A stretch of DNA of 64,000 nucleotides from Pseudooceanicola sp. (GTDB lineage Bacteria; Pseudomonadota; Alphaproteobacteria; Rhodobacterales; Rhodobacteraceae): assembly GCF_029213205.1 (NCBI RefSeq), contig NZ_JARGNH010000003.1, positions 124,001-188,000 of the forward strand, read 5' to 3'. Positions 1 through 64,000 of the stretch are shown here, in pieces (positions within the stretch are counted from its first letter, which is position 1; each line of letters begins with the position of its first letter). The notes under the pieces are model-generated. The model saw only the letters and a list, made by a program, of their open reading frames with translations. It ran no database searches and was not told the origin of the DNA. The position numbers and the translations under genes were made by a program.

Positions 1-777
1 CAATATCTGGAAAAGTTCGACACCTTCGAGCAGGCGCAGGTGATCAATTACCTGCTGCGCGACAAGGACAACCCATCCTCGGTGATGTCGATGTTTGACG
101 GCGCCCGCACCAATGCGCGGATGGTGCGCACCGCCCTGTCGTCCGAGGTCTGGGAGGCCACCAACGAGGCCTGGATGAACATCAAGCAGATCCTGGCGCG
201 ACCGGTTTCGGTCAAGAATCTGGCGCAGGTTCTGGCCTCGATCCGGCAGCATTCCAGTCAGGTGCGCGGCGCCCTGCACGGCACCATGCTGCGCAACGAG
301 ATTTTTGACTTTGCCCGCATTGGCACCTTTGTCGAACGGGCGGACAACACCGCGCGGATCCTTGACGTCAAATATTATGTGCTGTTGCCCTCGGCGGCCT
401 TCATCGGGTCGAGCATGGACAATGCGCAATGGGAAACCATCCTGCGCTCGGTCTCGGCCTTCCGGTCTTTCCGTTGGCTGAACGAGGCCGAGACCACGCC
501 GATGGCGATTGCGCAATTCCTGATCCTGGACCGGCGGATGCCACGGTCGCTGGCGTTCTGCTATTCCAAGATCAGCGGCAACCTGCGCTATCTGGCGCAG
601 AACCATGTTGGCGAACTGCCCTGTCTGGAAATGGCGCAAGAGGCCTATGCCCGCCTCGACAATTGCGAGATCGAGTCGATCTTTGACGAGGGGCTGCACG
701 AGTTTCTTGAGGCCAGTATCGGTGGCACCGCGCGGCTCGCCAGTCAGATCCAGCAGGATTTCCGATTCACCCGATAA
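1..777 (+). CDS. Alpha-E domain protein (DUF403), 5' end outside window
   Basis: The reading frame is open from base 1, so the N-terminus lies upstream; about 258 codons are present and the first visible ATG (40) is internal. The protein is helical and rich in Arg and Glu, with the family's R-x-E-R-x-D-x-x-A-R type stretch (FVERADNTARILD). Alpha-E proteins are known companions of a circularly permuted ATP-grasp enzyme, a transglutaminase-like protein and the Anbu peptidase. Two of those follow here, and the ATP-grasp gene is expected just upstream of base 1. The biochemical role is unknown; a peptide-forming or peptide-tagging pathway has been suggested for such clusters. Family assignment is good, function is open. 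Confidence 0.85.
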   Translation, partial: QYLEKFDTFEQAQVINYLLRDKDNPSSVMSMFDGARTNARMVRTALSSEVWEATNEAWMNIKQILARPVSVKNLAQVLASIRQHSSQVRGALHGTMLRNEIFDFARIGTFVERADNTARILDVKYYVLLPSAAFIGSSMDNAQWETILRSVSAFRSFRWLNEAETTPMAIAQFLILDRRMPRSLAFCYSKISGNLRYLAQNHVGELPCLEMAQEAYARLDNCEIESIFDEGLHEFLEASIGGTARLASQIQQDFRFTR

Positions 778-794
778 CAATGGGACAGGGTGCG

Positions 795-1595
795 ATGCGT
801 CTGAAAATCTCTCATAAAACGGTCTATTCCTATGACCGGCCGGTGCATTACGCGCTGCAACAGCTGCGTCTGACCCCGCGTGAATCGATTGGGCAAAAGG
901 TTCTGTCCTGGTCGCTCGAGGTGAGTGGTGCCAATCGCGAATTGTCGTTCGAGGACCAGTTCCGCAACCATGTCGATCTGCTGTCGATGCAGGAGTCGCA
1001 AAAGGTTGAAATCATCAGCCAGGGCGAGGTCGAGATCGAAGACCGCACCGGGGTGATCGGCAAGGGCCGCAGCATCACGCCGCTGTGGCTGTTTCAACAG
1101 AAAACCGATGCCACCGCGCCGGGCGCAACCATCCGGCGCTTGGTCCGCGACCTGGGCAAGACCGTCGAAGAGGATCAGCTGCAGGCGATGCACGACCTCT
1201 GCGCCGCGGTCGGCGAAGCGGTGGCCTATACCAAAGGCAGCACCGGCGTCGCCACCAGCGCCGAAGAGGCCCTTACCGCCGCACAGGGAGTGTGCCAGGA
1301 CCAGGCGCATGTGATGATCGCCGCCGCCCGGCTGATGGGGCGCCCGGCGCGCTATGTTTCGGGCTATCTGATGATGGACGGGGCCACCGACCAGGAGGCC
1401 AGCCATGCCTGGTGCGAGGTCTGGGTGGACGGGCTCGGCTGGGTCGGGTTTGACGTCGCCAACGAGGTCTGCCCGGATGATCGTTATGTCCGGGTCGCCA
1501 TCGGGCGCGATTATTCCGAGGCGGCGCCGGTGCATGGCCTGCGGCAAGGTGTGGCCGAAGAGGAGCTTTGCGTTTCCTTGCAAGTTCAGCAATAG
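795..1595 (+). CDS. Transglutaminase-like cysteine protease-fold protein
   Basis: This 266-residue protein has an N-terminal bacterial transglutaminase-like beta domain (about 1-85) followed by the catalytic core. The triad is visible: Cys167 in GVCQDQAH, His204 in ASHAW and Asp220 in WVGFD. I chose the ATG at 795, where the family N-terminus (MRLKISHKT) begins; an in-frame ATG at 780 would add five residues. It starts 17 bases after the alpha-E stop and precedes the Anbu gene, so the three are probably one transcript. Homologues belong to the papain/transglutaminase superfamily and may act as peptidases or amidases on the product of the missing ATP-grasp ligase. That substrate link is inference from the conserved cluster. 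Confidence 0.88.
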   Translation: MRLKISHKTVYSYDRPVHYALQQLRLTPRESIGQKVLSWSLEVSGANRELSFEDQFRNHVDLLSMQESQKVEIISQGEVEIEDRTGVIGKGRSITPLWLFQQKTDATAPGATIRRLVRDLGKTVEEDQLQAMHDLCAAVGEAVAYTKGSTGVATSAEEALTAAQGVCQDQAHVMIAAARLMGRPARYVSGYLMMDGATDQEASHAWCEVWVDGLGWVGFDVANEVCPDDRYVRVAIGRDYSEAAPVHGLRQGVAEEELCVSLQVQQ

Positions 1596-1634
1596 AGTGC
1601 TCTCGCAGACTCACGGGCCAGGAGAGCCAAAGCG

Positions 1635-2393
1635 ATGACCTATTGCGTCGGGATCCAATTGCAGGCCGGGATCGTGTTCATGGCCGATACCCGGACCAAT
1701 TCCGGCGTCGATAACGTGTCAATCTTTCGCAAGATGTTCACCTTTGCGACCCCCGGCGACCGCTCGATCACTCTGATGACCAGCGGCAATCTGGCGACCA
1801 CCCAGGCGGTGGTCAGCCTGCTGCAGGAACGCTCCAAGCGTCCCTCGGATCGGGCGCCGGATATTCTGCAATGTGAATCGATGTTCCAGGTCGCACAGCT
1901 GGTGGGCGCGACGCTGAAAGAGGTGATCGCTGCGCACAGCGATGCCGGCATGCGCGCTGACAGCGCCTTTGGCGCGACGCTGATCCTGGGCGGTCAGATC
2001 AAGGGCGGCGAACCCCGGCTCTATCTGATCTATCCTGAGGGCAATTTCATCGAGGCCAGCGAGGACACGCCGTTCTTTCAGGTTGGCGAGACCAAATATG
2101 GCCGCCCGATCATCCTGCGCGCCTATGATCCCGCGATGAGTTTTGAAGAGGCGATCAAGCTGTTGCTGGTGTCTTTTGACAGCACCATCAAGGCGAACCT
2201 GTCAGTGGCGTTGCCGCTGGATTGGCACGTCTATGCGCGTGACTCGCTCTGCACCGGTCGGATTGGCCGGATCGAGCGTGACGATCCCTATTTCGAACTG
2301 ATCTCGAACGGCTGGGGCGGGGCGCTGCGCGATGCCTTTGACGCATTGCCCGATTTCGAGATGCCCGATTCCCAAGTGTCGGCCGAATCCTGA
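1635..2393 (+). CDS. Anbu-type proteasome-fold peptidase
   Basis: The 252-residue product is a 20S-proteasome-fold N-terminal nucleophile hydrolase of the Anbu (ancestral beta subunit) group. The start MTYCVGI places Thr directly after the initiator Met; after Met removal the mature numbering gives Thr1, Asp17 (MADTR) and Lys32 (FRKM), the expected catalytic set. The length fits Anbu and exceeds HslV (about 175). No ATPase partner is encoded nearby, which is typical because Anbu assembles by itself. It closes an alpha-E, transglutaminase, Anbu operon; the 39-base gap carries a GGAGAG ribosome site. The substrate is unknown. Classification confidence is high from the N-terminus and the neighbours. 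Confidence 0.9.
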   Translation: MTYCVGIQLQAGIVFMADTRTNSGVDNVSIFRKMFTFATPGDRSITLMTSGNLATTQAVVSLLQERSKRPSDRAPDILQCESMFQVAQLVGATLKEVIAAHSDAGMRADSAFGATLILGGQIKGGEPRLYLIYPEGNFIEASEDTPFFQVGETKYGRPIILRAYDPAMSFEEAIKLLLVSFDSTIKANLSVALPLDWHVYARDSLCTGRIGRIERDDPYFELISNGWGGALRDAFDALPDFEMPDSQVSAES

Positions 2394-2815
2394 CCTTTTT
2401 GGCGGTGTTCTGACCCGTTTCAGAGCCATCCCGGCCCCCGAATGTTGACCTTAAGGAAGCACGACTCGCGGTGGTTTCACGCTTGGGTTGAGAGGTTTTT
2501 GGGCAGGTTGATTAGTCGAGCTGCCCAATTATCAGGCGCCGACCGAAACATCGCCCATTATTCAGGCAAGATCCCCGATTCTCCACCTCGGACAGCGCCC
2601 GCCCGATTTCCCAGCTGCAGCAAAGCGGTTTTGGTGAGTGTCGCGCCACATGGCGCACCGAAAAACTGCGACGGCACGCTGACTAGCCAGACACGCCCGC
2701 CGCCGCAGTGACGCAACAAGACGTCGCCCGGGGACTTAAGGGGGGATCGTGACGGCTGCAATCGTCACACACCCGTTTCCGCGAAGGCGATATTCATAAG
2801 GGATACTTTGTTATC
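2394..2815. other. Intergenic region upstream of urtA
   Basis: These 422 bases lie between the Anbu and urtA genes. Short open frames (for example 2442-2711) have no ribosome site or recognisable product. I looked for a sigma-54 type TGGCAC-N5-TTGC promoter, which would suit nitrogen control, and did not find one. The last 70 bases hold a perfect 6+6 inverted repeat (2749-2768), listed separately. The urtA ribosome site (AAGGGA) lies just before its ATG. Confidence 0.6.
2749..2768. promoter_or_regulatory. Inverted repeat GTGACG-N8-CGTCAC upstream of urtA
   Basis: Perfect 6-bp arms separated by 8 bases end 47 bases before the urtA start codon. The layout suits a dimeric regulator binding near the promoter or 5' UTR. 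No regulator is assigned, and a chance palindrome is possible. Confidence 0.3.
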
Positions 2816-4096
2816 ATGTCGCAATTTCTGAAAACCATGCTGGGCGCTGCCGCCGGGTCGCTGATGTTGAGCACCGCCGGTTTCGCCGCGGACACGATCA
2901 AGATTGGCGTTCTGCATTCGCTTTCCGGCACCATGGCGATCTCTGAAACCACGCTGAAAGACACCATGCTGATGCTCATCGATGAGCAGAACAAAAAGGG
3001 CGGTGTCCTGGGCAAGCAACTCGAAGCCGTGGTTGTCGACCCGGCCTCTGACTGGCCGCTCTTTGCTGAAAAAGCCCGCGAATTGCTGACCGTCTCGGAT
3101 GTCGATGTGATGTTCGGCTGCTGGACCTCGGTGTCGCGGAAATCGGTTTTGCCGGTGATCGAAGAGCTGAACGGCCTGCTGTTCTACCCGGTGCAATATG
3201 AGGGCGAAGAATCCTCGAAAAACGTATTCTACACCGGCGCCGCACCGAACCAGCAGGCAATCCCGGCCACCGATTACTATCTTGAAGAGCTGGGCGTCGA
3301 GAAATTTGCGCTGCTGGGCACCGACTATGTCTATCCCCGCACCACGAACAACATCCTGGAATCCTACCTGAAAACCAAAGGCATCCCGGCCGAAGACATT
3401 TTCGTCAACTACACGCCCTTCGGTCACTCGGATTGGTCGAAAATCGTCGCCGACGTCGTGGCGCTGGGCGCTGACGGCAAAAAGGTCGGTGTGATCTCGA
3501 CCATCAACGGCGACGCCAACATCGGTTTCTACAAAGAACTGGCGGCCGCCGGTATCTCGGCTGACGACATCCCCGTCGTGGCCTTCTCGGTCGGCGAAGA
3601 AGAGCTGTCGGGTCTCGACACCTCCAACCTCGTCGGTCACCTGGCCGCCTGGAACTACTTCCAATCTGCTGAATCCGACGCCAACGCCGCGTTCATCAAA
3701 CAGTGGAAAGCCTTTGCTGGCGAAGAACGCGTGACCAATGACCCGATGGAAGCGCATTTCATCGGCTTCAACATGTGGGTGAATGCCGTCGAAGCCGCTG
3801 GCACCACCGATGTCGACGCCGTGCGCGCCGCGATGTGGGGCCAGGAATATCCGAACCTGACCGGCGGCACTGCGGTGATGGGGACCAACCACCACCTGTC
3901 CAAGCCGGTTCTGATCGGTGAAATCCAGGCCGATGGTCAATTCGACATCATCTCGGCGACCGAGCCGGTTCCCGGCGACGCATGGACCGACTTCCTGCCG
4001 GAATCCGCGGTGCTGAAATCGGATTGGAACGACCTGGATTGCGGCATGTACAACACCGCCACCAGCAGCTGCGTTCAGCAGAAATCCAACTACTGA
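2816..4096 (+). CDS. urtA: Urea ABC transporter substrate-binding protein UrtA
   Basis: The 426-residue periplasmic protein belongs to the hydrophobic amino acid/urea (HAAT) binding family. Residues 1-25 form a signal peptide (charged start, hydrophobic core, AGFAA before DTIKIG). The mature start IKIGVLHSLSGTMAIS and the segments MFGCWTSVSRK and FYPVQYEGEE are characteristic of UrtA rather than branched-chain amino acid binding proteins. It captures urea for uptake as a nitrogen source. It heads urtABCDE, and a strong hairpin after the stop probably stabilises the urtA message, giving an excess of binding protein over membrane parts. UrtABCDE systems are usually induced by nitrogen limitation; no NtrC or sigma-54 site was recognised here. 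Confidence 0.95.
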   Translation: MSQFLKTMLGAAAGSLMLSTAGFAADTIKIGVLHSLSGTMAISETTLKDTMLMLIDEQNKKGGVLGKQLEAVVVDPASDWPLFAEKARELLTVSDVDVMFGCWTSVSRKSVLPVIEELNGLLFYPVQYEGEESSKNVFYTGAAPNQQAIPATDYYLEELGVEKFALLGTDYVYPRTTNNILESYLKTKGIPAEDIFVNYTPFGHSDWSKIVADVVALGADGKKVGVISTINGDANIGFYKELAAAGISADDIPVVAFSVGEEELSGLDTSNLVGHLAAWNYFQSAESDANAAFIKQWKAFAGEERVTNDPMEAHFIGFNMWVNAVEAAGTTDVDAVRAAMWGQEYPNLTGGTAVMGTNHHLSKPVLIGEIQADGQFDIISATEPVPGDAWTDFLPESAVLKSDWNDLDCGMYNTATSSCVQQKSNY

Positions 4097-4112
4097 TCGG
4101 ATCATTGATCCC

Positions 4113-4143
4113 GACCTGGCGGCGGGACTATCCCCGCCAGGTC
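4113..4143 (+). other. Intercistronic stem-loop between urtA and urtB
   Basis: The arms GACCTGGCG (4113-4121) and CGCCAGGTC (4135-4143) pair perfectly, with further pairing possible inside the loop. No T-tract follows, so it is not a classic terminator. Hairpins at this position in binding-protein operons usually protect the upstream message or cause partial termination, giving more binding protein than permease. Confidence 0.6.
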
Positions 4144-4192
4144 ACTGCCTCTGCCTTCGCAAATGCTCCCAACTTACCCGAGCAGGTCCAAA

Positions 4193-6178
4193 ATGAACCG
4201 CATCCTCCGCGCGGCCCTGATGCTGCTCGCCGTTTCGGCCATGCCGCTCGTGGCCCAGACGACGCCGACACCATCCCCGATCCAGGCCCCGATCCAGGCC
4301 CTGCTGCAAGAGCATCGCGAGACGATTGAAAAATCCTCACGCAGATCCATACAGCCCGCCATCGACGCGATCCGCGACAGCGGTTTGCCCGCCGCCAAGC
4401 TGGTGCTGGAAAAATGGGGCGCCCGTGACATGTGGCAACGCAAGTCCGACGGGTTGTTCTTTTATGTCGAAGAGGTGGCTGGATCTGATCTGACCCTGTT
4501 CGACTTTGCCGACAGCACCCAGATCGGCAACCTGCCCAAATCCGATTTCAAACAGATCAAACCGAATTCCGGCATCCAGGGGCTGATCGCCCTGAGCCTG
4601 GTCAAGTTTCAGCTGAGCGATCCCGATCCGGCCCGCCGTGGCGCGGCGTTGGACGCGCTGGCGCGGATCGGCGAGGCGGCGCAATTGCCGGCGCTGCGGG
4701 CCAGTATCGACAGCGAACCCGATCCCGCCCTGAAGTCCCGCAAACAGCGGCTGGAACGGCTGATGACCATCCGTTTTGGCGAAACCGACGCCGAGCGGAT
4801 CGCCGCCATCCGCCATTTCGCCGGTGACCTTGGGGTCGATGTGCGCGGCGCGCTGAACCCGATCACCGCCACCACCCGCCGGGCCGCGCCGGGCTCGGTT
4901 CCGCCGCAAGACATGAATGTCGCGCGGATCCTGCGCCCGGGCGGCGAGGCGCTGAGCCGGACCGAGGCCTATGACCTGCTGATCGCCGCCGGGTTGGCCC
5001 CGGCGCGGCTGACCATCGCCGATCAACGCGCCGCGCTGATCGCCAATATCAACGCTGGCTCATCCGGCGGCGTGGCGGTCAGCGCGCTTGACGACCCGGC
5101 GGCCCGCGACCGCGCCTATGCCGGTCTGGTTGTCGCCGGGCTGGCCCCCGCAGCGGCCACCGGCACCGAGATTGACGCCGCCCTCGCGGCACATGTGTTC
5201 TTTGATACCTTCGCTGAACCGGCCAGGCCTGTCACCGATGCCGCCCAAGAGACCCTGCGCTCGATCGAACTGAAGGTCGGAATCAATCAGAGCCTCGATC
5301 TGGCGCTCGACGCATTGTCGCTGGCCTCGATCTACTTCCTCGCCGCGATTGGCCTGGCGATCACCTTTGGGGTGATGGGGGTGATCAACATGGCGCATGG
5401 CGAATTCATCATGATGGGCGCCTATACCGGCTATGTCGTGCAGCAGGTGATCCCGGATTACACGCTGTCGCTGATCGTCGCGATTCCCTGCGCCTTTGCC
5501 GTAACGTTCGCCGCCGGGGTGGCGATGGAGCGGCTGGTGATCCGCTGGCTCTATGCACGGCCGCTGGAAACCCTGCTCGCCACCTTCGGCATCTCGATCG
5601 CGCTGCAGCAGCTGGCCAAGAACATCTTTGGCACCCAGGCCCGGCCGCTGACCTCACCCGCCTGGCTCGACGGGCAGATGGTGATCAATGACGTGGTCAG
5701 CATTTCCTATATCCGCATCGCGATCTTCGTGTTGGCGTTGATCTTCCTCGGCTTTTTCCTGTTCCTGATGAAGAAGACCCGCCTTGGCCTGGAAACCCGC
5801 GCCGTCACCCAGAATCCGAAAATGGCCGCCTCGATGGGGATCAACCCGGACCGGGTGAACATGCTGACCTTCGGCCTCGGCTCCGGCATCGCCGGCATCG
5901 CCGGGGTGGCGATCGGACTCTACGCCAAGGTGACGTCAGAGCTCGGCGCCGATTACATCGTGCAGAGCTTCATGACCGTGGTGGTCGGGGGTGTCGGCAA
6001 TATCTGGGGCACCCTGCTGGGCGCCACGATGATCGGTTTTCTGCAAAAGGGCATCGAATGGTTCAACCCCTCCAACACCCTGGCGGCACAGACCTACATG
6101 ATCGTTTTCATCATCATCTTCATCCAGTTCCGGCCACGCGGCATCATCGCGCTCAAGGGCCGGGCTGCGGGAGATTGA
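4193..6178 (+). CDS. urtB: Urea ABC transporter permease UrtB with long N-terminal extension
   Basis: This is one of two inner-membrane permease subunits for urea import. I place the start at ATG 4193 (MNRILRAALMLLAV), which gives a signal peptide; an upstream in-frame ATG at 4163 would bury it. The product has 661 residues. Residues from about 25 to 365 form an extracytoplasmic region of Ala/Arg-rich helical repeats typical of UrtB N-termini, here long. From about 366 the LivH-type permease starts (SLDLALDALSLASIYFLAAI) with the GVINMAHGEFIMMGAY segment and about eight membrane helices ending in RPRGI. It pairs with UrtC and is driven by UrtD/UrtE. The gap to urtC is unusually large and filled with repeats. 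Confidence 0.94.
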   Translation: MNRILRAALMLLAVSAMPLVAQTTPTPSPIQAPIQALLQEHRETIEKSSRRSIQPAIDAIRDSGLPAAKLVLEKWGARDMWQRKSDGLFFYVEEVAGSDLTLFDFADSTQIGNLPKSDFKQIKPNSGIQGLIALSLVKFQLSDPDPARRGAALDALARIGEAAQLPALRASIDSEPDPALKSRKQRLERLMTIRFGETDAERIAAIRHFAGDLGVDVRGALNPITATTRRAAPGSVPPQDMNVARILRPGGEALSRTEAYDLLIAAGLAPARLTIADQRAALIANINAGSSGGVAVSALDDPAARDRAYAGLVVAGLAPAAATGTEIDAALAAHVFFDTFAEPARPVTDAAQETLRSIELKVGINQSLDLALDALSLASIYFLAAIGLAITFGVMGVINMAHGEFIMMGAYTGYVVQQVIPDYTLSLIVAIPCAFAVTFAAGVAMERLVIRWLYARPLETLLATFGISIALQQLAKNIFGTQARPLTSPAWLDGQMVINDVVSISYIRIAIFVLALIFLGFFLFLMKKTRLGLETRAVTQNPKMAASMGINPDRVNMLTFGLGSGIAGIAGVAIGLYAKVTSELGADYIVQSFMTVVVGGVGNIWGTLLGATMIGFLQKGIEWFNPSNTLAAQTYMIVFIIIFIQFRPRGIIALKGRAAGD

Positions 6179-6227
6179 CCATGCTCAGAGCCGCCGCCAA
6201 CCGCGACCAGCCGCCACTCCGCCTGCT

Positions 6228-6292
6228 TCCTCTGGTCAAAAATATCCCGGGGGAGCGCCAAAGGCGCGGGGGCAGCGCCCCCCCTTGCGCCC
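6228..6292 (+). repeat. Dispersed intergenic repeat, family B, copy 1
   Basis: The stretch contains AAATATCCCGGGGGAG, then GCGCC-AAA-GGCGC, then GGGGGCAGCGCCCCC, so it folds into consecutive GC hairpins. A close relative lies at 60021-60085 and a shorter one, in reverse orientation, at 53094-53133. All sit directly outside coding sequence. Elements of this look recur between genes in Rhodobacteraceae; mobility or function is not known. Confidence 0.6.
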
Positions 6293-6303
6293 CCCCTCCA
6301 TCT

Positions 6304-6343
6304 GCCTCTCCCCACCGGGGAGGGGGTCGGGGTGAGGGGGCCA
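6304..6343 (+). repeat. REP-like GC palindrome, family A, copy 1
   Basis: CCTCTCCCC pairs imperfectly with GGGGAGGGGG, followed by the tail TCGGGGTGAGGGGGCC. The same unit recurs at 6405-6446. The motif resembles the widespread proteobacterial CCCTCACCCC...CTCTCCC...GGGAGAGGG repeats. Confidence 0.65.
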
Positions 6344-6404
6344 AAGCCGCGACCCCAGCGTCACACCACCCCCACCAAAGCGCCACATGCGCTCCCCATC
6401 CAAC

Positions 6405-6446
6405 TCCCTCTCCCCAGGGGGGAGAGGGTCGGGGTGAGGGGGCCAA
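6405..6446 (+). repeat. REP-like GC palindrome, family A, copy 2
   Basis: CCCTCTCCCC and GGGGAGAGGG form a near-perfect hairpin, followed by TCGGGGTGAGGGGGCCAA, which matches copy 1 at 6304-6343. The two copies are in direct orientation about 100 bp apart and end 25 bases before urtC. Transcription of the urt operon would produce two stable hairpins here. Confidence 0.7.
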
Positions 6447-6470
6447 CCGCTGCAATTGGAGCCATCCGAA

Positions 6471-7700
6471 ATGAGACAGAGCTTCATCTTCCGCAACCCG
6501 TCACTGCTGATCTTCCTCGCTTGCCTGGCCGGTTTCACCCTTGCCATAACTCTGCTCAGCCATGCCTATGGCAGCGCCTTCATCTCGACCTCCTTCGTCA
6601 AGACGCTGGGCAAGACCCTGTGCCTGTGCCTGGTGGCCATCGCGATGGATCTGGTCTGGGGCTATTGCGGCATCCTGTCCCTCGGCCATTTCGCCTTTTT
6701 CGGGCTCGGCGGCTATATGATCGGCATGTGGCTGATGTATGCGCGCACCGAGCTGATCATCGTGCAGAGTCTGGCCAATGCGCCGATCCCGGCGACCCCG
6801 CAAGAGCTGCGCGATGCCATCGGCACTCAGATCTTCGGGGTGGTCGGCAGCGCCGATTTCCCGGCGATCTGGATGTTTGCCCACAGTTTCTGGGCGCAGA
6901 TGGCGCTGGTGGTGCTGGTCCCGGGCCTGTTGGCGTTGGTCTTTGGCTGGCTGGCGTTCCGCAGCCGGGTCACTGGCGTCTATCTGTCGATCCTGACCCA
7001 GGCGATGACCCTGGCGCTGTCGCTCTACCTGTTCCAGAATGAATCCGGACTGCGTGGCAACAACGGGTTGTCCGGCCTGCAAAACCTGCCCGGGGTCACC
7101 GCGTCACAGGATTTCATCTCGATCTGGTTCCTCTGGGCCTCGGCGCTGGCGCTGGGCCTCGGCTATCTGCTCGCCGCCTGGGTGGTCTCGGGCAAGTTCG
7201 GCTCGGTGGTGCGTGGCATTCGCGACGACGAGGCGCGGGTGCGCTTCCTTGGTTATTCGGTCGAGGGCTACAAGCTGTTCATCTTCACGCTCACGGCCAT
7301 CATCGCAGCGATTGCCGGGGCGCTCTATTATCCGCAGGCCGGGATCATCAACCCGGGCGAGGTGGCACCGATCGCCTCGATCTATCTGGCGGTCTGGGTG
7401 GCAATCGGCGGGCGCGGTCGGCTCTATGGCGCGGTCATCGGCGCCGCCTTGGTCAGCCTGGTTTCGACCTGGTTCACCGGCGGGCTGGTGCCGTCGATCC
7501 GGCTCGGGTTTTATACCATCGACTGGGTCGATTGGTGGCTGGTGCTGCTCGGCCTCAGCTTTGTCCTGGTCACCCTGTTCGCACCCAAGGGCATCGGCGG
7601 GCTGGTCGATCTGATCGCCGGGCGACTGGTTCCGAACCGGCACGGCGCCGATTACGGGCCGGACACTGGATCGCTGCAGGAATCGGAGGGCCGCGAATGA
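6471..7700 (+). CDS. urtC: Urea ABC transporter permease UrtC
   Basis: This is the second permease subunit, LivM type, of 409 residues. I chose ATG 6471 (MRQSFIFRNP); an in-frame ATG at 6456 lies at the edge of the repeat block and adds only five residues. About ten membrane helices are visible. Conserved LivM/UrtC segments include AIAMDLVWGYCGILSLGHF and NNGLSGLQ, with the family's cytoplasmic coupling region VVRGIRDDEARVRFLGY. It forms the translocation channel with UrtB. Its last four bases (ATGA) overlap the urtD start, so the two are translationally coupled. Confidence 0.95.
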   Translation: MRQSFIFRNPSLLIFLACLAGFTLAITLLSHAYGSAFISTSFVKTLGKTLCLCLVAIAMDLVWGYCGILSLGHFAFFGLGGYMIGMWLMYARTELIIVQSLANAPIPATPQELRDAIGTQIFGVVGSADFPAIWMFAHSFWAQMALVVLVPGLLALVFGWLAFRSRVTGVYLSILTQAMTLALSLYLFQNESGLRGNNGLSGLQNLPGVTASQDFISIWFLWASALALGLGYLLAAWVVSGKFGSVVRGIRDDEARVRFLGYSVEGYKLFIFTLTAIIAAIAGALYYPQAGIINPGEVAPIASIYLAVWVAIGGRGRLYGAVIGAALVSLVSTWFTGGLVPSIRLGFYTIDWVDWWLVLLGLSFVLVTLFAPKGIGGLVDLIAGRLVPNRHGADYGPDTGSLQESEGRE

Positions 7701-8437
7701 GCAATCTCCTCGAAGTTTCGGGTGTCTCGGTCACCTTTGACGGCTTCCGCGCGATCAACAACCTCAGCTTTCAGATCGGCAGCGCCGAGATGCGGGCGAT
7801 CATCGGGCCGAACGGCGCCGGCAAGACCACCTTCATGGATATCGTCACCGGCAAGACCCGGCCTGACTCGGGCAAGGTGCTCTGGGGCGAAAAAACCCAG
7901 AACCTGCTGAAGATGTCCGAGGCGCGCATTGCCCAGGCCGGAATCGGCCGCAAGTTTCAGCGCCCGACGGTGTTCGAGGATCAGAGCGTGCGCGACAATC
8001 TGATGATGGCGTTGCAAAACCCACGCGCCCCGGTGCCGGTGCTGTTCTGGCGCCCGGCCCGCAAGGACAGCACGCGGGTCGAGGCGCTGGCCGAACAGAT
8101 CGGCCTTGCCGACGCGCTGGCCCGCAAGTCGGGCGAGCTCAGCCATGGCCAGAAACAATGGCTGGAAATCGGCATGTTGCTGGCCCAGGAGCCACGGCTT
8201 CTGTTGGTTGACGAACCGGCGGCGGGGATGACCCTGGCCGAACGCGAACACACCACCGATCTCCTCAAGGAAGCGGCCAAGAGCCGCGCCGTGGTGGTGG
8301 TTGAACATGACATGGAATTTGTCCGCCGCCTGGAGTGCAAGGTCACCGTCCTGCACGAAGGATCGGTCCTGGCCGAAGGCAGCCTCGATCATGTGACGGC
8401 CAACCAAGAGGTGATTGATGTCTATCTGGGGCGCTGA
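7697..8437 (+). CDS. urtD: Urea ABC transporter ATP-binding protein UrtD
   Basis: This 246-residue LivG-type ATPase starts at ATG 7697, overlapping the urtC stop as ATGA. The frame stays open upstream, but that part lies inside urtC and is not coding in this frame. Motifs in order are Walker A GPNGAGKTT, signature LSHGQKQWLE, Walker B LLLVDEPAAGM and the H-loop VVEHDMEF. The LSHGQ signature in place of LSGGQ is usual for UrtD. It powers urea import as a heterodimer with UrtE. Confidence 0.96.
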   Translation: MSNLLEVSGVSVTFDGFRAINNLSFQIGSAEMRAIIGPNGAGKTTFMDIVTGKTRPDSGKVLWGEKTQNLLKMSEARIAQAGIGRKFQRPTVFEDQSVRDNLMMALQNPRAPVPVLFWRPARKDSTRVEALAEQIGLADALARKSGELSHGQKQWLEIGMLLAQEPRLLLVDEPAAGMTLAEREHTTDLLKEAAKSRAVVVVEHDMEFVRRLECKVTVLHEGSVLAEGSLDHVTANQEVIDVYLGR

Positions 8438-8440
8438 ACC

Positions 8441-9136
8441 ATGCTGAACGTGACCGACCTGACCCTGCATTACGGCCAGAGCCAAATCCTGCATGGCATC
8501 GATATCGAGGCGGCGACCGGTCAGGTCACCTGCATCATGGGCACCAACGGGGTCGGCAAGACCTCGTTGCTCAAGGCGATTTCGGGAACCCACATGCGCT
8601 CGGGCGGCACCATCACGCTGGACGGGGTCGATCTGGGCCGCGCCCCCGCGCATCAGCTGGCCCGCGCCGGGATCGGCTATGTGCCGCAGGGGCGGATGAT
8701 CTTTCCGCTGCTGACGGTCAAGGAGAATATGGAAACCGCCTTTGCCTGTCTGCCGAAATCCGAACACCATATTCCAGATGAGATTTACGAGCTGTTTCCG
8801 ATCCTCAAGGATTTCCTCGGTCGTCGCGGTGGCGATCTGTCCGGCGGCCAGCAACAGCAATTGGCGATTGCCCGGGCGATGCTGACCAAGCCGAAGCTGC
8901 TGCTGCTGGATGAACCGACCGAGGGCATCCAGCCCAATATCATCCAGCAGATCGGCCGGGTGATCGAATACCTGCGCGACCGCGGCGACATGGCGATCAT
9001 CCTGGTCGAGCAATACTTCGAATTCGCCTATGGGCTGGCGGATCGTTTCTACGTGATGAAACGCGGTGCGGTGACCGCCTCCGGCGCCAAGGGCGATATC
9101 GCCAAGGAACGGTTGATGGCCGAGGTCTCGGTCTAG
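8441..9136 (+). CDS. urtE: Urea ABC transporter ATP-binding protein UrtE
   Basis: This 231-residue LivF-type ATPase begins three bases after the urtD stop. It has Walker A GTNGVGKTS, signature LSGGQQQQLAIARA, Walker B LLLLDEPTEG and the H-loop LVEQYFEF. It pairs with UrtD to drive the UrtBC channel. It is the last gene of the operon. No urease genes lie in the window, so the urea-degrading step must be encoded elsewhere. The 153 bases between urtE and the convergent GMC gene show no clear terminator. Confidence 0.96.
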   Translation: MLNVTDLTLHYGQSQILHGIDIEAATGQVTCIMGTNGVGKTSLLKAISGTHMRSGGTITLDGVDLGRAPAHQLARAGIGYVPQGRMIFPLLTVKENMETAFACLPKSEHHIPDEIYELFPILKDFLGRRGGDLSGGQQQQLAIARAMLTKPKLLLLDEPTEGIQPNIIQQIGRVIEYLRDRGDMAIILVEQYFEFAYGLADRFYVMKRGAVTASGAKGDIAKERLMAEVSV

Positions 9137-9289
9137 AAGGCGATCCCTTTGGCCTGGTCCTCGACGCCATCACCCGGCGCGGCGCCGACGGGCTGGCGCC
9201 CAACCCCGGCACCGGCCCGGCAGCGGCTGGCCGGTCATATGCTGCAACCCTGCGGATAGAGGGTATGGAATGCGCTGCAACCCAGGTGC

Positions 9290-10882
9290 CTAGATATCCA
9301 GGCCCTCAACCTCTTGCATCATGTCGGCGACGTTTTCCGCGATCATCATCGTAGGCGCATTGGTGTTTCCGGCAATTAGATTCGGCATGATCGAGGCATC
9401 GACGACCCGCAGGCCCTGAACGCCACGCACCCGGGCTTGCGGATCGACAACCGACGCAGAATCCTGCCCCATCCGGCAGGTTCCGACCGGGTGATAGATG
9501 GTCTCGGCGCGGGCTCTGATATCGGCGATCAGCGCGGCATCCGATTGCAGGGCCGCGCCGGGCACGATTTCGGCCTTGATCCGCAGCGCCAAGGCAGGCG
9601 CGGCCATGATGCGCCGGGCGATTTTCAGACCGCTCAGCAGGGTTGCGATGTCGTCGGGGTGGCTCAGATAATTGGCCTCGATCTTCGGTGGTGACAATGG
9701 ATCGGCGCTGGCCAGCCGGATACGGCCACGGCTCTTGGGGAGGAGGTTGCAGACATGCAGGGTAATCCCGTAGCCCCAGGAAACCCGGCGCCCGTGGTCC
9801 CGCAGATAGGCCGGAATGAAATGGAACTGCAGGTTCGGGCGGGGCTGGGATGGGTCGGATTTGGCGAACCCCCCGGCTTCGGCCACGTTGGAGGTGAGTT
9901 CACCGGTATTTCTGGTCATGAACTGCCAAGCGGCCTTGATCGCGCGCGGCAGAAAGCGCGGCGCCAGACCGATGGGTTCGCGGCCTCTGGTGGAGGACAT
10001 GACGCTGATATCGAGGTGATCGGCCAGGTTCTTGCCGACCTCGACGGCGTCGTGAAGCAGCGGGATGCCATGTCGCGCCAGCTCGGCGGCCGGACCAATG
10101 CCGGACAACATCAAGAGCTGCGGAGAATTCACCGCACCGCCCGACAGGATCACCTCGCCGCCCGGGTTTAGCCTCAGCACTCGCCTCCCGAGCTGCACGC
10201 CGATGGCACGCCGGTTTTCGAAAAGGACGCGTTCGACCTGCGCCCCGGTTTTGATCGTCAGGTTGGACCGCTGCCGGATCGGATCAAGAAAGGCCCGGGC
10301 GGCGCTGAGACGTTTGCCGTCGCGCTGGGTGACCTGATACAGGCCGACACCCTCCTGTCGAGCGCCATTGAAGTCGGGATTTTCGGGAAGCTGGCAGGTG
10401 ACACCCGCCTGCACGAAGGCGCGGCTCATCGGGTTCACCGCGCGCAGATTGCTGACCGAAAGCGGGCCGTTGGTGTTGTGATGCGGGTCCGTGCGGGCGG
10501 TGTTGCCTTCCATCCTCAGGAAAAGGTCGCGCACGCGCTGCCAGGACCACGCCGGGCCAGCGGAGGCGGCCCAGCCGTCGTAATCTGCGGGATGGCCCCG
10601 GATGTAGATCATCGCGTTGATCGAACTGGACCCGCCCAGGGTCTTGCCCCGCGGCCAATACAGGCGGCGATCATTCAACGCGGCCTCGGGGGCGGTGGCG
10701 TAGCCCCAATTCAGCTTTTTCATGCGTGCCAGTATCGCCAGCCCAAGCGGCAGGTGGATCATCGGGTTCCAGTCGCGTGTGCCAGCCTCCACCAGGCAAA
10801 CCCGCGTCTTCGGATCCGCCGAAAGCCGGTTTGCCAGAACGCAGCCCGCCGATCCGGCGCCGACGATGATATAGTCATACAT
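9290..10882 (-). CDS. GMC-family FAD alcohol dehydrogenase (AlkJ/choline dehydrogenase-like)
   Basis: This 530-residue glucose-methanol-choline family flavoprotein has the FAD dinucleotide motif GAGSAG near residue 8, the GMC signature [19 protein letters not shown] (about residues 80-100) and the catalytic HPVGTCRMG segment near the C-terminus. The length and sequence type match AlkJ and choline dehydrogenase. Enzymes of this class pass electrons to the respiratory quinone pool. Its context fits AlkJ: it lies three bases downstream of an aldehyde dehydrogenase, in a cluster with AlkB and a P450, so the likely substrates are medium- or long-chain alcohols. Choline oxidation is the alternative, but no betaine genes are nearby. 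Confidence 0.85.
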
Positions 10883-10885
10883 GCG

Positions 10886-12298
10886 CTATCCCAGAAATCG
10901 CTTGGCAAGGCCGATCAGCCGTTTCACCCGCGCGGTATAGGGCGGAAACAACAGAGGGAGCGACGAGAAGTGATTGGTGAGAATGGCGCGTTCGTGGCTG
11001 AAGGCGCGGTAGCCGTCCTGGCCGTGAGACGCGCCAATGCCAGAGGAATTCACCCCGCCAAACGGCAATCCGGTGTGAGAAAAATGCGCCATCGTCAGAT
11101 TGACGCCAACCCCGCCAGAGCTGGTGGTGGCGATGATATGGTCAATGCGTTCGGATGACTTGTCAAAGACATAAAGGGCCAGCGGTTTGGGCCGGGCATT
11201 GATCCGCCGGGTCACCTCGTCGATATCGTCATAGGTCAGTATTGGCAGGATCGGGCCAAAGATTTCTTCTTGGTCGATCTTCATCTCCGGGGTGATCGCC
11301 TCGATCAGAGTCGGGGCCATCCGCCGCTCTTGCCGGTCGCTGCCGAGGGTGACCTGTGCGCCCTTTGCAATGGCATCGCGCAGCAGCCCGGACAGGCGTT
11401 CGGCGTGGCGATCATTGATGATCCGTGCAAGGTGCGGGCTCTTGGCGCCCGTGCCATAGGTCCTGGCGATCCGGTCGCGCAAGGCTGCCAGGAAATCATC
11501 CTTGACCGACGCGTGGACGAACACATGGTCAGGGGCGATGCAGGTCTGTCCGGCATTGGCGAATTTACCAAAAGCGATCCATGATGCTGCACGTTTCAGG
11601 TCGGCGTCGGGCCCGACGATCGTTGGTGACTTGCCACCCAGTTCCAGCGTGATCGACGCCAGTGTTTTTGATGCGGCAGCCATCACGATCTTGCCCACAG
11701 CGGGGCTGCCGGTGAAGAAGATGTGGTCAAAGGGCAGGGCCAGCAGGGACTGCGATGCCTCCACACCGCCTTCGACGACTGTCACCAGCTCGGCCGGGAA
11801 GGTGTCTTTGATCAAACGCGCCACCACAGCCGATGTCGCCGGTGCCATTTCGGACGGTTTGATGATGGCGCTGTTGCCGGCGGCTAGGGCCGAGACCAAA
11901 GGGCCGATTGCAAGGTTGAACGGATAGTTCCACGGCGCGATGATCAGGCAGACACCTCGCGGCTCTGACCGCACCCGCGCCCTGGTGCCGAAGGTCACGA
12001 GGGTTGGCGCAACCCGGCGCGGACGCATCCAGCGCCGCAGCTGACGTGAGGCGTGGCGGATCTCCTGCATTACCGGCAAGACTTCCGTCAGGATCACCTC
12101 GGTCTCGGGTTTGCCGAAATCCGCAGCCATGGCGGCGACCAGCGCGGATTCGTTGACCCGGATGGCGGCAGCAAGGCGGTCCAGTGCCGCCCGGCGTTCG
12201 GCCAGGCCAAAGGTCAGCCGACGCGTCACAATCCCCGCGCTTTGCGCGGCAAAGGCCGCGGTTGCGCGCTCAGTGAGAGGTGCGGTGATATCTGTCAT
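10886..12298 (-). CDS. Aldehyde dehydrogenase (coniferyl/fatty aldehyde type, AlkH-like)
   Basis: This 470-residue class 3-like aldehyde dehydrogenase oxidises aldehydes to acids with NAD(P). Visible motifs are the cofactor-binding APWNYPFNL and FTGSPAVGK segments, the general-base Glu in ITLELGGKSP and the catalytic Cys in NAGQTCIAPD. The C-terminal basic tail (ARVKRLIGLAKRFLG) could associate with the membrane, as in fatty aldehyde dehydrogenases. It is followed after three bases by the GMC alcohol dehydrogenase, so the pair would convert alcohol to aldehyde to fatty acid. A degenerate copy of the TTGAC-N4-GTCAA operator lies about 67 bases upstream (12365-12378). Confidence 0.88.
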   Translation of the reverse strand: MTDITAPLTERATAAFAAQSAGIVTRRLTFGLAERRAALDRLAAAIRVNESALVAAMAADFGKPETEVILTEVLPVMQEIRHASRQLRRWMRPRRVAPTLVTFGTRARVRSEPRGVCLIIAPWNYPFNLAIGPLVSALAAGNSAIIKPSEMAPATSAVVARLIKDTFPAELVTVVEGGVEASQSLLALPFDHIFFTGSPAVGKIVMAAASKTLASITLELGGKSPTIVGPDADLKRAASWIAFGKFANAGQTCIAPDHVFVHASVKDDFLAALRDRIARTYGTGAKSPHLARIINDRHAERLSGLLRDAIAKGAQVTLGSDRQERRMAPTLIEAITPEMKIDQEEIFGPILPILTYDDIDEVTRRINARPKPLALYVFDKSSERIDHIIATTSSGGVGVNLTMAHFSHTGLPFGGVNSSGIGASHGQDGYRAFSHERAILTNHFSSLPLLFPPYTARVKRLIGLAKRFLG

Positions 12299-12364
12299 TC
12301 GATCGCCAGTTCTGTCCGCGTCACGGGCTGCGACGACATGTCAAAACCCACTAAAGAGAGCGGA

Positions 12365-12378
12365 CCGACGACCGTCAA
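12365..12378. promoter_or_regulatory. Degenerate Fnr-type site upstream of the aldehyde dehydrogenase
   Basis: CCGAC-GACC-GTCAA differs at two bases from the perfect site before the P450 gene (13381-13394), including an identical four-base spacer. It lies 67 bases upstream of the aldehyde dehydrogenase start, in the 241-base gap before the regulator gene. One half-site is intact. On its own it would be weak evidence; its value comes from the neighbouring perfect sites. Confidence 0.35.
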
Positions 12379-12539
12379 TTCCGCAAACATTCTGAGGCGC
12401 CGGATGATCTGGCGGGTTTCGGCGGCGGCCAGGAAAATCCAGCGCCTGTCCGCAAGACGATCCTGAGTCCCAAGCGCCCTATGCAGGGCTGTGCTGTCGC
12501 TTTCGCCGGGTGTTGGTCGGTCGCTGTCATCGCTCAGCC

Positions 12540-13262
12540 TCAGATGCCAGTGCCGGTCATTGGTTTGTGCATTTCGATCCAGCGCCCGGATGACCGCATC
12601 CGGCCTTCGCTTTCCAGACGTTTCATCAGGCGGGACAAGGTTTCCGCCTGAACCCCCAGAATATCGGCCAGATCCTGACGCGAGATCGGCAAACGCATCC
12701 GCCGGATGTCGTGTTTCTCTGTGCCGTGGCTGGCCATCAAGTCGTCCAGCAACTGCGCCAGCCGGTCCTTGTTGGACGAGCGGGCCGCGTCCTGAATGCG
12801 GTCGTGGCAGCGGTCGAGCTCATCGGCGCAGTGTATGGCCAATCCGGCGAGAACCTCGGGACAGGCCCGCAGGACATTCTTGGCGTCACGATGTGCGACA
12901 ATGCAAACCCGCGACGGCAACAGGGCCTGAGCTTCGGTTCTGTGATCCCGCTCGGTCAGAAACGCGCGGTAGCCGATCAGCTCGCCAGGATAGGCCAGCC
13001 GCAGCAGGCTTGAAGACCCGTTCGGGGCAAAGCTGCGGATGGCGATCAGCCCTTGCGAAACACAATAGACCCCGTCGCTGGGCGCGCCCTGGTGATAAAG
13101 CACGTGTCCGGCATCCAAATTCCGCCGGGTAAAGCTGCGATTGAGGGTTGAGATGTTGCCGCCAGCAACAGGCCGCCACAAGCTGTGCTCGTAGAAACTG
13201 CAATTTGCGCAGGGATGTGCCTCAATCGCCATTATGTAATCCGGCCACACCTCGTGCAGCAT
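12540..13262 (-). CDS. Crp/Fnr-family transcriptional regulator, Fnr-like with incomplete cysteine set
   Basis: This 240-residue protein has an N-terminal cyclic-nucleotide-fold sensor, a dimerisation helix and a C-terminal winged helix-turn-helix (about 175-230). The recognition helix AETLSRLMKR carries the Glu-x2-Ser-Arg residues that read TTGA half-sites in Fnr. Cys18 and Cys21 form a CxxC and Cys120 matches the position of the central Fnr ligand, but the third N-terminal cysteine (C29 in E. coli Fnr) is missing; further cysteines are at 67, 134 and 145. A second in-frame ATG at 13232 would still keep the CxxC. It lies divergent to the P450/alkB operon, with Fnr-type sites between. It probably senses redox or oxygen state; the ligand is unproven. 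Confidence 0.85.
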   Translation of the reverse strand: MLHEVWPDYIMAIEAHPCANCSFYEHSLWRPVAGGNISTLNRSFTRRNLDAGHVLYHQGAPSDGVYCVSQGLIAIRSFAPNGSSSLLRLAYPGELIGYRAFLTERDHRTEAQALLPSRVCIVAHRDAKNVLRACPEVLAGLAIHCADELDRCHDRIQDAARSSNKDRLAQLLDDLMASHGTEKHDIRRMRLPISRQDLADILGVQAETLSRLMKRLESEGRMRSSGRWIEMHKPMTGTGI

Positions 13263-13321
13263 TGTCCAATGCGGTCAGCCGCATATCCGTCGGAACAGAA
13301 ACCAGACTTCAACCCCGTGAC

Positions 13322-13335
13322 ATGATCTGAATCAA
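13322..13335. promoter_or_regulatory. Fnr-box-like site (ATGAT-N4-ATCAA) in the regulator/P450 divergent region
   Basis: ATGATCTGAATCAA matches the Fnr/FnrL consensus TTGAT-N4-ATCAA at nine of ten positions. If bound as a class II activator (centre at -41.5) it would put transcription starts near 13287 for the regulator and near 13370 for the P450, both just upstream of the respective start codons. Assignment is by sequence only. Confidence 0.45.
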
Positions 13336-13380
13336 ATCCAGAACTCGAAAACCCGCCTGTTTGTGGACGGCCGGCAAATT

Positions 13381-13394
13381 TTGACGACCGTCAA
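13381..13394. promoter_or_regulatory. Perfect TTGAC-N4-GTCAA operator before the P450 gene
   Basis: TTGACGACCGTCAA is an exact inverted repeat ending 17 bases before the P450 ATG. The same half-sites and spacing recur at 19077-19090 and 57071-57084. Its closeness to the start codon suits repression or roadblock better than activation, unless the real start codon lies further downstream. Confidence 0.55.
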
Positions 13395-13411
13395 GGACGC
13401 GCGACCCTGCG

Positions 13412-14890
13412 ATGACCAGACTGGCCAAAACGCCCGACCCTGATCGGTCGGCTTGCAAGAAGGTCATCCGCTTGTCTGACACCAACGCTATAAAGCCGCT
13501 GCCGCCCAAGCCGGCATCCCGGGCCGGGAATGTCTCGCTCTGGGCCTATTTCAAACTGTTCAAAAGGGATATCCTTTCGGCGCAACCGGCGCGACTTTAC
13601 CACGCCTGGATGGCCGAATTCCGGACACCTTTCTTTCGCTCCTATTTGTGCAATGACCCGGAGCTGGTCAAACTCGTGCTGCGCGAACGACCAAGGGATT
13701 TCCCCAAATCCGAGCGCATCCGCACCGGGTTAAAGCCGCTGTTGGGCGAGTCGATCTTTATTTCCAACGGCGCGCTCTGGGAGCATCAGCGCCGCATCAT
13801 CGACCCGGCCTTCGAGGGCGGGCGCCTGCGCAGCGTTTTCCCGGCGATGTGGGACAGTGGCGTTGCCGTGGTCGACCGGTTGCGCCCGCTGGCCGATGGC
13901 CGCCCGGTCGAGATCGAGGGCCATGCCAGTCATGTGGCGATGGACGTGATCTTTCGCACCCTGTTTTCGGTGCCGGTCGAGCATGAAATCGCCAGTGCCG
14001 CCTTTGCCACCTTCCGCGAACATCAGCAGGAACAACCGGTGGCCAACCTGTTCTCACTGTTGCCGTTGCCAAAGTGGTTCCCGCGCTATCATTCGCGCCG
14101 CACAAGGCGAACCGCCGCCATCATTCGCGGGCTCATCGCCGAGCTGACCGAGACCCGTGCGCAAGAGATTTCCGCAGGCCGCGCGCCAGATGATCTTGCC
14201 ACCAAGATCATGACCACGCCCGATCCTGAGACCGGTCAGTGTTTTGAAACCGACGAGATGATTGACCAGGTCGCGATCTTCTTTCTTGCAGGGCATGAAA
14301 CCTCGGCTGCGGCGCTGGCCTGGGCGCTCTATCTTCTGGCCATCAACCCCGACTGGCAGGACCGCCTGGCCGCCGAGGCGCAGGCGTCGTTCGATCCTGA
14401 AAAGATCTATTTCTCGACCCTTGGCAAGCTGCGCCATTCGCGCGCAGTGTTCCGCGAAGCGATGCGGCTGTACCCGCCGGTGCCGATGTTCGTTCGCGAA
14501 GCGACCTGCCCCGAGCGGCTTCGCGAGCGCGATGTGCCCTCGGGATCGCAGGTGATCCTCAGCCCCTGGCACCTGCACCGCCATGACCGCCTGTGGGTGC
14601 GGCCCGATGAATTCGATCCCGGCCGCTTTGACACCCCGAATGGCAAGGATTGTCTGCGCAACGCCTATATCCCGTTTTCCGCAGGTGCGCGGGTCTGCCC
14701 CGGGTCGGCCTTTGCCATGGCCGAGGGGCCGCTTTTGCTGTCGATGCTGGTGCGGGCCTACCGCTTTGAGCCGGTAGAAGGCCGCGTGCCGATCCCCGAG
14801 GCGCATCTCACCGTGCGCGCCCGCGACGGGATCCATCTGCGCCTGATCCCGCGTGACACCGACCGTTTAACAAACAAGGCCATGCAATGA
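13412..14890 (+). CDS. Cytochrome P450 monooxygenase
   Basis: This 492-residue P450 has the I-helix oxygen motif AGHETSA, the K-helix E-x-x-R in FREAMRLYPP, and the heme-binding loop FSAGARVCPG with the ligand Cys near residue 429. The AGHETS type and the LYPPVP segment resemble CYP4-like fatty acid or alkane hydroxylases more than CYP153. It needs a ferredoxin and reductase, which are not encoded in the window. It overlaps alkB by four bases (ATGA), so both are made together, implying two different oxygenases for related substrates. I assign no CYP family number. The operator TTGAC-N4-GTCAA sits just before its start. Confidence 0.9.
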   Translation: MTRLAKTPDPDRSACKKVIRLSDTNAIKPLPPKPASRAGNVSLWAYFKLFKRDILSAQPARLYHAWMAEFRTPFFRSYLCNDPELVKLVLRERPRDFPKSERIRTGLKPLLGESIFISNGALWEHQRRIIDPAFEGGRLRSVFPAMWDSGVAVVDRLRPLADGRPVEIEGHASHVAMDVIFRTLFSVPVEHEIASAAFATFREHQQEQPVANLFSLLPLPKWFPRYHSRRTRRTAAIIRGLIAELTETRAQEISAGRAPDDLATKIMTTPDPETGQCFETDEMIDQVAIFFLAGHETSAAALAWALYLLAINPDWQDRLAAEAQASFDPEKIYFSTLGKLRHSRAVFREAMRLYPPVPMFVREATCPERLRERDVPSGSQVILSPWHLHRHDRLWVRPDEFDPGRFDTPNGKDCLRNAYIPFSAGARVCPGSAFAMAEGPLLLSMLVRAYRFEPVEGRVPIPEAHLTVRARDGIHLRLIPRDTDRLTNKAMQ

Positions 14891-16023
14891 CAAAATCACC
14901 CGCCGCCGCCCTCAGGGCCTGGCCTTACTGGCTGACCCTGACATTCGTTCCGCTGGTGGTTCTGGCGCTTGGCCAGGGCGGCTGGACCATCCTTCTGATC
15001 CCTGCCTATGGCTGGCTGCTGATGCCGCTGCTCGACACATTGCTGGGCAAGAACCTGACCAACCCGGATCCCGACACGCCCGACAGCGAGCTGTTTTGGT
15101 TCCGCCTGCTCACCTGGATCTGGTTTCCGATCGAATTCTGTCTCGTCTTCGGGGCGATCTGGGCGCTGACCCGCTGGGACGGGTATTCGGGTCTGGAAAC
15201 CTTTGGCATCATGTTCGGCATCGGCGTCACCACCGGCACGGTCGGGATCGTCTATGCCCATGAATTGTTTCACAAACCCGCAAGGTTTGAGCGCGGCCTG
15301 GGCGATTTGCTCATGGCGATGGTGCTCTATGGTCATTTCCGCACCGAGCATCTGTTGGTGCATCACCCGCATGTCGGCACCCCGCGCGATACGGTGACCG
15401 CGCGCTATAATGAAGGCTTCTTGCGGTTCTTTCCCCGCGTCCTGCGGCAAGGCCCGGGGTCTGCGTGGCGGGCCGAGCGGGCGCTGCTGGCGCGGCGGCG
15501 ACGCGGCCCCTGGCATCCGGCCAACCCGATTTTCAAATACGCCGCGTTGCAGATCACCTTTCTTGGGCTTGCCTATGGTATCGGTGGCTGGACCGGCGTC
15601 GGTCTCTTTGTCCTGCAGGCGTTTCTCGCCGTTTGGCAGCTCGAACTGACCAATTATGTCGAACATTACGGGCTGACCCGGAAATACCTGGGCGACGGCA
15701 AATACGAACCGGTGCGCGCGCATCATTCCTGGGATTCGGCGCATCGGGTTTCGGGTCTGTTGCTGATCAATCTTCAGCGCCACGCCGATCACCATCTGCA
15801 CCCGCTGCGCCGCTTCCCGTTGCTGCAAATCTTTGATGAAACCAAGGCGCCGCAATTGCCCACAGGCTATCCGCCGATGACCTCGATGGCGATGATCCCG
15901 CCGCTTTGGCGTCGTCATTTCAATCCGCGCGTGCGCGCCTGGCGCAGGCAGTTCTATCCCGAGATCGAGGATTGGGCGCCCTACAAGCAGATGGCCTTTC
16001 CGCCGCCACGCGGTGCCGGCTGA
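14887..16023 (+). CDS. alkB: Alkane 1-monooxygenase AlkB
   Basis: This 378-residue integral-membrane di-iron hydroxylase oxidises the terminal carbon of n-alkanes, using rubredoxin as electron donor. The three histidine boxes and the AlkB signature are present: HELFHK, EHLLVHH, NYVEHYGL and LQRHADHH. About six membrane helices occur, two pairs of them before the first histidine box. The start overlaps the P450 stop. No rubredoxin gene is visible in the window, so the electron partner must be encoded elsewhere. The alcohol product would go to the GMC dehydrogenase and the aldehyde dehydrogenase upstream. Only seven bases separate its stop from the convergent DUF2478 gene. Confidence 0.96.
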   Translation: MTKSPAAALRAWPYWLTLTFVPLVVLALGQGGWTILLIPAYGWLLMPLLDTLLGKNLTNPDPDTPDSELFWFRLLTWIWFPIEFCLVFGAIWALTRWDGYSGLETFGIMFGIGVTTGTVGIVYAHELFHKPARFERGLGDLLMAMVLYGHFRTEHLLVHHPHVGTPRDTVTARYNEGFLRFFPRVLRQGPGSAWRAERALLARRRRGPWHPANPIFKYAALQITFLGLAYGIGGWTGVGLFVLQAFLAVWQLELTNYVEHYGLTRKYLGDGKYEPVRAHHSWDSAHRVSGLLLINLQRHADHHLHPLRRFPLLQIFDETKAPQLPTGYPPMTSMAMIPPLWRRHFNPRVRAWRRQFYPEIEDWAPYKQMAFPPPRGAG

Positions 16024-16029
16024 GAAGTC

Positions 16030-16542
16030 TCAGTTCAACCGCGCGGCGGCCATGCACCATGCGCTGATCGCGGCGGCATCGGCGGGCAGAGGCTCGGCCA
16101 GCCCGTCGGTAAATTCCTCGAAGCCTGTGTGGCTGGACCGGCTCAGCCCCACGACGATGGGAAGGCCAAGCGCCAGCGCCCGACCGATCACATCGCGAAA
16201 CCCGCGCCCTGCCGCCTCTTCGGGGCCGAACTTGTTCAGGATGAACACCTGCGCCAGCGACAGATCGCCGATTTCGACCTGCGCCACGGCGTTGGCAATT
16301 GCCCCTGGATCAAGCCGACAGGCGTTTGAGCCTTTGCCCAGATACTGGGTGATCTTGATCACCGGCCCATCCGGCAGCACCCGCACCTTCATGTCACAAC
16401 CGTTGTCAAAGGCGCTTTCATACGAGAGGTCGCGGACAATCCCGGCGGCAAAGACCCGCTGGCGGGCCAGCAGGGCCGCAGTTTCGGCCAGAATCCGGTC
16501 GGTTTCGCCGGGCTCCATGGCGTTGACAAAGGCGATGTTCAC
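16030..16542 (-). CDS. DUF2478 domain protein
   Basis: This 170-residue protein fits the DUF2478 family: an N-terminal nucleotide-fold start (MNIAFVNAM), the C-D-M-x-V-R-V-L-P-D-G-P segment, the GKGSNACRLDPGAI stretch and the NKFGPEEAAGRGFRDVI motif. The N-K-F-G-x-x-E-A-x-G-R-G-F block resembles the base-recognition region of P-loop NTPases, but no Walker A is visible. It is the last gene of the ubiT-ubiU-ubiV operon, 12 bases after ubiV. The family has no established function. Location suggests an accessory role in anaerobic metabolism or quinone synthesis, which is inference. Confidence 0.75.
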   Translation of the reverse strand: MNIAFVNAMEPGETDRILAETAALLARQRVFAAGIVRDLSYESAFDNGCDMKVRVLPDGPVIKITQYLGKGSNACRLDPGAIANAVAQVEIGDLSLAQVFILNKFGPEEAAGRGFRDVIGRALALGLPIVVGLSRSSHTGFEEFTDGLAEPLPADAAAISAWCMAAARLN

Positions 16543-16554
16543 GGCAGTTTCCTT

Positions 16555-17472
16555 TCAGGTTGTGGAAGAGGTCCGAGCGGAGTCGCCCGACCATTCGGCG
16601 CCGCGCGTGCCGGTCAAGAAACCGTCGCTGAGCGGAATTCCCGGTTGCATGGTTTTCAGCGCCCCGGCGACCGCGCCGCGCTCGATCTGGCCGTCGATGC
16701 GCGCACGATAGAGCGCGCAGACCGCCGCGAAATCGCCGCTATGAGGCGACAACCGCACCCGCGTGACACCCGTTTCCCTGAGCCGTTCAATCTGGTGATC
16801 GGCGCAGGCAAAACTGTCTGACAGGGTCTGCACGCCGTTTATCGCCAGAAAATCCTGCCCCTCCAGCGTCGCCAATTTCAGCCCGTCTGGATCATCCTCG
16901 CAGGCGAACCGGCAATTGTCCTTGCTGTGCCCGTGCAGGCGCGCGTGATAGCAGCGCCCCGAAATCGCCAGCGGCACCCGGCCATGGCCCCAGACCTCGA
17001 TCGCCACGCCAAGATCGCGGCCCAGGTGCGCCAGCCGCTCCACCGAGTCCAGCGGCAGTTCTGGCGGCAGGCAGATGCTGGTTGCGCCACGCCCGGCCAG
17101 CCAGCTCAGGGTGCTGTCGTTATAGACATTGACCAGCGGCCCGACGGAAAAGCCCGCGCCTTCAGGCAGGTAGGCCAGCATCGTCAGGTCGTTGATTTCG
17201 ACCTCGACCCCGGCCTCGATCAGTTCGGCGCTGAGCTTGCGTTCGCGTTTCAACGTGATCAGCGCCAGCGAGGTCACCGCCACCGCCTTGCCCGCGCCCT
17301 GCAGCGCCTCGATCGCGGCCGGGATGCGGTCCTGGTAAAACGGCAGGCGTTTGGAACAGACGAGCTCACCCAGAACAACCCGTTCCACCGGTGCCTCTGC
17401 CAGGGCCGTATAAAAGGCGCTCCACTCTTCGGGTTTCCAGAAAAACTGGTTCGGCCCAACTGTCAGTTTCAT
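16555..17472 (-). CDS. ubiV: UbiV, O2-independent ubiquinone hydroxylation component (U32 family)
   Basis: This 305-residue protein belongs to the peptidase U32 family but acts in ubiquinone ring hydroxylation without oxygen, as a complex with UbiU. The start at ATG 17472 (MKLTVGPNQFFW) has a GGAGG ribosome site. Cluster cysteines are visible: one early in GELVCSKR and three in GRCYHARLHGHSKDNCRFAC, matching the arrangement in E. coli UbiV that binds a 4Fe-4S cluster. It starts four bases after the ubiU stop. Prephenate is the known oxygen donor for this pathway in E. coli. Expression is expected under low oxygen. Confidence 0.92.
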   Translation of the reverse strand: MKLTVGPNQFFWKPEEWSAFYTALAEAPVERVVLGELVCSKRLPFYQDRIPAAIEALQGAGKAVAVTSLALITLKRERKLSAELIEAGVEVEINDLTMLAYLPEGAGFSVGPLVNVYNDSTLSWLAGRGATSICLPPELPLDSVERLAHLGRDLGVAIEVWGHGRVPLAISGRCYHARLHGHSKDNCRFACEDDPDGLKLATLEGQDFLAINGVQTLSDSFACADHQIERLRETGVTRVRLSPHSGDFAAVCALYRARIDGQIERGAVAGALKTMQPGIPLSDGFLTGTRGAEWSGDSARTSSTT

Positions 17473-17476
17473 GGCG

Positions 17477-18454
17477 CTACCTCCAGGTTTTCTTATAGGC
17501 CCCGGCGGTGGCGGCCTGGCCTTCGGTGAGGCTGGCCAGCATTCCCTCGGGCATCGGCAATCCTGCCGCCTGCGCATCGACCGCGGCGCGAAAATTGCGC
17601 ACCACCTTGGCCACATAGGCGCGCGACCGTTGCCGCCCCTCGATTTTCAGCGCGGTAACCCCGGCCTCGGCCAATTGCGGGATCAAGGTCTCGGCGTTGA
17701 GGCTGACCGGGTCCTCAAACAGGTGGCCGGTCTTTTCCCCGGCCTGGAAACACCCTTTGCAAAGGGTCGGATAGGGCGCTGGCTCTCCGGCCGCGACCTG
17801 GTGGATCGTATACCCGCCCAGCCTGGCCGAAAGCGCGCCCGCTTCGTCGTGATAGTCAACATGGCTCGCCGGGGAACAGACCCCGTTCATGTTGGGTGAT
17901 TGTCCGGTGGCATAGGACGAGAGCATACAGCGCCCCTCGGCCATGACGCATAGGCCACCAAACACGAACACCTCGGTCTCGACCTCGGTTTCGGCGTTGA
18001 TCGCGGTGATTTCCTGCACCGAGAGCACCCGCGGCAGCACCACCCGTTTCACGCCAAAGGCACGGGCATAGAAATTGATCATGTCGGCATTGGCGGCGGC
18101 CGCCTGCACCGACAGATGGCGGCGCAGGTTCGGGTGATGCTGCGCGGCATGGGCCAGCAGCCCCAGATCGGCCAGAATGACCGCATCGGCGCCCGCGCTT
18201 TCGGCATCGGCGAGGGCGCGATGCCACAGGGGTTCTGCACCGGCGCGTGGAAAGGTGTTGATCGCCACCAGCACCTTGGCGCCGTGATCATGGGCAAAGG
18301 CGATGCCGTCGCGGATCTCGTCACGATCAAAATTCAGCCCCGGGAAATTGCGCGCATTGGTCTCGTCGGCAAAACCGCAATAGACCGTATGCGCCCCGGC
18401 CTTGACGGCAGCGCGGAGCGAGGCCGGCGTACCAGCCGGGCAGACGATCTCCAT
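17477..18454 (-). CDS. ubiU: UbiU, O2-independent ubiquinone hydroxylation component (U32 family)
   Basis: This 325-residue U32-family protein is the partner of UbiV. I start it at ATG 18454 (MEIVCPAGTPASLRAAV), which overlaps the ubiT stop as TAATG; an ATG two codons upstream is also possible. Cysteines for the 4Fe-4S cluster lie in GGLCVMAEGRC, MNGVCSP and TLCKGC. Typical U32 segments are DETNARNFPGLNF and LKIEGRQRS. Together with UbiV it replaces the oxygen-dependent flavin hydroxylases when oxygen is absent. Order and coupling ubiT-ubiU-ubiV-DUF2478 suggest one transcript from the promoter region near 19050. Confidence 0.94.
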   Translation of the reverse strand: MEIVCPAGTPASLRAAVKAGAHTVYCGFADETNARNFPGLNFDRDEIRDGIAFAHDHGAKVLVAINTFPRAGAEPLWHRALADAESAGADAVILADLGLLAHAAQHHPNLRRHLSVQAAAANADMINFYARAFGVKRVVLPRVLSVQEITAINAETEVETEVFVFGGLCVMAEGRCMLSSYATGQSPNMNGVCSPASHVDYHDEAGALSARLGGYTIHQVAAGEPAPYPTLCKGCFQAGEKTGHLFEDPVSLNAETLIPQLAEAGVTALKIEGRQRSRAYVAKVVRNFRAAVDAQAAGLPMPEGMLASLTEGQAATAGAYKKTWR

Positions 18455-18996
18455 TACCATCCGTCGATCTCCTCATGCCGGGACAGGGCCACGCCGGTTC
18501 TGGCTTCGGCCAGCGCGATCAACCGCTTCACCTGCGCGGCAAACGGCCCCGACATGGCCTGCGCCTCTGCCGAGAGGTCCAGTTCGGCATCGTCAATCGC
18601 ATTGCGCAGCGCCAGCACGGCGGCGGTGTCGCCCTCGATCAGCAGATCGCGTGAGAAAAACAGCGCGTCGCCATCATAGGTGCCATGCACCATGCCCAAC
18701 AAACCGGCCAGAGGTCCGGCGATGCGGGCATCTCCGCGCAACTTCCGGCGCGATAGATAGAGCCGGGGTTTGCCGCCGCGCGGTTCCAGCAGAATCGAAA
18801 TCGGAAGGTCGGTCGGATCCAGCACAAAGCGTGTCTGATCATAGCGGCCAAGCCTGCGAAACATCCCGGGATGACGCTGGGCCAGGTGCCGGGCAAACCC
18901 GGCAAGCGCCATCGAAAGTGGGGTCACAGGCACCCAGCGCAGCGCCAAGGCCGGCAAGCGCGGGAACAGGGGCAGATGAACCGATTGAGATGACAT
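18454..18996 (-). CDS. ubiT: UbiT, SCP2-domain ubiquinone biosynthesis accessory factor
   Basis: This 180-residue protein has an SCP2 sterol-carrier-type lipid-binding domain (about residues 30-130). UbiT is the anaerobic counterpart of UbiJ and is thought to carry the isoprenoid intermediates to the enzymes. I chose ATG 18996 (MSSQSVHLPLF) because GGAG lies at the right distance upstream; the frame stays open nine codons further. It is first in the operon and overlaps ubiU. The Fnr-type palindrome at 19072-19095 is 87 bases from its start, which would place a class II promoter start near 19042. Confidence 0.9.
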   Translation of the reverse strand: MSSQSVHLPLFPRLPALALRWVPVTPLSMALAGFARHLAQRHPGMFRRLGRYDQTRFVLDPTDLPISILLEPRGGKPRLYLSRRKLRGDARIAGPLAGLLGMVHGTYDGDALFFSRDLLIEGDTAAVLALRNAIDDAELDLSAEAQAMSGPFAAQVKRLIALAEARTGVALSRHEEIDGW

Positions 18997-19071
18997 AAGG
19001 GCAGCTCCGTTTCGGGGAGGCAACGCCTGAGGCGGCGGCGCTGCAGCGGTCCTAACGGGTTTGACCGGTTC

Positions 19072-19095
19072 AAAACTTGACGATGGTCAAGTTTT
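19072..19095. promoter_or_regulatory. Extended palindrome with TTGAC-N4-GTCAA core between ubiT and ubiD
   Basis: Ten-base arms AAAACTTGAC and GTCAAGTTTT flank the spacer GATG; the core TTGACGATGGTCAA is 19077-19090. It is the longest of the three copies in the window and lies between the divergent ubiT and ubiD-like genes. Class II spacing would give starts about 19042 (minus) and 19125 (plus), both upstream of the genes and, on the plus side, just upstream of the AAAAGGA ribosome site. Fnr-type control of anaerobic ubiquinone genes is biologically expected. Confidence 0.65.
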
Positions 19096-19238
19096 CCCGG
19101 GCGACCCGATGTTAGGGCGGCAGAAAGCCCAAAAGGAATTCTCCAATCCGCTCGCTGCCCGCCTTTGCATCCCTGCGCGCGTTTCTGGATTGGAATGCGG
19201 CGCAAGGCGATCTGGTCACCATTCCCGATGCGGTTTCG

Positions 19239-20642
19239 GTGCGTCATCAGATGACGGCCGTTCATCGTGCGGTGCTGGAAAGCGGCGGCCCGATCCTGCG
19301 CTTTGACAATCCGGTTCTGGATGACGGAACCCGCAGCAAGATGCCGGTGGTGGTGAACCTTTTCGGAAGCACCGAACGGGTCGCTGCCGGGCTTGGCGTG
19401 GCGCCGGAGGGGCTGGACGATCTGGGGGCGTTCCTGGCCGCCTTGCGCGCGCCCAGCCCGCCCGAGGGCATGCGCGATGCGATGTCGCGCTGGCCGATGC
19501 TGAAGGCGGCCCTGGCGACACGCCCCAAGCTGGTGAAGAACGCGCTGGTGCAGCAGAACGTGATCGAGGATGTCGATCTGGCCCGCCTGCCGATCCAGAC
19601 CCATTGGCCGGGCGATGCCGGGCCGTTGATCACATGGCCGGTGGTTCTGACCCGCCCACACGACAGCAAGCCCGACGAGATTGGCCGCTATAACGCCGGT
19701 GTCTACCGCGCACAGGTGATCGGACGCGACCGGATCATCCTGCGCTGGCTGGCCCATCGCGGCGGGGCCGCACATCATCGCAGCTGGCAAAAGGCGGCGG
19801 CACCGATGCCCGTCGCAATTGCCCTTGGGGCAGATCCCGCGACAGTGCTTTCGGCCGCGCTGCCACTGCCCGAAACCATCAGCGAGCTCAGCTTCGCCGG
19901 GGTCTTTTCCGGCGCCCGTCCGCGCCTTGTTCCCGCCAGAACCGTGCCGCTCATGGTGCCAGCCGATGCGGAAATGGTGATCGAAGGCTGGGTCGATCCC
20001 GCCGAAACCGCCCCCGAAGGCCCGTTTGGCGATCACACCGGGTATTACAACGCGCCCGCCGCCTTTCCGGTGATGAGTGTCAGCGCCCTGACCACCCGCG
20101 ACGATCCGCTTTATCTTTCCACCTATACCGGCCGCCCCCCGGATGAACCGTCCATCATCGGCGAGGTGTTCAACCGGCTGGCCTTGCCGGTGATCCGGGG
20201 CCAGATCCCCGAAATCCGGGATCTCTGGCTGCCACCGGCGGCCTGTTCCTATCGCATGGCGGTGATTTCGATCGACAAGCGGTATCCCGGACAGGCGCGT
20301 CGCGTGATGATGGCGCTGTGGGGAATGTTGCCGCAGTTCAGCTATACCAAGATGATCATCGTGGTCGACGGTGACATCGACCCGCGCAACTGGGATGACA
20401 TCGCCTGGGCGCTGGCCACGCGGATGGACCCGGAACGCGATGTGATGATCGTGGAAAAGACACCCATGGACTATCTCGATTTCGCCTCGCCCGTGGAAGG
20501 GCTGGCCGGAAAGATCGGCATTGATGCCACCAACAAACTTGGCGCCGAGACAACCCGCGACTGGGGCCAGGTGATGCAGACCGCCCCGGAGGACGCGGCA
20601 TTTGCCGCCGATCTTCTGGCGCGCCTGAAAGGAATGACATGA
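19239..20642 (+). CDS. ubiD: UbiD-family prenylated-FMN decarboxylase, start uncertain
   Basis: From GTG 19239 the product has 467 residues and is a UbiD-type decarboxylase: FGDHTGYYN, the substrate-site region DEPSIIGEVFNRLALPVIRGQIPEI and the D-x-D-x-R-x-W-D-D-I-A-W-A-x-x-T-R motif. However, family-like sequence (SLRAFLDWNAAQGDLVTIPDAVSV) continues in frame upstream to at least 19146, and the frame is open to a stop at 19113. A ribosome site AAAAGGA lies at 19131-19137, but no ATG, GTG or TTG occurs in frame between; the best-spaced codon is ATC 19146. It decarboxylates a prenylated hydroxybenzoate and uses the cofactor made by UbiX, whose gene overlaps its stop. Other UbiD substrates are possible. 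Confidence 0.88.
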   Translation: MRHQMTAVHRAVLESGGPILRFDNPVLDDGTRSKMPVVVNLFGSTERVAAGLGVAPEGLDDLGAFLAALRAPSPPEGMRDAMSRWPMLKAALATRPKLVKNALVQQNVIEDVDLARLPIQTHWPGDAGPLITWPVVLTRPHDSKPDEIGRYNAGVYRAQVIGRDRIILRWLAHRGGAAHHRSWQKAAAPMPVAIALGADPATVLSAALPLPETISELSFAGVFSGARPRLVPARTVPLMVPADAEMVIEGWVDPAETAPEGPFGDHTGYYNAPAAFPVMSVSALTTRDDPLYLSTYTGRPPDEPSIIGEVFNRLALPVIRGQIPEIRDLWLPPAACSYRMAVISIDKRYPGQARRVMMALWGMLPQFSYTKMIIVVDGDIDPRNWDDIAWALATRMDPERDVMIVEKTPMDYLDFASPVEGLAGKIGIDATNKLGAETTRDWGQVMQTAPEDAAFAADLLARLKGMT

Positions 20643-21199
20643 CCCGTATTGTTCTTGGCGTTTCCGGTGCTTCCGGGGCCGCGCTTGCATTGGCCACCGC
20701 GCGCCTTCTTGTGACTCTGGGCATCGAGATTGATCTGGTCGTTTCCCCGGCCGCCGAAAGGACCCTGCGCGAGGAATGCGGGGCCGGGGCATTGGCCGAA
20801 CTGACCGACCTCGCGGATCAACGACACGGGTCCGGCGATATTGGCGCGCGCATCGCCTCGGGCTCGGCTCCACTCGCCGGAATGATCGTCGCCCCCTGTT
20901 CGATGCGCAGCCTTGCAGCAATAGCCAACGGGCTTGATGACAACCTGATCACCCGCGCCGCCAGCGTGCAACTCAAGGAACGCCGCCCGCTGATCCTGCT
21001 GGCACGCGAGGCACCACTCACCCTTGCCCATCTGCGCAACATGACCGCCGCAACGGAAATGGGGGCGATTGTGCTGCCGCCGGTGCCCGCCTTTTACCTC
21101 AAACCGCAGGGCCTGAACGCGGTGGTTGACCAGATCGCGGCACGGGCCGTCGATCTGTTGCGGCTTGGGCCACAGGTGGCGCAGGGCTGGACCGGATAG
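20639..21199 (+). CDS. ubiX: UbiX flavin prenyltransferase
   Basis: This 186-residue enzyme joins dimethylallyl phosphate to FMN, making the prenylated-FMN cofactor needed by UbiD. The N-terminal FMN-binding motif GVSGASGAALALATARLL, the APCSMRSLAAIANGLDDNLITRAA region and the LARE-x-P segment are typical of UbiX. It overlaps the ubiD-like stop by four bases (ATGA), so both products are coupled. The gene pair lies divergent to ubiTUV, giving a compact set for making ubiquinone in the absence of oxygen. Confidence 0.95.
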   Translation: MTRIVLGVSGASGAALALATARLLVTLGIEIDLVVSPAAERTLREECGAGALAELTDLADQRHGSGDIGARIASGSAPLAGMIVAPCSMRSLAAIANGLDDNLITRAASVQLKERRPLILLAREAPLTLAHLRNMTAATEMGAIVLPPVPAFYLKPQGLNAVVDQIAARAVDLLRLGPQVAQGWTG

Positions 21200-21324
21200 A
21201 GATTGCGGTGGTTCTGGAGTGGGGGCCGCCCGCGCGGCCTGCCATGGCACAGTTTGCGCAGGGGGCAGGGCGCTGACCGCCGGTTTCACTGGCGGACCGC
21301 GCCCGCAGGCGATGGTTTCGAAAA

Positions 21325-21737
<413 letters not shown>

Positions 21738-21796
21738 GCGTGTCGCCTATCGCAAAACCCGGCGCCTGGTCAACAGAAACGACATCGCCAGGGGAA

Positions 21797-21817
21797 ATGG
21801 TTTTCGACGAAAACCAT
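21797..21817. repeat. Odd palindrome, family C
   Basis: Arms ATGGTTTTCG and CGAAAACCAT around a central A. It lies four bases before a second palindrome (21822-21843) in the gap between rnpB and uspA. Other members of the AAAA...TTTT family are at 31020-31114 and 36318-36339. Confidence 0.6.
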
Positions 21818-21821
21818 TGGC

Positions 21822-21843
21822 AAAACTCTTGGCCAAGAGTTTT
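21822..21843. repeat. 22-bp perfect palindrome, family C
   Basis: Arms AAAACTCTTGG and CCAAGAGTTTT abut without a spacer, followed by CGCC. It is close in design to the palindrome at 31067-31090 (same TTGGCCAA centre). It lies about 80 bases upstream of uspA, and on the minus strand upstream of the rnpB 5' end. Confidence 0.65.
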
Positions 21844-21922
21844 CGCCGCGCCGTTCCCGCCGGAATTCGGTGATGGACGGATTTGCGTCCATGCGTCATC
21901 ATTGCTGCCGGGAGACCCAAAA

Positions 21923-22381
21923 ATGATGCGCAAGTTTCTTGTCATCCTCGATGACAGCCGCGAATGCCTGAACGCCATGCGCTTTGCAGCGATGCGCGCC
22001 GCCAAGACCGGTGGCGGTGTCGCCATCCTGTCGATCATCGCGCCCGAGGAGTTCAGCCATTGGATCGGCGTCGGCGAGGTGATGCGCGAAGAGGCCCGTG
22101 AGCGGATCGAGGTGCATTTCGAGGTCTTTGCCAAATGGATGCGTGACCGGCAGGGGGTCGACCCGACGCTGATCATCCGCGAGGGCGAGGCGGTGCCGGA
22201 AATTCTGGCGCAGATCCGCGAGGATCCGGATATCGGGGTGCTGGTGTTGGGGGCGGGGAGCGACAAATCCGGTCCCGGCCCGCTGGTCAGCCAGCTGACC
22301 AAAAGTGCCGGCAGCTTGCCGATTCCGGTGACCATCGTGCCGGGCGATCTGTCGAAAGAGCGGCTTGAGGCGATCACCTGA
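21923..22381 (+). CDS. Universal stress protein UspA family
   Basis: This is a single-domain, 152-residue Usp protein. Start ATG 21923 follows GGAG by eight bases; the next codon is also ATG. The N-terminal strand RKFLVILDDSRE, and the C-terminal G-x2-G-x9-S/T type loop (VLGAGSDKSGPGPLVSQLT) support nucleotide binding in the Usp fold, though the loop departs from the classic GSxG form. Such proteins accumulate in stress or growth arrest. It stands alone between rnpB and nfuA, 98 bases before the latter. Confidence 0.85.
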   Translation: MMRKFLVILDDSRECLNAMRFAAMRAAKTGGGVAILSIIAPEEFSHWIGVGEVMREEARERIEVHFEVFAKWMRDRQGVDPTLIIREGEAVPEILAQIREDPDIGVLVLGAGSDKSGPGPLVSQLTKSAGSLPIPVTIVPGDLSKERLEAIT

Positions 22382-22479
22382 CCCCAATCCGGCCCGGCGG
22401 AGAATTCAAACCGCCCGATTGTTGACTTCCCCGGCGCCGAGGCCCATATCAAAGACCTCAGGACAAAGAGGCATTGCCG

Positions 22480-23043
22480 ATGTTCATTCAGACCGAATCC
22501 ACCCCCAATCCTGCGACGTTGAAATTCCTGCCCGGGCAATCCGTGCTGGACACCGGCACCGCGGATTTTCCGGTTGCCGAGGCCGCCAATGCTTCGCCGC
22601 TGGCACAGCGCATCTTTGCCGTCGAGGGCGTCACCGGCGTGTTCTTTGGCACCGATTTTGTCACCGTCACCAAGGCGGATTCGGTGGAATGGGACCATAT
22701 CAAGCCCGCGCTTCTGGGCGCGATCATGGAACATTTCCAATCCGGCGATCCGGTGATGGCGGTGGATGGCAAGGCGGCTTCCGGCCATGCCGATCACGAT
22801 GGCGAAGATGGCGAGATTGTCAGCCAGATCAAAGAATTGCTTGACACGCGGGTGCGCCCGGCGGTGGCCCAAGATGGCGGCGACATCACCTTTCACGGCT
22901 TTGACCGCGGTGTTGTCTATCTGCATATGCAGGGCGCCTGCGCCGGTTGCCCGTCCTCGACCCTGACCCTGAAGATGGGCATCGAGAACCTGCTGCGCCA
23001 CTACATTCCCGAAGTAACCGAGGTGCGACCGGTTGCCGTCTGA
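22480..23043 (+). CDS. nfuA: NfuA/NifU-like iron-sulfur cluster carrier
   Basis: This 187-residue protein starts at ATG 22480 (MFIQTESTPNPATLKF) after an AAAGAGG site. The N-terminal Nfu domain (1-90) is of the HIRIP5/NFU1 type; the C-terminal NifU-like domain has the cluster-binding CAGCPSS (CxxC). It delivers 4Fe-4S clusters to target proteins. The window encodes several likely cluster enzymes, including UbiU and UbiV. It overlaps tsaB by 11 bases, starting a three-gene operon nfuA-tsaB-rimI, an arrangement common in Rhodobacteraceae. Confidence 0.94.
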   Translation: MFIQTESTPNPATLKFLPGQSVLDTGTADFPVAEAANASPLAQRIFAVEGVTGVFFGTDFVTVTKADSVEWDHIKPALLGAIMEHFQSGDPVMAVDGKAASGHADHDGEDGEIVSQIKELLDTRVRPAVAQDGGDITFHGFDRGVVYLHMQGACAGCPSSTLTLKMGIENLLRHYIPEVTEVRPVAV

Positions 23044-23623
23044 TCATCTGACGCTGGGCTTTGACACATCGGCCGCGCATTGCGCGGCCGCTTTGCTGTC
23101 GGGCTCCGAGGTGATTGCCGCCCGCGCCGAGGCGATGGGGCGGGGTCAGGCCGAACGGCTGTTTCCGCTGATCGAGGAGCTGCTGACCGAATCCGGGATC
23201 CGCTGGCGCGATCTGAGCCGGATCGGGGTCGGCACCGGGCCGGGCAATTTCACCGGCATCCGCATCGCGGTTGCGGCGGCACGCGGTCTGGCGCTGTCGC
23301 TGGATGTGCCCGTGATCGGGATCAGCAGCTTTGCCGCCACCCGTCTGACCCGCCCTGGCGCCGCAGTTGCGGTGTCGGCACCGCGCGGTCAGGTCTATCT
23401 GGAGCGCCCGGGTGATCCCCCGGTGCTGGTCGATGCCGCCGAAGCGCAGGGCGCCGCCATGCCGCCGGCGGCGGTGGACCTCGCCATCGCCATCGCCCGC
23501 GCGGCGAATGCGGTGGCGTATCAGGCCAGTGATCCGTTGCCGCCGCCTGCGCCGCTTTATCTGCGCGCTGCCGACGCCGCGCCGCCGCGCGATGCGCCGC
23601 CCGAGATCGTCGATGACGCCTGA
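23033..23623 (+). CDS. tsaB: TsaB, tRNA threonylcarbamoyladenosine synthesis protein
   Basis: TsaB is a partner of TsaD in making t6A37 in tRNAs that read ANN codons. The product is 196 residues from TTG 23033, which lies inside the end of nfuA; no ATG fits the family N-terminus (LTLGFDTSAAH). The ASKHA-fold hallmark GVGTGPGNFTGIRIAVAAA is clear. The C-terminal half is Ala/Pro-rich and shorter than in E. coli. It overlaps rimI by 11 bases. TsaB-RimI adjacency is conserved across many bacteria. Confidence 0.92.
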   Translation: MPSDHLTLGFDTSAAHCAAALLSGSEVIAARAEAMGRGQAERLFPLIEELLTESGIRWRDLSRIGVGTGPGNFTGIRIAVAAARGLALSLDVPVIGISSFAATRLTRPGAAVAVSAPRGQVYLERPGDPPVLVDAAEAQGAAMPPAAVDLAIAIARAANAVAYQASDPLPPPAPLYLRAADAAPPRDAPPEIVDDA

Positions 23624-24077
23624 GGCAATGACAGCCGCTGCGGTCAATCCCGTCGATCTGGCGGCGCTGCATGCTCGCGCCTTCACCACGCCGCGGCCTT
23701 GGGGCGCAGAGGAATTCACAGCGCTTCTGGCCAGCCCCGGGGTGTTCTGCCTGACTGCCCCTGCCACCGCCACCGCTGGCCTCGGCGCTCTGCTGCTTGG
23801 CCGGGTGGTCGCGGATGAGGTGGAGTTGCTGACCCTGGCCACCGCCCCCGAAGCGCGGCGTTGTGGCCATGGCCGCGCCCTGCTGGCCGGGTTCGAGGCC
23901 GCAGCGGCAGGCCGTGGCGCCGGTTCCGCCTTTCTCGAGGTCGCCGCCGACAATGCCGCAGCACTTGCGCTCTATCAAAGCGCCGGTTGGATCGAGGCCG
24001 CACGGCGCCCGGGCTATTTCCGCGCGCCGGACGGGCACCGCAGCGATGCCGTGATTCTGCGCAAATCGCTGGTTTGA
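23613..24077 (+). CDS. rimI: RimI-like N-acetyltransferase (GNAT)
   Basis: This 154-residue GNAT acetyltransferase starts at ATG 23613 inside the tsaB end; ATG 23628 is an alternative. Motif A for acetyl-CoA is ARRCGHGRALL, followed by the ADNAAALALYQSAGW helix typical of RimI. The usual role is N-terminal acetylation of ribosomal protein S18. It ends the nfuA-tsaB-rimI operon. Confidence 0.88.
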   Translation: MTPEAMTAAAVNPVDLAALHARAFTTPRPWGAEEFTALLASPGVFCLTAPATATAGLGALLLGRVVADEVELLTLATAPEARRCGHGRALLAGFEAAAAGRGAGSAFLEVAADNAAALALYQSAGWIEAARRPGYFRAPDGHRSDAVILRKSLV

Positions 24078-24154
24078 TGTTACGCTGAAACCGGTGGGAC
24101 CGTCTCTGATTGCCGGATTTCACTATTGACGCGGTTTCGCGGCATGGTCCTAAC

Positions 24155-24187
24155 TTGACCGCGTGATCAAAAATGATCTGCTAGCAT
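24155..24187 (+). promoter_or_regulatory. Possible promoter and operator of the BMP-ABC operon
   Basis: TTGACC at 24155-24160 could be a -35 element; a -10 near CTGCTA/TAGCAT (24178-24187) is weak. Between them lies an inverted repeat GATCA-N4-TGATC (24165-24178), positioned where a repressor could block transcription. The operon starts at 24236 with GGGAGAA as ribosome site. No purine riboswitch was recognised. Confidence 0.3.
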
Positions 24188-24235
24188 AACGGGCGCCGGG
24201 CCTGGCCCTTTGCTGAACCAACCGGGAGAACACCA

Positions 24236-25225
24236 ATGACCGTGATGACAAGAATCCTCGGCGCCGCCGCCGCACTTGCGCTGAGTGCAGGCGCGAGCTT
24301 GGCTGAGCCCGCGCTGATCTTTGACCTTGGCGGAAAGTTCGACAAATCCTTCAACGAAGCCGCGTATAACGGTGCCAAGCGCTGGGCCGAAGAAACCGGC
24401 AGCACCTTCCGTGAGATCGAGCTGCAATCCGAAGCGCAGCGCGAACAGGCGCTGCGCCGCTTTGCCGAAGCCGGGGCCAACCCGGTGATCATGACCGGGT
24501 TCGCCTTTGGCAATGTGTTGTCCGAAGTCGCCCCCGATTACCCGGACACCAAATTCGCGATCATCGACATGGTGGTTGATCAGCCCAACGTCCGCTCGGT
24601 GGTGTTCAACGAACATGAGGGATCGTTTCTGGTCGGGATGATGGCGGCGATGGCGTCGAAATCCGGCACGGTCGGGTTCATCGGCGGCATGGATATCCCG
24701 CTGATCCGCAAATTCGCCTGTGGCTATGTCCAGGGCGTCAAGGCGGCGAACCCCGACGCCAAGGTGATCCAGAACATGACCGGCACCACCCCGGCGGCCT
24801 GGAACGACCCGGTGAAGGGGTCTGAGCTGACCAAGGCGCAGATTTCCCAAGGCGCCGATGTGGTCTATGCCGCCGCCGGTGGCACCGGGGTCGGCGTTCT
24901 GCAAACCGCAGCGGATGAGAACATCCTGTCGATCGGTGTCGACAGCAACCAGAACTACATGCATCCGGGCAAGGTTCTGACCTCGATGCTGAAACGGGTC
25001 GACAACGCGGTTTATGACGCGATGACGGCCGGGCCGGACATGGAAACCGGGTTCAACGTGATGGGCATCGCCAATGGCGGTATCAGCTTTGCAATGGATG
25101 AAAACAACGCATCGCTGGTGAGCGACAAGATGCTGGCGGTCACCTATAAGGCCGCGCTGGATATCGCGACCGGCGCGGTTTCTGTGCATGATTACATGTC
25201 CGACAACACCTGCCCGGTCGAGTGA
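24236..25225 (+). CDS. BMP-family ABC transporter substrate-binding protein (nucleoside/purine type)
   Basis: This 329-residue protein has a signal peptide (residues about 1-23, ending SLAEP) and the BMP (PnrA/TmpC-like) fold; hallmark segments are DLGGKFDKSFNEAAYNGAKRW, FAFGNVL, FIGGMDIPLIRKFACGYVQGV and IGVDSNQN. Family members bind nucleosides or purine bases in the periplasm. It heads an operon with a two-domain ATPase and two permeases, with a hairpin terminator-like element after it that would favour binding-protein excess. The nearby guanine deaminase and the purine nucleoside phosphorylase at 44468 fit a purine role. The exact ligand cannot be read from sequence. Confidence 0.9.
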   Translation: MTVMTRILGAAAALALSAGASLAEPALIFDLGGKFDKSFNEAAYNGAKRWAEETGSTFREIELQSEAQREQALRRFAEAGANPVIMTGFAFGNVLSEVAPDYPDTKFAIIDMVVDQPNVRSVVFNEHEGSFLVGMMAAMASKSGTVGFIGGMDIPLIRKFACGYVQGVKAANPDAKVIQNMTGTTPAAWNDPVKGSELTKAQISQGADVVYAAAGGTGVGVLQTAADENILSIGVDSNQNYMHPGKVLTSMLKRVDNAVYDAMTAGPDMETGFNVMGIANGGISFAMDENNASLVSDKMLAVTYKAALDIATGAVSVHDYMSDNTCPVE

Positions 25226-25246
25226 TCTGAGCAGGGCAAGTTAAAG

Positions 25247-25277
25247 CGAAGCGGCGGGCAACCGCTGCTTCGTTTTT
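25247..25277 (+). terminator. Rho-independent (partial) terminator after the BMP gene
   Basis: Eleven-base arms CGAAGCGGCGG and CCGCTGCTTCG (one G-T pair) with a GCAA tetraloop are followed by TTTTT. It lies between the binding-protein gene and its own ATPase gene, so it probably allows partial read-through. Confidence 0.85.
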
Positions 25278-25355
25278 GTCGCGGCGGGGCGGCGCCCCTC
25301 CAAACCATTGACGCAAAAAGATTGCGCGCCCGGCGCAGTCAGGCATGGTGAGCGC

Positions 25356-26924
25356 ATGACCGACACAGCCCCCGCCATCGAACTCAAAGGCATCTCCAAG
25401 GCCTTTGGCTCGGTCCAGGCCAACAAGGATATCTCGATCCGGGTGATGCCGGGCACGATCCACGGCATCATTGGCGAAAACGGCGCCGGGAAATCGACGC
25501 TGATGTCGATCCTCTACGGGTTCTACAAAGCTGACCGGGGCGAGATTTTCATTTCTGGCAAGAAGACGGAAATCCCCGACAGCCAGGCCGCGATTGCCGC
25601 CGGAATCGGCATGGTGTTCCAGCACTTCAAACTGGTCGAAAACTTTAGCGTTCTGGAAAACGTCATCCTTGGGGTCGAAGAGGGCATGCTGTTGCGCCCC
25701 TCCCTGGCCAAGGCGCGCAAGTCACTGAAATCGCTGGCCGAGGAATATGAGCTGAACGTCGATCCGGATGCGTTGATCAAGGATCTCAGCGTCGGGCACC
25801 AGCAGCGGGTCGAGATCCTCAAGGCACTCTATCGCCAGGCCGAAATCCTGATCCTGGACGAGCCCACCGGGGTGCTGACCCCGGCCGAGGCCGACCACCT
25901 GTTTCGGATCCTCGACAATCTGCGCAAAGAGGGCAAAACCATTGTCCTGATCACCCACAAGCTGCGCGAAGTCATGGAAATCACCGATACTGTCAGCGTG
26001 ATGCGGCGCGGTGAGATGACCGCGACGGTGAAGACCGCCGACACCGATCCCGAACATCTGGCCGAGATGATGGTGGGCCGCAAAGTGCTGTTGCGGGTCG
26101 ATAAGAAGCCCGCGACGCCGGGTGATGTCGTGCTCTCGGTCAAGGAGCTGCGGGTGGTTGACGATAGCGGTGTCGAGCGGGTCAAGGGCATCTCGTTTGA
26201 TATCCGCAAGGGGGAAATCCTTGGCCTCGCCGGGGTTGCGGGCAATGGCCAGTCCGAATTGATGCATCTGCTGGGCGGGATCGCCGACGGCACTGGCACG
26301 ATCACCGTCAATGGCGCGGCAATTGATCTGACCGGCAAGCAGTCCGATGGCCAGTCACGCCGGGCGCGTGGCATTGCCCATGTGCCCGAGGACCGGCAGC
26401 GCGAAGGCCTGATCATGGATTTCGCCGCCTGGGAGAACCTGATTTTCGGCTATCACCGAGATCCGCGCTGGGGCGCCGGGCCGCTGATGAACAACGCGGC
26501 GATCATCACCGAGGCCGAGGCCAAGATGCAGCGCTTTGACGTGCGCCCGCCCAATCCCAAGCAGTCGGCCAAGAATTTTTCCGGCGGCAATCAGCAAAAG
26601 CTGGTTCTGGCCCGCGAGATCGAGCAGAGCCCGGCGCTGTTTCTGGTCGGCCAGCCGACACGTGGGGTGGATATCGGCGCCATCGAATTCATCCATCAGG
26701 AAATCATCCGGCTGCGCGATCAGGGCGCGGCGGTGCTGTTGGTGTCGGTTGAGCTGGAGGAGATCCTGTCGATGTCAGACCGCATTGCGGTGATGTTCGA
26801 CGGGCGGATCATGGGGTTTCGCGATCCTGTCGCGACCGATGAAGGCGAACTTGGCCTGCTGATGGCCGGGATCGACAGTCAGAGCGCAGATCAGTCCGCA
26901 GGACAGGCGGGGGCGACAGCATGA
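25356..26924 (+). CDS. ABC transporter ATP-binding protein, two ATPase domains (nucleoside type)
   Basis: This 523-residue protein contains two fused ABC domains, as in sugar and nucleoside importers. Domain 1 has Walker [10 protein letters not shown], signature [11 protein letters not shown] and Walker [11 protein letters not shown]. Domain 2 has a degenerate Walker A (GVAGNGQSE) but an intact signature [14 protein letters not shown], so probably only one site hydrolyses ATP, as usual in this family. I chose ATG 25356 ([12 protein letters not shown]). It powers the two permeases downstream. Its stop overlaps a 28-codon mini-ORF that runs to the first permease. Confidence 0.93.
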
Positions 26925-27007
26925 TCCTTGTGGCCGCCATCCGCGCGACCAGGGCCCCCCGGGGGTCATGTGAGCCGTTGTCGCTCTCCTTGCGGGGGGC
27001 ATTCTGA
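26921..27007 (+). CDS. Possible 28-residue coupling peptide ORF
   Basis: ATG 26921 overlaps the ATPase stop (ATGA) and the TGA at 27005-27007 overlaps the permease start (TGATG), so ribosomes could move through without leaving. The encoded peptide ([17 protein letters not shown]...) has no recognisable family. It may act only as a translational relay, or be chance in a high-GC sequence. No proof of expression exists. Confidence 0.25.
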   Translation: MILVAAIRATRAPRGSCEPLSLSLRGAF

Positions 27008-28101
27008 TGGAGCGCATGCCAGTCTGGGCCGATGTGGTCCTGATTCCGCTGATCTCGCTGTTGCTGGCCGCGGGTCTGTCGGCGCTGGTCATCCTAGCGA
27101 TTGGCGAAAGCCCGGTGGCGGCCTTCCAGCTGATGGTGGACGGGGCGCTGATGCGGTCGGCCGGCTGGGGCTATACGCTCTATTACGCCACCAATTTCAT
27201 GTTCACCGGTCTGGCGGTTTCGGTCGCCTTTCACGCCCGGATGTTCAACATCGGCGGCGAAGGTCAGGCGATGCTCGGCGGGCTTGGCGTGGCGCTGGCC
27301 TGCCTCTATATTCCCTGGCCGCATTGGAGCCTGGCGATCCTCGGCTCGGCCTTTGGCGCGGCGCTGTTCGGGGCGGCCTGGGCGCTGATCCCGGCCTGGC
27401 TTCAGGCCAAGCGTGGCAGCCATATCGTGATCACCACGATCATGTTCAATTTCATCGCCGCCGCCCTGCTGAACTATGTTCTGGTCAATGTGCTGCGCCC
27501 GGTCGGGGCGATGGACCCGGCCACGGCGAAATTCCCCGAGCCGACGCATCTGCCGACCTTCCGCGATATGTTTTCAACCGCCGAAACCATCCTGTTCCGG
27601 GGCGCGCCGGCGAATGTCAGTTTTTTCTTGGCGCTGGCCGCCTGTGTGCTGGTCTGGCTGCTGATCTGGCGCACCAAGCTGGGCTATGAAATCCGCGCCC
27701 AAGGGTTTTCCGAAAGCGGCGCCCGCTATGCCGGGATCTCGCCCAGCCGGATCATCGTCATCTCGATGCTGATTTCCGGCGGGCTGGCCGGGATGATGGC
27801 GGTCAACTCCACCCAGGGCGAGGCCGAGCGGCTGATCCTGAACATGACCGAAGGCGCCGGGTTCATCGGCATCGCGGTGGCGCTGATGGGGCGCAATCAT
27901 CCGTTCGGGGTGTTCCTGGCGGCGCTGTTGTTCGGGTTTCTCTATCAGGGCGGCGCCGAGTTGGCGCTGTGGACCAATATTCCCCGCGAATTGATCGTGG
28001 TGATTCAGGCGCTGGTGATCCTGTTCACCGGGGCGCTCGACAATATGGTGCGGATGCCGCTGGAGCGGATATTCTTGGCGCTGCGCCGGAAGGAGGCCTG
28101 A
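27007..28101 (+). CDS. ABC transporter permease (nucleoside/BMP type), subunit 1
   Basis: This 364-residue inner-membrane permease of the BPD_transp_2 family has about nine or ten membrane helices. Typical segments are FNIGGEGQAMLGGLG and the cytoplasmic coupling loop EIRAQGFSESGARYAGIS. The equivalent in E. coli-like sugar systems would be RbsC-type; the pairing of two different permeases with a fused ATPase and a BMP protein is typical of NupABC/guanosine importers. It is followed directly by a LysE-like fragment and then by permease 2. Confidence 0.92.
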   Translation: MERMPVWADVVLIPLISLLLAAGLSALVILAIGESPVAAFQLMVDGALMRSAGWGYTLYYATNFMFTGLAVSVAFHARMFNIGGEGQAMLGGLGVALACLYIPWPHWSLAILGSAFGAALFGAAWALIPAWLQAKRGSHIVITTIMFNFIAAALLNYVLVNVLRPVGAMDPATAKFPEPTHLPTFRDMFSTAETILFRGAPANVSFFLALAACVLVWLLIWRTKLGYEIRAQGFSESGARYAGISPSRIIVISMLISGGLAGMMAVNSTQGEAERLILNMTEGAGFIGIAVALMGRNHPFGVFLAALLFGFLYQGGAELALWTNIPRELIVVIQALVILFTGALDNMVRMPLERIFLALRRKEA

Positions 28102-28102
28102 G

Positions 28103-28231
28103 ATGCTGGAGGTTCTGCCCGGGGTCCTTGCCGCCTCTTCCATCCTGTTGATCGCGGTGCTGTCGCCGGGCCCGGCGGTTGCGATGCTGCTGGCGGCCTT
28201 CGCCTTCAAACGTGCATCTGCGCGGGGCTGA
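28103..28231 (+). pseudogene. Truncated LysE/RhtB-family exporter remnant
   Basis: This 42-codon frame starts at ATG 28103, right after a strong AGGAGG ribosome site, and stops at 28231, two bases before permease 2. Its sequence (start MLEVLPGVLAASSILLIAVL, then SPGPAVAMLLAAFAFKRAS) matches the first membrane helix and SPGP motif of LysE/RhtB amino acid exporters, which are normally about 200 residues. The rest of the gene is absent. It seems to be a deletion remnant kept between the two permeases. It may still be translated as a one-helix peptide. Confidence 0.65.
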
Positions 28232-28233
28232 GC

Positions 28234-29202
28234 ATGGATTTCGCCACCCTCCTTCAGCTCCTCGACGCCACCATCCGCCTTGGCACGCCGCTGTTGCTGG
28301 CCTGTCTTGCCGGGCTGTTTTCCGAACGTGCCGGGATTTTCGATATCGGGCTGGAAGGCAAGATGCTGATCGCCGCGTTCTTTTCGGCGGCCATCGCCTA
28401 TATGTCCGGGTCGGTCTGGCTGGGGCTGCTGGCCGGGATTCTCGCCTCGATGGCGCTGTCGGCCTTGCATGGCCTGGCCTCGATCACCTTTCGCGGCAAT
28501 CAACTGATCTCGGGCGTCGCGATCAATTTTCTGGCCGCCGGGCTGACGGTGTTGGTGGCGCAGAGCTGGTTTTCCCAGGGCGGGCGCACCCCGTCGCTGA
28601 TCGGTCAGGCCCGGTTCGAGCCGGTCACCCTGCCGCTGGCCGAGGCGCTGCGCGAAGTGCCGGTGCTGGGCCCGATCTATTACGATCTGATTTCTGGCCA
28701 CACGATCCTGGTCTATTTCGCCTTTCTTTGCGTGCCTGCGACCTGGTGGATCCTCTATCGCACCCGCTTTGGTCTGCGCCTGCGCGCGGTCGGTGAAAAT
28801 CCCGCCGCGGTCGACACCGCCGGGGTGTCAGTGATCGCGCTGCGCTACAGCGCAGTGGCGATCTGCGGGCTGCTCTGCGGGGTTGCCGGGGCTTACCTTG
28901 CGACCGCGCTGCAGGCCGGGTTCGTCAAGGACATGTCGGCGGGGCGCGGCTATATCGCGCTGGCGGCGCTGATCTTTTCCAAGTGGCGGCCTTGGTATGC
29001 GCTGTTCTCCACCATGCTGTTCGGCTTTCTGCAAGCCTTGGCGCTGCGTCCCGACCTGATCGAAAAGGCGACTGGCGTGAAGGTGCAGGTGCAGCTTTTG
29101 GATGCGCTGCCCTATATCCTGACGGTGATCATCCTGGCCGGGTTTGTCGGCAAGGCAATTCCGCCGCGCGCCGGTGGCGAGCCCTATGTGAAAGAGCGCT
29201 GA
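28234..29202 (+). CDS. ABC transporter permease (nucleoside/BMP type), subunit 2
   Basis: This 322-residue permease is of the same family as the preceding permease but shorter, with about eight membrane helices. Conserved segments: ERAGIFDIGLEGKMLIAAF and the coupling loop LRLRAVGENPAAVDTAGVSV. It forms a heterodimer with subunit 1. The order binding protein, ATPase, permease, permease is the usual one for this importer type; here the LysE fragment sits between the permeases. It is the last transporter gene; an unrelated exporter gene starts about 100 bases later. Confidence 0.92.
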   Translation: MDFATLLQLLDATIRLGTPLLLACLAGLFSERAGIFDIGLEGKMLIAAFFSAAIAYMSGSVWLGLLAGILASMALSALHGLASITFRGNQLISGVAINFLAAGLTVLVAQSWFSQGGRTPSLIGQARFEPVTLPLAEALREVPVLGPIYYDLISGHTILVYFAFLCVPATWWILYRTRFGLRLRAVGENPAAVDTAGVSVIALRYSAVAICGLLCGVAGAYLATALQAGFVKDMSAGRGYIALAALIFSKWRPWYALFSTMLFGFLQALALRPDLIEKATGVKVQVQLLDALPYILTVIILAGFVGKAIPPRAGGEPYVKER

Positions 29203-29302
29203 GGCGGGCAGGGCGCACGACACGGGGTGAATCCGACCTCAGCGGCACGCATTTCCGACTTGCCCCGTTGCGGCAACGCGGCATTCGGGCATAGTGAGGA
29301 CC

Positions 29303-30220
29303 ATGCAAATCTACCTGCCCATCGCCGAGGTCTCAGTGAATTTCTTCACTCTGCTTGGCATTGGCGGGATCGTTGGCATCCTGTCGGGGATGTTCGGGGT
29401 CGGCGGCGGCTTTCTGATCACGCCGCTGTTGTTCTTTGCCGGGATTCCGCCTGCGGTGGCAGTGGCCACCAGTGCCAATCAGATCGTCGCCTCGTCGTTC
29501 TCCGGGTTGCTGGCGCATCTGCGGCGCAAGACCGTGGATATTCGTATGGGCGTGATCCTATTGGTCGGCGGGCTGATTGGATCAGGGCTTGGGGTGCTGG
29601 TGTTCAACTGGCTCAGGGCGCTGGGCCAGGTCGATCTGCTGGTGCGGCTTTGCTATGTGATCTTTCTGGGCATTGTTGGGGCGCTGATGCTGGCGGAAAG
29701 CCTGCGGGCGATCCGTCGGGCGCGCGGCGGACGGGTGCCGTCGAAACCGCGACGTCAGCGCAACTGGGTGCACACCTGGCCGCTGAAGATGCGGTTCCGC
29801 ACCTCGCAACTTTATATTTCAGCGATCCCACCGCTGCTGGTCGGGCTGGCGGTCGGGGTGCTGGCGGCGATCATGGGGGTCGGCGGCGGCTTTATCATGG
29901 TGCCGGCGATGATCTACCTGCTGGGCATGCCGACCAAGGTGGTGGTCGGCACCTCGCTGTTCCAGATCATGTTCGTCACCGCCTTTACCACCTTGCTGCA
30001 TGCCACCACCAACCACACCGTCGATCTGATGCTGGCGCTGGTGCTGATCATCGGCGGGGTGATCGGGGCGCAATTCGGCACCCAGATCGGGCTCAGGATG
30101 AAGGCCGAACAATTGCGGGTGCTGCTGGCCAGCCTGGTGCTGCTGGTCTGCGGCAAGCTGGCGTTCGACTTGTTGCTGCGCCCGGCCGAGCTGTTTGTGA
30201 TCGGTGGGGTGGGCGGATGA
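29303..30220 (+). CDS. TSUP (TauE/SafE) family membrane exporter
   Basis: This 305-residue protein shows the internal duplication of TauE/SafE transporters: GMFGVGGGFLITPLL in the first half and IMGVGGGFIMVPAMIY in the second. About eight helices. Start ATG 29303 has GAGGA upstream; a GTG at 29294 would add three residues. TSUP proteins move sulfite, sulfoacetate or other anions and organic sulfonates. It overlaps the next gene by four bases; this pair is conserved in alphaproteobacteria. The substrate here is unknown. Confidence 0.88.
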   Translation: MQIYLPIAEVSVNFFTLLGIGGIVGILSGMFGVGGGFLITPLLFFAGIPPAVAVATSANQIVASSFSGLLAHLRRKTVDIRMGVILLVGGLIGSGLGVLVFNWLRALGQVDLLVRLCYVIFLGIVGALMLAESLRAIRRARGGRVPSKPRRQRNWVHTWPLKMRFRTSQLYISAIPPLLVGLAVGVLAAIMGVGGGFIMVPAMIYLLGMPTKVVVGTSLFQIMFVTAFTTLLHATTNHTVDLMLALVLIIGGVIGAQFGTQIGLRMKAEQLRVLLASLVLLVCGKLAFDLLLRPAELFVIGGVGG

Positions 30221-30996
30221 GCCGGACGCTTCCGATTTGGGCTGTGTGCCTTGGCCTCGGTCTCGGGCTGGGGGCGCTGATCGGGACGGCATCGGCGCGC
30301 GAGGATGTGGTGCTGGGCCTGTCGCAGAACCGGGTGCAGATCAACGCCAATTTCGACGGCTCGGAAATCCTGATCTTTGGCGCGGTAAAACGCGAGGCGC
30401 AGATCCCGGCCACACCGCTTGAGGCGGTGATCACGGTGGCCGGACCTTCGGCACCGGTGGTTGTCCACCGCAAGGCGCGCCGCGTCGGCATCTGGGTGAA
30501 CGCGGAAACCGTGCAGATTGACAGCGCGCCCAGCTTTTATGCCGTCGCCACCACCGGGGCGATGCACAGCGTGTTGAGCTACACCGAGGATCTGCGTCAT
30601 GCGATCACGGTGCCACGGGCGGTGCGCTCGGTCGGGGCCGAGGCCGAAGACCCGGCCAGCTATACCGAGGCGCTGATTCGCATTCGCGAGGCGGATGGCC
30701 TTTATGCGACGCTGGAAAACGCGGTGGTGATGGAGCAACAGACGCTGTTCCGGACCCGCATCGCTCTGCCGTCCAATCTGACCGAAGGCGGCTATCAGGT
30801 GCGGGTGTTCCTGACCCGTGATCGCCAGGTGGTGTCGCAACTGGATACCATCATCGATGTCCGCAAGGTCGGACTGGAACGCTGGCTGTTTGCGCTGGCG
30901 CAGGATCAATCTCTGATCTACGGGCTGCTATCGCTGGTGCTGGCGGTGTTGGCCGGTTGGGGCGCCTCGGCGGGGTTCCGGTTGCTGCGCGGCTAG
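30217..30996 (+). CDS. TIGR02186-family membrane-anchored periplasmic protein
   Basis: This 259-residue protein has an N-terminal signal sequence (about 1-27, ending ASARED), a beta-rich periplasmic domain and one C-terminal membrane helix (about 232-255). The start EDVVLGLSQNRVQINANFDGSEILIFGAV is characteristic of TIGR02186. It overlaps the TSUP gene (ATGA) and is its regular genetic companion, so it probably serves as a periplasmic accessory of the exporter. No enzyme motif is visible. Confidence 0.85.
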   Translation: MSRTLPIWAVCLGLGLGLGALIGTASAREDVVLGLSQNRVQINANFDGSEILIFGAVKREAQIPATPLEAVITVAGPSAPVVVHRKARRVGIWVNAETVQIDSAPSFYAVATTGAMHSVLSYTEDLRHAITVPRAVRSVGAEAEDPASYTEALIRIREADGLYATLENAVVMEQQTLFRTRIALPSNLTEGGYQVRVFLTRDRQVVSQLDTIIDVRKVGLERWLFALAQDQSLIYGLLSLVLAVLAGWGASAGFRLLRG

Positions 30997-31019
30997 GATG
31001 GTGCGGGGCGGTGGCCGGT

Positions 31020-31041
31020 GAAAATTTTTTGAAAAATTTTC
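31020..31041. repeat. Palindrome, family C
   Basis: Arms GAAAATTTTT and AAAAATTTTC around TG, framed by GGT and GCC. First of three palindromes between convergent genes. Confidence 0.65.
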
Positions 31042-31066
31042 GCCACCCGCTGATACGGCGGCGCCC

Positions 31067-31090
31067 GAAAAGCCTTGGCCAAGGCTTTTC
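31067..31090. repeat. 24-bp perfect palindrome, family C
   Basis: Arms GAAAAGCCTTGG and CCAAGGCTTTTC abut exactly. It shares the TTGGCCAA centre with 21822-21843. It could also act as a bidirectional terminator for the converging TIGR02186 and guaD genes. Confidence 0.7.
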
Positions 31091-31092
31091 CC

Positions 31093-31114
31093 AAGACTTT
31101 TCGAGAAAAGTCTT
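31093..31114. repeat. Palindrome, family C
   Basis: Arms AAGACTTTTC and GAAAAGTCTT around GA, two bases after the preceding palindrome and nine bases before the guaD stop. Confidence 0.65.
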
Positions 31115-31122
31115 TCCCGGCC

Positions 31123-32415
31123 TCAGCCGCGCGCCTTCTGTCCGGCGATCCAGACTGCTTTCACCGCCCGGTCATCGCCCATCATGATGGTGGCAAAGAC
31201 CTGTTCCCAGATGTCGTCGGCCCGCGCAGCGCGCTGGGCGATGGCCGGGGTCGAGGTCAGGTCGAGGGCGATGATATCGGCCTCATGGCCGACCTGCAGG
31301 TTGCCGATCTGCCCCTCCATCCGCAGCGCCTGGGCCGATCCGGCGGTGGCCAGCCACAGCAATTGCGCCGCATGCAGCGGGGTGCCGGTGAGCTGGCCGA
31401 TTTCATAGGCCGCCGCCATGGTGCGCAGCATCGAAAAACTGGACCCGCCGCCGGTGTCGGTGGCCAGCCCGACGATCTGGCCCTCGGCCTTGCGTCGGGC
31501 CATGTCGAACAGGCCCGAACCGATGAAGGTGTTCGAGGTCGGGCAATGCACCAGCGCCGCACCGGCTTCGCGCAGCCGGTCGCATTCGCGCGGCTGCAGG
31601 TGGATCGCGTGGCCGAACAGCGCCCCGGGGCCGAGGAGCCCGTGGGTTTCATAGGTGTCGAGGTAATCGCGGGCTTCCGGATAGAGGTCGCGCACCCAGG
31701 CGATTTCATCGGTCTGTTCGCTGAGATGGGTCTGCATCAGGCAATCGGGATGCGCCGCCCAGAGCGCGCCGAGCGAATCCAGCTGTTCCGGCGTCGAAGT
31801 CGGCGAAAACCTTGGGGTGACCGCATAGGTTGCCCGCCCGCGTCGATGCCATTTCTGCAACAGCGCCAGACTCTCGTCATAGGCGCTTTGCACATCGTCG
31901 CGCAGCCCGTCCGGGGCGTTGCGATCCATGCAGGTGCGCCCGCCCGCCACCCGCTGACCGCGCTTTTCGGCTTCGGCGAAGAACGCGTCGACGCTCTCGG
32001 GATGGATGGTGCAGAACGAACAGATCGTGGTGGTGCCCTCGGCCAGGGTCAGGTCGAAATAGCGGGCCGCGACATCCCGGGCATAATCGGGATCGGCAAA
32101 TCGGGTTTCCTCGGGGAAGGTATAGGTGTTCAGCCAGTCGATCAGCCGTTTGCCCCAGGAGGCGATGATTGCGGTCTGCGGATAATGGGCATGGGCGTCG
32201 ATGAACCCGGGCAGGATCAGCGCCTCGCCCATCGCCTCGATTGTCGCCAACGGATGCGCCGCCCTGAGCTGCGCCGCCGTGCCGATCGCGGCAATCCGCC
32301 CTTCGCGGACCAGCACCGCGCCGTTGCTGTCAATGCGCACGGAATCGGCCAGCGGCCGCGCAAAGGGATCACCCTGCCAGCTGAGAACCTGCCCACAAAT
32401 CAGCCGTTCCGTCAT
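31123..32415 (-). CDS. guaD: Guanine deaminase
   Basis: This 430-residue amidohydrolase converts guanine to xanthine and ammonia. I chose ATG 32415 (MTERLICGQVLS), preceded by GAGGAGAG. Zinc-site residues appear in IDAHAHYPQT (HxH) and TMQTHLSEQ; the PGFIDAHAHYPQTAIIASWG region is specific to guanine deaminases among amidohydrolases. The catalytic Asp lies in LATDTGGGSSFSM. Acting after nucleoside import and phosphorolysis, it channels guanine to xanthine. It converges with the TSUP operon, separated by a palindrome block. Confidence 0.92.
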   Translation of the reverse strand: MTERLICGQVLSWQGDPFARPLADSVRIDSNGAVLVREGRIAAIGTAAQLRAAHPLATIEAMGEALILPGFIDAHAHYPQTAIIASWGKRLIDWLNTYTFPEETRFADPDYARDVAARYFDLTLAEGTTTICSFCTIHPESVDAFFAEAEKRGQRVAGGRTCMDRNAPDGLRDDVQSAYDESLALLQKWHRRGRATYAVTPRFSPTSTPEQLDSLGALWAAHPDCLMQTHLSEQTDEIAWVRDLYPEARDYLDTYETHGLLGPGALFGHAIHLQPRECDRLREAGAALVHCPTSNTFIGSGLFDMARRKAEGQIVGLATDTGGGSSFSMLRTMAAAYEIGQLTGTPLHAAQLLWLATAGSAQALRMEGQIGNLQVGHEADIIALDLTSTPAIAQRAARADDIWEQVFATIMMGDDRAVKAVWIAGQKARG

Positions 32416-32540
32416 CCGTGCTCTCCTCGCGACATGATGGCAGGCTACCCTTGGTCGCGACGCAGGTAAATCGCTGCTGACCATTGTCGGCGGGGGGGGG
32501 CGGCCTCTATGCTCACCCCCAGTCGGCAGGGGGCGCGAAA

Positions 32541-33941
32541 ATGAGCGAAGACACGGATCAGATCGCGGAAATCGAGCCCGAGGCCGAGGATGACGACGCG
32601 GCCTATGCGCTGAACCGCCGCGCCGTGGCGGCGATTCTCTTTGCGGTCGATACCGGGGATCGCGAAAAGCTGATCGAATTGATGGAGCCGCTGCACGCGG
32701 CCGACATCGCCGACCTTCTGGAACAGATCAACACCTTTGACCGTCGCAAGATGGTCGAGCTTTATGACCGCGAATTCGACGGGGAGATCCTGTCAGAACT
32801 CGACGAATCGGTGCGTGAAGAGGTCATCGGCCTGCTCTCGCCGCAGGTGCTGACGGACGCGGTGCGCGAGCTCGACAGCGACGATGTCGTCGATCTGCTC
32901 GAATACCTGGAAGAACCGCAACAGGAACAGATCCTCGACGCGCTGGAAGACAGCGATCGGGTCGCGGTCAAGCAGGCGCTGACCTATCCCGAGGAATCCG
33001 CCGGTCGCCTGATGCAGCGCGAGATCGTCGCGGTGCCCGAACATTGGAGCGTCGGCGAGGCGATTGATTTCATGCGCGCCCGCGAGGATCTGCCGGATCA
33101 ATTCTATCACGTGATCCTGGTCGACCCGCGGATGAAGCCGGTGGGCTATGTGGCGCTGGGCAAACTGATGGCCTCGCCGCGGGTGCGGGCGCTGTCCGAC
33201 CTGCTGGAACCTTCGTTTCGCACCATCCCGGTGGATCAGGACGAGGGCGACGTGGCCTATGCCTTCAACCAGTATCACCTGATCTCGGCCCCGGTGGTGG
33301 ATGAGGACGAGCGTCTGGTCGGCGTTATCACCATTGATGACGCGATGTCGGTTCTGGACGAGGAACACGAAGAGGACATTCTGCGTCTCGCCGGTGTCGG
33401 CGAAGGCTCGCTCTCCGACAGCGTTGTCGAAACCACCAAACAGCGGTTTCCCTGGCTGGCGGTGAACCTGGCCACCGCGATCCTGGCCTCGCTGGTGATC
33501 GCGCAATTCGAGGCGACGATTGCCAGTTTCGTGGCCCTGGCGGTGTTGATGCCGATCGTCGCCTCGATGGGCGGCAATGCCGGCACCCAGTCGCTGACCG
33601 TGGCGGTGCGCGCCATCGCCACCCGTGACCTCACCGGCTCAAACGTCTGGCGGGTGATCCGCCGCGAGGTGCTGGTCGGGCTGGTGAACGGCGTGGCCTT
33701 TGCGCTGGTGATGGGGGGGGTCGGCGTGCTGTGGTTCGGGCAGCCGCTGCTGGGCGTGGTGATCGGCATCGCGATGATCGTCAACCTCGTGGTTGCCGGT
33801 CTGGCGGGTACGGTGGTGCCGGTGGTGCTGGAAAAAGCCGGGGTCGATCCGGCCCTTGCCTCGGGGGCCTTCGTCACCACGGTGACGGATATCGTCGGGT
33901 TCTTCGCCTTTCTCGGGCTGGCCGGGGCGGTGCTGCTGTGA
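32541..33941 (+). CDS. mgtE: Magnesium transporter MgtE
   Basis: This 466-residue Mg2+ channel/transporter begins at ATG 32541. It has an acidic N-terminal helical domain (about 1-130), paired CBS domains (about 135-265; RLMQREIVAVPEHWSVGEA, LVGVITIDDAM), a plug helix and a C-terminal five-helix pore (about 290-466). The selectivity region PIVASMGGNAGTQSLTVAVR matches MgtE. Uptake is gated by intracellular Mg2+ through the acidic N and CBS domains. The coding sequence includes a run of eight G at about 33713. The next gene (fau) starts 10 bases after its stop. Confidence 0.95.
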   Translation: MSEDTDQIAEIEPEAEDDDAAYALNRRAVAAILFAVDTGDREKLIELMEPLHAADIADLLEQINTFDRRKMVELYDREFDGEILSELDESVREEVIGLLSPQVLTDAVRELDSDDVVDLLEYLEEPQQEQILDALEDSDRVAVKQALTYPEESAGRLMQREIVAVPEHWSVGEAIDFMRAREDLPDQFYHVILVDPRMKPVGYVALGKLMASPRVRALSDLLEPSFRTIPVDQDEGDVAYAFNQYHLISAPVVDEDERLVGVITIDDAMSVLDEEHEEDILRLAGVGEGSLSDSVVETTKQRFPWLAVNLATAILASLVIAQFEATIASFVALAVLMPIVASMGGNAGTQSLTVAVRAIATRDLTGSNVWRVIRREVLVGLVNGVAFALVMGGVGVLWFGQPLLGVVIGIAMIVNLVVAGLAGTVVPVVLEKAGVDPALASGAFVTTVTDIVGFFAFLGLAGAVLL

Positions 33942-33951
33942 GGGCGGCGCA

Positions 33952-34506
33952 GTGACGCTGGCCAAGAGCAAGGCCGCCGCCCGCGCCGAGGCCCTCGCCC
34001 GCCGCGCTGCGGCCTTTGCCGCGGGCGGGCCGGGGCAGGCCGGAGTGCTGTCCTCGGTTCTGGCCGGGTATCGCGGGGTGCCGCTGGCGGGATACATGGC
34101 GATGCGGACCGAAATTTCGCCGCTGCCCGCAATGGAAGAAGCCGCCGCGCATGGCCCGGTCTGTGTGCCGGTGATCGAGGGGGCGGGAATGCCGCTGCGC
34201 TTTGCCCGGTGGGAACCGGGGATGGCCATGGTGCCCGGGCCTTTCGGGGCGGCGGTGCCCGAATTCTGCGACTGGATCACGCCCGAAATCCTGATCGTGC
34301 CGCTGGTGGCCTTTGACCGGACGGGCAACCGGCTGGGCTATGGCGGCGGCTTCTATGACCGGACACTGGCCGCCCTGCGCGCCGCCGGGCCGGTGCTGGC
34401 CATCGGCTTTGCCTGGGCCGCACAGGAAGTCGCGGCGCTGCCGCTCGAGCCGACGGATGAAAGGCTCGACATGTTGGTCACCGAGAAAGGGATCGTGAAA
34501 GGCTGA
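33952..34506 (+). CDS. fau: 5-formyltetrahydrofolate cyclo-ligase
   Basis: This 184-residue enzyme converts 5-formyl-THF to 5,10-methenyl-THF using ATP. The start is GTG 33952. The family signature GYGGGFYDRTLA is present, as are the N-terminal basic segment (KSKAAARAEALARR) and PLVAFDRTGNRLG. In many proteobacteria this gene (ygfA/fau) sits beside the 6S RNA gene; the 476-base region after it here has no protein gene. Confidence 0.92.
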   Translation: MTLAKSKAAARAEALARRAAAFAAGGPGQAGVLSSVLAGYRGVPLAGYMAMRTEISPLPAMEEAAAHGPVCVPVIEGAGMPLRFARWEPGMAMVPGPFGAAVPEFCDWITPEILIVPLVAFDRTGNRLGYGGGFYDRTLAALRAAGPVLAIGFAWAAQEVAALPLEPTDERLDMLVTEKGIVKG

Positions 34507-34982
34507 GCCATGAGCGCGAACAAGGCACAAGACCGATCGGGACGTCCGGGCCTCTCTTGACGGGGCCTCCCTTGACGGGGGCGAACTGTGCGGCGGCGAG
34601 ACCACGACCGGCGCCTTCCCGCCCTGACCATGGGGCGAGAGCATCGTCGGCGACGGGCGCCATGAGTCTGCCTAAGCATCGGGGCGCAGCGGGTCCTGGC
34701 CCGCCACCGGCTTTTCCCCGCGCAAAGCGGCGGTTTCGGGCTATATTGATTGTGCCGGGCTAGGCGGATTTCGATACCTTGCTGGCGCGGGTCAGGCCGC
34801 ACCGGATCGGCAGATCCTGCCGCTACCTGGCCAACCCGGACCGCAACGACTTGGCTGCAGTGGCCGGGTTGATCCGCGCCGGTCTGGATCACCTGGCAAG
34901 CCGCAGGACGATCCATCCGCAGTCGCGCCGCCATGGACAAACCGCGCCGCATATGGAATGGGAGCGGCCAAGGAGACCCATC
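34507..34982. other. Long gene-free interval between fau and gltX
   Basis: These 476 bases lack a convincing protein gene. Features seen: a tandem 15-base direct repeat with one mismatch (34551-34580, CCTCTCTTGACGGGG then CCTCCCTTGACGGGG), a GC hairpin CCGC-GCAAA-GCGG near 34718-34730, and an AT-rich TATATTG at about 34742. GltX could read open upstream from 34779, but its family N-terminus starts at 34983. A small RNA such as 6S RNA (often next to fau) is possible but not demonstrated. Confidence 0.5.
34551..34580 (+). repeat. Tandem 15-bp direct repeat
   Basis: Two adjacent copies of CCTC(T/C)CTTGACGGGG with one mismatch. Each contains TTGACG, which resembles a -35 hexamer, but no suitable -10 follows at 17 bases. 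Confidence 0.7.
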
Positions 34983-36311
34983 ATGACAACCACCCGCTTT
35001 GCCCCGTCACCGACCGGCTATATCCATGTTGGCAACCTGCGCACCGCGCTGTTCAACTGGCTGATCGCGCGCAAGTCCGGCGGAACCTTTATCCTGCGTA
35101 TCGACGACACCGATCCCGAACGCTCGAAAGAAGAATATGTCGAGGCGATCAAGGAGGATCTGACCTGGCTGGGTCTGACCTGGGATCGGGTGGAACGGCA
35201 ATCCGAGCGGCTGGATCGCTACGCGCGCGCAGCGGATCAGCTGCGCGGGATGGGACGGTTCTATGAGGCGTTTGAAACCCCGGTCGAGCTTGATCTGAAG
35301 CGCAAGAAGCAACTGAACATGGGCAAGCCGCCGGTCTATGACCGCGCCGCGCTGGCCCTGTCCGAGGCCGAGCGCGCCAAGCTGCGCGGCGAGCGCGGCG
35401 ATGGGGTCTGGCGGTTTAAGCTGGATCAGGAGCGGATCGAATGGGTCGACGGGATCCTGGGCGACATTTCCATTGATGCGGCCAGCGTCTCGGACCCGGT
35501 GCTGATCCGGGCCGATGGCCAGGTGCTCTATACCATCGCCTCGGTGGTCGATGACATCGAGATGGGGGTGACCCATGTGGTGCGCGGATCGGACCATGTG
35601 ACCAACACCGCGACGCAAATCCAGATCATTCGCGCGCTTGGCGCCGAACCGCCCGCCTTTGCCCATCACTCACTGTTGACCGGCCCGCAAGGCGAGGCGC
35701 TGTCGAAACGGCTGGGCACCCTGTCGATCCGCGACCTGCGCGCCCGCGGGGTGGCGCCGATGGCGCTGCTCAGCCTGATGGCGCGGCTGGGATCGTCGCA
35801 ACCGGTCGAGCTGCGCGACAGCCCCGAGGCATTGGTCGAGGGGTTCGAGCTGAGCCATTTCGGCGCGGCGCCGACGAAATTCGATGAAAACGACCTGTTC
35901 CCTCTGACCGCTCATGTGCTGCGGGCGACGCCGCTGGCGGAGGTGGCCGAACGGCTGACCGCGGCGGGGGTTCCGGCAGGCCAAGCGGAACGGTTCTGGC
36001 TGGTGGTGCGCGACAATATAACCACCTTGGGCGAGGTCGACGACTGGTGGAAACTCTGCGCCGAGGGCGCCGATCCGGTGATCGAGGACGAGGACCGTGA
36101 CTTCGTCGCCGAGGCGCTGGCGCTGCTGCCGGATGGGCCCTACACCGACGAAAGCTGGAGCCAATGGACCAATGCGGTCAAGGCCGCCACCGGGCGCAAG
36201 GGGCGCGGGCTGTTCATGCCGCTGCGCAAGGCACTGACCGGTCAGGCGCATGGGCCGGATATGGCGCAGCTGCTGCCGCTGTTGCAGGTCATCCGCGCGA
36301 AACAGGGGTAG
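34983..36311 (+). CDS. gltX: Glutamyl-tRNA synthetase
   Basis: This 442-residue class I synthetase attaches Glu to tRNA. ATG 34983 ([18 protein letters not shown]) follows AAGGAG. The HIGH-type signature is HVGN in [12 protein letters not shown] and the KMSKS-type loop is LSKRLG, the short form found in the second type of alphaproteobacterial GluRS. The C-terminal anticodon-binding part is compact. Alphaproteobacteria often carry two GltX copies; this may be the copy specialised for one tRNA set. It is followed by a palindrome and trpB. Confidence 0.94.
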
Positions 36312-36317
36312 TGGGCG

Positions 36318-36339
36318 AAAACTTTTAGCTAAAAGTTTT
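36318..36339. repeat. 22-bp perfect palindrome, family C
   Basis: Arms AAAACTTTTAG and CTAAAAGTTTT abut exactly and are framed by GGGCG and TCACC. Located seven bases after the gltX stop; could terminate gltX transcription. Confidence 0.7.
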
Positions 36340-36390
36340 TCACCGCGTCGATCCGAGGTCTGTGTGGGTCGGCAAGAAAGGACAAGCGAT

Positions 36391-37620
36391 ATGAGCGATC
36401 TGTTCAACTCATTCATGAGCGGCCCCGATGAAAACGGGCGCTTTGGCCTGTTCGGCGGGCGGTTTGTCAGTGAAACCCTGATGCCGCTGATCCTTGAGCT
36501 GGATGCGCAATATCAATTCGCCAAGACCGACCCGACCTTCTGGGCCGAGATGGACGATCTGTGGAAACATTACGTCGGTCGCCCCAGCCCGCTTTATCAC
36601 GCCGACCGGCTGAGCAAGCATCTGGGCGGCGCCAAGATCTATCTGAAACGCGACGAGTTGAACCACACCGGCGCGCACAAGATCAACAACGTGCTCGGAC
36701 AGATCATTCTGGCGCGGCGGATGGGCAAGACCCGGATCATTGCCGAGACCGGCGCCGGGCAGCACGGGGTGGCAACGGCGACGGTCTGCGCCAAGTTCGG
36801 GCTGAAATGCGTGGTCTATATGGGCGCCCATGATGTCGAACGTCAGGCGCCCAATGTCTTTCGCATGCGTCTGCTGGGGGCCGAGGTGGTGCCGGTGACC
36901 AGCGGCCGGGGCACCCTGAAGGACGCAATGAACGACGCGCTGCGCGACTGGGTGACCAATGTGCGCGATACCTTCTATTGCATCGGCACGGTGGCCGGCC
37001 CGCATCCCTATCCGGCGATGGTCCGCGACTTTCAGTCGATCATCGGCAAGGAAGTGCGCTGGCAATTGGCCGAGCAGGAGGGCGAGGGCCGTCTGCCCGA
37101 CACGCTGATCGCGGCCATCGGTGGCGGCTCGAATGCGATGGGGTTGTTTTACGAATTCCTCGACGACAAGGACGTCGGGATCATCGGGGTCGAGGCCGGG
37201 GGCAAGGGCGTCGACGACAGGATGGAGCATTGCGCGTCTCTGACCGGGGGGCGTCCGGGTGTGCTGCATGGCAATCGGACCTACCTGCTTCAGGATGACG
37301 ATGGTCAGATCCTTGAGGGGTCTTCGATTTCGGCAGGGCTCGATTACCCCGGCATCGGGCCGGAGCATGCCTGGCTGCACGATACCGGGCGGGCGGAATA
37401 TGTAGCGATCACCGACGCCGAGGCGCTGGAGGCGTTTCAGCTGTCATGTTCTACCGAAGGGATCATCCCGGCGCTGGAACCCAGTCACGCGCTGGCCCAT
37501 GTGATGAAGATCGCACCGAAGCTGCCGCCTGAGCATATCATCGTGATGAACATGTGCGGGCGCGGCGACAAGGACATCTTTGCCGTGGCCAAACACCTGG
37601 GGTTTGACATCCGCACTTGA
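36391..37620 (+). CDS. trpB: Tryptophan synthase beta subunit
   Basis: This 409-residue PLP enzyme joins indole and serine to tryptophan. ATG 36391 ([16 protein letters not shown]) follows AAGAAAGGA. The PLP lysine lies in [10 protein letters not shown], the phosphate loop is GGGSNAMG and the catalytic Glu is in AETGAGQHG. The partner trpA is not in the window, nor are other trp genes; in Rhodobacteraceae trpB is often separated. The gap between gltX and trpB contains a family C palindrome. Confidence 0.96.
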
Positions 37621-37666
37621 TCCCGGCGCACGTGATCCCGGCGCCTGTGCGGGCGCCTGGAGCGGC

Positions 37667-38047
37667 TCAGCCTGTCTCAGGACTGCATTGTTCCTGCAGC
37701 ACCGCCAGCGGCACGATCTCCAGCGCCTGGGCGTGGGTGGCGTGCAGCGACACCAGCGGCGCGCAGCCCTCGTCATGGGCCTGCAGGAAGCGGCTGGCGC
37801 AGAGGCACCAGCGATCCCCCGGCTTCAGCCCGGCAAAGCCGAATTCGGGCCGCGGGGTGGACAGGTCATTGCCGACATATTTCGAATAGGCGAGGAATTC
37901 CGCCGTCATCACCGCACAGACCGTATGGCTGCCGGCATCCTCGGCGCAGGTGTTGCAATGGCTGTCGCGAAAGAACCCGGTGACCGGGTCGGCGGAGCAG
38001 GGCCGCAGAGCCCCGCCCAGAACATTCACTGAGGGTGCTTTGTTCAT
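37667..38047 (-). CDS. DUF2237 family protein
   Basis: This 126-residue cysteine-containing protein matches DUF2237: NVLGGALRPCSADPVTGFFRD, GSHTVCAVMTAEFL, GNDLSTPRPEFGFAGLKPGDRWCLCA. The conserved Cys and acidic residues suggest a metal or redox role, but none is established. Start ATG 38047; GTG codons at 38050 and 38053 are alternatives. It begins eight bases after the TPR gene stop on the same strand, so they may be cotranscribed. Confidence 0.85.
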   Translation of the reverse strand: MNKAPSVNVLGGALRPCSADPVTGFFRDSHCNTCAEDAGSHTVCAVMTAEFLAYSKYVGNDLSTPRPEFGFAGLKPGDRWCLCASRFLQAHDEGCAPLVSLHATHAQALEIVPLAVLQEQCSPETG

Positions 38048-38055
38048 CACCACGA

Positions 38056-38598
38056 TCAGTAATCCGTCGGCAGGCCGCGCAGCGCCTGATCGAGCGCGGC
38101 ATAGGCCCAGCTGTCCCCACCGCCGCGTACCTCGATCTCGCGCAATTGCGCCAGCGCGCCGGTCAGATCGCCCTGGGCGATCAACCCCTGGCCCATGTAG
38201 GAGCGCGCCAGCACATAATCGGGATCGGCGGCGATGGCCTGTTGGTAGAACACCATCGCGACGTCGAGGTTGCCCAGCTTGCGATTGACGAAACCGCGAT
38301 AGTTCAGAATGCGCGGGTCGCTCTGATCCTCGGCCGCGTCCAGCACCATCATCGCGCTCTGATAGCGTTCGCCATAGGCCAGTTCGCGCGCCGCCAGGTA
38401 GCGCATGTCGTCATTCAGCAGCGAGGCATCGGCTTTGACACATTTCTTGGTGGCCTTGTCATAGACCATCCCGTCTTCACATTTGGTGGTGGTCTCGGTC
38501 GGCTTTGGCGGGTCCGAACTTTCGCCGCCTGCGGCCAGGCCGACGCTGGCAAAGCCGAGCGACAGGATCGCGGCAGGGAAGAGGCGGGCAAGGCGCAT
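38056..38598 (-). CDS. Exported tetratricopeptide-repeat protein
   Basis: This 180-residue protein has a signal peptide (about 1-22, MRLARLFPAAILSLGFASVGLAA), a short linker with two Cys (CEDGMVYDKATKKC) and two or three TPR units from about residue 60. TPRs bind partner proteins; its target is unknown. It is divergent to the ornithine decarboxylase gene. The Cys pair suggests a disulfide-closed loop in the periplasm. Confidence 0.82.
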   Translation of the reverse strand: MRLARLFPAAILSLGFASVGLAAGGESSDPPKPTETTTKCEDGMVYDKATKKCVKADASLLNDDMRYLAARELAYGERYQSAMMVLDAAEDQSDPRILNYRGFVNRKLGNLDVAMVFYQQAIAADPDYVLARSYMGQGLIAQGDLTGALAQLREIEVRGGGDSWAYAALDQALRGLPTDY

Positions 38599-38714
38599 CA
38601 GAGGTCCTTTCAGGGGCGAATTTCAACCCAAGCCTAACACGGTCAGGGAGACCTGGCGTTCACGGCGTCGTGACAGGAAAATCGCGGCGCTGGCGGCGGC
38701 GGAAAAAATTTTGA

Positions 38715-38886
38715 ATGCGGGCAAAAATTCCTCTTGATCCGACTCACGTTTGGCCCGATATGCGCTCTCAAGACGCCAACGCACGCGCCTCTGGCGAGAG
38801 GGGTTCACCCCTGCGGTTACGTAGCGACGGTAACGTCTCCCTTGGAACTGAGCGGTCATATATGGCCGAGTCTATTGGAGATGACC
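38715..38886 (+). promoter_or_regulatory. Possible structured leader of the ornithine/lysine decarboxylase gene
   Basis: The 288-base gap before the decarboxylase contains AGGGG-TTCA-CCCCT and GTTAC...GTAAC hairpins close to the gene, plus a CTTGAT...GATATG promoter-like pair around 38731-38761. An RNA element named speF is known upstream of alphaproteobacterial ornithine decarboxylase genes. I cannot confirm that this leader matches it. A small frame from 38756 (MRSQDANAR...) overlaps the gene and is not assigned. Confidence 0.35.
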
Positions 38887-40059
38887 ATGAACGCCTACGT
38901 AGCCGAATTTTCGGCGCGCGCCGCTGTTGCACGCGCCGCTCGCATCGAAGACTTCATCAACACCCACGAATTTGATCGCCCCACCTTGGTGCTCGACGTT
39001 GATCGCGTCGAAGATCAGTATCACATGCTGGAGGCTGGTCTCGGCGATGCGCGCATCCATTACGCGGTGAAAGCCAACCCGCAGCGCGAGATTGTCGAGC
39101 GTCTGGTCGACCTCGGCTCGGGCTTTGATGCCGCCTCGCGCGCCGAGATCGAGCTTTGCCTGTCGCTGGGCGCCCGCCCCGATCACATTTCCTTTGGTAA
39201 CACGGTCAAGAAACCCCGCGACATCGAATTCGCGTTTCACGCCGGGGTCACGCTGTTCGCGGCAGATGCCGAAGAAGAGCTGGCAAAGATCGCCGAATTC
39301 GCACCTGGGTCCGAGGTCTACATCCGCCTGATCGTCGATGCCTCTGAGGCCGATTGGCCGCTCAGCCGCAAATTCGGCGTGTCGCGGGGCAAGGCGGTGT
39401 TGCTGCTGGATATGGCTCGCGATCTGGGGCTGAAGCCGGTCGGCTTTTCGTTCCATGTCGGCAGCCAGACCAAACGCGCCACCATGTGGACCACCACCCT
39501 GGATCAGGTCGCCGCCATCTGGAATGCCGCCAAGGCCGCCGGTCACGACCTTACCCTGCTGAATATCGGCGGTGGTTTCCCGGCCTATTACGGCGAAGAA
39601 ATCGACGGCCCGACCCCCTATGCCCGCAAGGTCATGGAGTTGGTCACCGCGCGGTTCGGCAAGGTTGCCCGTGTCATGGCCGAGCCGGGCCGTGGTCTGG
39701 TTGCCGAAGCGGGCATGATCGCCGCTGAAGTGCTGCTGGTGTCGCGCAAATCCGACGATGACCTGCACCGCTGGGTCTATCTGGACATTGGCAAGTTCTC
39801 GGGTCTGGCCGAAACCATGGACGAGGCGATCCGCTATCAATTCGTCACTGAGCGCGATCATGAAACGATGGCGCCCTGCATTCTGGCCGGCCCGTCCTGT
39901 GACAGCGCCGATGTGCTCTATGAAAAGCGCCCGGTGGAACTGCCTGTCGGTCTGAAATGCGGCGACCGGATCCTGATCCGCAACTGCGGCGCCTATACAT
40001 CGACCTATGCCTCGATCGGTTTTAACGGCTTTCCGCCGCTGGATGTCGTGGTGATCTGA
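38887..40059 (+). CDS. Ornithine/lysine decarboxylase, PLP fold III
   Basis: This 390-residue eukaryote-like decarboxylase (alanine-racemase fold) makes putrescine or cadaverine. ATG 38887 is favoured since GGAG at 38877-38880 is six bases upstream; the ATG at 38881 touches that site. The PLP lysine is in HYAVKANPQ; other motifs are GFSFHVGSQ, the phosphate-binding GGGFP and GPSCDSADVLYE with the catalytic Cys. Alphaproteobacterial members accept ornithine, lysine or both; specificity is not readable here. A GC hairpin (40068-40099) follows its stop. Confidence 0.92.
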   Translation: MNAYVAEFSARAAVARAARIEDFINTHEFDRPTLVLDVDRVEDQYHMLEAGLGDARIHYAVKANPQREIVERLVDLGSGFDAASRAEIELCLSLGARPDHISFGNTVKKPRDIEFAFHAGVTLFAADAEEELAKIAEFAPGSEVYIRLIVDASEADWPLSRKFGVSRGKAVLLLDMARDLGLKPVGFSFHVGSQTKRATMWTTTLDQVAAIWNAAKAAGHDLTLLNIGGGFPAYYGEEIDGPTPYARKVMELVTARFGKVARVMAEPGRGLVAEAGMIAAEVLLVSRKSDDDLHRWVYLDIGKFSGLAETMDEAIRYQFVTERDHETMAPCILAGPSCDSADVLYEKRPVELPVGLKCGDRILIRNCGAYTSTYASIGFNGFPPLDVVVI

Positions 40060-40067
40060 CCGGCATC

Positions 40068-40099
40068 GCGCCGCGCGCTCCCCTCGGGTGCGCGGCGCG
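40068..40099 (+). terminator. GC-rich hairpin after the decarboxylase gene
   Basis: Arms CGCGCCGCG and CGCGGCGCG enclose a 14-base loop. No T-tract follows, so it may act as a 3' stabiliser or a weak terminator. Confidence 0.5.
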
Positions 40100-40125
40100 G
40101 GTGCTGAACATGTGCGTCACGCAAG

Positions 40126-40141
40126 TGTGACCCCTGTCACG
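40126..40141. promoter_or_regulatory. Crp-like site TGTGA-N6-TCACG
   Basis: TGTGACCCCTGTCACG matches the Crp consensus TGTGA-N6-TCACA at nine of ten positions, and contains GTGAC-N4-GTCAC as a perfect repeat. It lies 75 bases upstream of the gene at 40216. The regulator is not identified. Confidence 0.4.
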
Positions 40142-40215
40142 GGCAAGAGCCGTCGATTTCATTTACATTCCAAAAGCCGCATGCGACGATTGGCGATCAG
40201 CCGAGGAGGGCGCAG

Positions 40216-40827
40216 ATGGCGAATACCCTATTTCACAGGTCCCGGACCCGGATCATCGGCACTGTGGCGGTCGGGGTCGCGATTGGCGGTCTGGCGCTCT
40301 TTGGTCCCGGCGCGATGGCGCAGATGGCGGGCCATGGCGGCGGCATGGGCATGCACCGCCATGGCGCGGATGGCACCGGCCATGACGAAGCCATGATGCC
40401 GGGCCTGCGTGGTCTGGACGCCACGCCGGAAGAAAGCGCCGACCTGGCGACCATGTTCCGCAATTTCCCCGACATCACCCGTGAGGTGACGAACCTGCCG
40501 GACGGCATTCGCACCATCACCTATTCCGCCGACGAGGCGCTGATGAATACGGTGGTCACCCATGTCGTCGGAATGATCGACCGGGTTGACGAGGGTCGCG
40601 ATCCGCAAATCTTTATTCAAAGCCCGACGCTCGATATCCTGTTTGAACGCCGTGACCGGATCACCACCGAAATCGATGTGACCGATCTGGGCATCGTGGT
40701 GGTGCAGACCTCGGACGACCCCGATGTCGTCGCCGCGCTGCAAAAGCATGCCGGCGAAGTCTCGGACATGGCCAATCGCGGCATGGCGGCGGTGCATGAC
40801 ATGATGATGGCGCGCCCCGGGAACTGA
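40216..40827 (+). CDS. His/Met-rich exported protein of unknown family
   Basis: This 203-residue protein starts at ATG 40216 after GAGGAGGG. A signal sequence or anchor covers about 1-36 (ending GAMAQ), followed by a His/Met/Gly-rich segment (HGGGMGMHRHGADGTGHDEAMM, residues about 39-60) that could bind copper or another metal. The remaining domain (about 70-200) has no family I recognise. It precedes sqr in the same direction with a 135-base gap. A role in metal or sulfide handling in the periplasm is only a guess from composition and location. Confidence 0.7.
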   Translation: MANTLFHRSRTRIIGTVAVGVAIGGLALFGPGAMAQMAGHGGGMGMHRHGADGTGHDEAMMPGLRGLDATPEESADLATMFRNFPDITREVTNLPDGIRTITYSADEALMNTVVTHVVGMIDRVDEGRDPQIFIQSPTLDILFERRDRITTEIDVTDLGIVVVQTSDDPDVVAALQKHAGEVSDMANRGMAAVHDMMMARPGN

Positions 40828-40962
40828 TCCGCCGTTTCGCCGGGATGAAACCTGAATTGACCTGCATCATTTCGCACCCGCCCGCATGACCCTAGGTTAA
40901 TCCATCTTTTACGCGCCAATTTATGGCGGCGCTGCATTGCGATTATTCAAAGGAGGTTATCT

Positions 40963-42246
40963 ATGGCACATGTTGTGGTACTGGGCGCCGGACTTGGCGG
41001 CGTCATCATGGCTTACGAGTTGCGGGATCATCTGGGCCCGAAACACCAGATCACCACGATCAACCAGGGGTCGGTCTATTCCTTTGTCCCCTCCAACCCC
41101 TGGGTGGCGGTCGGCTGGCGTGACCGCGAGGATATCGAGGTCGACCTGACCACGGTCATGGCCAAGCGCGATATCGCCCTGCGGCCCGAAGGTGCCAAGC
41201 GCCTGCATGCGGACGAGAACCGGATCGAGCTGAACAATGGCGACAGTGTCGACTATGATTATCTGGTCATTGCCACTGGCCCGGAACTCGCCTTTGACGA
41301 GATCGAGGGGCTGGGGCCCGAGGCGCATACCCAATCGGTCTGCCAGATCGACCATGCGCTGAAGGCCAAGGACGCCTTTGACCAGCTGCTGGCCAAACCC
41401 GGCCCGGTGATTGTCGGGGCGGTGCAGGGGGCGAGCTGCTTTGGCCCGGCCTATGAATTTGCCTTTATCCTGGAAACCGCCCTGCGCCGCGCCAAGAAGC
41501 GCGATCAGATGCCGATCACCTTTGTCACCTCGGAACCCTATATCGGGCATTTGGGCCTGGATGGGGTGGGCGACACCAAGGGGCTCCTGGAAAGCGCGAT
41601 GCGCGAGCGACATATCAAATGGATCACCAACGCCCGGGTGAAATCGGTCGAAGACGGCACCATGCATGTCGAGGAGGTCGGTGAGGATGGCGAGGTCGCC
41701 AAGACCCATGATCTGCCGTTCAGCTATTCGATGATGCTGCCGGCATTTCGCGGCGTCGAGGCGGTGCGCGATATCGAAGGGCTGACCAACCCGCGCGGCT
41801 TTGTCCTGATCGACAAGTATCAGCGCAATCCGAAATACGGCAATATCTTTGGCATCGGTGTTGGCGTTGCGATCCCGCCCACCGGCAAGACTCCGGTGCC
41901 GATCGGGGTGCCCAAGACCGGGTTCATGATCGAAAGCATGGTGACCGCGACCGCCGTCAACATCGCCGCGCTGGTCGAGGGCAAGGACCCGCATGAGGTG
42001 GCAACCTGGAACGCCGTCTGTCTGGCGGATTTCGGTGACACCGGCATCGCCTTTGTCGCGCAGCCGCAGATCCCGCCGCGCAATGTCAATTGGTCGTCCT
42101 CGGGCAAATGGGTGCATTATGCCAAGGTCGGGTTCGAGAAATACTTTCTGCGCAAGATCCGCCTCGGCAAATCCGAACCGTTCTATGAGCGCCTGGCGTT
42201 TCAGGCGCTGGGTATCGACAAGCTTAAGGAAACCCATTCAGAGTGA
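40963..42246 (+). CDS. sqr: Sulfide:quinone oxidoreductase
   Basis: This 427-residue flavoprotein oxidises sulfide to polysulfide and passes electrons to ubiquinone. It has the N-terminal FAD motif GAGLGG, and the three catalytic cysteines fall at 127, 159 and 353, the same positions as in the Rhodobacter capsulatus enzyme, so it is likely a type I SQR. The C-terminal amphipathic region (about 380-420) would bind the membrane. AAAGGAGG precedes ATG 40963. No persulfide dioxygenase or rhodanese lies in the window. A strong terminator follows directly. Confidence 0.95.
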   Translation: MAHVVVLGAGLGGVIMAYELRDHLGPKHQITTINQGSVYSFVPSNPWVAVGWRDREDIEVDLTTVMAKRDIALRPEGAKRLHADENRIELNNGDSVDYDYLVIATGPELAFDEIEGLGPEAHTQSVCQIDHALKAKDAFDQLLAKPGPVIVGAVQGASCFGPAYEFAFILETALRRAKKRDQMPITFVTSEPYIGHLGLDGVGDTKGLLESAMRERHIKWITNARVKSVEDGTMHVEEVGEDGEVAKTHDLPFSYSMMLPAFRGVEAVRDIEGLTNPRGFVLIDKYQRNPKYGNIFGIGVGVAIPPTGKTPVPIGVPKTGFMIESMVTATAVNIAALVEGKDPHEVATWNAVCLADFGDTGIAFVAQPQIPPRNVNWSSSGKWVHYAKVGFEKYFLRKIRLGKSEPFYERLAFQALGIDKLKETHSE

Positions 42247-42250
42247 GGAC

Positions 42251-42283
42251 AAGGCCCGCCGACATCTGCGCGGCGGGCCTTTC
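42251..42283 (+). terminator. Rho-independent terminator of sqr
   Basis: Arms AAGGCCCGCCG and CGGCGGGCCTT with a nine-base loop, ending in TTT. It lies four bases after the sqr stop and could also work for the converging GST gene. Confidence 0.9.
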
Positions 42284-42306
42284 ACATCGCTCGAAGTCGT
42301 GGGTGT

Positions 42307-43170
42307 TCAGCCTTCCAACTTGTCCTGGGTGCGCAGGTCGAAATCGCTGGCGTCATGACGTTCGTGCAGTTGCTGGCTGAGCTCGCCGCTGGTGCGGTTG
42401 ACGATCCGCCCGCGTTTGACGGCGGGGCGTTCGGCGATCATGTCGGTCCAGCGGATCACATTGGTATAGCTTTCAGCGTCGATGAACTTGCCCGCGTCAT
42501 AGGCGATGCCCTTGACCAGTGATCCATACCAGGGCCAGACCGCCATATCGGCAATCGAATAGTCGCTTCCGGCGAAATATTCATTGTCGGCCAGGTGCCG
42601 GTCGAGCACGTCGAGCTGGCGCTTGACCTCCATGGTGAAGCGATCAATCGGATATTGCCATTTTTCCGGCGCATAGGCGTAGAAATGCCCGAAGCCGCCA
42701 CCGAGATAGGGGGCCGATCCCTGCAGCCAGAACAGCCAGTTCAGCGCCTCGACCCGGGCCCGGCCCTTGGGCAGGAAGGCGTCGAATTTTTCCGACAGAT
42801 GCAGCAGGATCGCGCCGGATTCAAACACCCGGACCGGGGCGCCATCGGAATGATCCATCAGCGCCGGGATTTTCGAATTCGGATTGGCATCGACAAAGCC
42901 GCTGCCGAATTGATCACCCTCATGGATGCGGATCAGCCAGGCGTCATATTCGGCACCCGAATGCCCGGCAGCCAGCAGCTCTTCGAACATGATGGTGACT
43001 TTTTGCCCGTTCGGGGTGCCGAGGGAATAGAGCTGGAACGGGTGTTTGCCGATCGGCAGTGGCTTGTCATGGGTCGGCCCGGCGACAGGGCGGTTGATAT
43101 TGGCAAAGCGGCCACCGCTTTGCTGTTCCCAGGTCCAGACTTCGGGGGGCGTGTAGCTGTCTTGCGGCAT
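42307..43170 (-). CDS. yghU: Glutathione S-transferase, YghU/Nu class
   Basis: This 287-residue GST begins at ATG 43170 (MPQDSYTPPEVWTWE), longer than typical GSTs (about 210) as usual for YghU. The thioredoxin-fold part (about 45-130) has GSGFVDANPNSKIPALMD and FESGAILLHLSEK for glutathione binding; the helical C-terminal domain follows. YghU proteins bind two glutathiones and reduce organic peroxides or disulfides. It is convergent with sqr. A role in reactive sulfur or peroxide defence is plausible but not shown. Confidence 0.93.
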   Translation of the reverse strand: MPQDSYTPPEVWTWEQQSGGRFANINRPVAGPTHDKPLPIGKHPFQLYSLGTPNGQKVTIMFEELLAAGHSGAEYDAWLIRIHEGDQFGSGFVDANPNSKIPALMDHSDGAPVRVFESGAILLHLSEKFDAFLPKGRARVEALNWLFWLQGSAPYLGGGFGHFYAYAPEKWQYPIDRFTMEVKRQLDVLDRHLADNEYFAGSDYSIADMAVWPWYGSLVKGIAYDAGKFIDAESYTNVIRWTDMIAERPAVKRGRIVNRTSGELSQQLHERHDASDFDLRTQDKLEG

Positions 43171-43308
43171 CGTGGTTCCTGTCATTATGGGGGGCGAGGG
43201 ACGGTCCAGTTCGGGGCCGGACTAGACACTGATTGCGCCGCCGCCTCAACCCCGCCGAAACCGGTCACCTATTTGTGACGTCGCAGCCTGGCCCGCGCTG
43301 CTGCGCGA

Positions 43309-43563
43309 CTAGGCAATGTGAAATCCCCGGAGTTCGCGAAACAGCGGCATGGTGTAAAATGCGGTGACATAATCGCCCAGGCTGATCTGACCCGGCGCCA
43401 GGGTGGTGAAGCAATCGGTATAGCTGTCCGCTTGGTGGCGCAGATGTTGCAGCAGCGCGTCGCCGGGCAGCGGGCAGGGTGGCCATCTGGTCTCTCCGAT
43501 TTCGGGTGCAGGCGCAGGATACCCGCGTTCGTACCTTGGCCAGCCCGCATGGCGAAATCTCAT
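43309..43563 (-). pseudogene. Short truncated conserved-type protein, possible remnant
   Basis: An 84-codon frame contains LLQHLRHQADSYTDCFTTLAPGQISLGDYVTAFYTMPLFRELRG, a well-formed stretch that looks like the start of a larger Rhodobacteraceae protein of about 160 residues. It stops at TAG 43309. Just before the stop, another frame continues with an Arg/Ala-rich tail to 43269. A frameshift that cut a once longer gene is the likely reading. No strong ribosome site is seen at 43563; an ATG lies there. I do not name a family. Confidence 0.4.
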
Positions 43564-43606
43564 GGCGGGGTTTGCGCCGCGCGGTCAAAGCGACCATGCT
43601 GCGCGG

Positions 43607-44449
43607 ATGAAGCCACCTGATGACGCCAAGGCCCGCCGCGCAATCGCGCCGGTGATCTGCTATCCGACCGAGGCGCTGCCGCAGCCCGATCTGGCGCTCT
43701 ACCGCGCCGCGCGGGCCGGGGCGCGCAAGGTCGGCGCGGTGGTGGTGCCGCCGCGCGACGCGGCCATGTTCAAGGTGGCCGCCGGACAATTCTTTCGCAT
43801 CAGCTGCAAGGCGGGGCCGCAGGTCGGCGATCTGAACCTCTGGCAGGCGGAGAATCACGACGAGGCGTTCTATTCCGGCAAGACCCGGGCGTTGCATGGC
43901 ACCCATCTGGGGCTGGGCGATCGGATGTGGTCCCGCTTTCCCTATCTGCGGCCGATGGCGACGATCATTGCCGATACGCTCGACTGGTATGGCCAGGATG
44001 ACTATGGCGGCCGGGTGCATGATGTGATCGGCACCCGCTGCGATCCCTATACCCATCACCTGCTGAGCGGGCAGGATTATCACCATTGCTGCCATTCCAA
44101 CCTGACCCGCGCCCTGGCCGCTGAGACCGGCCAGCCCATCGCCGAGGCCGCGGCCTTGGTGCATGACGTGCTGAACGTGTTCATGTGCACCGGGTTTGAC
44201 CGGGGAACGGGGCGCTATTTCATGAAAGCCTCGCCGGTGCGGCGCGGCGATTACATTGAATTCTTTGCTGAAATCGACCTGATCGGCGGGTTGTCGGCCT
44301 GCCCCGGTGGCGATTGTTCGACCGAGCATTCCAGCGATAGAGCCGCCTGTTACCCGCTTCTGGTCGAGGTGTTTGCGCCCGATCCGGGCGCGCTGGCTGG
44401 TTGGCAAAGCCCGGCCGTCAACGGGTATTCAGGCAGTCATGGGGCCTAG
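43607..44449 (+). CDS. DUF1989 (urea carboxylase-associated family) protein
   Basis: This 280-residue protein starts at ATG 43607. The DUF1989 domain covers most of it: VVVPPRDAAMFKVAAGQFFRISCKAGPQVGDLNLW, then FYSGKTRALHGTHLGLGDRMWS and DVIGTRCDPYTHHLLSG with HHCCHSNL. Family members accompany urea carboxylase/allophanate hydrolase, where they act in guanidine degradation as carboxyguanidine deiminase subunits. Here the gene stands alone, without carboxylase or hydrolase. The conserved Cys and His residues fit a metal or hydrolase site. The function of the orphan form is open. Confidence 0.85.
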   Translation: MKPPDDAKARRAIAPVICYPTEALPQPDLALYRAARAGARKVGAVVVPPRDAAMFKVAAGQFFRISCKAGPQVGDLNLWQAENHDEAFYSGKTRALHGTHLGLGDRMWSRFPYLRPMATIIADTLDWYGQDDYGGRVHDVIGTRCDPYTHHLLSGQDYHHCCHSNLTRALAAETGQPIAEAAALVHDVLNVFMCTGFDRGTGRYFMKASPVRRGDYIEFFAEIDLIGGLSACPGGDCSTEHSSDRAACYPLLVEVFAPDPGALAGWQSPAVNGYSGSHGA

Positions 44450-44467
44450 GCCGAGGCCGCGATCAAG

Positions 44468-45172
44468 TCAGAGAAACGCCGTTTCCAGCGCGATCTCGAC
44501 CATGTCGCCAAAGCTTTTCTCGCGCGCGTCCGAGGGCAGCGATTCGCCGGTCAGCAGATGGTCGGACACCGTCAATATCGCCAGTGCCTGCACCCCGTAG
44601 CGGGCGGCGAGGGTGTAAAGCTCACCTGCCTCCATCTCGACCGCCAGAATGCCGTGCCGGGTCATCTGTTCGGTCAGGTCGGGGCGTTCGTCATAGAACA
44701 CGTCCGAGGAATAGATCGGCCCGGTGTGCACCGTCACGGCCTTGTCCTGGGCCCGGTGCCAGGCCTGGTGGGTGAGGCGAAAATCAGCGGTCGGGGCAAA
44801 ATTCAGCTCGCGGAAAATGCCGCGCGACGGGGTCGACACCGTCGTCGCACTCAACCCCAGGACAATATCGCGGAGCTTGACCCGCTCTTGCATCGCCCCA
44901 CAGGACCCGATGCGGATCAGGGTCTTGGCGCCGTAATCGCGGATCAGCTCGTTCACATAGATCGACAGCGACGGCATCCCCATGCCGGTGCCCTGAATGG
45001 TGACCCGGTGGCCGTTCCAACTGCCGGTAAAGCCCAACATGCCGCGCACCTGGTTCACGCATTCGACATCTTTGAGAAAGGTCTCGGCCGCCCATTTGGC
45101 GCGGTAGGGGTCGCCCGGCAGCAGCACGGTTTCAGCGATCTGGCCGGGTTCGGCGCCGATATGGATGGACAT
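44468..45172 (-). CDS. deoD: Purine-nucleoside phosphorylase, DeoD type
   Basis: This 234-residue hexameric-type PNP splits purine nucleosides to base and ribose-1-phosphate. The phosphate loop [18 protein letters not shown], the substrate Glu in [12 protein letters not shown] and the catalytic Asp in TVSDHLLTG are all present. Together with the BMP-ABC importer and guanine deaminase it forms a salvage route. It is convergent with the DUF1989 gene with 18 bases between the stops. Confidence 0.95.
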
Positions 45173-45268
45173 GGACAGGCTCCGCCTTGGGTGGATTTCA
45201 GGCGAACTATTCCTGTGGACGTGCTGAATTGCAAATGGTGGTTTGCGCGGCGGGGCCGGGCGTCAGGG

Positions 45269-45991
45269 TCAGCCGCGGCCGATATAGGGCATGTTGGTGG
45301 CCATGATCGTCATGAATTGCACGTTGGCCTCGGGGGGCAGATCGGCCATGTTCTGCACCGCGCTTGCCGCGTGGCGCACGTCCATCGTCTGCGGCATCTC
45401 CCCGGCGCGCCCCGATTTGATCGCCTCGTCCAGCAGCGGGGTGCGGGCATTGCCGATGTCGATCTGCCCGCAGGCGATGCCAAAGCCACGGCCATCCAGC
45501 GACAGGGTCCGGGTCAACCCGGTCACCGCGTGTTTGGTGGTGGTATAAGCCACTGACTTTTCCCGTGGCACATGCGCCGAGATCGAGCCGTTGTTGACGA
45601 TCCGCCCGCCCTGCGGTGCCTGGGCCCGCATTCGGGCAAAGGCGGCGCGGGCACAGAGGAACATGCCGGTGACGTTCAGGTCGACAATCTTGCGGAACTC
45701 GTCCGGGCTCAGTTCATCAATCAGCGCCGCGCGTCCAAAGGCCCCGGCATTGTTGAACAAAACGTCGATCCGCCCGGCCCAGTCGATGAATTGGTCGAAC
45801 GCCGCCTCAACCGCGCTTTCGTCGGTCACATCGGCGGGCAGGCAGAGCGCGTTGGCATGGCCCCCGGCGACGGCGGCGAGCGCGTCGGCGCGGCGCGCCA
45901 GCAGGCCGACCCGCCAGCCCTGGGCCAGGAACAATTCGGCGCAGCTGGCACCAATGCCCGATGACGCACCAGTGATCAGGATGGTTCTCAT
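45269..45991 (-). CDS. Short-chain dehydrogenase/reductase (classical SDR)
   Basis: This 240-residue SDR has the cofactor motif TGASSGIG, NNAGAFG, catalytic Ser in NNGSISA and Y-x3-K in YTTTKHA. The Arg-rich strand after the glycine motif (LLARRADAL) suggests NADP(H). The substrate is unknown. It overlaps the upstream helicase gene by four bases (ATGA); the pairing has no clear functional logic and may only be a transcriptional arrangement. Confidence 0.88.
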   Translation of the reverse strand: MRTILITGASSGIGASCAELFLAQGWRVGLLARRADALAAVAGGHANALCLPADVTDESAVEAAFDQFIDWAGRIDVLFNNAGAFGRAALIDELSPDEFRKIVDLNVTGMFLCARAAFARMRAQAPQGGRIVNNGSISAHVPREKSVAYTTTKHAVTGLTRTLSLDGRGFGIACGQIDIGNARTPLLDEAIKSGRAGEMPQTMDVRHAASAVQNMADLPPEANVQFMTIMATNMPYIGRG

Positions 45992-47538
45992 GTCGTTTCC
46001 TCGTCTTCGGCAATCAGCGACAGCGGCGCCGGCGCCACCCGCAGATCATCGACCCTGAGCGGCCCGGTCGGTTTCGACAGCCGGTTGCGCACCACCCAGT
46101 ACAGCCGCTCTTCGGCCCGGGTGATTGCCACATAGGCCAGCCGTTTCCACAGCGGTTGCCCGGCCTCGCTGCGCCCGGCGCGGGCGGCGGCATAGAGGTC
46201 GGGGGCAAAGACCTGCACCGATTCCCACTGACTGCCCTGCGCCTTGTGGATGGTCACCGCCGCGCCATGCAGAAACGCCGCGCCCATGCGGGCGGCAAAG
46301 GGGATGAACGGCTCTTCCTCACCGGGTTTTTCGATCTTGACGATGGAGGCGGCCGAGACCTGTGGATTCTCGGCGCCGATCACATGCAGGCGTGAAAATC
46401 CGGGCTTTGATCCGGGGCCGAGATAGATCACCTGCGCCCCCTTGATCAGCCCGCGCGCCTCAAGATCGAGGCGTTTCTTGCGGTGTTTCAGCGGCAGCTC
46501 GATCCCGTCGCAAATCAGCGGCTCGCCCGCAAGCAGGGCATCCTCGGGCGCGTGATGGACATTGCGAAAGGCGTTGATCAGCCGGATCCGGGTGACATTG
46601 CGCCAGACCAGAACCGGTGAGCGCGCCATCAGATCGACCTCGACCCGCTGCGCCCAGACCACCCGGTCGTCGCGTTGGGCAATGTCCTGCACCATCTGTT
46701 CGAAGTCCTCGAAATCAATGGCGGGATCGGCCAGCGCATGCGCCAGATCGAGGATCGGATTGTCGGCGTCTTGCCGGTGCACCCGGTCCAGATGCATCAC
46801 CGTCTCGGCGGGCAGATCGTCAAACACCATCTTGCCGGATTGGTTCACCGGGGCGAGCTGCGCCGGGTCGCCAAATACCAGCAGGGTTGGGAAAATCTCT
46901 TGCAGATCGGCAAATTGGCGCTCGTCCAGCATCGAGGCTTCGTCGACCAGCCCCAGATCCAGAGGATCGTCGCGGCGTTTCCAGCCGGTGATGAAATCCG
47001 ACCCGCGCAGCCCGGCGGCGGCCAGTGCCCCGGGGATCGAATTGTTGGATTGATAGAAGGTATAGGCGCGGTCCAGCGCGGTCTGTGACAGCCCGTCGAC
47101 CACCGGCCGCTCGCCCTCTCCGGCCAGCCATTCGGCGATCCGTTCATATTCGGGGTCATAGACCGGGGTGTAGAGGATTCGGTGGATGGTGGTGGCAGGC
47201 ACCCCGCGCAGCCGCAATACCGAGGCCGCCTTGTTGGTCGGCGCCAGAATCGCCAGCGTCCGCTTGTCGGGGCGCTTTTTGGGTTCGTAATCGCCGCTGA
47301 CAATCGCCACCCCGGCGGCACGACAGGCGCGCACGATTTCCGCCAGCAGCAGGGTCTTGCCCGATCCCGCCTTGCCGGTCACCGCCAGCACCCGTCCCTT
47401 GCCAGCCCCGGCGGGGCGGGTGCTGGCCGAGTCGATATCGACGCCAGCAGCGCGCAGCGCTTCGGCGATGCGGTCATGCGCATCGGCCTGGTCATGGCTG
47501 AGGGTGAGCGGGCCGGGCGGCGCGGAGGGACCATTCAT
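45988..47538 (-). CDS. RecD-like superfamily 1 DNA helicase
   Basis: This 516-residue ATP-dependent helicase has Walker A VTGKAGSGKTLLL, motif II DEASMLDE, the FGDPAQLAPV motif III and the C-terminal UvrD-like segment VTIHKAQGSQWESV with VAITRAEERLYWV. It resembles RecD2/Dda-type 5'-3' helicases but lacks the long N-terminal domain of RecD2. Probably acts in DNA repair or replication restart. Rhodobacteraceae usually carry this gene as a chromosomal single copy, so I see no sign of a mobile element. Confidence 0.9.
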   Translation of the reverse strand: MNGPSAPPGPLTLSHDQADAHDRIAEALRAAGVDIDSASTRPAGAGKGRVLAVTGKAGSGKTLLLAEIVRACRAAGVAIVSGDYEPKKRPDKRTLAILAPTNKAASVLRLRGVPATTIHRILYTPVYDPEYERIAEWLAGEGERPVVDGLSQTALDRAYTFYQSNNSIPGALAAAGLRGSDFITGWKRRDDPLDLGLVDEASMLDERQFADLQEIFPTLLVFGDPAQLAPVNQSGKMVFDDLPAETVMHLDRVHRQDADNPILDLAHALADPAIDFEDFEQMVQDIAQRDDRVVWAQRVEVDLMARSPVLVWRNVTRIRLINAFRNVHHAPEDALLAGEPLICDGIELPLKHRKKRLDLEARGLIKGAQVIYLGPGSKPGFSRLHVIGAENPQVSAASIVKIEKPGEEEPFIPFAARMGAAFLHGAAVTIHKAQGSQWESVQVFAPDLYAAARAGRSEAGQPLWKRLAYVAITRAEERLYWVVRNRLSKPTGPLRVDDLRVAPAPLSLIAEDEETT

Positions 47539-47579
47539 CGGCCCAGACTAACGCCCCGCGACAGGGCGCGCCAGCATGC

Positions 47580-48302
47580 TCAGACCACAACAGTGCCGTC
47601 AGCCACCGCGCGGGCCACAGCATGGATGGTGGAAGTGGCGCCGAGCTTGACCCGGGCCGAGCGCAGGTGGTCGCGCAACGTGTGTTCCGAGATGTTGAGC
47701 CGTTGCGCCGCCTTGGCCCGGCTGAGGCCGCGGGCGATCAATGAAATCACATCGATTTCACGCGGCGTCAGGGCGCGCGGCTGATTGTGTTCGGCCGCTG
47801 TCAGACGCCTTGCCTGCATATGGAAGTCGCGGGCGATGAGTTCGATATCGGGGCGCCGATCAGCGACGAAAATCGCCCAGGCGTTGTCGTCACATTCCAT
47901 ATGGGCCGACAAGATCGCGAATTCGCCATGCGGGCCATGGATCGGCACCGACAGCGCTTGCGGGGACAGGCCATGGGCGCTCGATTGCGCCAGAAATTCA
48001 CGGGCCATGTGGTCGTTCAAATACAGGGATTTCCAATTCCGCGTCTCGAATTCATGGATCAGGCTGCGGGCGATCGGATTGCTCCGATCCTGGCCGGTCG
48101 ACAGATACCAATCGATCCAGGCCTGGCTGTAGGTCTGGACGCTCACCGGTTTGCCGGGGGCGTTGAACCAACGGTACGACAAATCATCCAGGCCAAGATG
48201 GTCACGGGCCAAGAGCACTGCAGATTGCAATGCTGCGAAACTATCCGCGTTCGAAATTGCGCATCTTAGGGCGCTGATTGGCGATATCCGCAACACCTTC
48301 AT
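47580..48302 (-). CDS. LuxR-family regulator with autoinducer-binding domain (solo)
   Basis: This 240-residue protein begins at ATG 48302 (MKVLRISPIS), with GAGGCG upstream. An N-terminal autoinducer-binding domain (about 25-160) precedes a LuxR helix-turn-helix (about 175-235; LTPREIDVISLIARGLSRAKAAQRLNIS). In the binding pocket the usual Trp and Tyr (AWIDWY) are retained, but the normally invariant Asp before Pro is Asn (RSNPIAR). No luxI synthase is in the window, so it is a solo or responds to a signal made elsewhere. It is overlapped at its 5' end by a 68-codon gene. Confidence 0.9.
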   Translation of the reverse strand: MKVLRISPISALRCAISNADSFAALQSAVLLARDHLGLDDLSYRWFNAPGKPVSVQTYSQAWIDWYLSTGQDRSNPIARSLIHEFETRNWKSLYLNDHMAREFLAQSSAHGLSPQALSVPIHGPHGEFAILSAHMECDDNAWAIFVADRRPDIELIARDFHMQARRLTAAEHNQPRALTPREIDVISLIARGLSRAKAAQRLNISEHTLRDHLRSARVKLGATSTIHAVARAVADGTVVV

Positions 48303-48447
48303 TTTCGCCTCGATCCTCTGCTCGCGGCGTCTGGCTTGACGCAGCCTGTGCCGCCGCCTCAATATGGGCGGCCACATCGGCGAGCCCATGCTCGACCGCA
48401 TAGCGTCGGACGTCTGACAATACGTCGATGATCCATTTGTGTTTCAT
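48241..48447 (-). CDS. Small protein upstream of and overlapping luxR
   Basis: This 68-residue frame begins at ATG 48447 (MKHKWIIDVLSDVRRYAVEHGL) and its last 62 bases overlap the luxR gene in another frame. The K-W-[IV]-I-D-V-L-x-D-[LV]-x-x-[FY]-A start resembles small Rhodobacteraceae proteins encoded just before quorum-sensing LuxR regulators. The first half looks helical; the second half, in the overlap, is low complexity. Function unknown; coupling to luxR translation is likely. Confidence 0.6.
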   Translation of the reverse strand: MKHKWIIDVLSDVRRYAVEHGLADVAAHIEAAAQAASSQTPRAEDRGENEGVADIANQRPKMRNFERG

Positions 48448-48608
48448 GACCGCTACCATCCGAAAGTCTTAATGGAAGTTATTAACAGGCCGTTAATAGC
48501 GTAGGCGTCAATACATGTTTCAGGGGAAATGAAGTTTTATCAACACCCTCTTTTCGGGGGGTGCTGACATGTTCAAGTGCCTGCGATGATAGGATTTAAC
48601 CAAAAAGT

Positions 48609-48645
48609 AACGCCCCCGATATCATTTAATTGATTCGGGGGCGTT
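48609..48645 (-). terminator. Rho-independent terminator downstream of ccr
   Basis: Arms AACGCCCCCGA and TCGGGGGCGTT are separated by an AT-rich loop of 15 bases. Read on the minus strand it is followed by ACTTTTT, and lies 27 bases after the ccr stop. The region beyond (48448-48600) is AT-rich with a smaller hairpin and holds the promoter of the small gene and luxR. Confidence 0.85.
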
Positions 48646-48671
48646 GAATTTTCTCTAGTCGGAATTAGGGG

Positions 48672-49958
48672 CTATTTGCCCGCTTCGACAACATCCTCGA
48701 CCGTGCGCAGGCCGGTGCGTGGCGATTGCACCAGAACCGCCATATTGCCGGGCTTGTGTTGATTGCGCAGCATTTTCAGATGCGCCGCCGGGATTTCATC
48801 CCAGGGGAACACTTCGGACATGCAGGGATCAATCCGGCGTTCCAGCATCAGCTTGTTGGCCGCCGCCGCCTGTTTCAGATGGGCGAAATGCGAGCCCTGA
48901 ATGCGCTTCTGGTTCATCCAGACATAGCGGGCGTCCATCGTCAGATTGTAGCCGGTGGTGCCGGCACAGATCACCACCATGCCGCCCTTTTTGCAGACAA
49001 AGGTCGAAACCGGGAACGTCGCCTCGCCGGGATGTTCAAAGACCATGTCGACGTTCACGCCCTTGCCGGTGATGTCCCAGATCGCCTTGCCGAATTTGCG
49101 GACTTCGCCAAACCAGGTTTTGTATTCCTCACTGTTGACGACAGGGAGCTGCCCCCAACAGTTGAAATCCTTGCGGTTGATCACACCCTTGGCGCCCAGA
49201 TCCATGACGAATTCGCGTTTGTCTTCGTCCGAGATCACGCCGATGGCATTGCCGCCCGCCGCATTGATCAGCTGGATCGCAAAGGATCCCAGACCACCGG
49301 AAGCGCCCCAGACCAGAACGTTTTGGCCAGGTTTCAGCTCATGCGGGTGATGGCCGAACAGCATCCGATAAGCGGTGGCCAGGGTCAGCGTGTAGCAGCC
49401 GGATTCTTCCCAGGTCAGGTGCTTCGGACGCGGCATCAGCTGCTGCGCCTGGACATTGGTAAATTGCGCGAATGAGCCGTCGGGGGTCTCATAGCCCCAG
49501 ATCCGCTGGCTGGGCGAGAACATCGGGTCGCCGCCGTTGCATTCCTCGTCGTCGCCATCGTCCTGGTTGCAGTGGATCACCACCTCGTCGCCGACTTTCC
49601 AGCGCTTGACCTTGTCGCCAACCGCCCAGACCACGCCTGCGGCATCCGATCCGGCGATATGATACTCGGCCTTGTGCACGTCAAACGGGCTGATCGGAAT
49701 GCCGAGCCCGGCCCAGACGCCGTTGTAATTGACCCCGGCGGCCATCACCATCACCAGCACTTCGTGGCTGTCCAGCACCGGGGTGTCGACCACCTCGACC
49801 TTAAAACTCTTGTCAGGTTCGCCATGCCGGTCGCGGCGGATCGTCCAAGCATACATTTGCTTGGGCACATGGCCCATCGGGGGCATTTCGCCGACTTCGT
49901 AAAGGTCTTTCTTGGGGGCGTCATACGCCGCGATGCCCGGTTCGTTATCGAGCGCCAT
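48672..49958 (-). CDS. ccr: Crotonyl-CoA carboxylase/reductase
   Basis: This 428-residue NADPH-dependent enzyme carboxylates crotonyl-CoA to ethylmalonyl-CoA, the key step of the ethylmalonyl-CoA pathway for acetyl-CoA assimilation. The medium-chain dehydrogenase/reductase fold includes GANVLVWGASGGLGSFA-type nucleotide binding, and family-specific segments are CNQDDGDDEECNGGDPMFSPSQRIWGYETPDGSFAQF (split across residues about 140-175). Length matches CcrA. AGGAGG precedes ATG 49958. It is divergent from the CopD-like and ecm genes. It is expected to be induced on C2 or fatty-acid substrates. Confidence 0.96.
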   Translation of the reverse strand: MALDNEPGIAAYDAPKKDLYEVGEMPPMGHVPKQMYAWTIRRDRHGEPDKSFKVEVVDTPVLDSHEVLVMVMAAGVNYNGVWAGLGIPISPFDVHKAEYHIAGSDAAGVVWAVGDKVKRWKVGDEVVIHCNQDDGDDEECNGGDPMFSPSQRIWGYETPDGSFAQFTNVQAQQLMPRPKHLTWEESGCYTLTLATAYRMLFGHHPHELKPGQNVLVWGASGGLGSFAIQLINAAGGNAIGVISDEDKREFVMDLGAKGVINRKDFNCWGQLPVVNSEEYKTWFGEVRKFGKAIWDITGKGVNVDMVFEHPGEATFPVSTFVCKKGGMVVICAGTTGYNLTMDARYVWMNQKRIQGSHFAHLKQAAAANKLMLERRIDPCMSEVFPWDEIPAAHLKMLRNQHKPGNMAVLVQSPRTGLRTVEDVVEAGK

Positions 49959-50108
49959 TGCAAGCCTCCTGCGTGGTTTATGCCGCGATGCAGAATCGCG
50001 AGGGGATGCCGCACCGAATATCGACCGATGCGCAACAATGCAATGCCAACCGCGTCAAAATTGTAATTTTATGACCGAGCAGGTGCAGAAAGTGGCGTGT
50101 CTGATGAT

Positions 50109-50522
50109 CTAGTGAAAGGCCAGGACCGCTCCGAGGATGATCAGCAAGAGCAGCGCGATATTGCTCCGTCCCAAGAGGCGGGCCCGTGCCGCCGCCGCCG
50201 CATCGCCTGCGGCACCGGCGCGGGCTGCCCGGGTTGCCACGACAATCGACAGGACCAGCAGGGCGACCAGCAACAGCTTGCCCCAGAACCAGGCCGATTT
50301 GTCCCAGAGATCACCGAGACCGGCCAGCGCCGCCCCGGAAAAGATCAACAATCCAATCGCCGCCCGACCGGTTTTCTGAATCACCGGCACCAGCGGCAGG
50401 ATCGTCGTGCGCTGATCGACCGGCGTGCGCGCGATCTGCAACGCCAGCAGCGGACTGCCAAAAGTTGCGGCACCGCCCAGTGCCAGGGCGGCAAAATGCA
50501 CAAACAGCATCAGGTCATACAT
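50109..50522 (-). CDS. Four-helix membrane protein
   Basis: This 137-residue protein starts at ATG 50522 (MYDLMLFVHFAAL). Four hydrophobic helices are visible (about 1-28, 52-72, 78-96 and 119-137), with His9 and positive loops, as in small CopD- or DUF2269-like membrane proteins. No catalytic motif is seen. It lies between ccr and ecm, in the same direction as ccr and divergent to ecm. This position may be incidental. The frame stays open far upstream but overlaps ecm there and is not coding. Confidence 0.65.
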   Translation of the reverse strand: MYDLMLFVHFAALALGGAATFGSPLLALQIARTPVDQRTTILPLVPVIQKTGRAAIGLLIFSGAALAGLGDLWDKSAWFWGKLLLVALLVLSIVVATRAARAGAAGDAAAAARARLLGRSNIALLLLIILGAVLAFH

Positions 50523-50617
50523 GGATTTGTCCCATCCGGCCCGGTTTGGGCCTATCCTCACTGTCGCACCGGTGGCACGACTCGGGCAAGGGCTGGATTG
50601 CGCCGCAGCGCAGCACG

Positions 50618-50647
50618 TTGACATTGCCATAATCTGTCCGATATCTA
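50618..50647 (+). promoter_or_regulatory. Sigma-70-type promoter for ecm
   Basis: TTGACA (50618-50623), an 18-base spacer and TATCTA (50642-50647). The -35 is a consensus match. It predicts a transcript start near 50654, giving an 85-base leader before the ecm ATG. Confidence 0.55.
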
Positions 50648-50738
50648 GGCTTGCACGAAAGAATATTACCGACGCCTTGCCGTCGATGACATGCCGCCGA
50701 TAACAAGATGCCACCGATATGATGACGGAGCGACTGCC

Positions 50739-52706
50739 ATGACCGATACCAAAAAGGACAAGCCCTGGCTGTTCCGCACCTATTCCGGCCATTCGACCGC
50801 AGCGGCGTCCAATGAACTTTACCGCACCAACCTGAAGCGCGGCCAGACCGGGCTGTCGGTGGCTTTCGATCTGCCGACCCAGACCGGCTATGACAGCGAT
50901 CATGTGCTGGCGCGCGGTGAGGTCGGCAAGGTCGGTGTGCCGATTGGCCATCTCGGTGACATGCGCCAGCTGTTCGATCAGATCCCGCTGGCCGAGATGA
51001 ACACCTCGATGACCATCAACGCCACCGCGCCCTGGCTGCTGGCGCTCTATATTGCCGTGGCCGAAGAGCAGGGCGCGGAGCCTGCGCAATTGCAAGGCAC
51101 GGTGCAGAACGATCTGATCAAGGAATATCTGTCGCGCGGCACCTATATCTGCCCGCCGGCGCCCAGCCTCAAGATGATCGCGGATGTGGCCGAATATTGC
51201 TATCTTGAGGTGCCGAAATGGAACCCGATGAACGTCTGTTCCTACCACCTGCAAGAGGCGGGTGCGACGCCGGAACAGGAACTGGCCTATGCGCTGGCCA
51301 CGGGCATCGCGGTGCTGGATGAATTGCGGCCCCGGGTCCCGGCCAAGGATTTCCCGACCGTGGTCGGGCGGATTTCCTTCTTTGTGAACGCGGGCATCCG
51401 TTTTGTCACCGAGATGTGCAAGATGCGTGCCTTTGTCGATCTCTGGGATGAGATCTGTGCCGAACGCTATGGCGTCGAGGATCCGAAATTCCGCCGCTTC
51501 CGCTATGGGGTGCAGGTGAACAGCCTCGGCCTGACCGAGCAGCAGCCGGAAAACAACGTCTATCGCATCCTGCTGGAAATGCTGGCGGTGACGCTGTCCA
51601 AGAAGGCCCGGGCGCGGGCGGTGCAATTGCCCGCCTGGAACGAGGCGTTGGGTCTGCCGCGGCCTTGGGACCAGCAATGGTCGCTGAGGATGCAGCAGAT
51701 CATGGCCTATGAGACCGACCTCCTGGAATATGACGACCTCTTTGACGGCAACCCGGCGGTGGACCGCAAGGTGGCAGAGTTGAAGGCGGCGGCGCGGGCC
51801 GAGCTCAACAATCTCGACGCGATGGGGGGGGCGGTCTCGGCGATTGATTACATGAAGTCGCGGCTGGTTGAATCCAACGCCGAACGGGTGAACCGGATCG
51901 AGACCGAAGAGACCGTGGTGGTCGGGGTGAACCGCTGGACCGAGGCCGAAACCTCGCCCTTGCTGGGATCAGACGGCGGCATCATGACCGTCGATCCGGC
52001 GGTCGAGGCGGATCAGGTTGCCCGGCTGAACGCCTGGCGTGCGGCGCGCGATCCGGCGGCGGTCGAATCGGCGCTGGCGGCGCTGCGGGCGGCGGCGGCG
52101 GCGGGCGACAATGTCATGCCAGCCTCGATCGCAGCGGCCAAAGCCGGGGTGACCACCGGCGAATGGGCCGCGCAGATGCGCAGCGTGCATGGCGAATATC
52201 GCGGCCCGACCGGCGTTGCGGCGGGCATGTCGAACAAGACCGAAGGGCTGGAAGAGATCCGCGATGCGGTGGATCTGGTCAGTGATCGGCTGGGTCGGCG
52301 GCTGAAATTCGTGATCGGCAAGCCGGGGTTGGATGGTCATTCCAACGGCGCCGAGCAGATCGCCTTTCGTGCCCGCGATTGCGGCATGGATATCGACTAT
52401 GCCGGTATTCGCCTGACCCCGGAAGAGATCGTCGCCAAGGCGAAATCCGAAGCCGCGCATGTGGTCGGGCTGTCGATCCTGTCCGGCAGCCATATGCCGC
52501 TGGTCGAGGATGTGCTGGTGCGGATGCGTGCCGCCGGGCTGGGCCATATTCCGGTGATCGTCGGTGGCATCATCCCGGAGGCGGATGCGGCGCAGATGTT
52601 GTCGCAGGGGGTGGCCAAGGTCTATACGCCGAAAGATTTCGTGCTGAATGCGATCATGATGGATGTGGTGGCGCTGGCCGATCCGACGGCGGTGGCCGCC
52701 GAATAG
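50739..52706 (+). CDS. ecm: Ethylmalonyl-CoA mutase (coenzyme B12-dependent)
   Basis: This 655-residue mutase converts ethylmalonyl-CoA to methylsuccinyl-CoA. ATG 50739 (MTDTKKDKPWLFRTYSGHS) follows CGGAG. The N-terminal barrel (about 1-400) has SVAFDLPTQTGYDSDH and the substrate region NVCSYHLQEAGATPEQELAYALATG; the C-terminal cobalamin domain (about 510-650) has the base-off motif GLDGHSNG (DxHxxG). As a single-chain protein with ccr as neighbour it is the ethylmalonyl- rather than methylmalonyl-CoA mutase. It has a run of eight G in frame near 51824. Confidence 0.94.
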   Translation: MTDTKKDKPWLFRTYSGHSTAAASNELYRTNLKRGQTGLSVAFDLPTQTGYDSDHVLARGEVGKVGVPIGHLGDMRQLFDQIPLAEMNTSMTINATAPWLLALYIAVAEEQGAEPAQLQGTVQNDLIKEYLSRGTYICPPAPSLKMIADVAEYCYLEVPKWNPMNVCSYHLQEAGATPEQELAYALATGIAVLDELRPRVPAKDFPTVVGRISFFVNAGIRFVTEMCKMRAFVDLWDEICAERYGVEDPKFRRFRYGVQVNSLGLTEQQPENNVYRILLEMLAVTLSKKARARAVQLPAWNEALGLPRPWDQQWSLRMQQIMAYETDLLEYDDLFDGNPAVDRKVAELKAAARAELNNLDAMGGAVSAIDYMKSRLVESNAERVNRIETEETVVVGVNRWTEAETSPLLGSDGGIMTVDPAVEADQVARLNAWRAARDPAAVESALAALRAAAAAGDNVMPASIAAAKAGVTTGEWAAQMRSVHGEYRGPTGVAAGMSNKTEGLEEIRDAVDLVSDRLGRRLKFVIGKPGLDGHSNGAEQIAFRARDCGMDIDYAGIRLTPEEIVAKAKSEAAHVVGLSILSGSHMPLVEDVLVRMRAAGLGHIPVIVGGIIPEADAAQMLSQGVAKVYTPKDFVLNAIMMDVVALADPTAVAAE

Positions 52707-52757
52707 GGGCGAGTCTGAATCGGGCGCAGTCTGTTGGCGGCGCGGTCTGGAGGACAG

Positions 52758-53033
52758 ATGCCGAGAGAATGCCGCAGGGTTCGGGTGACAGGCCGGGTGC
52801 AGGGCGTGGCGTTTCGCGCCTGGAGCCGGGGTCAGGCCAGAAAGCTGGGGCTGAGCGGCTGGGTGCGCAACGACGGCGACGGGTCGGTGTCGGCGCTGAT
52901 CTGCGGCGACAGAGCGGCGCTCGAGGCGATGATCACCGCCTTCTGGCAGGGGCCGGGGGCCGCCGAGGTGCGCGATGTGCAGGTCGTCGCGGCGGCGCGT
53001 GCCGAGATCACCGGGTTTGAAATTCTGCGGTGA
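52758..53033 (+). CDS. acyP: Acylphosphatase
   Basis: This 91-residue enzyme hydrolyses carboxyl-phosphate bonds such as acetyl phosphate. ATG 52758 (MPRECRRVRV) follows TGGAGG. The signature VTGRVQGVAFRAWSRGQA holds the catalytic Arg, and the Asn lies in GWVRNDGDGSV. It lies 51 bases after ecm on the same strand and may be cotranscribed. Its link with the ethylmalonyl-CoA genes could be incidental. Confidence 0.93.
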   Translation: MPRECRRVRVTGRVQGVAFRAWSRGQARKLGLSGWVRNDGDGSVSALICGDRAALEAMITAFWQGPGAAEVRDVQVVAAARAEITGFEILR

Positions 53034-53093
53034 TGGCGCCGGGTTTTCCCGGCGCCCAAGGGCCCGCCAATCCGGCCATTGAGGCCGGATCAG

Positions 53094-53133
53094 CGGGGGC
53101 CTCCGGCGGGAATATTTAAGGCAAGATGAAGCG
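53094..53133 (-). repeat. Dispersed intergenic repeat, family B, copy 3
   Basis: Read on the minus strand: CGCTTCATCTTGCCTTAAAT then ATTCCCGCCGGAGGCCCCCG. The CTTCATCTTGCC-x-TAAATATTCC core is shared with 60021-60085. Located between acylphosphatase and hbd, after both converging stops. Confidence 0.65.
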
Positions 53134-53162
53134 CAGGGCGTTCTTGGTGCTCGGCGCTGTGA

Positions 53163-54038
53163 TCAACGGGTCGGCACCGGGCTGTCGCCACGGTAGTCGT
53201 AAAAGCCACGGTCGGTCTTGCGGCCCAGCCAACCGGCTTCGACATATTTGGTGAGCAGCGGGCAGGGCCGGTACTTGGTGTCTGCCAGACCGTCATGCAG
53301 CACGTTCATGATCGCCAGGCAGGTGTCGAGCCCGATGAAATCGGCCAGTTCCAGTGGCCCCATCGGGTGATTGGCGCCGAGTTTCAGCGCCTGGTCGATG
53401 GAGCGGACATTGCCGACACCCTCATAGAGCGTATAGACCGCCTCGTTGATCATCGGCATCAGGATGCGGTTGACGATGAAGGCCGGGAAATCCTCGGCCG
53501 AGGCGGCGGTCTTGCCGATCCGTTCAACGATGCCGAGGCAGGTGGCGAAGGTCGCCTCATCGGTCTGGATGCCGCGGATCAGTTCGACCAGCTGCATCAC
53601 CGGCACCGGGTTCATGAAATGAAAGCCCATGAAGCGTTCGGGCCGGTCGGTGCGGCTGGCCAGCCGGGTGATCGAGATCGACGAGGTGTTCGAGGTCAGG
53701 ATGGTGTGGTCCTGCAGATGCGGCACCAGCTCGGCAAAGATCGCGTCCTTGATGGTTTCGCGCTCGGTTGCCGCTTCGATCACCAGGTCGGTCTGGCCGA
53801 GGTCGGTCAGGGTCAGGGTGGTGCCGATCCGCGCCATCGTCGCAGGGCTGTCGGCCTCGGAGATCAACCCGCGGCTGACCTGCCGGTCGAGGTTGCGCTT
53901 GATCAGCGCCATGGCGCTGTCCAGCGCATCCTGGTTCAGGTCAGTGAGCAGAACCTCATAGCCCGCCAGGGCCATCACATGGGCAATGCCATTGCCCATT
54001 TGTCCGGCCCCGATCACGCCAATGCGCCCGATGTCCAT
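53163..54038 (-). CDS. hbd: 3-hydroxybutyryl-CoA dehydrogenase
   Basis: This 291-residue NAD(P)-dependent enzyme interconverts acetoacetyl-CoA and 3-hydroxybutyryl-CoA. ATG 54038 (MDIGRIGVIGAGQMGNGIAH) has GGAGAG upstream. The Rossmann motif GAGQMG, the catalytic His in GFHFMNPVPVMQLVE and NRILMPMINEA are typical. It can feed crotonyl-CoA formation for Ccr or work in beta-oxidation. It is convergent with acylphosphatase; its neighbours etfBA use the same metabolic area. Confidence 0.94.
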   Translation of the reverse strand: MDIGRIGVIGAGQMGNGIAHVMALAGYEVLLTDLNQDALDSAMALIKRNLDRQVSRGLISEADSPATMARIGTTLTLTDLGQTDLVIEAATERETIKDAIFAELVPHLQDHTILTSNTSSISITRLASRTDRPERFMGFHFMNPVPVMQLVELIRGIQTDEATFATCLGIVERIGKTAASAEDFPAFIVNRILMPMINEAVYTLYEGVGNVRSIDQALKLGANHPMGPLELADFIGLDTCLAIMNVLHDGLADTKYRPCPLLTKYVEAGWLGRKTDRGFYDYRGDSPVPTR

Positions 54039-54183
54039 GTTGCGGCTCTCCCCGTTTCTATGTCGGGCAAGCATACGCGGGGGCGGGGGCGGGCCACAAG
54101 GGCGGCAGGCCGCGCGGGTTAGGCGGGCGTTAGCAATTTTGCGCAACAACAGGCGCGGGTGAGGCGATTTGGCGGTGGGGTCG

Positions 54184-55047
54184 ATGACCTACGAGATGCG
54201 GCGCGACGAGGCGCTCGATTACTTTTCATATTGCTATGACGGATCGAAAAGCCGGTTTCGCGGGCCGCGCCGGCGGATCGAGGGCAATTACATTGCTTTC
54301 CTTGGCGGCACCGACACCTTTGGACGGTTCATTCCGCGGCCGTTCCCGGCGCTTGTCGAGGATCGGATCGGGGTGCCCTGCGTGAATTTCGGTCGGGTCA
54401 ATTCCGGGGCCGATTCCTATCTGCAGGACGAGGTTGTGCTGGCGGCGATACGCCAGGCCCTGATCACCGTGCTGCAGGTGCCGGGGGCGCAGAATTTCAA
54501 CAATCGCTATTATTCGGTGCATCCGCGCCGCAATGACCGGTTCCTCAAGGCGACGCCGTTGCTGCGCCAGACCTATCCGGATCTGGATCTGGCCGAGGTG
54601 AATTTCACCCGGCATCTGCTGCGCCTGCTGGCGTCGGGCGGCGGCGAGCGCTTTGCGCAGCTGGTGGTGGAACTGCAGCGCGCCTGGGTGGCGCGGATGT
54701 CCGAGCTGATCCGTCAGATCGACGGCCCGGTGCTGTTGCTCTGGCTGGCGGATCATCCGCCCTGTGATCCGCGCAGCGCGAGCGGGGGCAGTGCGAGCGG
54801 GGGGACACCGGATGCTTGGCGCGATCCGCTCTTCGTCACCGCGCCGATGGTGCAGGCGCTGACGCCACAACCGGCGGCAAATGTTCAGGTGGTGGTCAGC
54901 CCGGCGGCGTTGGCGGCGGGCGGCGCGGGCATGGTGTTTGGCGAGGCCGAGGCGGCAGTGGCGGCGGGGTTGTTGGGTCCGGCGGCGCATGTCGAGACGG
55001 CGGATGCCCTGGCGCCAATGTTGCGGGCGATGTTGGCCCCGGCCTAG
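54184..55047 (+). CDS. DUF6473 family protein
   Basis: This 287-residue protein starts at ATG 54184 (MTYEMRRDEALDYFSYCYD), with GTG 54175 and TTG 54169 as alternatives. The conserved start of DUF6473 is visible: Y-D-G-S-K-x-x-F-R-G-P-x-R and FLGGTDTFGRFIPRPFPALVEDRIG, with NFGRVNSGADSY. The pattern of a beta-strand, GGT/GS and conserved acids suggests a sulfotransferase- or SGNH-like fold, unproven. Family members are found in Rhodobacteraceae. It ends at a terminator shared with etfA. Confidence 0.82.
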   Translation: MTYEMRRDEALDYFSYCYDGSKSRFRGPRRRIEGNYIAFLGGTDTFGRFIPRPFPALVEDRIGVPCVNFGRVNSGADSYLQDEVVLAAIRQALITVLQVPGAQNFNNRYYSVHPRRNDRFLKATPLLRQTYPDLDLAEVNFTRHLLRLLASGGGERFAQLVVELQRAWVARMSELIRQIDGPVLLLWLADHPPCDPRSASGGSASGGTPDAWRDPLFVTAPMVQALTPQPAANVQVVVSPAALAAGGAGMVFGEAEAAVAAGLLGPAAHVETADALAPMLRAMLAPA

Positions 55048-55058
55048 CGCGAAAACGC

Positions 55059-55086
55059 GAACGGGCCCGACAGAGCGGGCCCGTTC
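55059..55086. terminator. Bidirectional terminator between DUF6473 and etfA
   Basis: Arms GAACGGGCCCG and CGGGCCCGTTC with a six-base loop. On the minus strand it is followed by CGTTTTCG. It separates converging genes whose stops are 68 bases apart. Confidence 0.85.
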
Positions 55087-55115
55087 ATCAGATCAAGTGA
55101 CCGGGATCAGCCGGA

Positions 55116-56042
55116 TCAGAGCTTTTCAACCAGCTCCGGCACCGCGTCGAACAGATCGGCAACCAGACCGTAGTCGGCAACCTGGAAGATCGGCGCCTCT
55201 TCGTCCTTGTTGATCGCGACGATGACCTTGGAATCCTTCATCCCCGCGAGGTGCTGGATCGCGCCGGAAATGCCGACGGCGACATAAAGGTCCGGTGCCA
55301 CGACCTTGCCGGTCTGACCAACCTGCCAATCGTTCGGGGCATAGCCCGAATCGACCGCCGCACGCGAGGCGCCGACGGCGGCGCCCAGCTTGTCAGCCAG
55401 TTTTTCGATCAGGTTGAAGTTCTCTTCGGACCCGACGCCACGGCCGCCGGACACGACGATCCCGGCCGAGGTGAGCTCGGGGCGGTCAGAGGCCGCGACC
55501 TTGTCTTCGAGCCATTCCGACAGGCCCGGATCGCCAGCGGTTGCGGTGGCTTCGACTGCGGCCGATCCACCGGTGCCCGCGACATCAAAGGTCGAGGTGC
55601 GGAAGGTGATGACCTTGGTCGCGTCCTTGGATTTCACCGTCTGGATCGCATTGCCCGCATAGACCGGACGTTCGAAGGTGTCGGCATCGATCACCGCGGT
55701 CACGTCGGTCAGGATCATCACGTCAAGCAGCGCGGCAACGCGCGGCAGGATGTTCTTGGCGTCGGTGGTGGCGGGGGCGGCGATGTGGCTGTAGTCACCG
55801 GCCAGCGACACGATCAGCGCCGCGACGGGTTCGGCCAGGCGATGACCATAGAGCGCGTCTTCGGCGACCAGCACCTTGGACACACCGGCAATCGTCGCCG
55901 CCTCTTTGGCGGCATCGGCAGCCGAGGCCCCGGCACAGAGCAAGGTGACATCGCCCAGGGCTTTGGCGCCGGTCACAGCCTTGGCGGTGGCGTCCATCGC
56001 CAGCGCGCCATCATTCACTTCGGCAAGCAGAAGAACGGCCAT
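55116..56042 (-). CDS. etfA: Electron transfer flavoprotein alpha subunit
   Basis: This 308-residue FAD subunit of Etf accepts electrons from acyl-CoA and other flavin dehydrogenases and passes them via Etf:quinone oxidoreductase to ubiquinone. The C-terminal FAD domain has [12 protein letters not shown], the [20 protein letters not shown] and [12 protein letters not shown] segments. Start ATG 56042 overlaps the etfB stop by one base (TAATG). The matching quinone oxidoreductase is not in the window. Confidence 0.96.
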
Positions 56043-56800
56043 TACACGATCCCCTTCTCTTTGAGTTTGGCAATCAGCGTGTCCACGTCAGGCACCATTT
56101 CACCGGCTTTGCGGGTTTCCGGTTCGGTCGTCTTGACGATTTCCAAACGCGGGCTGACATCGACGCCATAATCGGCCGCGGTCTTTTCATCCAGCGGCTT
56201 TTTCTTGGCCTTCATGATGTTGGGCAGCGAGGCGTAGCGCGGTTCGTTCAGCCGCAGGTCTGCGGTGATGATCGCGGGCAGCTTGACCTTGATGGTCTGC
56301 AGGCCGCCGTCGACTTCACGCGTTACGGAGGCGGTGTCGCCTTCGACATTCAGGTCGTTGGCGAATGTCGCCTGCGCCCAGCCGGTCAGCGCCGCCAGCA
56401 TCTGGCCGGTGGCGTTCATGTCGTTGTCGATCGCCTGTTTCCCGGCAATGACCAGGCCCGGCGCTTCTTCGTCGATCACGGCCTTGAGGATTTTCGCAAC
56501 CGCGAGCGGTTCGATATCCTGATGCACGTCATCGGCGGCAACAACCAGGATCGCGCGGTCCGCGCCCATGGCCAAGGCCGTGCGCAGGGTTTCCTGCGCC
56601 TGTTTCACGCCGATCGAGACGACGATGATCTCTTCGGCCTTTCCGGCCTCTTTCAGGCGGATCGCCTCTTCGACGGCGATTTCGTCGAATGGGTTCATCG
56701 ACATCTTGACGTTGGCGAGATCGACACCGCTGCCGTCCGATTTGACACGGACCTTCACGTTATAGTCGATCACACGTTTGACAGGCACAAGCACCTTCAT
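56042..56800 (-). CDS. etfB: Electron transfer flavoprotein beta subunit
   Basis: This 252-residue AMP-binding partner of EtfA begins at ATG 56800 ([14 protein letters not shown]) after AAGGAGA; the frame is open upstream but not family-like. The family motif around [31 protein letters not shown] and the adenosine-site [18 protein letters not shown] are present. It is the first gene of etfBA. The 322-base region upstream separates it from the divergent small gene at 57123. Confidence 0.96.
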
Positions 56801-57070
56801 TGACGCGGTCTCCTTTGCTTCGACCCCGGCGCGGATTCGCGGTATCGGGGCCATCTCTCGCGTGTTGATATAGTCTCGAAACCCGACAGGACAGTGCAAA
56901 AACGCTCTAAAATTCCATGCGAACGCGGCGAATTGTCCGATCAGCGGGCTTAAATTCCACAATACGGAATGACTGGTGTGCCATTCAGTCGGTTCAACTG
57001 CGCCATCGGGCCAAACAAGTCCATCGGCCTGCGGCTGTTTTCACATTTTGGGCGAATTTGTCCAATAGGC

Positions 57071-57084
57071 TTGACGCCAGTCAA
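57071..57084. promoter_or_regulatory. Perfect TTGAC-N4-GTCAA operator before the small gene at 57123
   Basis: TTGACGCCAGTCAA shares exact half-sites and spacing with 13381-13394 and 19077-19090. It lies 38 bases upstream of the ATG at 57123 and about 270 bases upstream of the divergent etfB. The rest of the 56801-57122 gap shows nothing else clear. Confidence 0.55.
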
Positions 57085-57122
57085 GGCCACAGCGCGCCAC
57101 CAGTCAGAAAAGGGATCAGGAT

Positions 57123-57380
57123 ATGCCAATCAATTCGCGCAATTTTTCCCGCTTCGGGATTGCCGCTCTCGCGGTGCTGGCGCTGGCCTTCGGCATCGCG
57201 GCGCTGCTGCGGTCCGGGCCGGAGGTGCGCGTCGTCAGCCAGACCGGTATCGACACCGGCGGTGATGGCTTTGTTCAGATGCAGCGCTCGATCAGCGGTG
57301 GGGCGGGCGGGCCCATGCGTGACAGCCTCATCTGCGTTATCGAGAACGGCAATCAGCGCTGTACCCGCAGTTTCGACTGA
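57123..57380 (+). CDS. Small membrane-anchored or exported protein, unknown family
   Basis: This 85-residue protein starts at ATG 57123 after AAGGGATCAGG. One hydrophobic helix (about 12-28, GIAALAVLALAFGIAALL) serves as signal or anchor, followed by a short periplasmic domain with two Cys (SLICVIENGNQRCTRSF) that may form a disulfide. No family is recognised. A TTGAC-N4-GTCAA operator precedes it. The compositional bias, ribosome site and the operator make it credible as a gene. Confidence 0.65.
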   Translation: MPINSRNFSRFGIAALAVLALAFGIAALLRSGPEVRVVSQTGIDTGGDGFVQMQRSISGGAGGPMRDSLICVIENGNQRCTRSFD

Positions 57381-57515
57381 CAGCGCCAGCGGGTGACGCC
57401 CGAGCAGCCGGCGCGCTTGGTCGGTTTTGGATCATCATCGGTCGGATGACAGGTGCATTTGACGCGCGTTCAGGGGCATATCTGATCCTGCCCAACAGAA
57501 CCGGAGCCGCCCGCG

Positions 57516-60008
57516 ATGAAATCCCATGTCAAAGCCCTTGTCGTTGGCGGCGGTGCCGTCGGCACCTCGATCGCCTATCATCTGGCGCGGGCCGGTTGGT
57601 CGGATGTGATGCTGCTGGAACGTGACGAGCTGACCTCGGGGTCGACCTGGCATGCCGCCGGGTTGCTGCCGCTGTTCAACATGAGCTACGCGACCACCCA
57701 TATTCATAAATACTCGGTCGAATTCTATAAATCTCTTGAGGCCGAGACTGGGCTGAACGCAGGCTTTTCCATCGTCGGCAACCTGCGGATGGCACAGAGT
57801 GACGCGCGGATGGATGAGTATATGCTCTATGCCGCCACCGCCGAAACCGCCGGGGTGCCCTATGAATGGATGACGCCGCAGCAGATCAAGGACCGCTGGC
57901 CCCTGGTGCGGACCGACGACCTGAAAGGCGCGATCTACCATCCGACGGACGGCTATATAAACCCGGCGGATGTCACCATGGCGATGGCCAAGGGCGCTCG
58001 TCAGCGCGGCGTGACGATCGAACGGCGCTGGCAGGTCGATGGCTATCACTGGACCGGCTCCGCCTGGCAGGTCACCTGCACCAAGATGATCGAACGCGGC
58101 GGCAATCTGGTGGCCTCTGACGAACACGTGGTGATCAGCGCCGAGCATGTGGTCACCGCCACCGGCAATCACGCGCAACGCACGGCGCGGCTGCTGGGGA
58201 GCAAGACGCCGGCGATTCCGGTCGAACATCAGTTTATCGTCACTGAACCCGATCCGGCGCTGGTCGCCTATCGCGCCCAGGGCGGCGGCGAACATCCGGT
58301 CCTGCGCGACGCCGATGCCAAATGGTATGTGCGCGAGGAACGCGGCGGCTGGATCCTCGGCCCCTATGAACGCGGCGCCCCGGCGCGCTTTGCCTATGGC
58401 GTGCCGGACTCGTTCCGTGCCGATCTGTTCCCGCTCGATCTGGATCGGATCGAGACGGAATATCTGTCGATGATCCACCGGTTGCCGTCGTCGGAGAATG
58501 TCGGACTGAAGGACGATTTCAATGGCCCGATCTGCTATACCCCGGATGGCAACCCGTTGGTCGGCCCGGCGCCGGGTCTGCGCAACATGTGGCTGGCTGA
58601 AGGGTTCTCGTTTGGCATCACCGCTGCCGGCGGCACCGGTCATTACCTGGCGCAGCTGATGGTGGCGGGCGAGGCCGAGATCGACATGGCCAGCCTTGAT
58701 CCGAAACGCTACGGGGCCTGGATGACCACCGAATACGCGGTCGCCAAGAACGAAGAGGCCTATGAGCACGTCTTTATCCTGCACCACCCGGATGAGGAAC
58801 GTCCCGCCGCCCGGCCGCTGCGCTGCTCGCCCGCCTATGACCGGCAAAAGGCCGCAGGCGCGCAATTTGGCCAGGTGAATGGCTGGGAGCGCCCGAATTA
58901 CTACGCGCCGCTTGACTTTGACGACCACGCCGCGCGCAGCTTCCGGCGCGGCGGCTGGTGGCGCCATGCGGTGGACGAGGCGCAGGCGGTGCGTGCGGGC
59001 GTCGGGCTGATCGACGCCAGCGCCTTTACCAAGCACATCATCAAGGGACCGGGCGCGACGGCGTTCCTGGACTGGTTCACCACCAACAAATTGCCGAAGG
59101 TCGGGCGGATCAACCTGACCTATGCGTTGATGGGATCGGGCACCACCCGCACCGAATACACCATCGTCCGGCTGGCCGATGACGAATATTATCTGGTCTC
59201 CGCCGGCGCCTGGACCGCTTATGATTCCGATTACCTGCGCAAGGCGATCGAAGACATGGAACCGGAATTCGGCCGTATCGAACTTCAGGACGTCACCACT
59301 CAATGGGGCGTTTTCGCCATTGCCGGGCCGAAATCGCGCGAGGTTCTGGGCGCGTTGATCCGCGATGCCGATCCGGCGACGGCGCTGAGTAACAAACGCT
59401 TCCCCTGGCTGTCGATGCGCCTGATCGAACTTGGCATGGTGCCAGTGATGGCGATCCGGGTGGCCTATACCGGCGAATTGGGCTGGGAATTGCACCACCC
59501 CATAGAGATGCAGAACCACCTCTGGGATCAGCTGATCGCCGCCGGTGAACCGCAGGGGATGAAACTGGTCGGGGCACGGGCGCAGAACTGGCTGCGGCAG
59601 GAAAAGAGCTATCGCGCCTTTGGCACCGAACTGGGCCGCGACGCCACCCCGCTTGAGGCCGGGCTCGACCGGTTTGTCGATCTCGACAAGGAGTATCATG
59701 GCAAGGCCGCGATGCTGGCCACCGGCCACCGCGCGACCTGCGTCACCCTGCTGATCGACGGGCCCGGCGATGCCGATCCCTGGGGCCGTGAGGCGCTGTA
59801 TCACAACGGCGAAAAGATCGGCCGCCTGACCTCGGGCGGCTATTCGGTGGCCTTCGGCAAGAGCATCGGCATGGGCTATGTCCGTCCCGATCTGGCGCAG
59901 CCGGGGCAAAAGCTGAAACTCAGGATGTTCAACGTCCTCTGGGACGCCGAAGTGACCGAAGATAGCCCCTATGACCCCGCCAATGCCAGCATCCGCAAGG
60001 ATGGCTGA
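57516..60008 (+). CDS. FAD/GcvT-domain dehydrogenase, dimethylglycine/sarcosine dehydrogenase family
   Basis: This 830-residue flavoenzyme has an N-terminal DAO/FAD domain (about 1-400; GGGAVGTSIAYHLARAG) and a C-terminal aminomethyltransferase (GcvT) half (about 430-830), as in dimethylglycine and sarcosine dehydrogenases. The His in GSTWHAAGLLP is the position of covalent FAD attachment in DMGDH. These enzymes demethylate N-methyl amino acids and pass the carbon to THF, with electrons to Etf; etfBA is close by. Rhodobacteraceae carry many paralogues, so the exact substrate cannot be assigned. Confidence 0.9.
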   Translation: MKSHVKALVVGGGAVGTSIAYHLARAGWSDVMLLERDELTSGSTWHAAGLLPLFNMSYATTHIHKYSVEFYKSLEAETGLNAGFSIVGNLRMAQSDARMDEYMLYAATAETAGVPYEWMTPQQIKDRWPLVRTDDLKGAIYHPTDGYINPADVTMAMAKGARQRGVTIERRWQVDGYHWTGSAWQVTCTKMIERGGNLVASDEHVVISAEHVVTATGNHAQRTARLLGSKTPAIPVEHQFIVTEPDPALVAYRAQGGGEHPVLRDADAKWYVREERGGWILGPYERGAPARFAYGVPDSFRADLFPLDLDRIETEYLSMIHRLPSSENVGLKDDFNGPICYTPDGNPLVGPAPGLRNMWLAEGFSFGITAAGGTGHYLAQLMVAGEAEIDMASLDPKRYGAWMTTEYAVAKNEEAYEHVFILHHPDEERPAARPLRCSPAYDRQKAAGAQFGQVNGWERPNYYAPLDFDDHAARSFRRGGWWRHAVDEAQAVRAGVGLIDASAFTKHIIKGPGATAFLDWFTTNKLPKVGRINLTYALMGSGTTRTEYTIVRLADDEYYLVSAGAWTAYDSDYLRKAIEDMEPEFGRIELQDVTTQWGVFAIAGPKSREVLGALIRDADPATALSNKRFPWLSMRLIELGMVPVMAIRVAYTGELGWELHHPIEMQNHLWDQLIAAGEPQGMKLVGARAQNWLRQEKSYRAFGTELGRDATPLEAGLDRFVDLDKEYHGKAAMLATGHRATCVTLLIDGPGDADPWGREALYHNGEKIGRLTSGGYSVAFGKSIGMGYVRPDLAQPGQKLKLRMFNVLWDAEVTEDSPYDPANASIRKDG

Positions 60009-60020
60009 GGCCTTTCCCGG

Positions 60021-60085
60021 CTTCATCTTGCCCTAAATATTCCGGGGGAGTCGCGCCGCAGGCGCGGCGGGGGCAGCGCCCCCTC
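60021..60085 (+). repeat. Dispersed intergenic repeat, family B, copy 2
   Basis: CTTCATCTTGCCCTAAATAT-TCCGGGGGAG, then GCGCCGCAGGCGC, then GGGGGCAGCGCCCCC. It is the fullest copy and lies directly after the DMGDH-type gene stop, between convergent genes. Its end matches 6240-6292. Confidence 0.7.
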
Positions 60086-60103
60086 CGATCCCGGCCAGTT
60101 TCT

Positions 60104-60442
60104 CTAGGCGGCGGCCAGCTCGTCAAAGCATTCCAGCGCCTTGGCCGCGTACATCATCGCCGGACCGCCGCCCATCTGCAGGGTCATCGCCAATGCGTCG
60201 CCGACCTCGTCGCGGCTGGCGCCGCTGCGGATCAGCGTGTCGACATGCAGAACGATGCAGCTTTCGCAGCCCTTGGTGACGGCAATGCCCAGGGCGACGA
60301 ATTCCTTGGTCTTGAAATCCAGCGCGCTGCCCGTCTTGACTGCTTTGGTCAGCCCGCCAAAGGCACGGGTGGCGTCGGGGATGGTCTTGTTCAGCACCCG
60401 CAATTGGGATTTGGTCTGTTCGAGTTTGTCACGCCAGGACAT
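60104..60442 (-). CDS. Carboxymuconolactone decarboxylase / AhpD-like protein
   Basis: This 112-residue alpha-helical protein has the AhpD-type redox motif CESCIVLHV (CxxC-x3-H) in KEFVALGIAVTKGCESCIVLHVDTLIRSGAS. Small proteins of this family act as alkylhydroperoxidase reductants or of unknown role; true gamma-carboxymuconolactone decarboxylases lack the CxxC. It stands alone after the repeat. Confidence 0.9.
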   Translation of the reverse strand: MSWRDKLEQTKSQLRVLNKTIPDATRAFGGLTKAVKTGSALDFKTKEFVALGIAVTKGCESCIVLHVDTLIRSGASRDEVGDALAMTLQMGGGPAMMYAAKALECFDELAAA

Positions 60443-60521
60443 CTGCGGCTCCTTGTCGGTTTCACCGCTGTCAGAACATATCCGGGATATCGCGCGCCTT
60501 GATCGGGATCAGATTGCGGGT

Positions 60522-61316
60522 CTATTGCTGCCGCCGGAGCCGCCATTTCTCAAACCCCACCGCCGAGCCGTTGAACAGGTTCAGATCGACCCTGGTGTAG
60601 AATCCCGGCGCCAATCCGGTGCCGCTGTATTGCCAAAACGTCCAGCGATGGCCGGGATAGGTCTGTGCCGGGTGACCGGCGGTCGAGCGCAACCAGAATT
60701 CGGTGCCGCGCAGCAGATCCATCCGGTTGCGCTCAAAGAAATCCGGGGTCGAGTAGATCAGCGGACGGGTGCCGTAATGGGCTTCAAGCGCGTCGAGGAA
60801 TACCCTGGCCTCGGCGCGCACCGCTTCGGCGGGCGGGCGCTCGGTACAGGTCGGCGAAAACGGCGTCCATTCCATGTCCAGAACCGGCGGCAAGGCGCCC
60901 TTGGTGCGCGGCACATTGGCAATGAACCAGCGCGCCTGTTCGATGGCCGGGCGGCACCAGTAATAGAAGTGATAGGCGCCCCGGGCGATCCCGGCCCGGC
61001 CGGCGCCGCGCCAGTTCTCGTGAAACCGTTCGTCCAGCCGGTCACCGCCCTCGGTCGCCTTGATCCAGGCAAAGCGCATCCCGGCCTTGGCGGCGCGATC
61101 CCAATAGGCCTTGCCCTGGAACCGCGCCACATCGGTGCCATGCACCGGGTAGCTGGCCGGTGTGCGCCCCGACCAGTCATGCGGATCTGCATCGCCAAAT
61201 TGCGCGGGCAACCCCGCCACCGGGCGGATCTGCGGGGCTTTGCGACTCTCGCCTTCACCACCGCAACTGGCGATCAGCGCGAGGGCAAGGCAGGCGGTGG
61301 CGAGACGGGCCAACAT
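60522..61316 (-). CDS. GH25-family lysozyme-like lipoprotein
   Basis: This 264-residue protein has a lipoprotein signal (LALIASCGG, Cys at residue 18) and a glycoside hydrolase 25 domain. Catalytic positions are the Asp in HGTDVARFQG and the acidic pair in VLDMEW (DxE); FAWIKATEGGD, GAYHFYYW and FWQYSGTG are typical. GH25 muramidases cut peptidoglycan; here it would work at the outer or inner membrane in the periplasm in cell-wall remodelling. It starts 28 bases after the DAO gene stop in the same direction. Confidence 0.92.
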   Translation of the reverse strand: MLARLATACLALALIASCGGEGESRKAPQIRPVAGLPAQFGDADPHDWSGRTPASYPVHGTDVARFQGKAYWDRAAKAGMRFAWIKATEGGDRLDERFHENWRGAGRAGIARGAYHFYYWCRPAIEQARWFIANVPRTKGALPPVLDMEWTPFSPTCTERPPAEAVRAEARVFLDALEAHYGTRPLIYSTPDFFERNRMDLLRGTEFWLRSTAGHPAQTYPGHRWTFWQYSGTGLAPGFYTRVDLNLFNGSAVGFEKWRLRRQQ

Positions 61317-61344
61317 GGCGAGACCCTCCGGTCAGGAAAGCGGC

Positions 61345-62430
61345 TTAGCGAAAGCGGGCAGGCGACAGGGCGGTGACAACGGCGGCGGGCAGGGACGGCG
61401 GACGGCCATCGGCCAGATCGGCAAGCAGTTGGCTGGCCGCGGCGGCGGTCTGAAACCCATAGCCGCCCTGGCCTGCAAACCACAGGAAATCCGGCGCGTC
61501 GGGATCCGGCCCGATCACCAGCGCCCGGTCGGGGGCAAAGCTGCGCAGCCCGGCCCAGCTGTGTTCGACCCGGGTGACCGGTTCGGTCACCATCTCCTCA
61601 TAGCGGGCCAACCCCTCGGCCAGAACCATGTCATCGGCAAAGGCGTCATGCGGCGGCATCGGATGCGCCTCGGCGGGTGAGACGATCAGCTTGCCGGCAT
61701 CGGGCTTGGCATACCAGCGCTCACCCAGCGCGTCGATGAATGGCCAACCCGAGAGGTCCAGCTCGCCGGGTGCCGGGATCTGCGCCATCGAGCGGCGGTA
61801 TGGGGTGATGCCGATTGCTGGGACCCCGGCCATTTCGGCAACCGGATCGGCCCAGGCCCCGGCAGCATTCACCAACCGCCGGGCGCGGACCTCTTGCGCC
61901 CCGGCCCGCACCCGCCACAGGGCGCCGTCGCGGCTGATGGCGCTGACCGGCGCGTTGAGGCGCAGCTCGGCGCCATGTGCGCGTGCCGTGCGCGCGAAAT
62001 TCTGGATCAGCAGATCGGTGTCGAGGGCCGAGGAATCTTTGCGCCATGCCGCCAGTGCCACCCGGTCCGGATGCAGGATCGGCACCAGCGCCCGGGCCTC
62101 TTTCAGGCTGATCCGGGTAAAGCCGAATTCGGCCGATTCGCGCTGAAATGCCACCTCTTCGCCGGGCCGGGCGATCAACAGAACCGGCCTCGGCGATAAT
62201 ATGCCAGTGTCCGAGCGGGTCAGGTAATCCTCGCTGGCCTCGTTCAGCGCTCGCACCGCCGGATTGCCATAGGCCTTGAGGAACATCGCAGCCGAGCGCC
62301 CCGAGGCGTGGTAGGCGAGTGCCGGTTCACTCTCAACCAGTAGTGTTTTGCCCAGCGGTGACAGCCGCGCGGCAGCGGCGACTCCAGCCACCCCGCCACC
62401 GATTATCAAGACGTCGAACAGGTCATCCAT
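61345..62430 (-). CDS. FAD-dependent oxidoreductase (DAO family)
   Basis: This 361-residue flavoprotein starts at ATG 62430 (MDDLFDVLIIGGGVAGVAAAA); an ATG at 62463 is less likely. It has the dinucleotide motif GGGVAG, the YHASGRSAAMF segment and the C-terminal FAGQGGYGFQTA. It belongs to the glycine/D-amino acid oxidase group, resembling enzymes annotated as D-arginine/D-amino acid dehydrogenases. Substrate unknown. It lies upstream of the GH25 gene, with which it may be cotranscribed. Confidence 0.9.
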   Translation of the reverse strand: MDDLFDVLIIGGGVAGVAAAARLSPLGKTLLVESEPALAYHASGRSAAMFLKAYGNPAVRALNEASEDYLTRSDTGILSPRPVLLIARPGEEVAFQRESAEFGFTRISLKEARALVPILHPDRVALAAWRKDSSALDTDLLIQNFARTARAHGAELRLNAPVSAISRDGALWRVRAGAQEVRARRLVNAAGAWADPVAEMAGVPAIGITPYRRSMAQIPAPGELDLSGWPFIDALGERWYAKPDAGKLIVSPAEAHPMPPHDAFADDMVLAEGLARYEEMVTEPVTRVEHSWAGLRSFAPDRALVIGPDPDAPDFLWFAGQGGYGFQTAAAASQLLADLADGRPPSLPAAVVTALSPARFR

Positions 62431-62552
62431 CGTTGGAATATGGCACGGATGCAGCCAATCCAAAAGCCGGGGCGCAGAGGGTGAGGAATTCCTGACTCGG
62501 CGCTGTTACAGTTTCCGGGTAACCTCACGTCAATTCAAAGTGAGGGATAATC

Positions 62553-62993
62553 ATGTCTGCCAACATGTCTGCCAAAAATATTTCCGATATTATCCGTGGG
62601 CGCAGTCTTTTTCAGATCGCCCCCGACGTCCCGGTCAGCGAAGCCTGCGCGCGTCTGGCCCAACATCAGATCGGCGCCCTGCCGGTTGTCGAGAATGGCC
62701 GTTTGATCGGCATCGTCAGCGAACGCGACGTGATTGGCCGGGTCGTGGGGTGCGGCCTGTCGCCAGAAACCATCCGGGTGCGCGAGGCAATGACCGCCGA
62801 GCCCGAAACCATCAACGCCGGAAGCTCGGTGGCGCAAGCGGCGGGCGTGATGCTCGGCGGCGGCTTCCGGCATCTGCCGGTGGTGCGCGAGGGGGCACTG
62901 GTCGGGATGATTTCGCTGCGCGATATCCCGGCGCAATACCATGTGCTTATGGAACGTCAGAACGACTATGTCCCTGAGCGGCTGAGCGCCTGA
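62553..62993 (+). CDS. CBS-domain protein
   Basis: This 146-residue protein of two CBS motifs starts at ATG 62553 after GTGAGGGA. The repeats are at about 15-70 (IGALPVVENGRLIGIVSERDVI) and 80-135 (RHLPVVREGALVGMISLRDIP). Paired CBS domains bind adenine nucleotides or other ligands as regulators. No effector domain is attached, so it may regulate another protein in trans. It converges with the BMP gene, with a strong terminator between. Confidence 0.92.
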   Translation: MSANMSAKNISDIIRGRSLFQIAPDVPVSEACARLAQHQIGALPVVENGRLIGIVSERDVIGRVVGCGLSPETIRVREAMTAEPETINAGSSVAQAAGVMLGGGFRHLPVVREGALVGMISLRDIPAQYHVLMERQNDYVPERLSA

Positions 62994-63044
62994 GGCGCAA
63001 GCGTCGGAACCCGGCAAGCTGCGGTCGGACAGCCCCGCAAAGAA

Positions 63045-63075
63045 AAAGGCCCGGTGAGGTGATCACCGGGCCTTT
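63045..63075. terminator. Bidirectional terminator between the CBS gene and the second BMP gene
   Basis: Thirteen-base perfect arms AAAGGCCCGGTGA and TCACCGGGCCTTT with a five-base loop. The A- and T-ends give run-off sequences on both strands. Confidence 0.92.
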
Positions 63076-63093
63076 GCTTTGCTGTGACCGCGC

Positions 63094-64000
63094 TTATTGC
63101 GGAATACTGCCTTCGATGCCTTCGACGTAGAAATTCATCCCCGCCAAGGTGCCATCATCGGCGGTTTCGCCCGCCGCCAGCCAATCCGATCCGTCCTGTT
63201 TCTTCAGCGGGCCGGTGAAGGGGTGATAGGCACCCGAGGCGATGCTGTCTTTCAGCGCCAGCGCTTCGGCTTTCACGTCGGCGGGCACCGCGTCGGTGAT
63301 CTCGCCAATGCCGACCATGCCGGCGCCGATGCCGTCCCAGGTCATCTCGCTCACCCAGGTGCCATCCATCACCGCCTTGGTCTGCTTGATGTAATAGGGG
63401 CCCCAGTTGTCGATGATCGAGGAGACCCGCGGTTTCGGTGCGAATTCTGCCATGTCCGAGGCCTGACCAAAGGTATAGACATTGCCCGCCGCCTCGGCCG
63501 CCGCCTGCGGGGCGGTGGAATCGGTGTGCTGCAGGATCACGTCGGCGCCCTGTTCGATCAGCACCTTGGCCGCATCGGCCTCTTTCGCCGGATCGAACCA
63601 GGTAAAGGCCCAGACGATCTTGAACGTCACATCCGGGTTTACCTTCTTGGCGTGGATATAGGCCGAATTGATGCCGCGGATCACCTCGGGGATCGGATAA
63701 GAGCCGATATAGCCGACAACGTTGCTTTTGGTCAGGCGACCGGCAATCGTGCCCTGCACCGCGCGGCCTTCATAAAAGCGGGCGCTATAGGTGCCGACAT
63801 TCGGTGCGGTCTTATAGCCGGTGGCGTGTTCGAATTTCACATCCGGGAATTTCTTGGCGACGTTGATCGTCGGGTCCATATAGCCGAACGAGGTGGTAAA
63901 GATCAGCTTGGCGCCACCCAGGGCCATCTGGGTCATCACCCGTTCCGCATCCGGGCCCTCGGGCACGCTTTCGACAAACACGGTTTCCACCGCATCGCCG
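63094..64000 (-). CDS. BMP-family ABC transporter substrate-binding protein, 5' end outside window
   Basis: About 302 codons are visible; the frame runs open to the window edge, so the signal peptide is missing. Segments GGAKLIFTTSFGYMDPTINVAKKFPDVKFEHATGYKT, NVVGYIGSYPIPEVIRGINSAY and GADVILQHTDSTAPQ are typical of the BMP (PnrA/TmpC-like) family, but of a different subgroup from the protein at 24236. It is likely the first gene of another nucleoside or purine importer reading leftward, or its last gene; the ATPase and permeases must lie outside. Ligand unknown. Confidence 0.9.
   Translation of the reverse strand, partial: GDAVETVFVESVPEGPDAERVMTQMALGGAKLIFTTSFGYMDPTINVAKKFPDVKFEHATGYKTAPNVGTYSARFYEGRAVQGTIAGRLTKSNVVGYIGSYPIPEVIRGINSAYIHAKKVNPDVTFKIVWAFTWFDPAKEADAAKVLIEQGADVILQHTDSTAPQAAAEAAGNVYTFGQASDMAEFAPKPRVSSIIDNWGPYYIKQTKAVMDGTWVSEMTWDGIGAGMVGIGEITDAVPADVKAEALALKDSIASGAYHPFTGPLKKQDGSDWLAAGETADDGTLAGMNFYVEGIEGSIPQ

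Follow-up and report, generated by a model that had tools for sequence, protein, structure and literature searches.

A coupled P450–AlkB gene pair in Rhodobacteraceae duplicates two widespread genes and is associated with FNR-type boxes and oxygen-independent ubiquinone synthesis

A cytochrome P450 gene and a gene for an AlkB-type membrane di-iron hydroxylase lie head to tail in the window, i.e. the whole stretch of 64,000 nucleotides of Pseudooceanicola DNA that was analysed, and are joined by an overlapping stop and start codon (Table 1). Beyond this arrangement, which the first-pass annotation had noticed, the pair turned out to be a second copy of two genes that are widespread in Rhodobacteraceae, to be preceded by an FNR-type box, and to be tied to the oxygen-independent synthesis of ubiquinone. 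We lean, with modest confidence, towards regarding it as a low-oxygen isozyme operon of the Rhodobacteraceae P450/AlkB module.

Table 1 Features of the P450–AlkB pair and its surroundings in the window
Feature	Position	Strand	Remarks
GMC oxidoreductase	9290..10882	-	local neighbour, membership not conserved
Aldehyde dehydrogenase	10886..12298	-	local neighbour, membership not conserved
CRP/FNR-family regulator, divergent	12540..13262	-	adjacent and divergent in 25/46 other pair loci
Second FNR/DNR-type box, imperfect (1 mismatch)	13322..13335	+	closer to the regulator gene
Perfect FNR/DNR-type box TTGACGACCGTCAA	13381..13394	+	pattern TTGAY-N4-RTCAA; before the P450
P450	13412..14890	+	Pfam p450, 246 bits
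ATGA stop/start overlap, P450/AlkB	14887..14890	+	4-nt overlap recurs in other pair loci
AlkB-type membrane di-iron hydroxylase	14887..16023	+	Pfam FA_desaturase, 113.9 bits; histidine motifs kept
DUF2478 protein	16030..16542	-	in 8/46 pair loci at the cut-off used
UbiV	16555..17454	-	above NCBIfam cut-off
UbiU	17477..18460	-	above NCBIfam cut-off; inside the fetched stretch in 24/46 pair loci
UbiT	18454..19023	-	above NCBIfam cut-off
Perfect FNR/DNR-type box	19077..19090	+	between ubiT and ubiD
UbiD-family decarboxylase	19239..20642	+	profile matches
Probable UbiX	20639..21199	+	named from position and reading of the sequence; after UbiD in most ubi-bearing loci

Architecture and conservation of the gene pair

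The P450 translation contains the I-helix motif AGHETS and the cysteine-ligand motif PFSAGARVCPG. The best 60 of its 325 PDB matches include P450 4B1, plant carotene hydroxylases, P450 3A4, cholesterol 24-hydroxylase and P450 BM3, and none of these 60 was recognised as a CYP153. The label 'CYP4-like' given to the enzyme in the first-pass annotation therefore fits only loosely: P450 4B1 is among the best matches, but so are carotene hydroxylases, 3A4 and BM3. With 4B1, the plant carotene hydroxylases and BM3 the window P450 shares both motifs and the Pfam domain; it differs from them in being the paralog of a hydrolase-linked Rhodobacteraceae P450 and in having no fused reductase. The AlkB translation retains the histidine motifs HELFHK, EHLLVHH, NYVEHYG and LQRHADHH, which align with the AlkB structures 8sbb and 8f6t, the sole PDB sequences that match it at E ≤ 0.001. 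While family, histidine motifs and the EHYG motif are those of the AlkB alkane monooxygenase, the window AlkB departs from that system in its coupling to a P450, in its FNR-type box, and in that rubredoxin is neither fused to it nor detected in the genome.

Comparison with homologues indicates that the true start of the P450 gene is probably TTG at 13472, rather than ATG at 13412. In several homologues the outermost start lies 20–28 codons before a conserved anchor, and TTG 13472 lies at 22; furthermore, ATG 13412 would be merely 24.5 nt away from the centre of the FNR-type box. A contrary sign is an ATG found 44–49 codons before the anchor in some homologues.

The same pair is present in other Rhodobacteraceae, at 46 loci besides the window, and in 10 of 219 genomes of a family sample, the window's own included. 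Most of these loci stem from a scan with one genome per species, in which the best 80 of 378 AlkB loci were retained and pairs were called by an adjacency rule. When considering the 48 scan loci with an AlkB identity of about 69% or more, an intact P450 gene on the same strand is found directly upstream in 45; the exceptions are L027 and L054, which have no P450, and L044, in which the P450 is in pieces. One further locus (L119) was added from the family sample. In that sample, 10 of the 219 genomes encode an AlkB with an identity of 71% or higher, each time with a P450 immediately upstream, and the next best AlkB has 64% identity; the ten comprise the window's own genome, G177, and eight that are represented among the scan loci as well. 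Cultured pair-bearing strains include Shimia sagamensis, Zongyanglinia marina and Roseovarius pacificus. It is important to note that L049–L053, L011/L015 and L022/L025/L026/L028 are near-identical and not independent, and that eight duplicate loci were removed before overlaps, neighbours and boxes were counted.

A 4-nt overlap of the two genes is possible in 37 of the 46 further loci (36 ATGA and one GTGA), which indicates that the coupling is conserved and not due to chance. Both the ATGA overlap and the idea of a coupled two-oxygenase pair, as put forward in the first-pass annotation, are thus borne out. No description of this pair was found in the open-licence PMC literature, a coverage that takes in few subscription papers.

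The pair consists of paralogs of two widespread genes

Both enzymes of the pair have paralogs that are widespread in Rhodobacteraceae, another P450 and another AlkB. The window's genome has six P450 matches and three AlkB-like genes (100, 59 and 38% identity). Its second P450, at 65–67% identity, is preceded by a gene for a 416-residue protein with a GHSSG motif. This hydrolase-like protein of 415/416 residues gave nothing significant in PDB, Pfam or NCBIfam, and in each of the 32 fetched unpaired loci of the same P450 type the P450 gene follows a gene for one of its homologues. In a class-wide search it was found in 9 of 337 genomes, five of them Rhodobacteraceae and four outside the family; in three of the latter four its gene precedes a P450 as well, and no AlkB relative was found within the 15.5-kb stretches. 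The AlkBs of 59–65% identity have their own typical surroundings, with mutY as a neighbour in 27 of 32 scan loci.

In trees built by a quick method, the AlkBs of the pairs group together in a single clade (SH-aLRT 100) next to the single AlkBs. The P450s of the pairs arise inside the hydrolase-linked P450s; the L035 sequence stands apart, and the L059 P450 falls inside. The P450 tree has a very long outgroup branch, and its root is unsure. At first sight the place of the L035 P450, which belongs to Lutimaribacter, suggests an independent pairing; since the 4-nt overlap is kept at this locus, the body of the P450 may just as well have been exchanged by recombination. When positions with a fixed difference between pair and single copies were counted under a 95% rule, the P450s gave none beside 171 shared conserved columns and the AlkBs gave six beside 129. 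So few fixed differences are in keeping with isozymes. In eight of the ten family-sample pair genomes, both enzymes have one or more additional matches; G080 lacks an additional P450, and G059 lacks additional matches of both the P450 and AlkB.

P450 and AlkB tend to be present or absent together

Genes of the P450/AlkB type occur in 179 of the 219 family genomes. When presence was defined by a best E ≤ 1e-100, with single and pair copies counted alike, 37 genomes are without the P450, 31 without AlkB, and 28 without both, versus 5.2 expected (p 3e-24, kinship not corrected for). An RNase E tree was built for 77 of 80 chosen genomes, among them 26 of the 28 that lack both genes, and on it the double absences need 19 label changes; the losses are thus scattered. 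On its supported branches, nine independent comparisons gave 5.1 in which AlkB changes with the P450, 0.0 in which it changes against it and 3.9 without change (median p 0.06), and in the reverse direction 4.5 of 8 comparisons agree (median p 0.125). From this weakly supported single-gene tree, a joint loss of the two genes beyond kinship is suggestive only.

FNR-type boxes and the adjacent regulator

Perfect TTGAY-N4-RTCAA boxes number three in the window versus 0.16 expected, and two of them lie before the P450 and between ubiT and ubiD (Table 1). Among 44 pair promoters (L013 and L034, with too little upstream sequence, were left out), 27 have a perfect box and 31 a box with at most one mismatch. 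The single-AlkB genes have a perfect box in 0 of 28 cases and a one-mismatch box in one; likewise, the hydrolase–P450 operons have a perfect box in 0 of 32 cases and a one-mismatch box in one. The ubiT–ubiD regions have a perfect box in 24 of 24 cases, the count excluding L019, where the two genes are not adjacent. Shuffling predicted a box in 0.20 of 52 pair regions, duplicates included.

The oxygen sensor FNR is characterised by a pattern of three N-terminal cysteines and a central one. In the regulator encoded next to the pair, Cys18, Cys21, Cys67 and Cys120 are invariant in 28 of 28 aligned sequences, and the recognition helix reads ETxSR in those aligned rows that cover it. As the third N-terminal cysteine of FNR is absent, the regulator departs from the FNR pattern and its signal is uncertain; against the NCBIfam Fnr model it scores 64.5 bits at a cut-off of 228. 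An FNR/DNR-type protein, possibly this regulator, may bind the predicted box of the pair. As far as the consulted portions of the report on the FnrL/Dnr regulons of Dinoroseobacter shibae go (PMC5398030), the window resembles these regulons in the TTGAY-N4-RTCAA-like sites and the FNR-type recognition helix; it differs in having two oxygen-consuming oxygenases as members and a regulator with the four cysteines named above. The words 'P450' and 'alkane' are absent from the main text of that study.

Link to oxygen-independent ubiquinone synthesis

The window carries ubiVUT as well as ubiD and a probable ubiX downstream of the pair. UbiU (E ≤ 1e-60) is present in 41 of 42 pair-bearing genomes versus 10 of 37 controls without the pair (Fisher p 8e-12); 42 of the 46 loci entered this comparison (L049, L051, L053 and L119 were omitted), and its controls were family-sample genomes chosen by hand because they have both P450 and AlkB. 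The UbiU match exceeds the curated cut-off in 38 of the 42 pair genomes; one of the other three matches is a fragment with stops, and the sole pair genome without a match is that of L023. At 20 of the 42 loci UbiU is not inside the fetched stretch, yet it is present in 19 of these 20 genomes. Since contig ends cut several of the 20 stretches, linkage may be closer in some. The pair has adjacency in the window, box type and genome co-occurrence in common with the oxygen-independent pathway of UbiT, UbiU and UbiV, from which it differs in that its own chemistry depends on oxygen.

One may ask whether the pair is an oxygen-dependent partner of UbiTUV, either with a step of its own in the ubiquinone pathway or by modifying the tail of the quinone. 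This would agree with the near-complete co-occurrence with UbiU, with its position inside the fetched stretch at 24 of 46 pair loci, and with the boxes that the pair and ubiT–ubiD share. However, the 28 of 219 family genomes that are devoid of a P450 and AlkB of this type presumably make ubiquinone, 10 of 37 controls have UbiU in the absence of the pair, and the consulted passages of PMC11707229, whose main text contains neither 'P450' nor 'alkane', name no such step. Accordingly, of all the roles considered here, we give this one the slimmest chance.

A gene of the nirK type (TIGR02376) or the cytochrome-d1 family (PF02239, which also takes in relatives of NirS) was found in 30 of 42 pair genomes versus 15 of 37 controls (p 0.007), and the window's genome has no match to either. 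With this weak link and no match in the window's genome, denitrification was discarded as the defining context. The same data bear on the proposal that the oxygenases burn residual oxygen, or that the P450 handles nitric oxide, during the switch to nitrate respiration. Genes for NnrS, a ScdA-type hemerythrin, Rrf2 and a YjjI-like glycyl radical enzyme, the last with a radical-SAM protein, neighbour some pair loci and would suit such a scavenging function, as would the excess of nitrite-reductase-type genes among pair genomes. Nevertheless, two substrate-oxidising enzymes seem a poor sink, the window's genome matches neither nitrite-reductase family, and the nitrite-reductase link is much weaker than that to UbiU; scavenging is therefore a very improbable function.

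Neighbouring dehydrogenases and electron supply

According to the first-pass annotation, the nearby GMC and aldehyde dehydrogenases can complete a terminal oxidation in this cluster. In none of the 46 other pair loci are genes for the two enzymes found next to the regulator, even though 20 of the 25 loci that have the regulator extend at least 3 kb past it. They were rejected as operon members on grounds of conservation, and this part of the annotation is not supported, whereas the conserved and coupled pair itself stands. In place of the dehydrogenases, the recurrent neighbours are the regulator (25/46) and UbiU (24/46). A distant ALDH–GMC pair (32–33% and 41% identity) is located past ubiX in L011 and L015, which represent two related species, and in L038 a distant ALDH (31% identity) lies beside AlkB.

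A further aspect is the electron donor. In the parts of PMC8918992 considered here, AlkB is described as being activated by rubredoxin, which may be a protein of its own or part of a fusion; in another class that has been studied less, AlkB is fused to ferredoxin and its reductase. Bacterial P450s are described there as usually taking electrons from ferredoxin. The rubredoxin domain (PF00301) has no match in the window's genome, which is 95.6% complete, so that the missing 4% could hide one. Among 60 genomes with P450 and AlkB, hand-picked from the family sample, rubredoxin was not found in 54 and is present in 6; of 10 genomes without both genes, one has it. We infer that the P450 and AlkB may share a ferredoxin supply instead of using rubredoxin.

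These findings bear on whether P450 and AlkB hydroxylate alkane or fatty-acid chains whose terminal oxidation the neighbouring GMC and aldehyde dehydrogenases then finish. P450 BM3 and P450 4B1 are fatty-acid hydroxylases. Their presence among the PDB matches of the P450, the intact histidine motifs of AlkB, the GMC and ALDH genes next door in the window, and the distant counterparts in L011, L015 and L038 are all consistent with such a route. Yet it has to contend with the lack of these dehydrogenases beside the regulator elsewhere and with the scarcity of rubredoxin; moreover, genes in 179 of 219 family genomes are distributed widely for a specialised catabolic trait, and the pair tracks UbiU and FNR-type boxes. 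Growth data, as given in the relevant passages of PMC5064897, point both ways: Rhodobacteraceae strain O3.65 has an alkane 1-monooxygenase gene and failed to grow on four alkane substrates, for which the authors propose a missing rubredoxin reductase gene as the reason, while Pseudophaeobacter arcticus, a relative, did grow on alkanes. Taken together, we consider alkane or fatty-acid catabolism an unlikely role.

A proposed low-oxygen isozyme operon

For the isozyme operon, which we slightly prefer, the following scenario can be envisaged. Most Rhodobacteraceae have a P450 behind the hydrolase-like gene and an AlkB that is usually beside mutY; the two are not linked, but as a rule a genome has both or neither. 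Where ubiquinone can be made in an oxygen-independent way as well, a strain may hold a second copy of both, joined into a pair by the stop/start overlap. The TTGAY-N4-RTCAA box would be bound by an FNR/DNR-type protein, which may be the regulator encoded next to the pair; this would turn on the pair as oxygen falls, together with ubiTUV and ubiDX, and the two oxygenation steps could thereby continue when oxygen is scarce. We infer that the pair is activated, and not repressed, at low oxygen. In favour of this scenario, the 'alkane 1-monooxygenase' rcc02390 of R. capsulatus is activated by the redox regulator RegA, which also activates cydAB and most cbb3 genes, as reported in the pertinent section of PMC5359404; without RegA it is 7.5-fold lower in minimal and 3.5-fold lower in rich medium. 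The failure of strain O3.65 to grow on alkanes likewise speaks for it.

Several observations argue against this scenario. Both enzymes need oxygen, and classical FNR is active only when oxygen is nearly gone. The box is missing, even with one mismatch allowed, from 13 of the 44 pair promoters, and the adjacent regulator is missing from 21 of the 46 pair loci. UbiU without the pair is held by 10 of 37 controls, and the window's genome has no nirK or cytochrome-d1-family match. The RegA values come from aerobic cultures. For this reason, and because the regulator and UbiU each neighbour the pair at no more than about half of the loci, our confidence in the low-oxygen operon is slightly lowered and that in the alkane route slightly raised.

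With regard to chemistry, the two enzymes of the pair probably act on one lipid-like substrate. A more specific and bolder idea, which we offer tentatively and regard as rather doubtful, is that the P450 and AlkB modify a single endogenous membrane lipid one after the other. They would then belong to a ferredoxin-fed housekeeping pathway of Rhodobacteraceae, so far misread as alkane degradation, and the coupled, FNR-controlled copy would let facultative anaerobes make the lipid at trace oxygen.

Rhodobacteraceae are common in marine surveys. If their widespread AlkB and P450 constitute a non-catabolic pathway, alkB surveys overcount degraders. The finding that rubredoxin is undetected in most genomes with the widespread Rhodobacteraceae AlkB bears on the use of alkB as a degradation marker, which it is generally held to be for alkanes (PMC9526415, in the portion consulted). 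It also has to be asked why two oxygen-dependent enzymes were duplicated into the apparent regulon of an oxygen-independent quinone pathway.

The third perfect box of the window, at 57071, is located between etfB and a small ORF on the opposite strand. In D. shibae, etfAB is repressed in an FnrL-dependent manner, according to the section of PMC5398030 that deals with these genes.

Regulator cysteines and a third FNR-type box

In the FNR-like regulator, a CRP/FNR-family protein encoded divergently from the P450-AlkB pair, the invariant cysteines (residues 18, 21, 67 and 120) form an unusual set, which may mark a variant Fe-S sensor. Of the window's three perfect FNR-type boxes, the third lies 5' of both the ETF genes and a small ORF on the plus strand. 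In D. shibae, repression of etfAB is reported to depend on FnrL (PMC5398030).

Coordinates of features in the window and at related loci
Feature	Position	Strand	Remark
FNR-like regulator	12540-13262		
FNR-type box, perfect	57071-57084		third in window
ETF genes	56962 down to 55116	-	
Hydrolase-like protein	L090:4711-5961		GHSSG motif, hydrophobic stretches
Rhodovulum bhavnagarense pair-clade P450	L059:11928-13289		
Lutimaribacter pacificus cluster	L035:6592-11110		

Related loci in other genomes

The gene for the hydrolase-like protein, whose L090 representative had no match in Pfam or NCBIfam, immediately precedes the single P450 in all fetched loci (32/32), and likewise the P450 in three genomes from a different alphaproteobacterial family (L228-L230).

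In R. bhavnagarense, a pair-clade P450 is located immediately 3' of the mutY-linked AlkB on the opposite strand. The L. pacificus locus has both AlkB types, single (60%) and pair, in one contiguous group with the regulator and a P450 that belongs to a different branch of the P450 tree.

One MAG (L020, the same genome as G059) contains the pair and no additional match for P450 or AlkB; the pair may substitute for the single genes there, or the MAG may be incomplete. A contig labelled as an Acidovorax MAG (L051), probably through a binning error, carries a P450-AlkB-ubi region closely resembling that of a Rhodobacterales MAG (L052).
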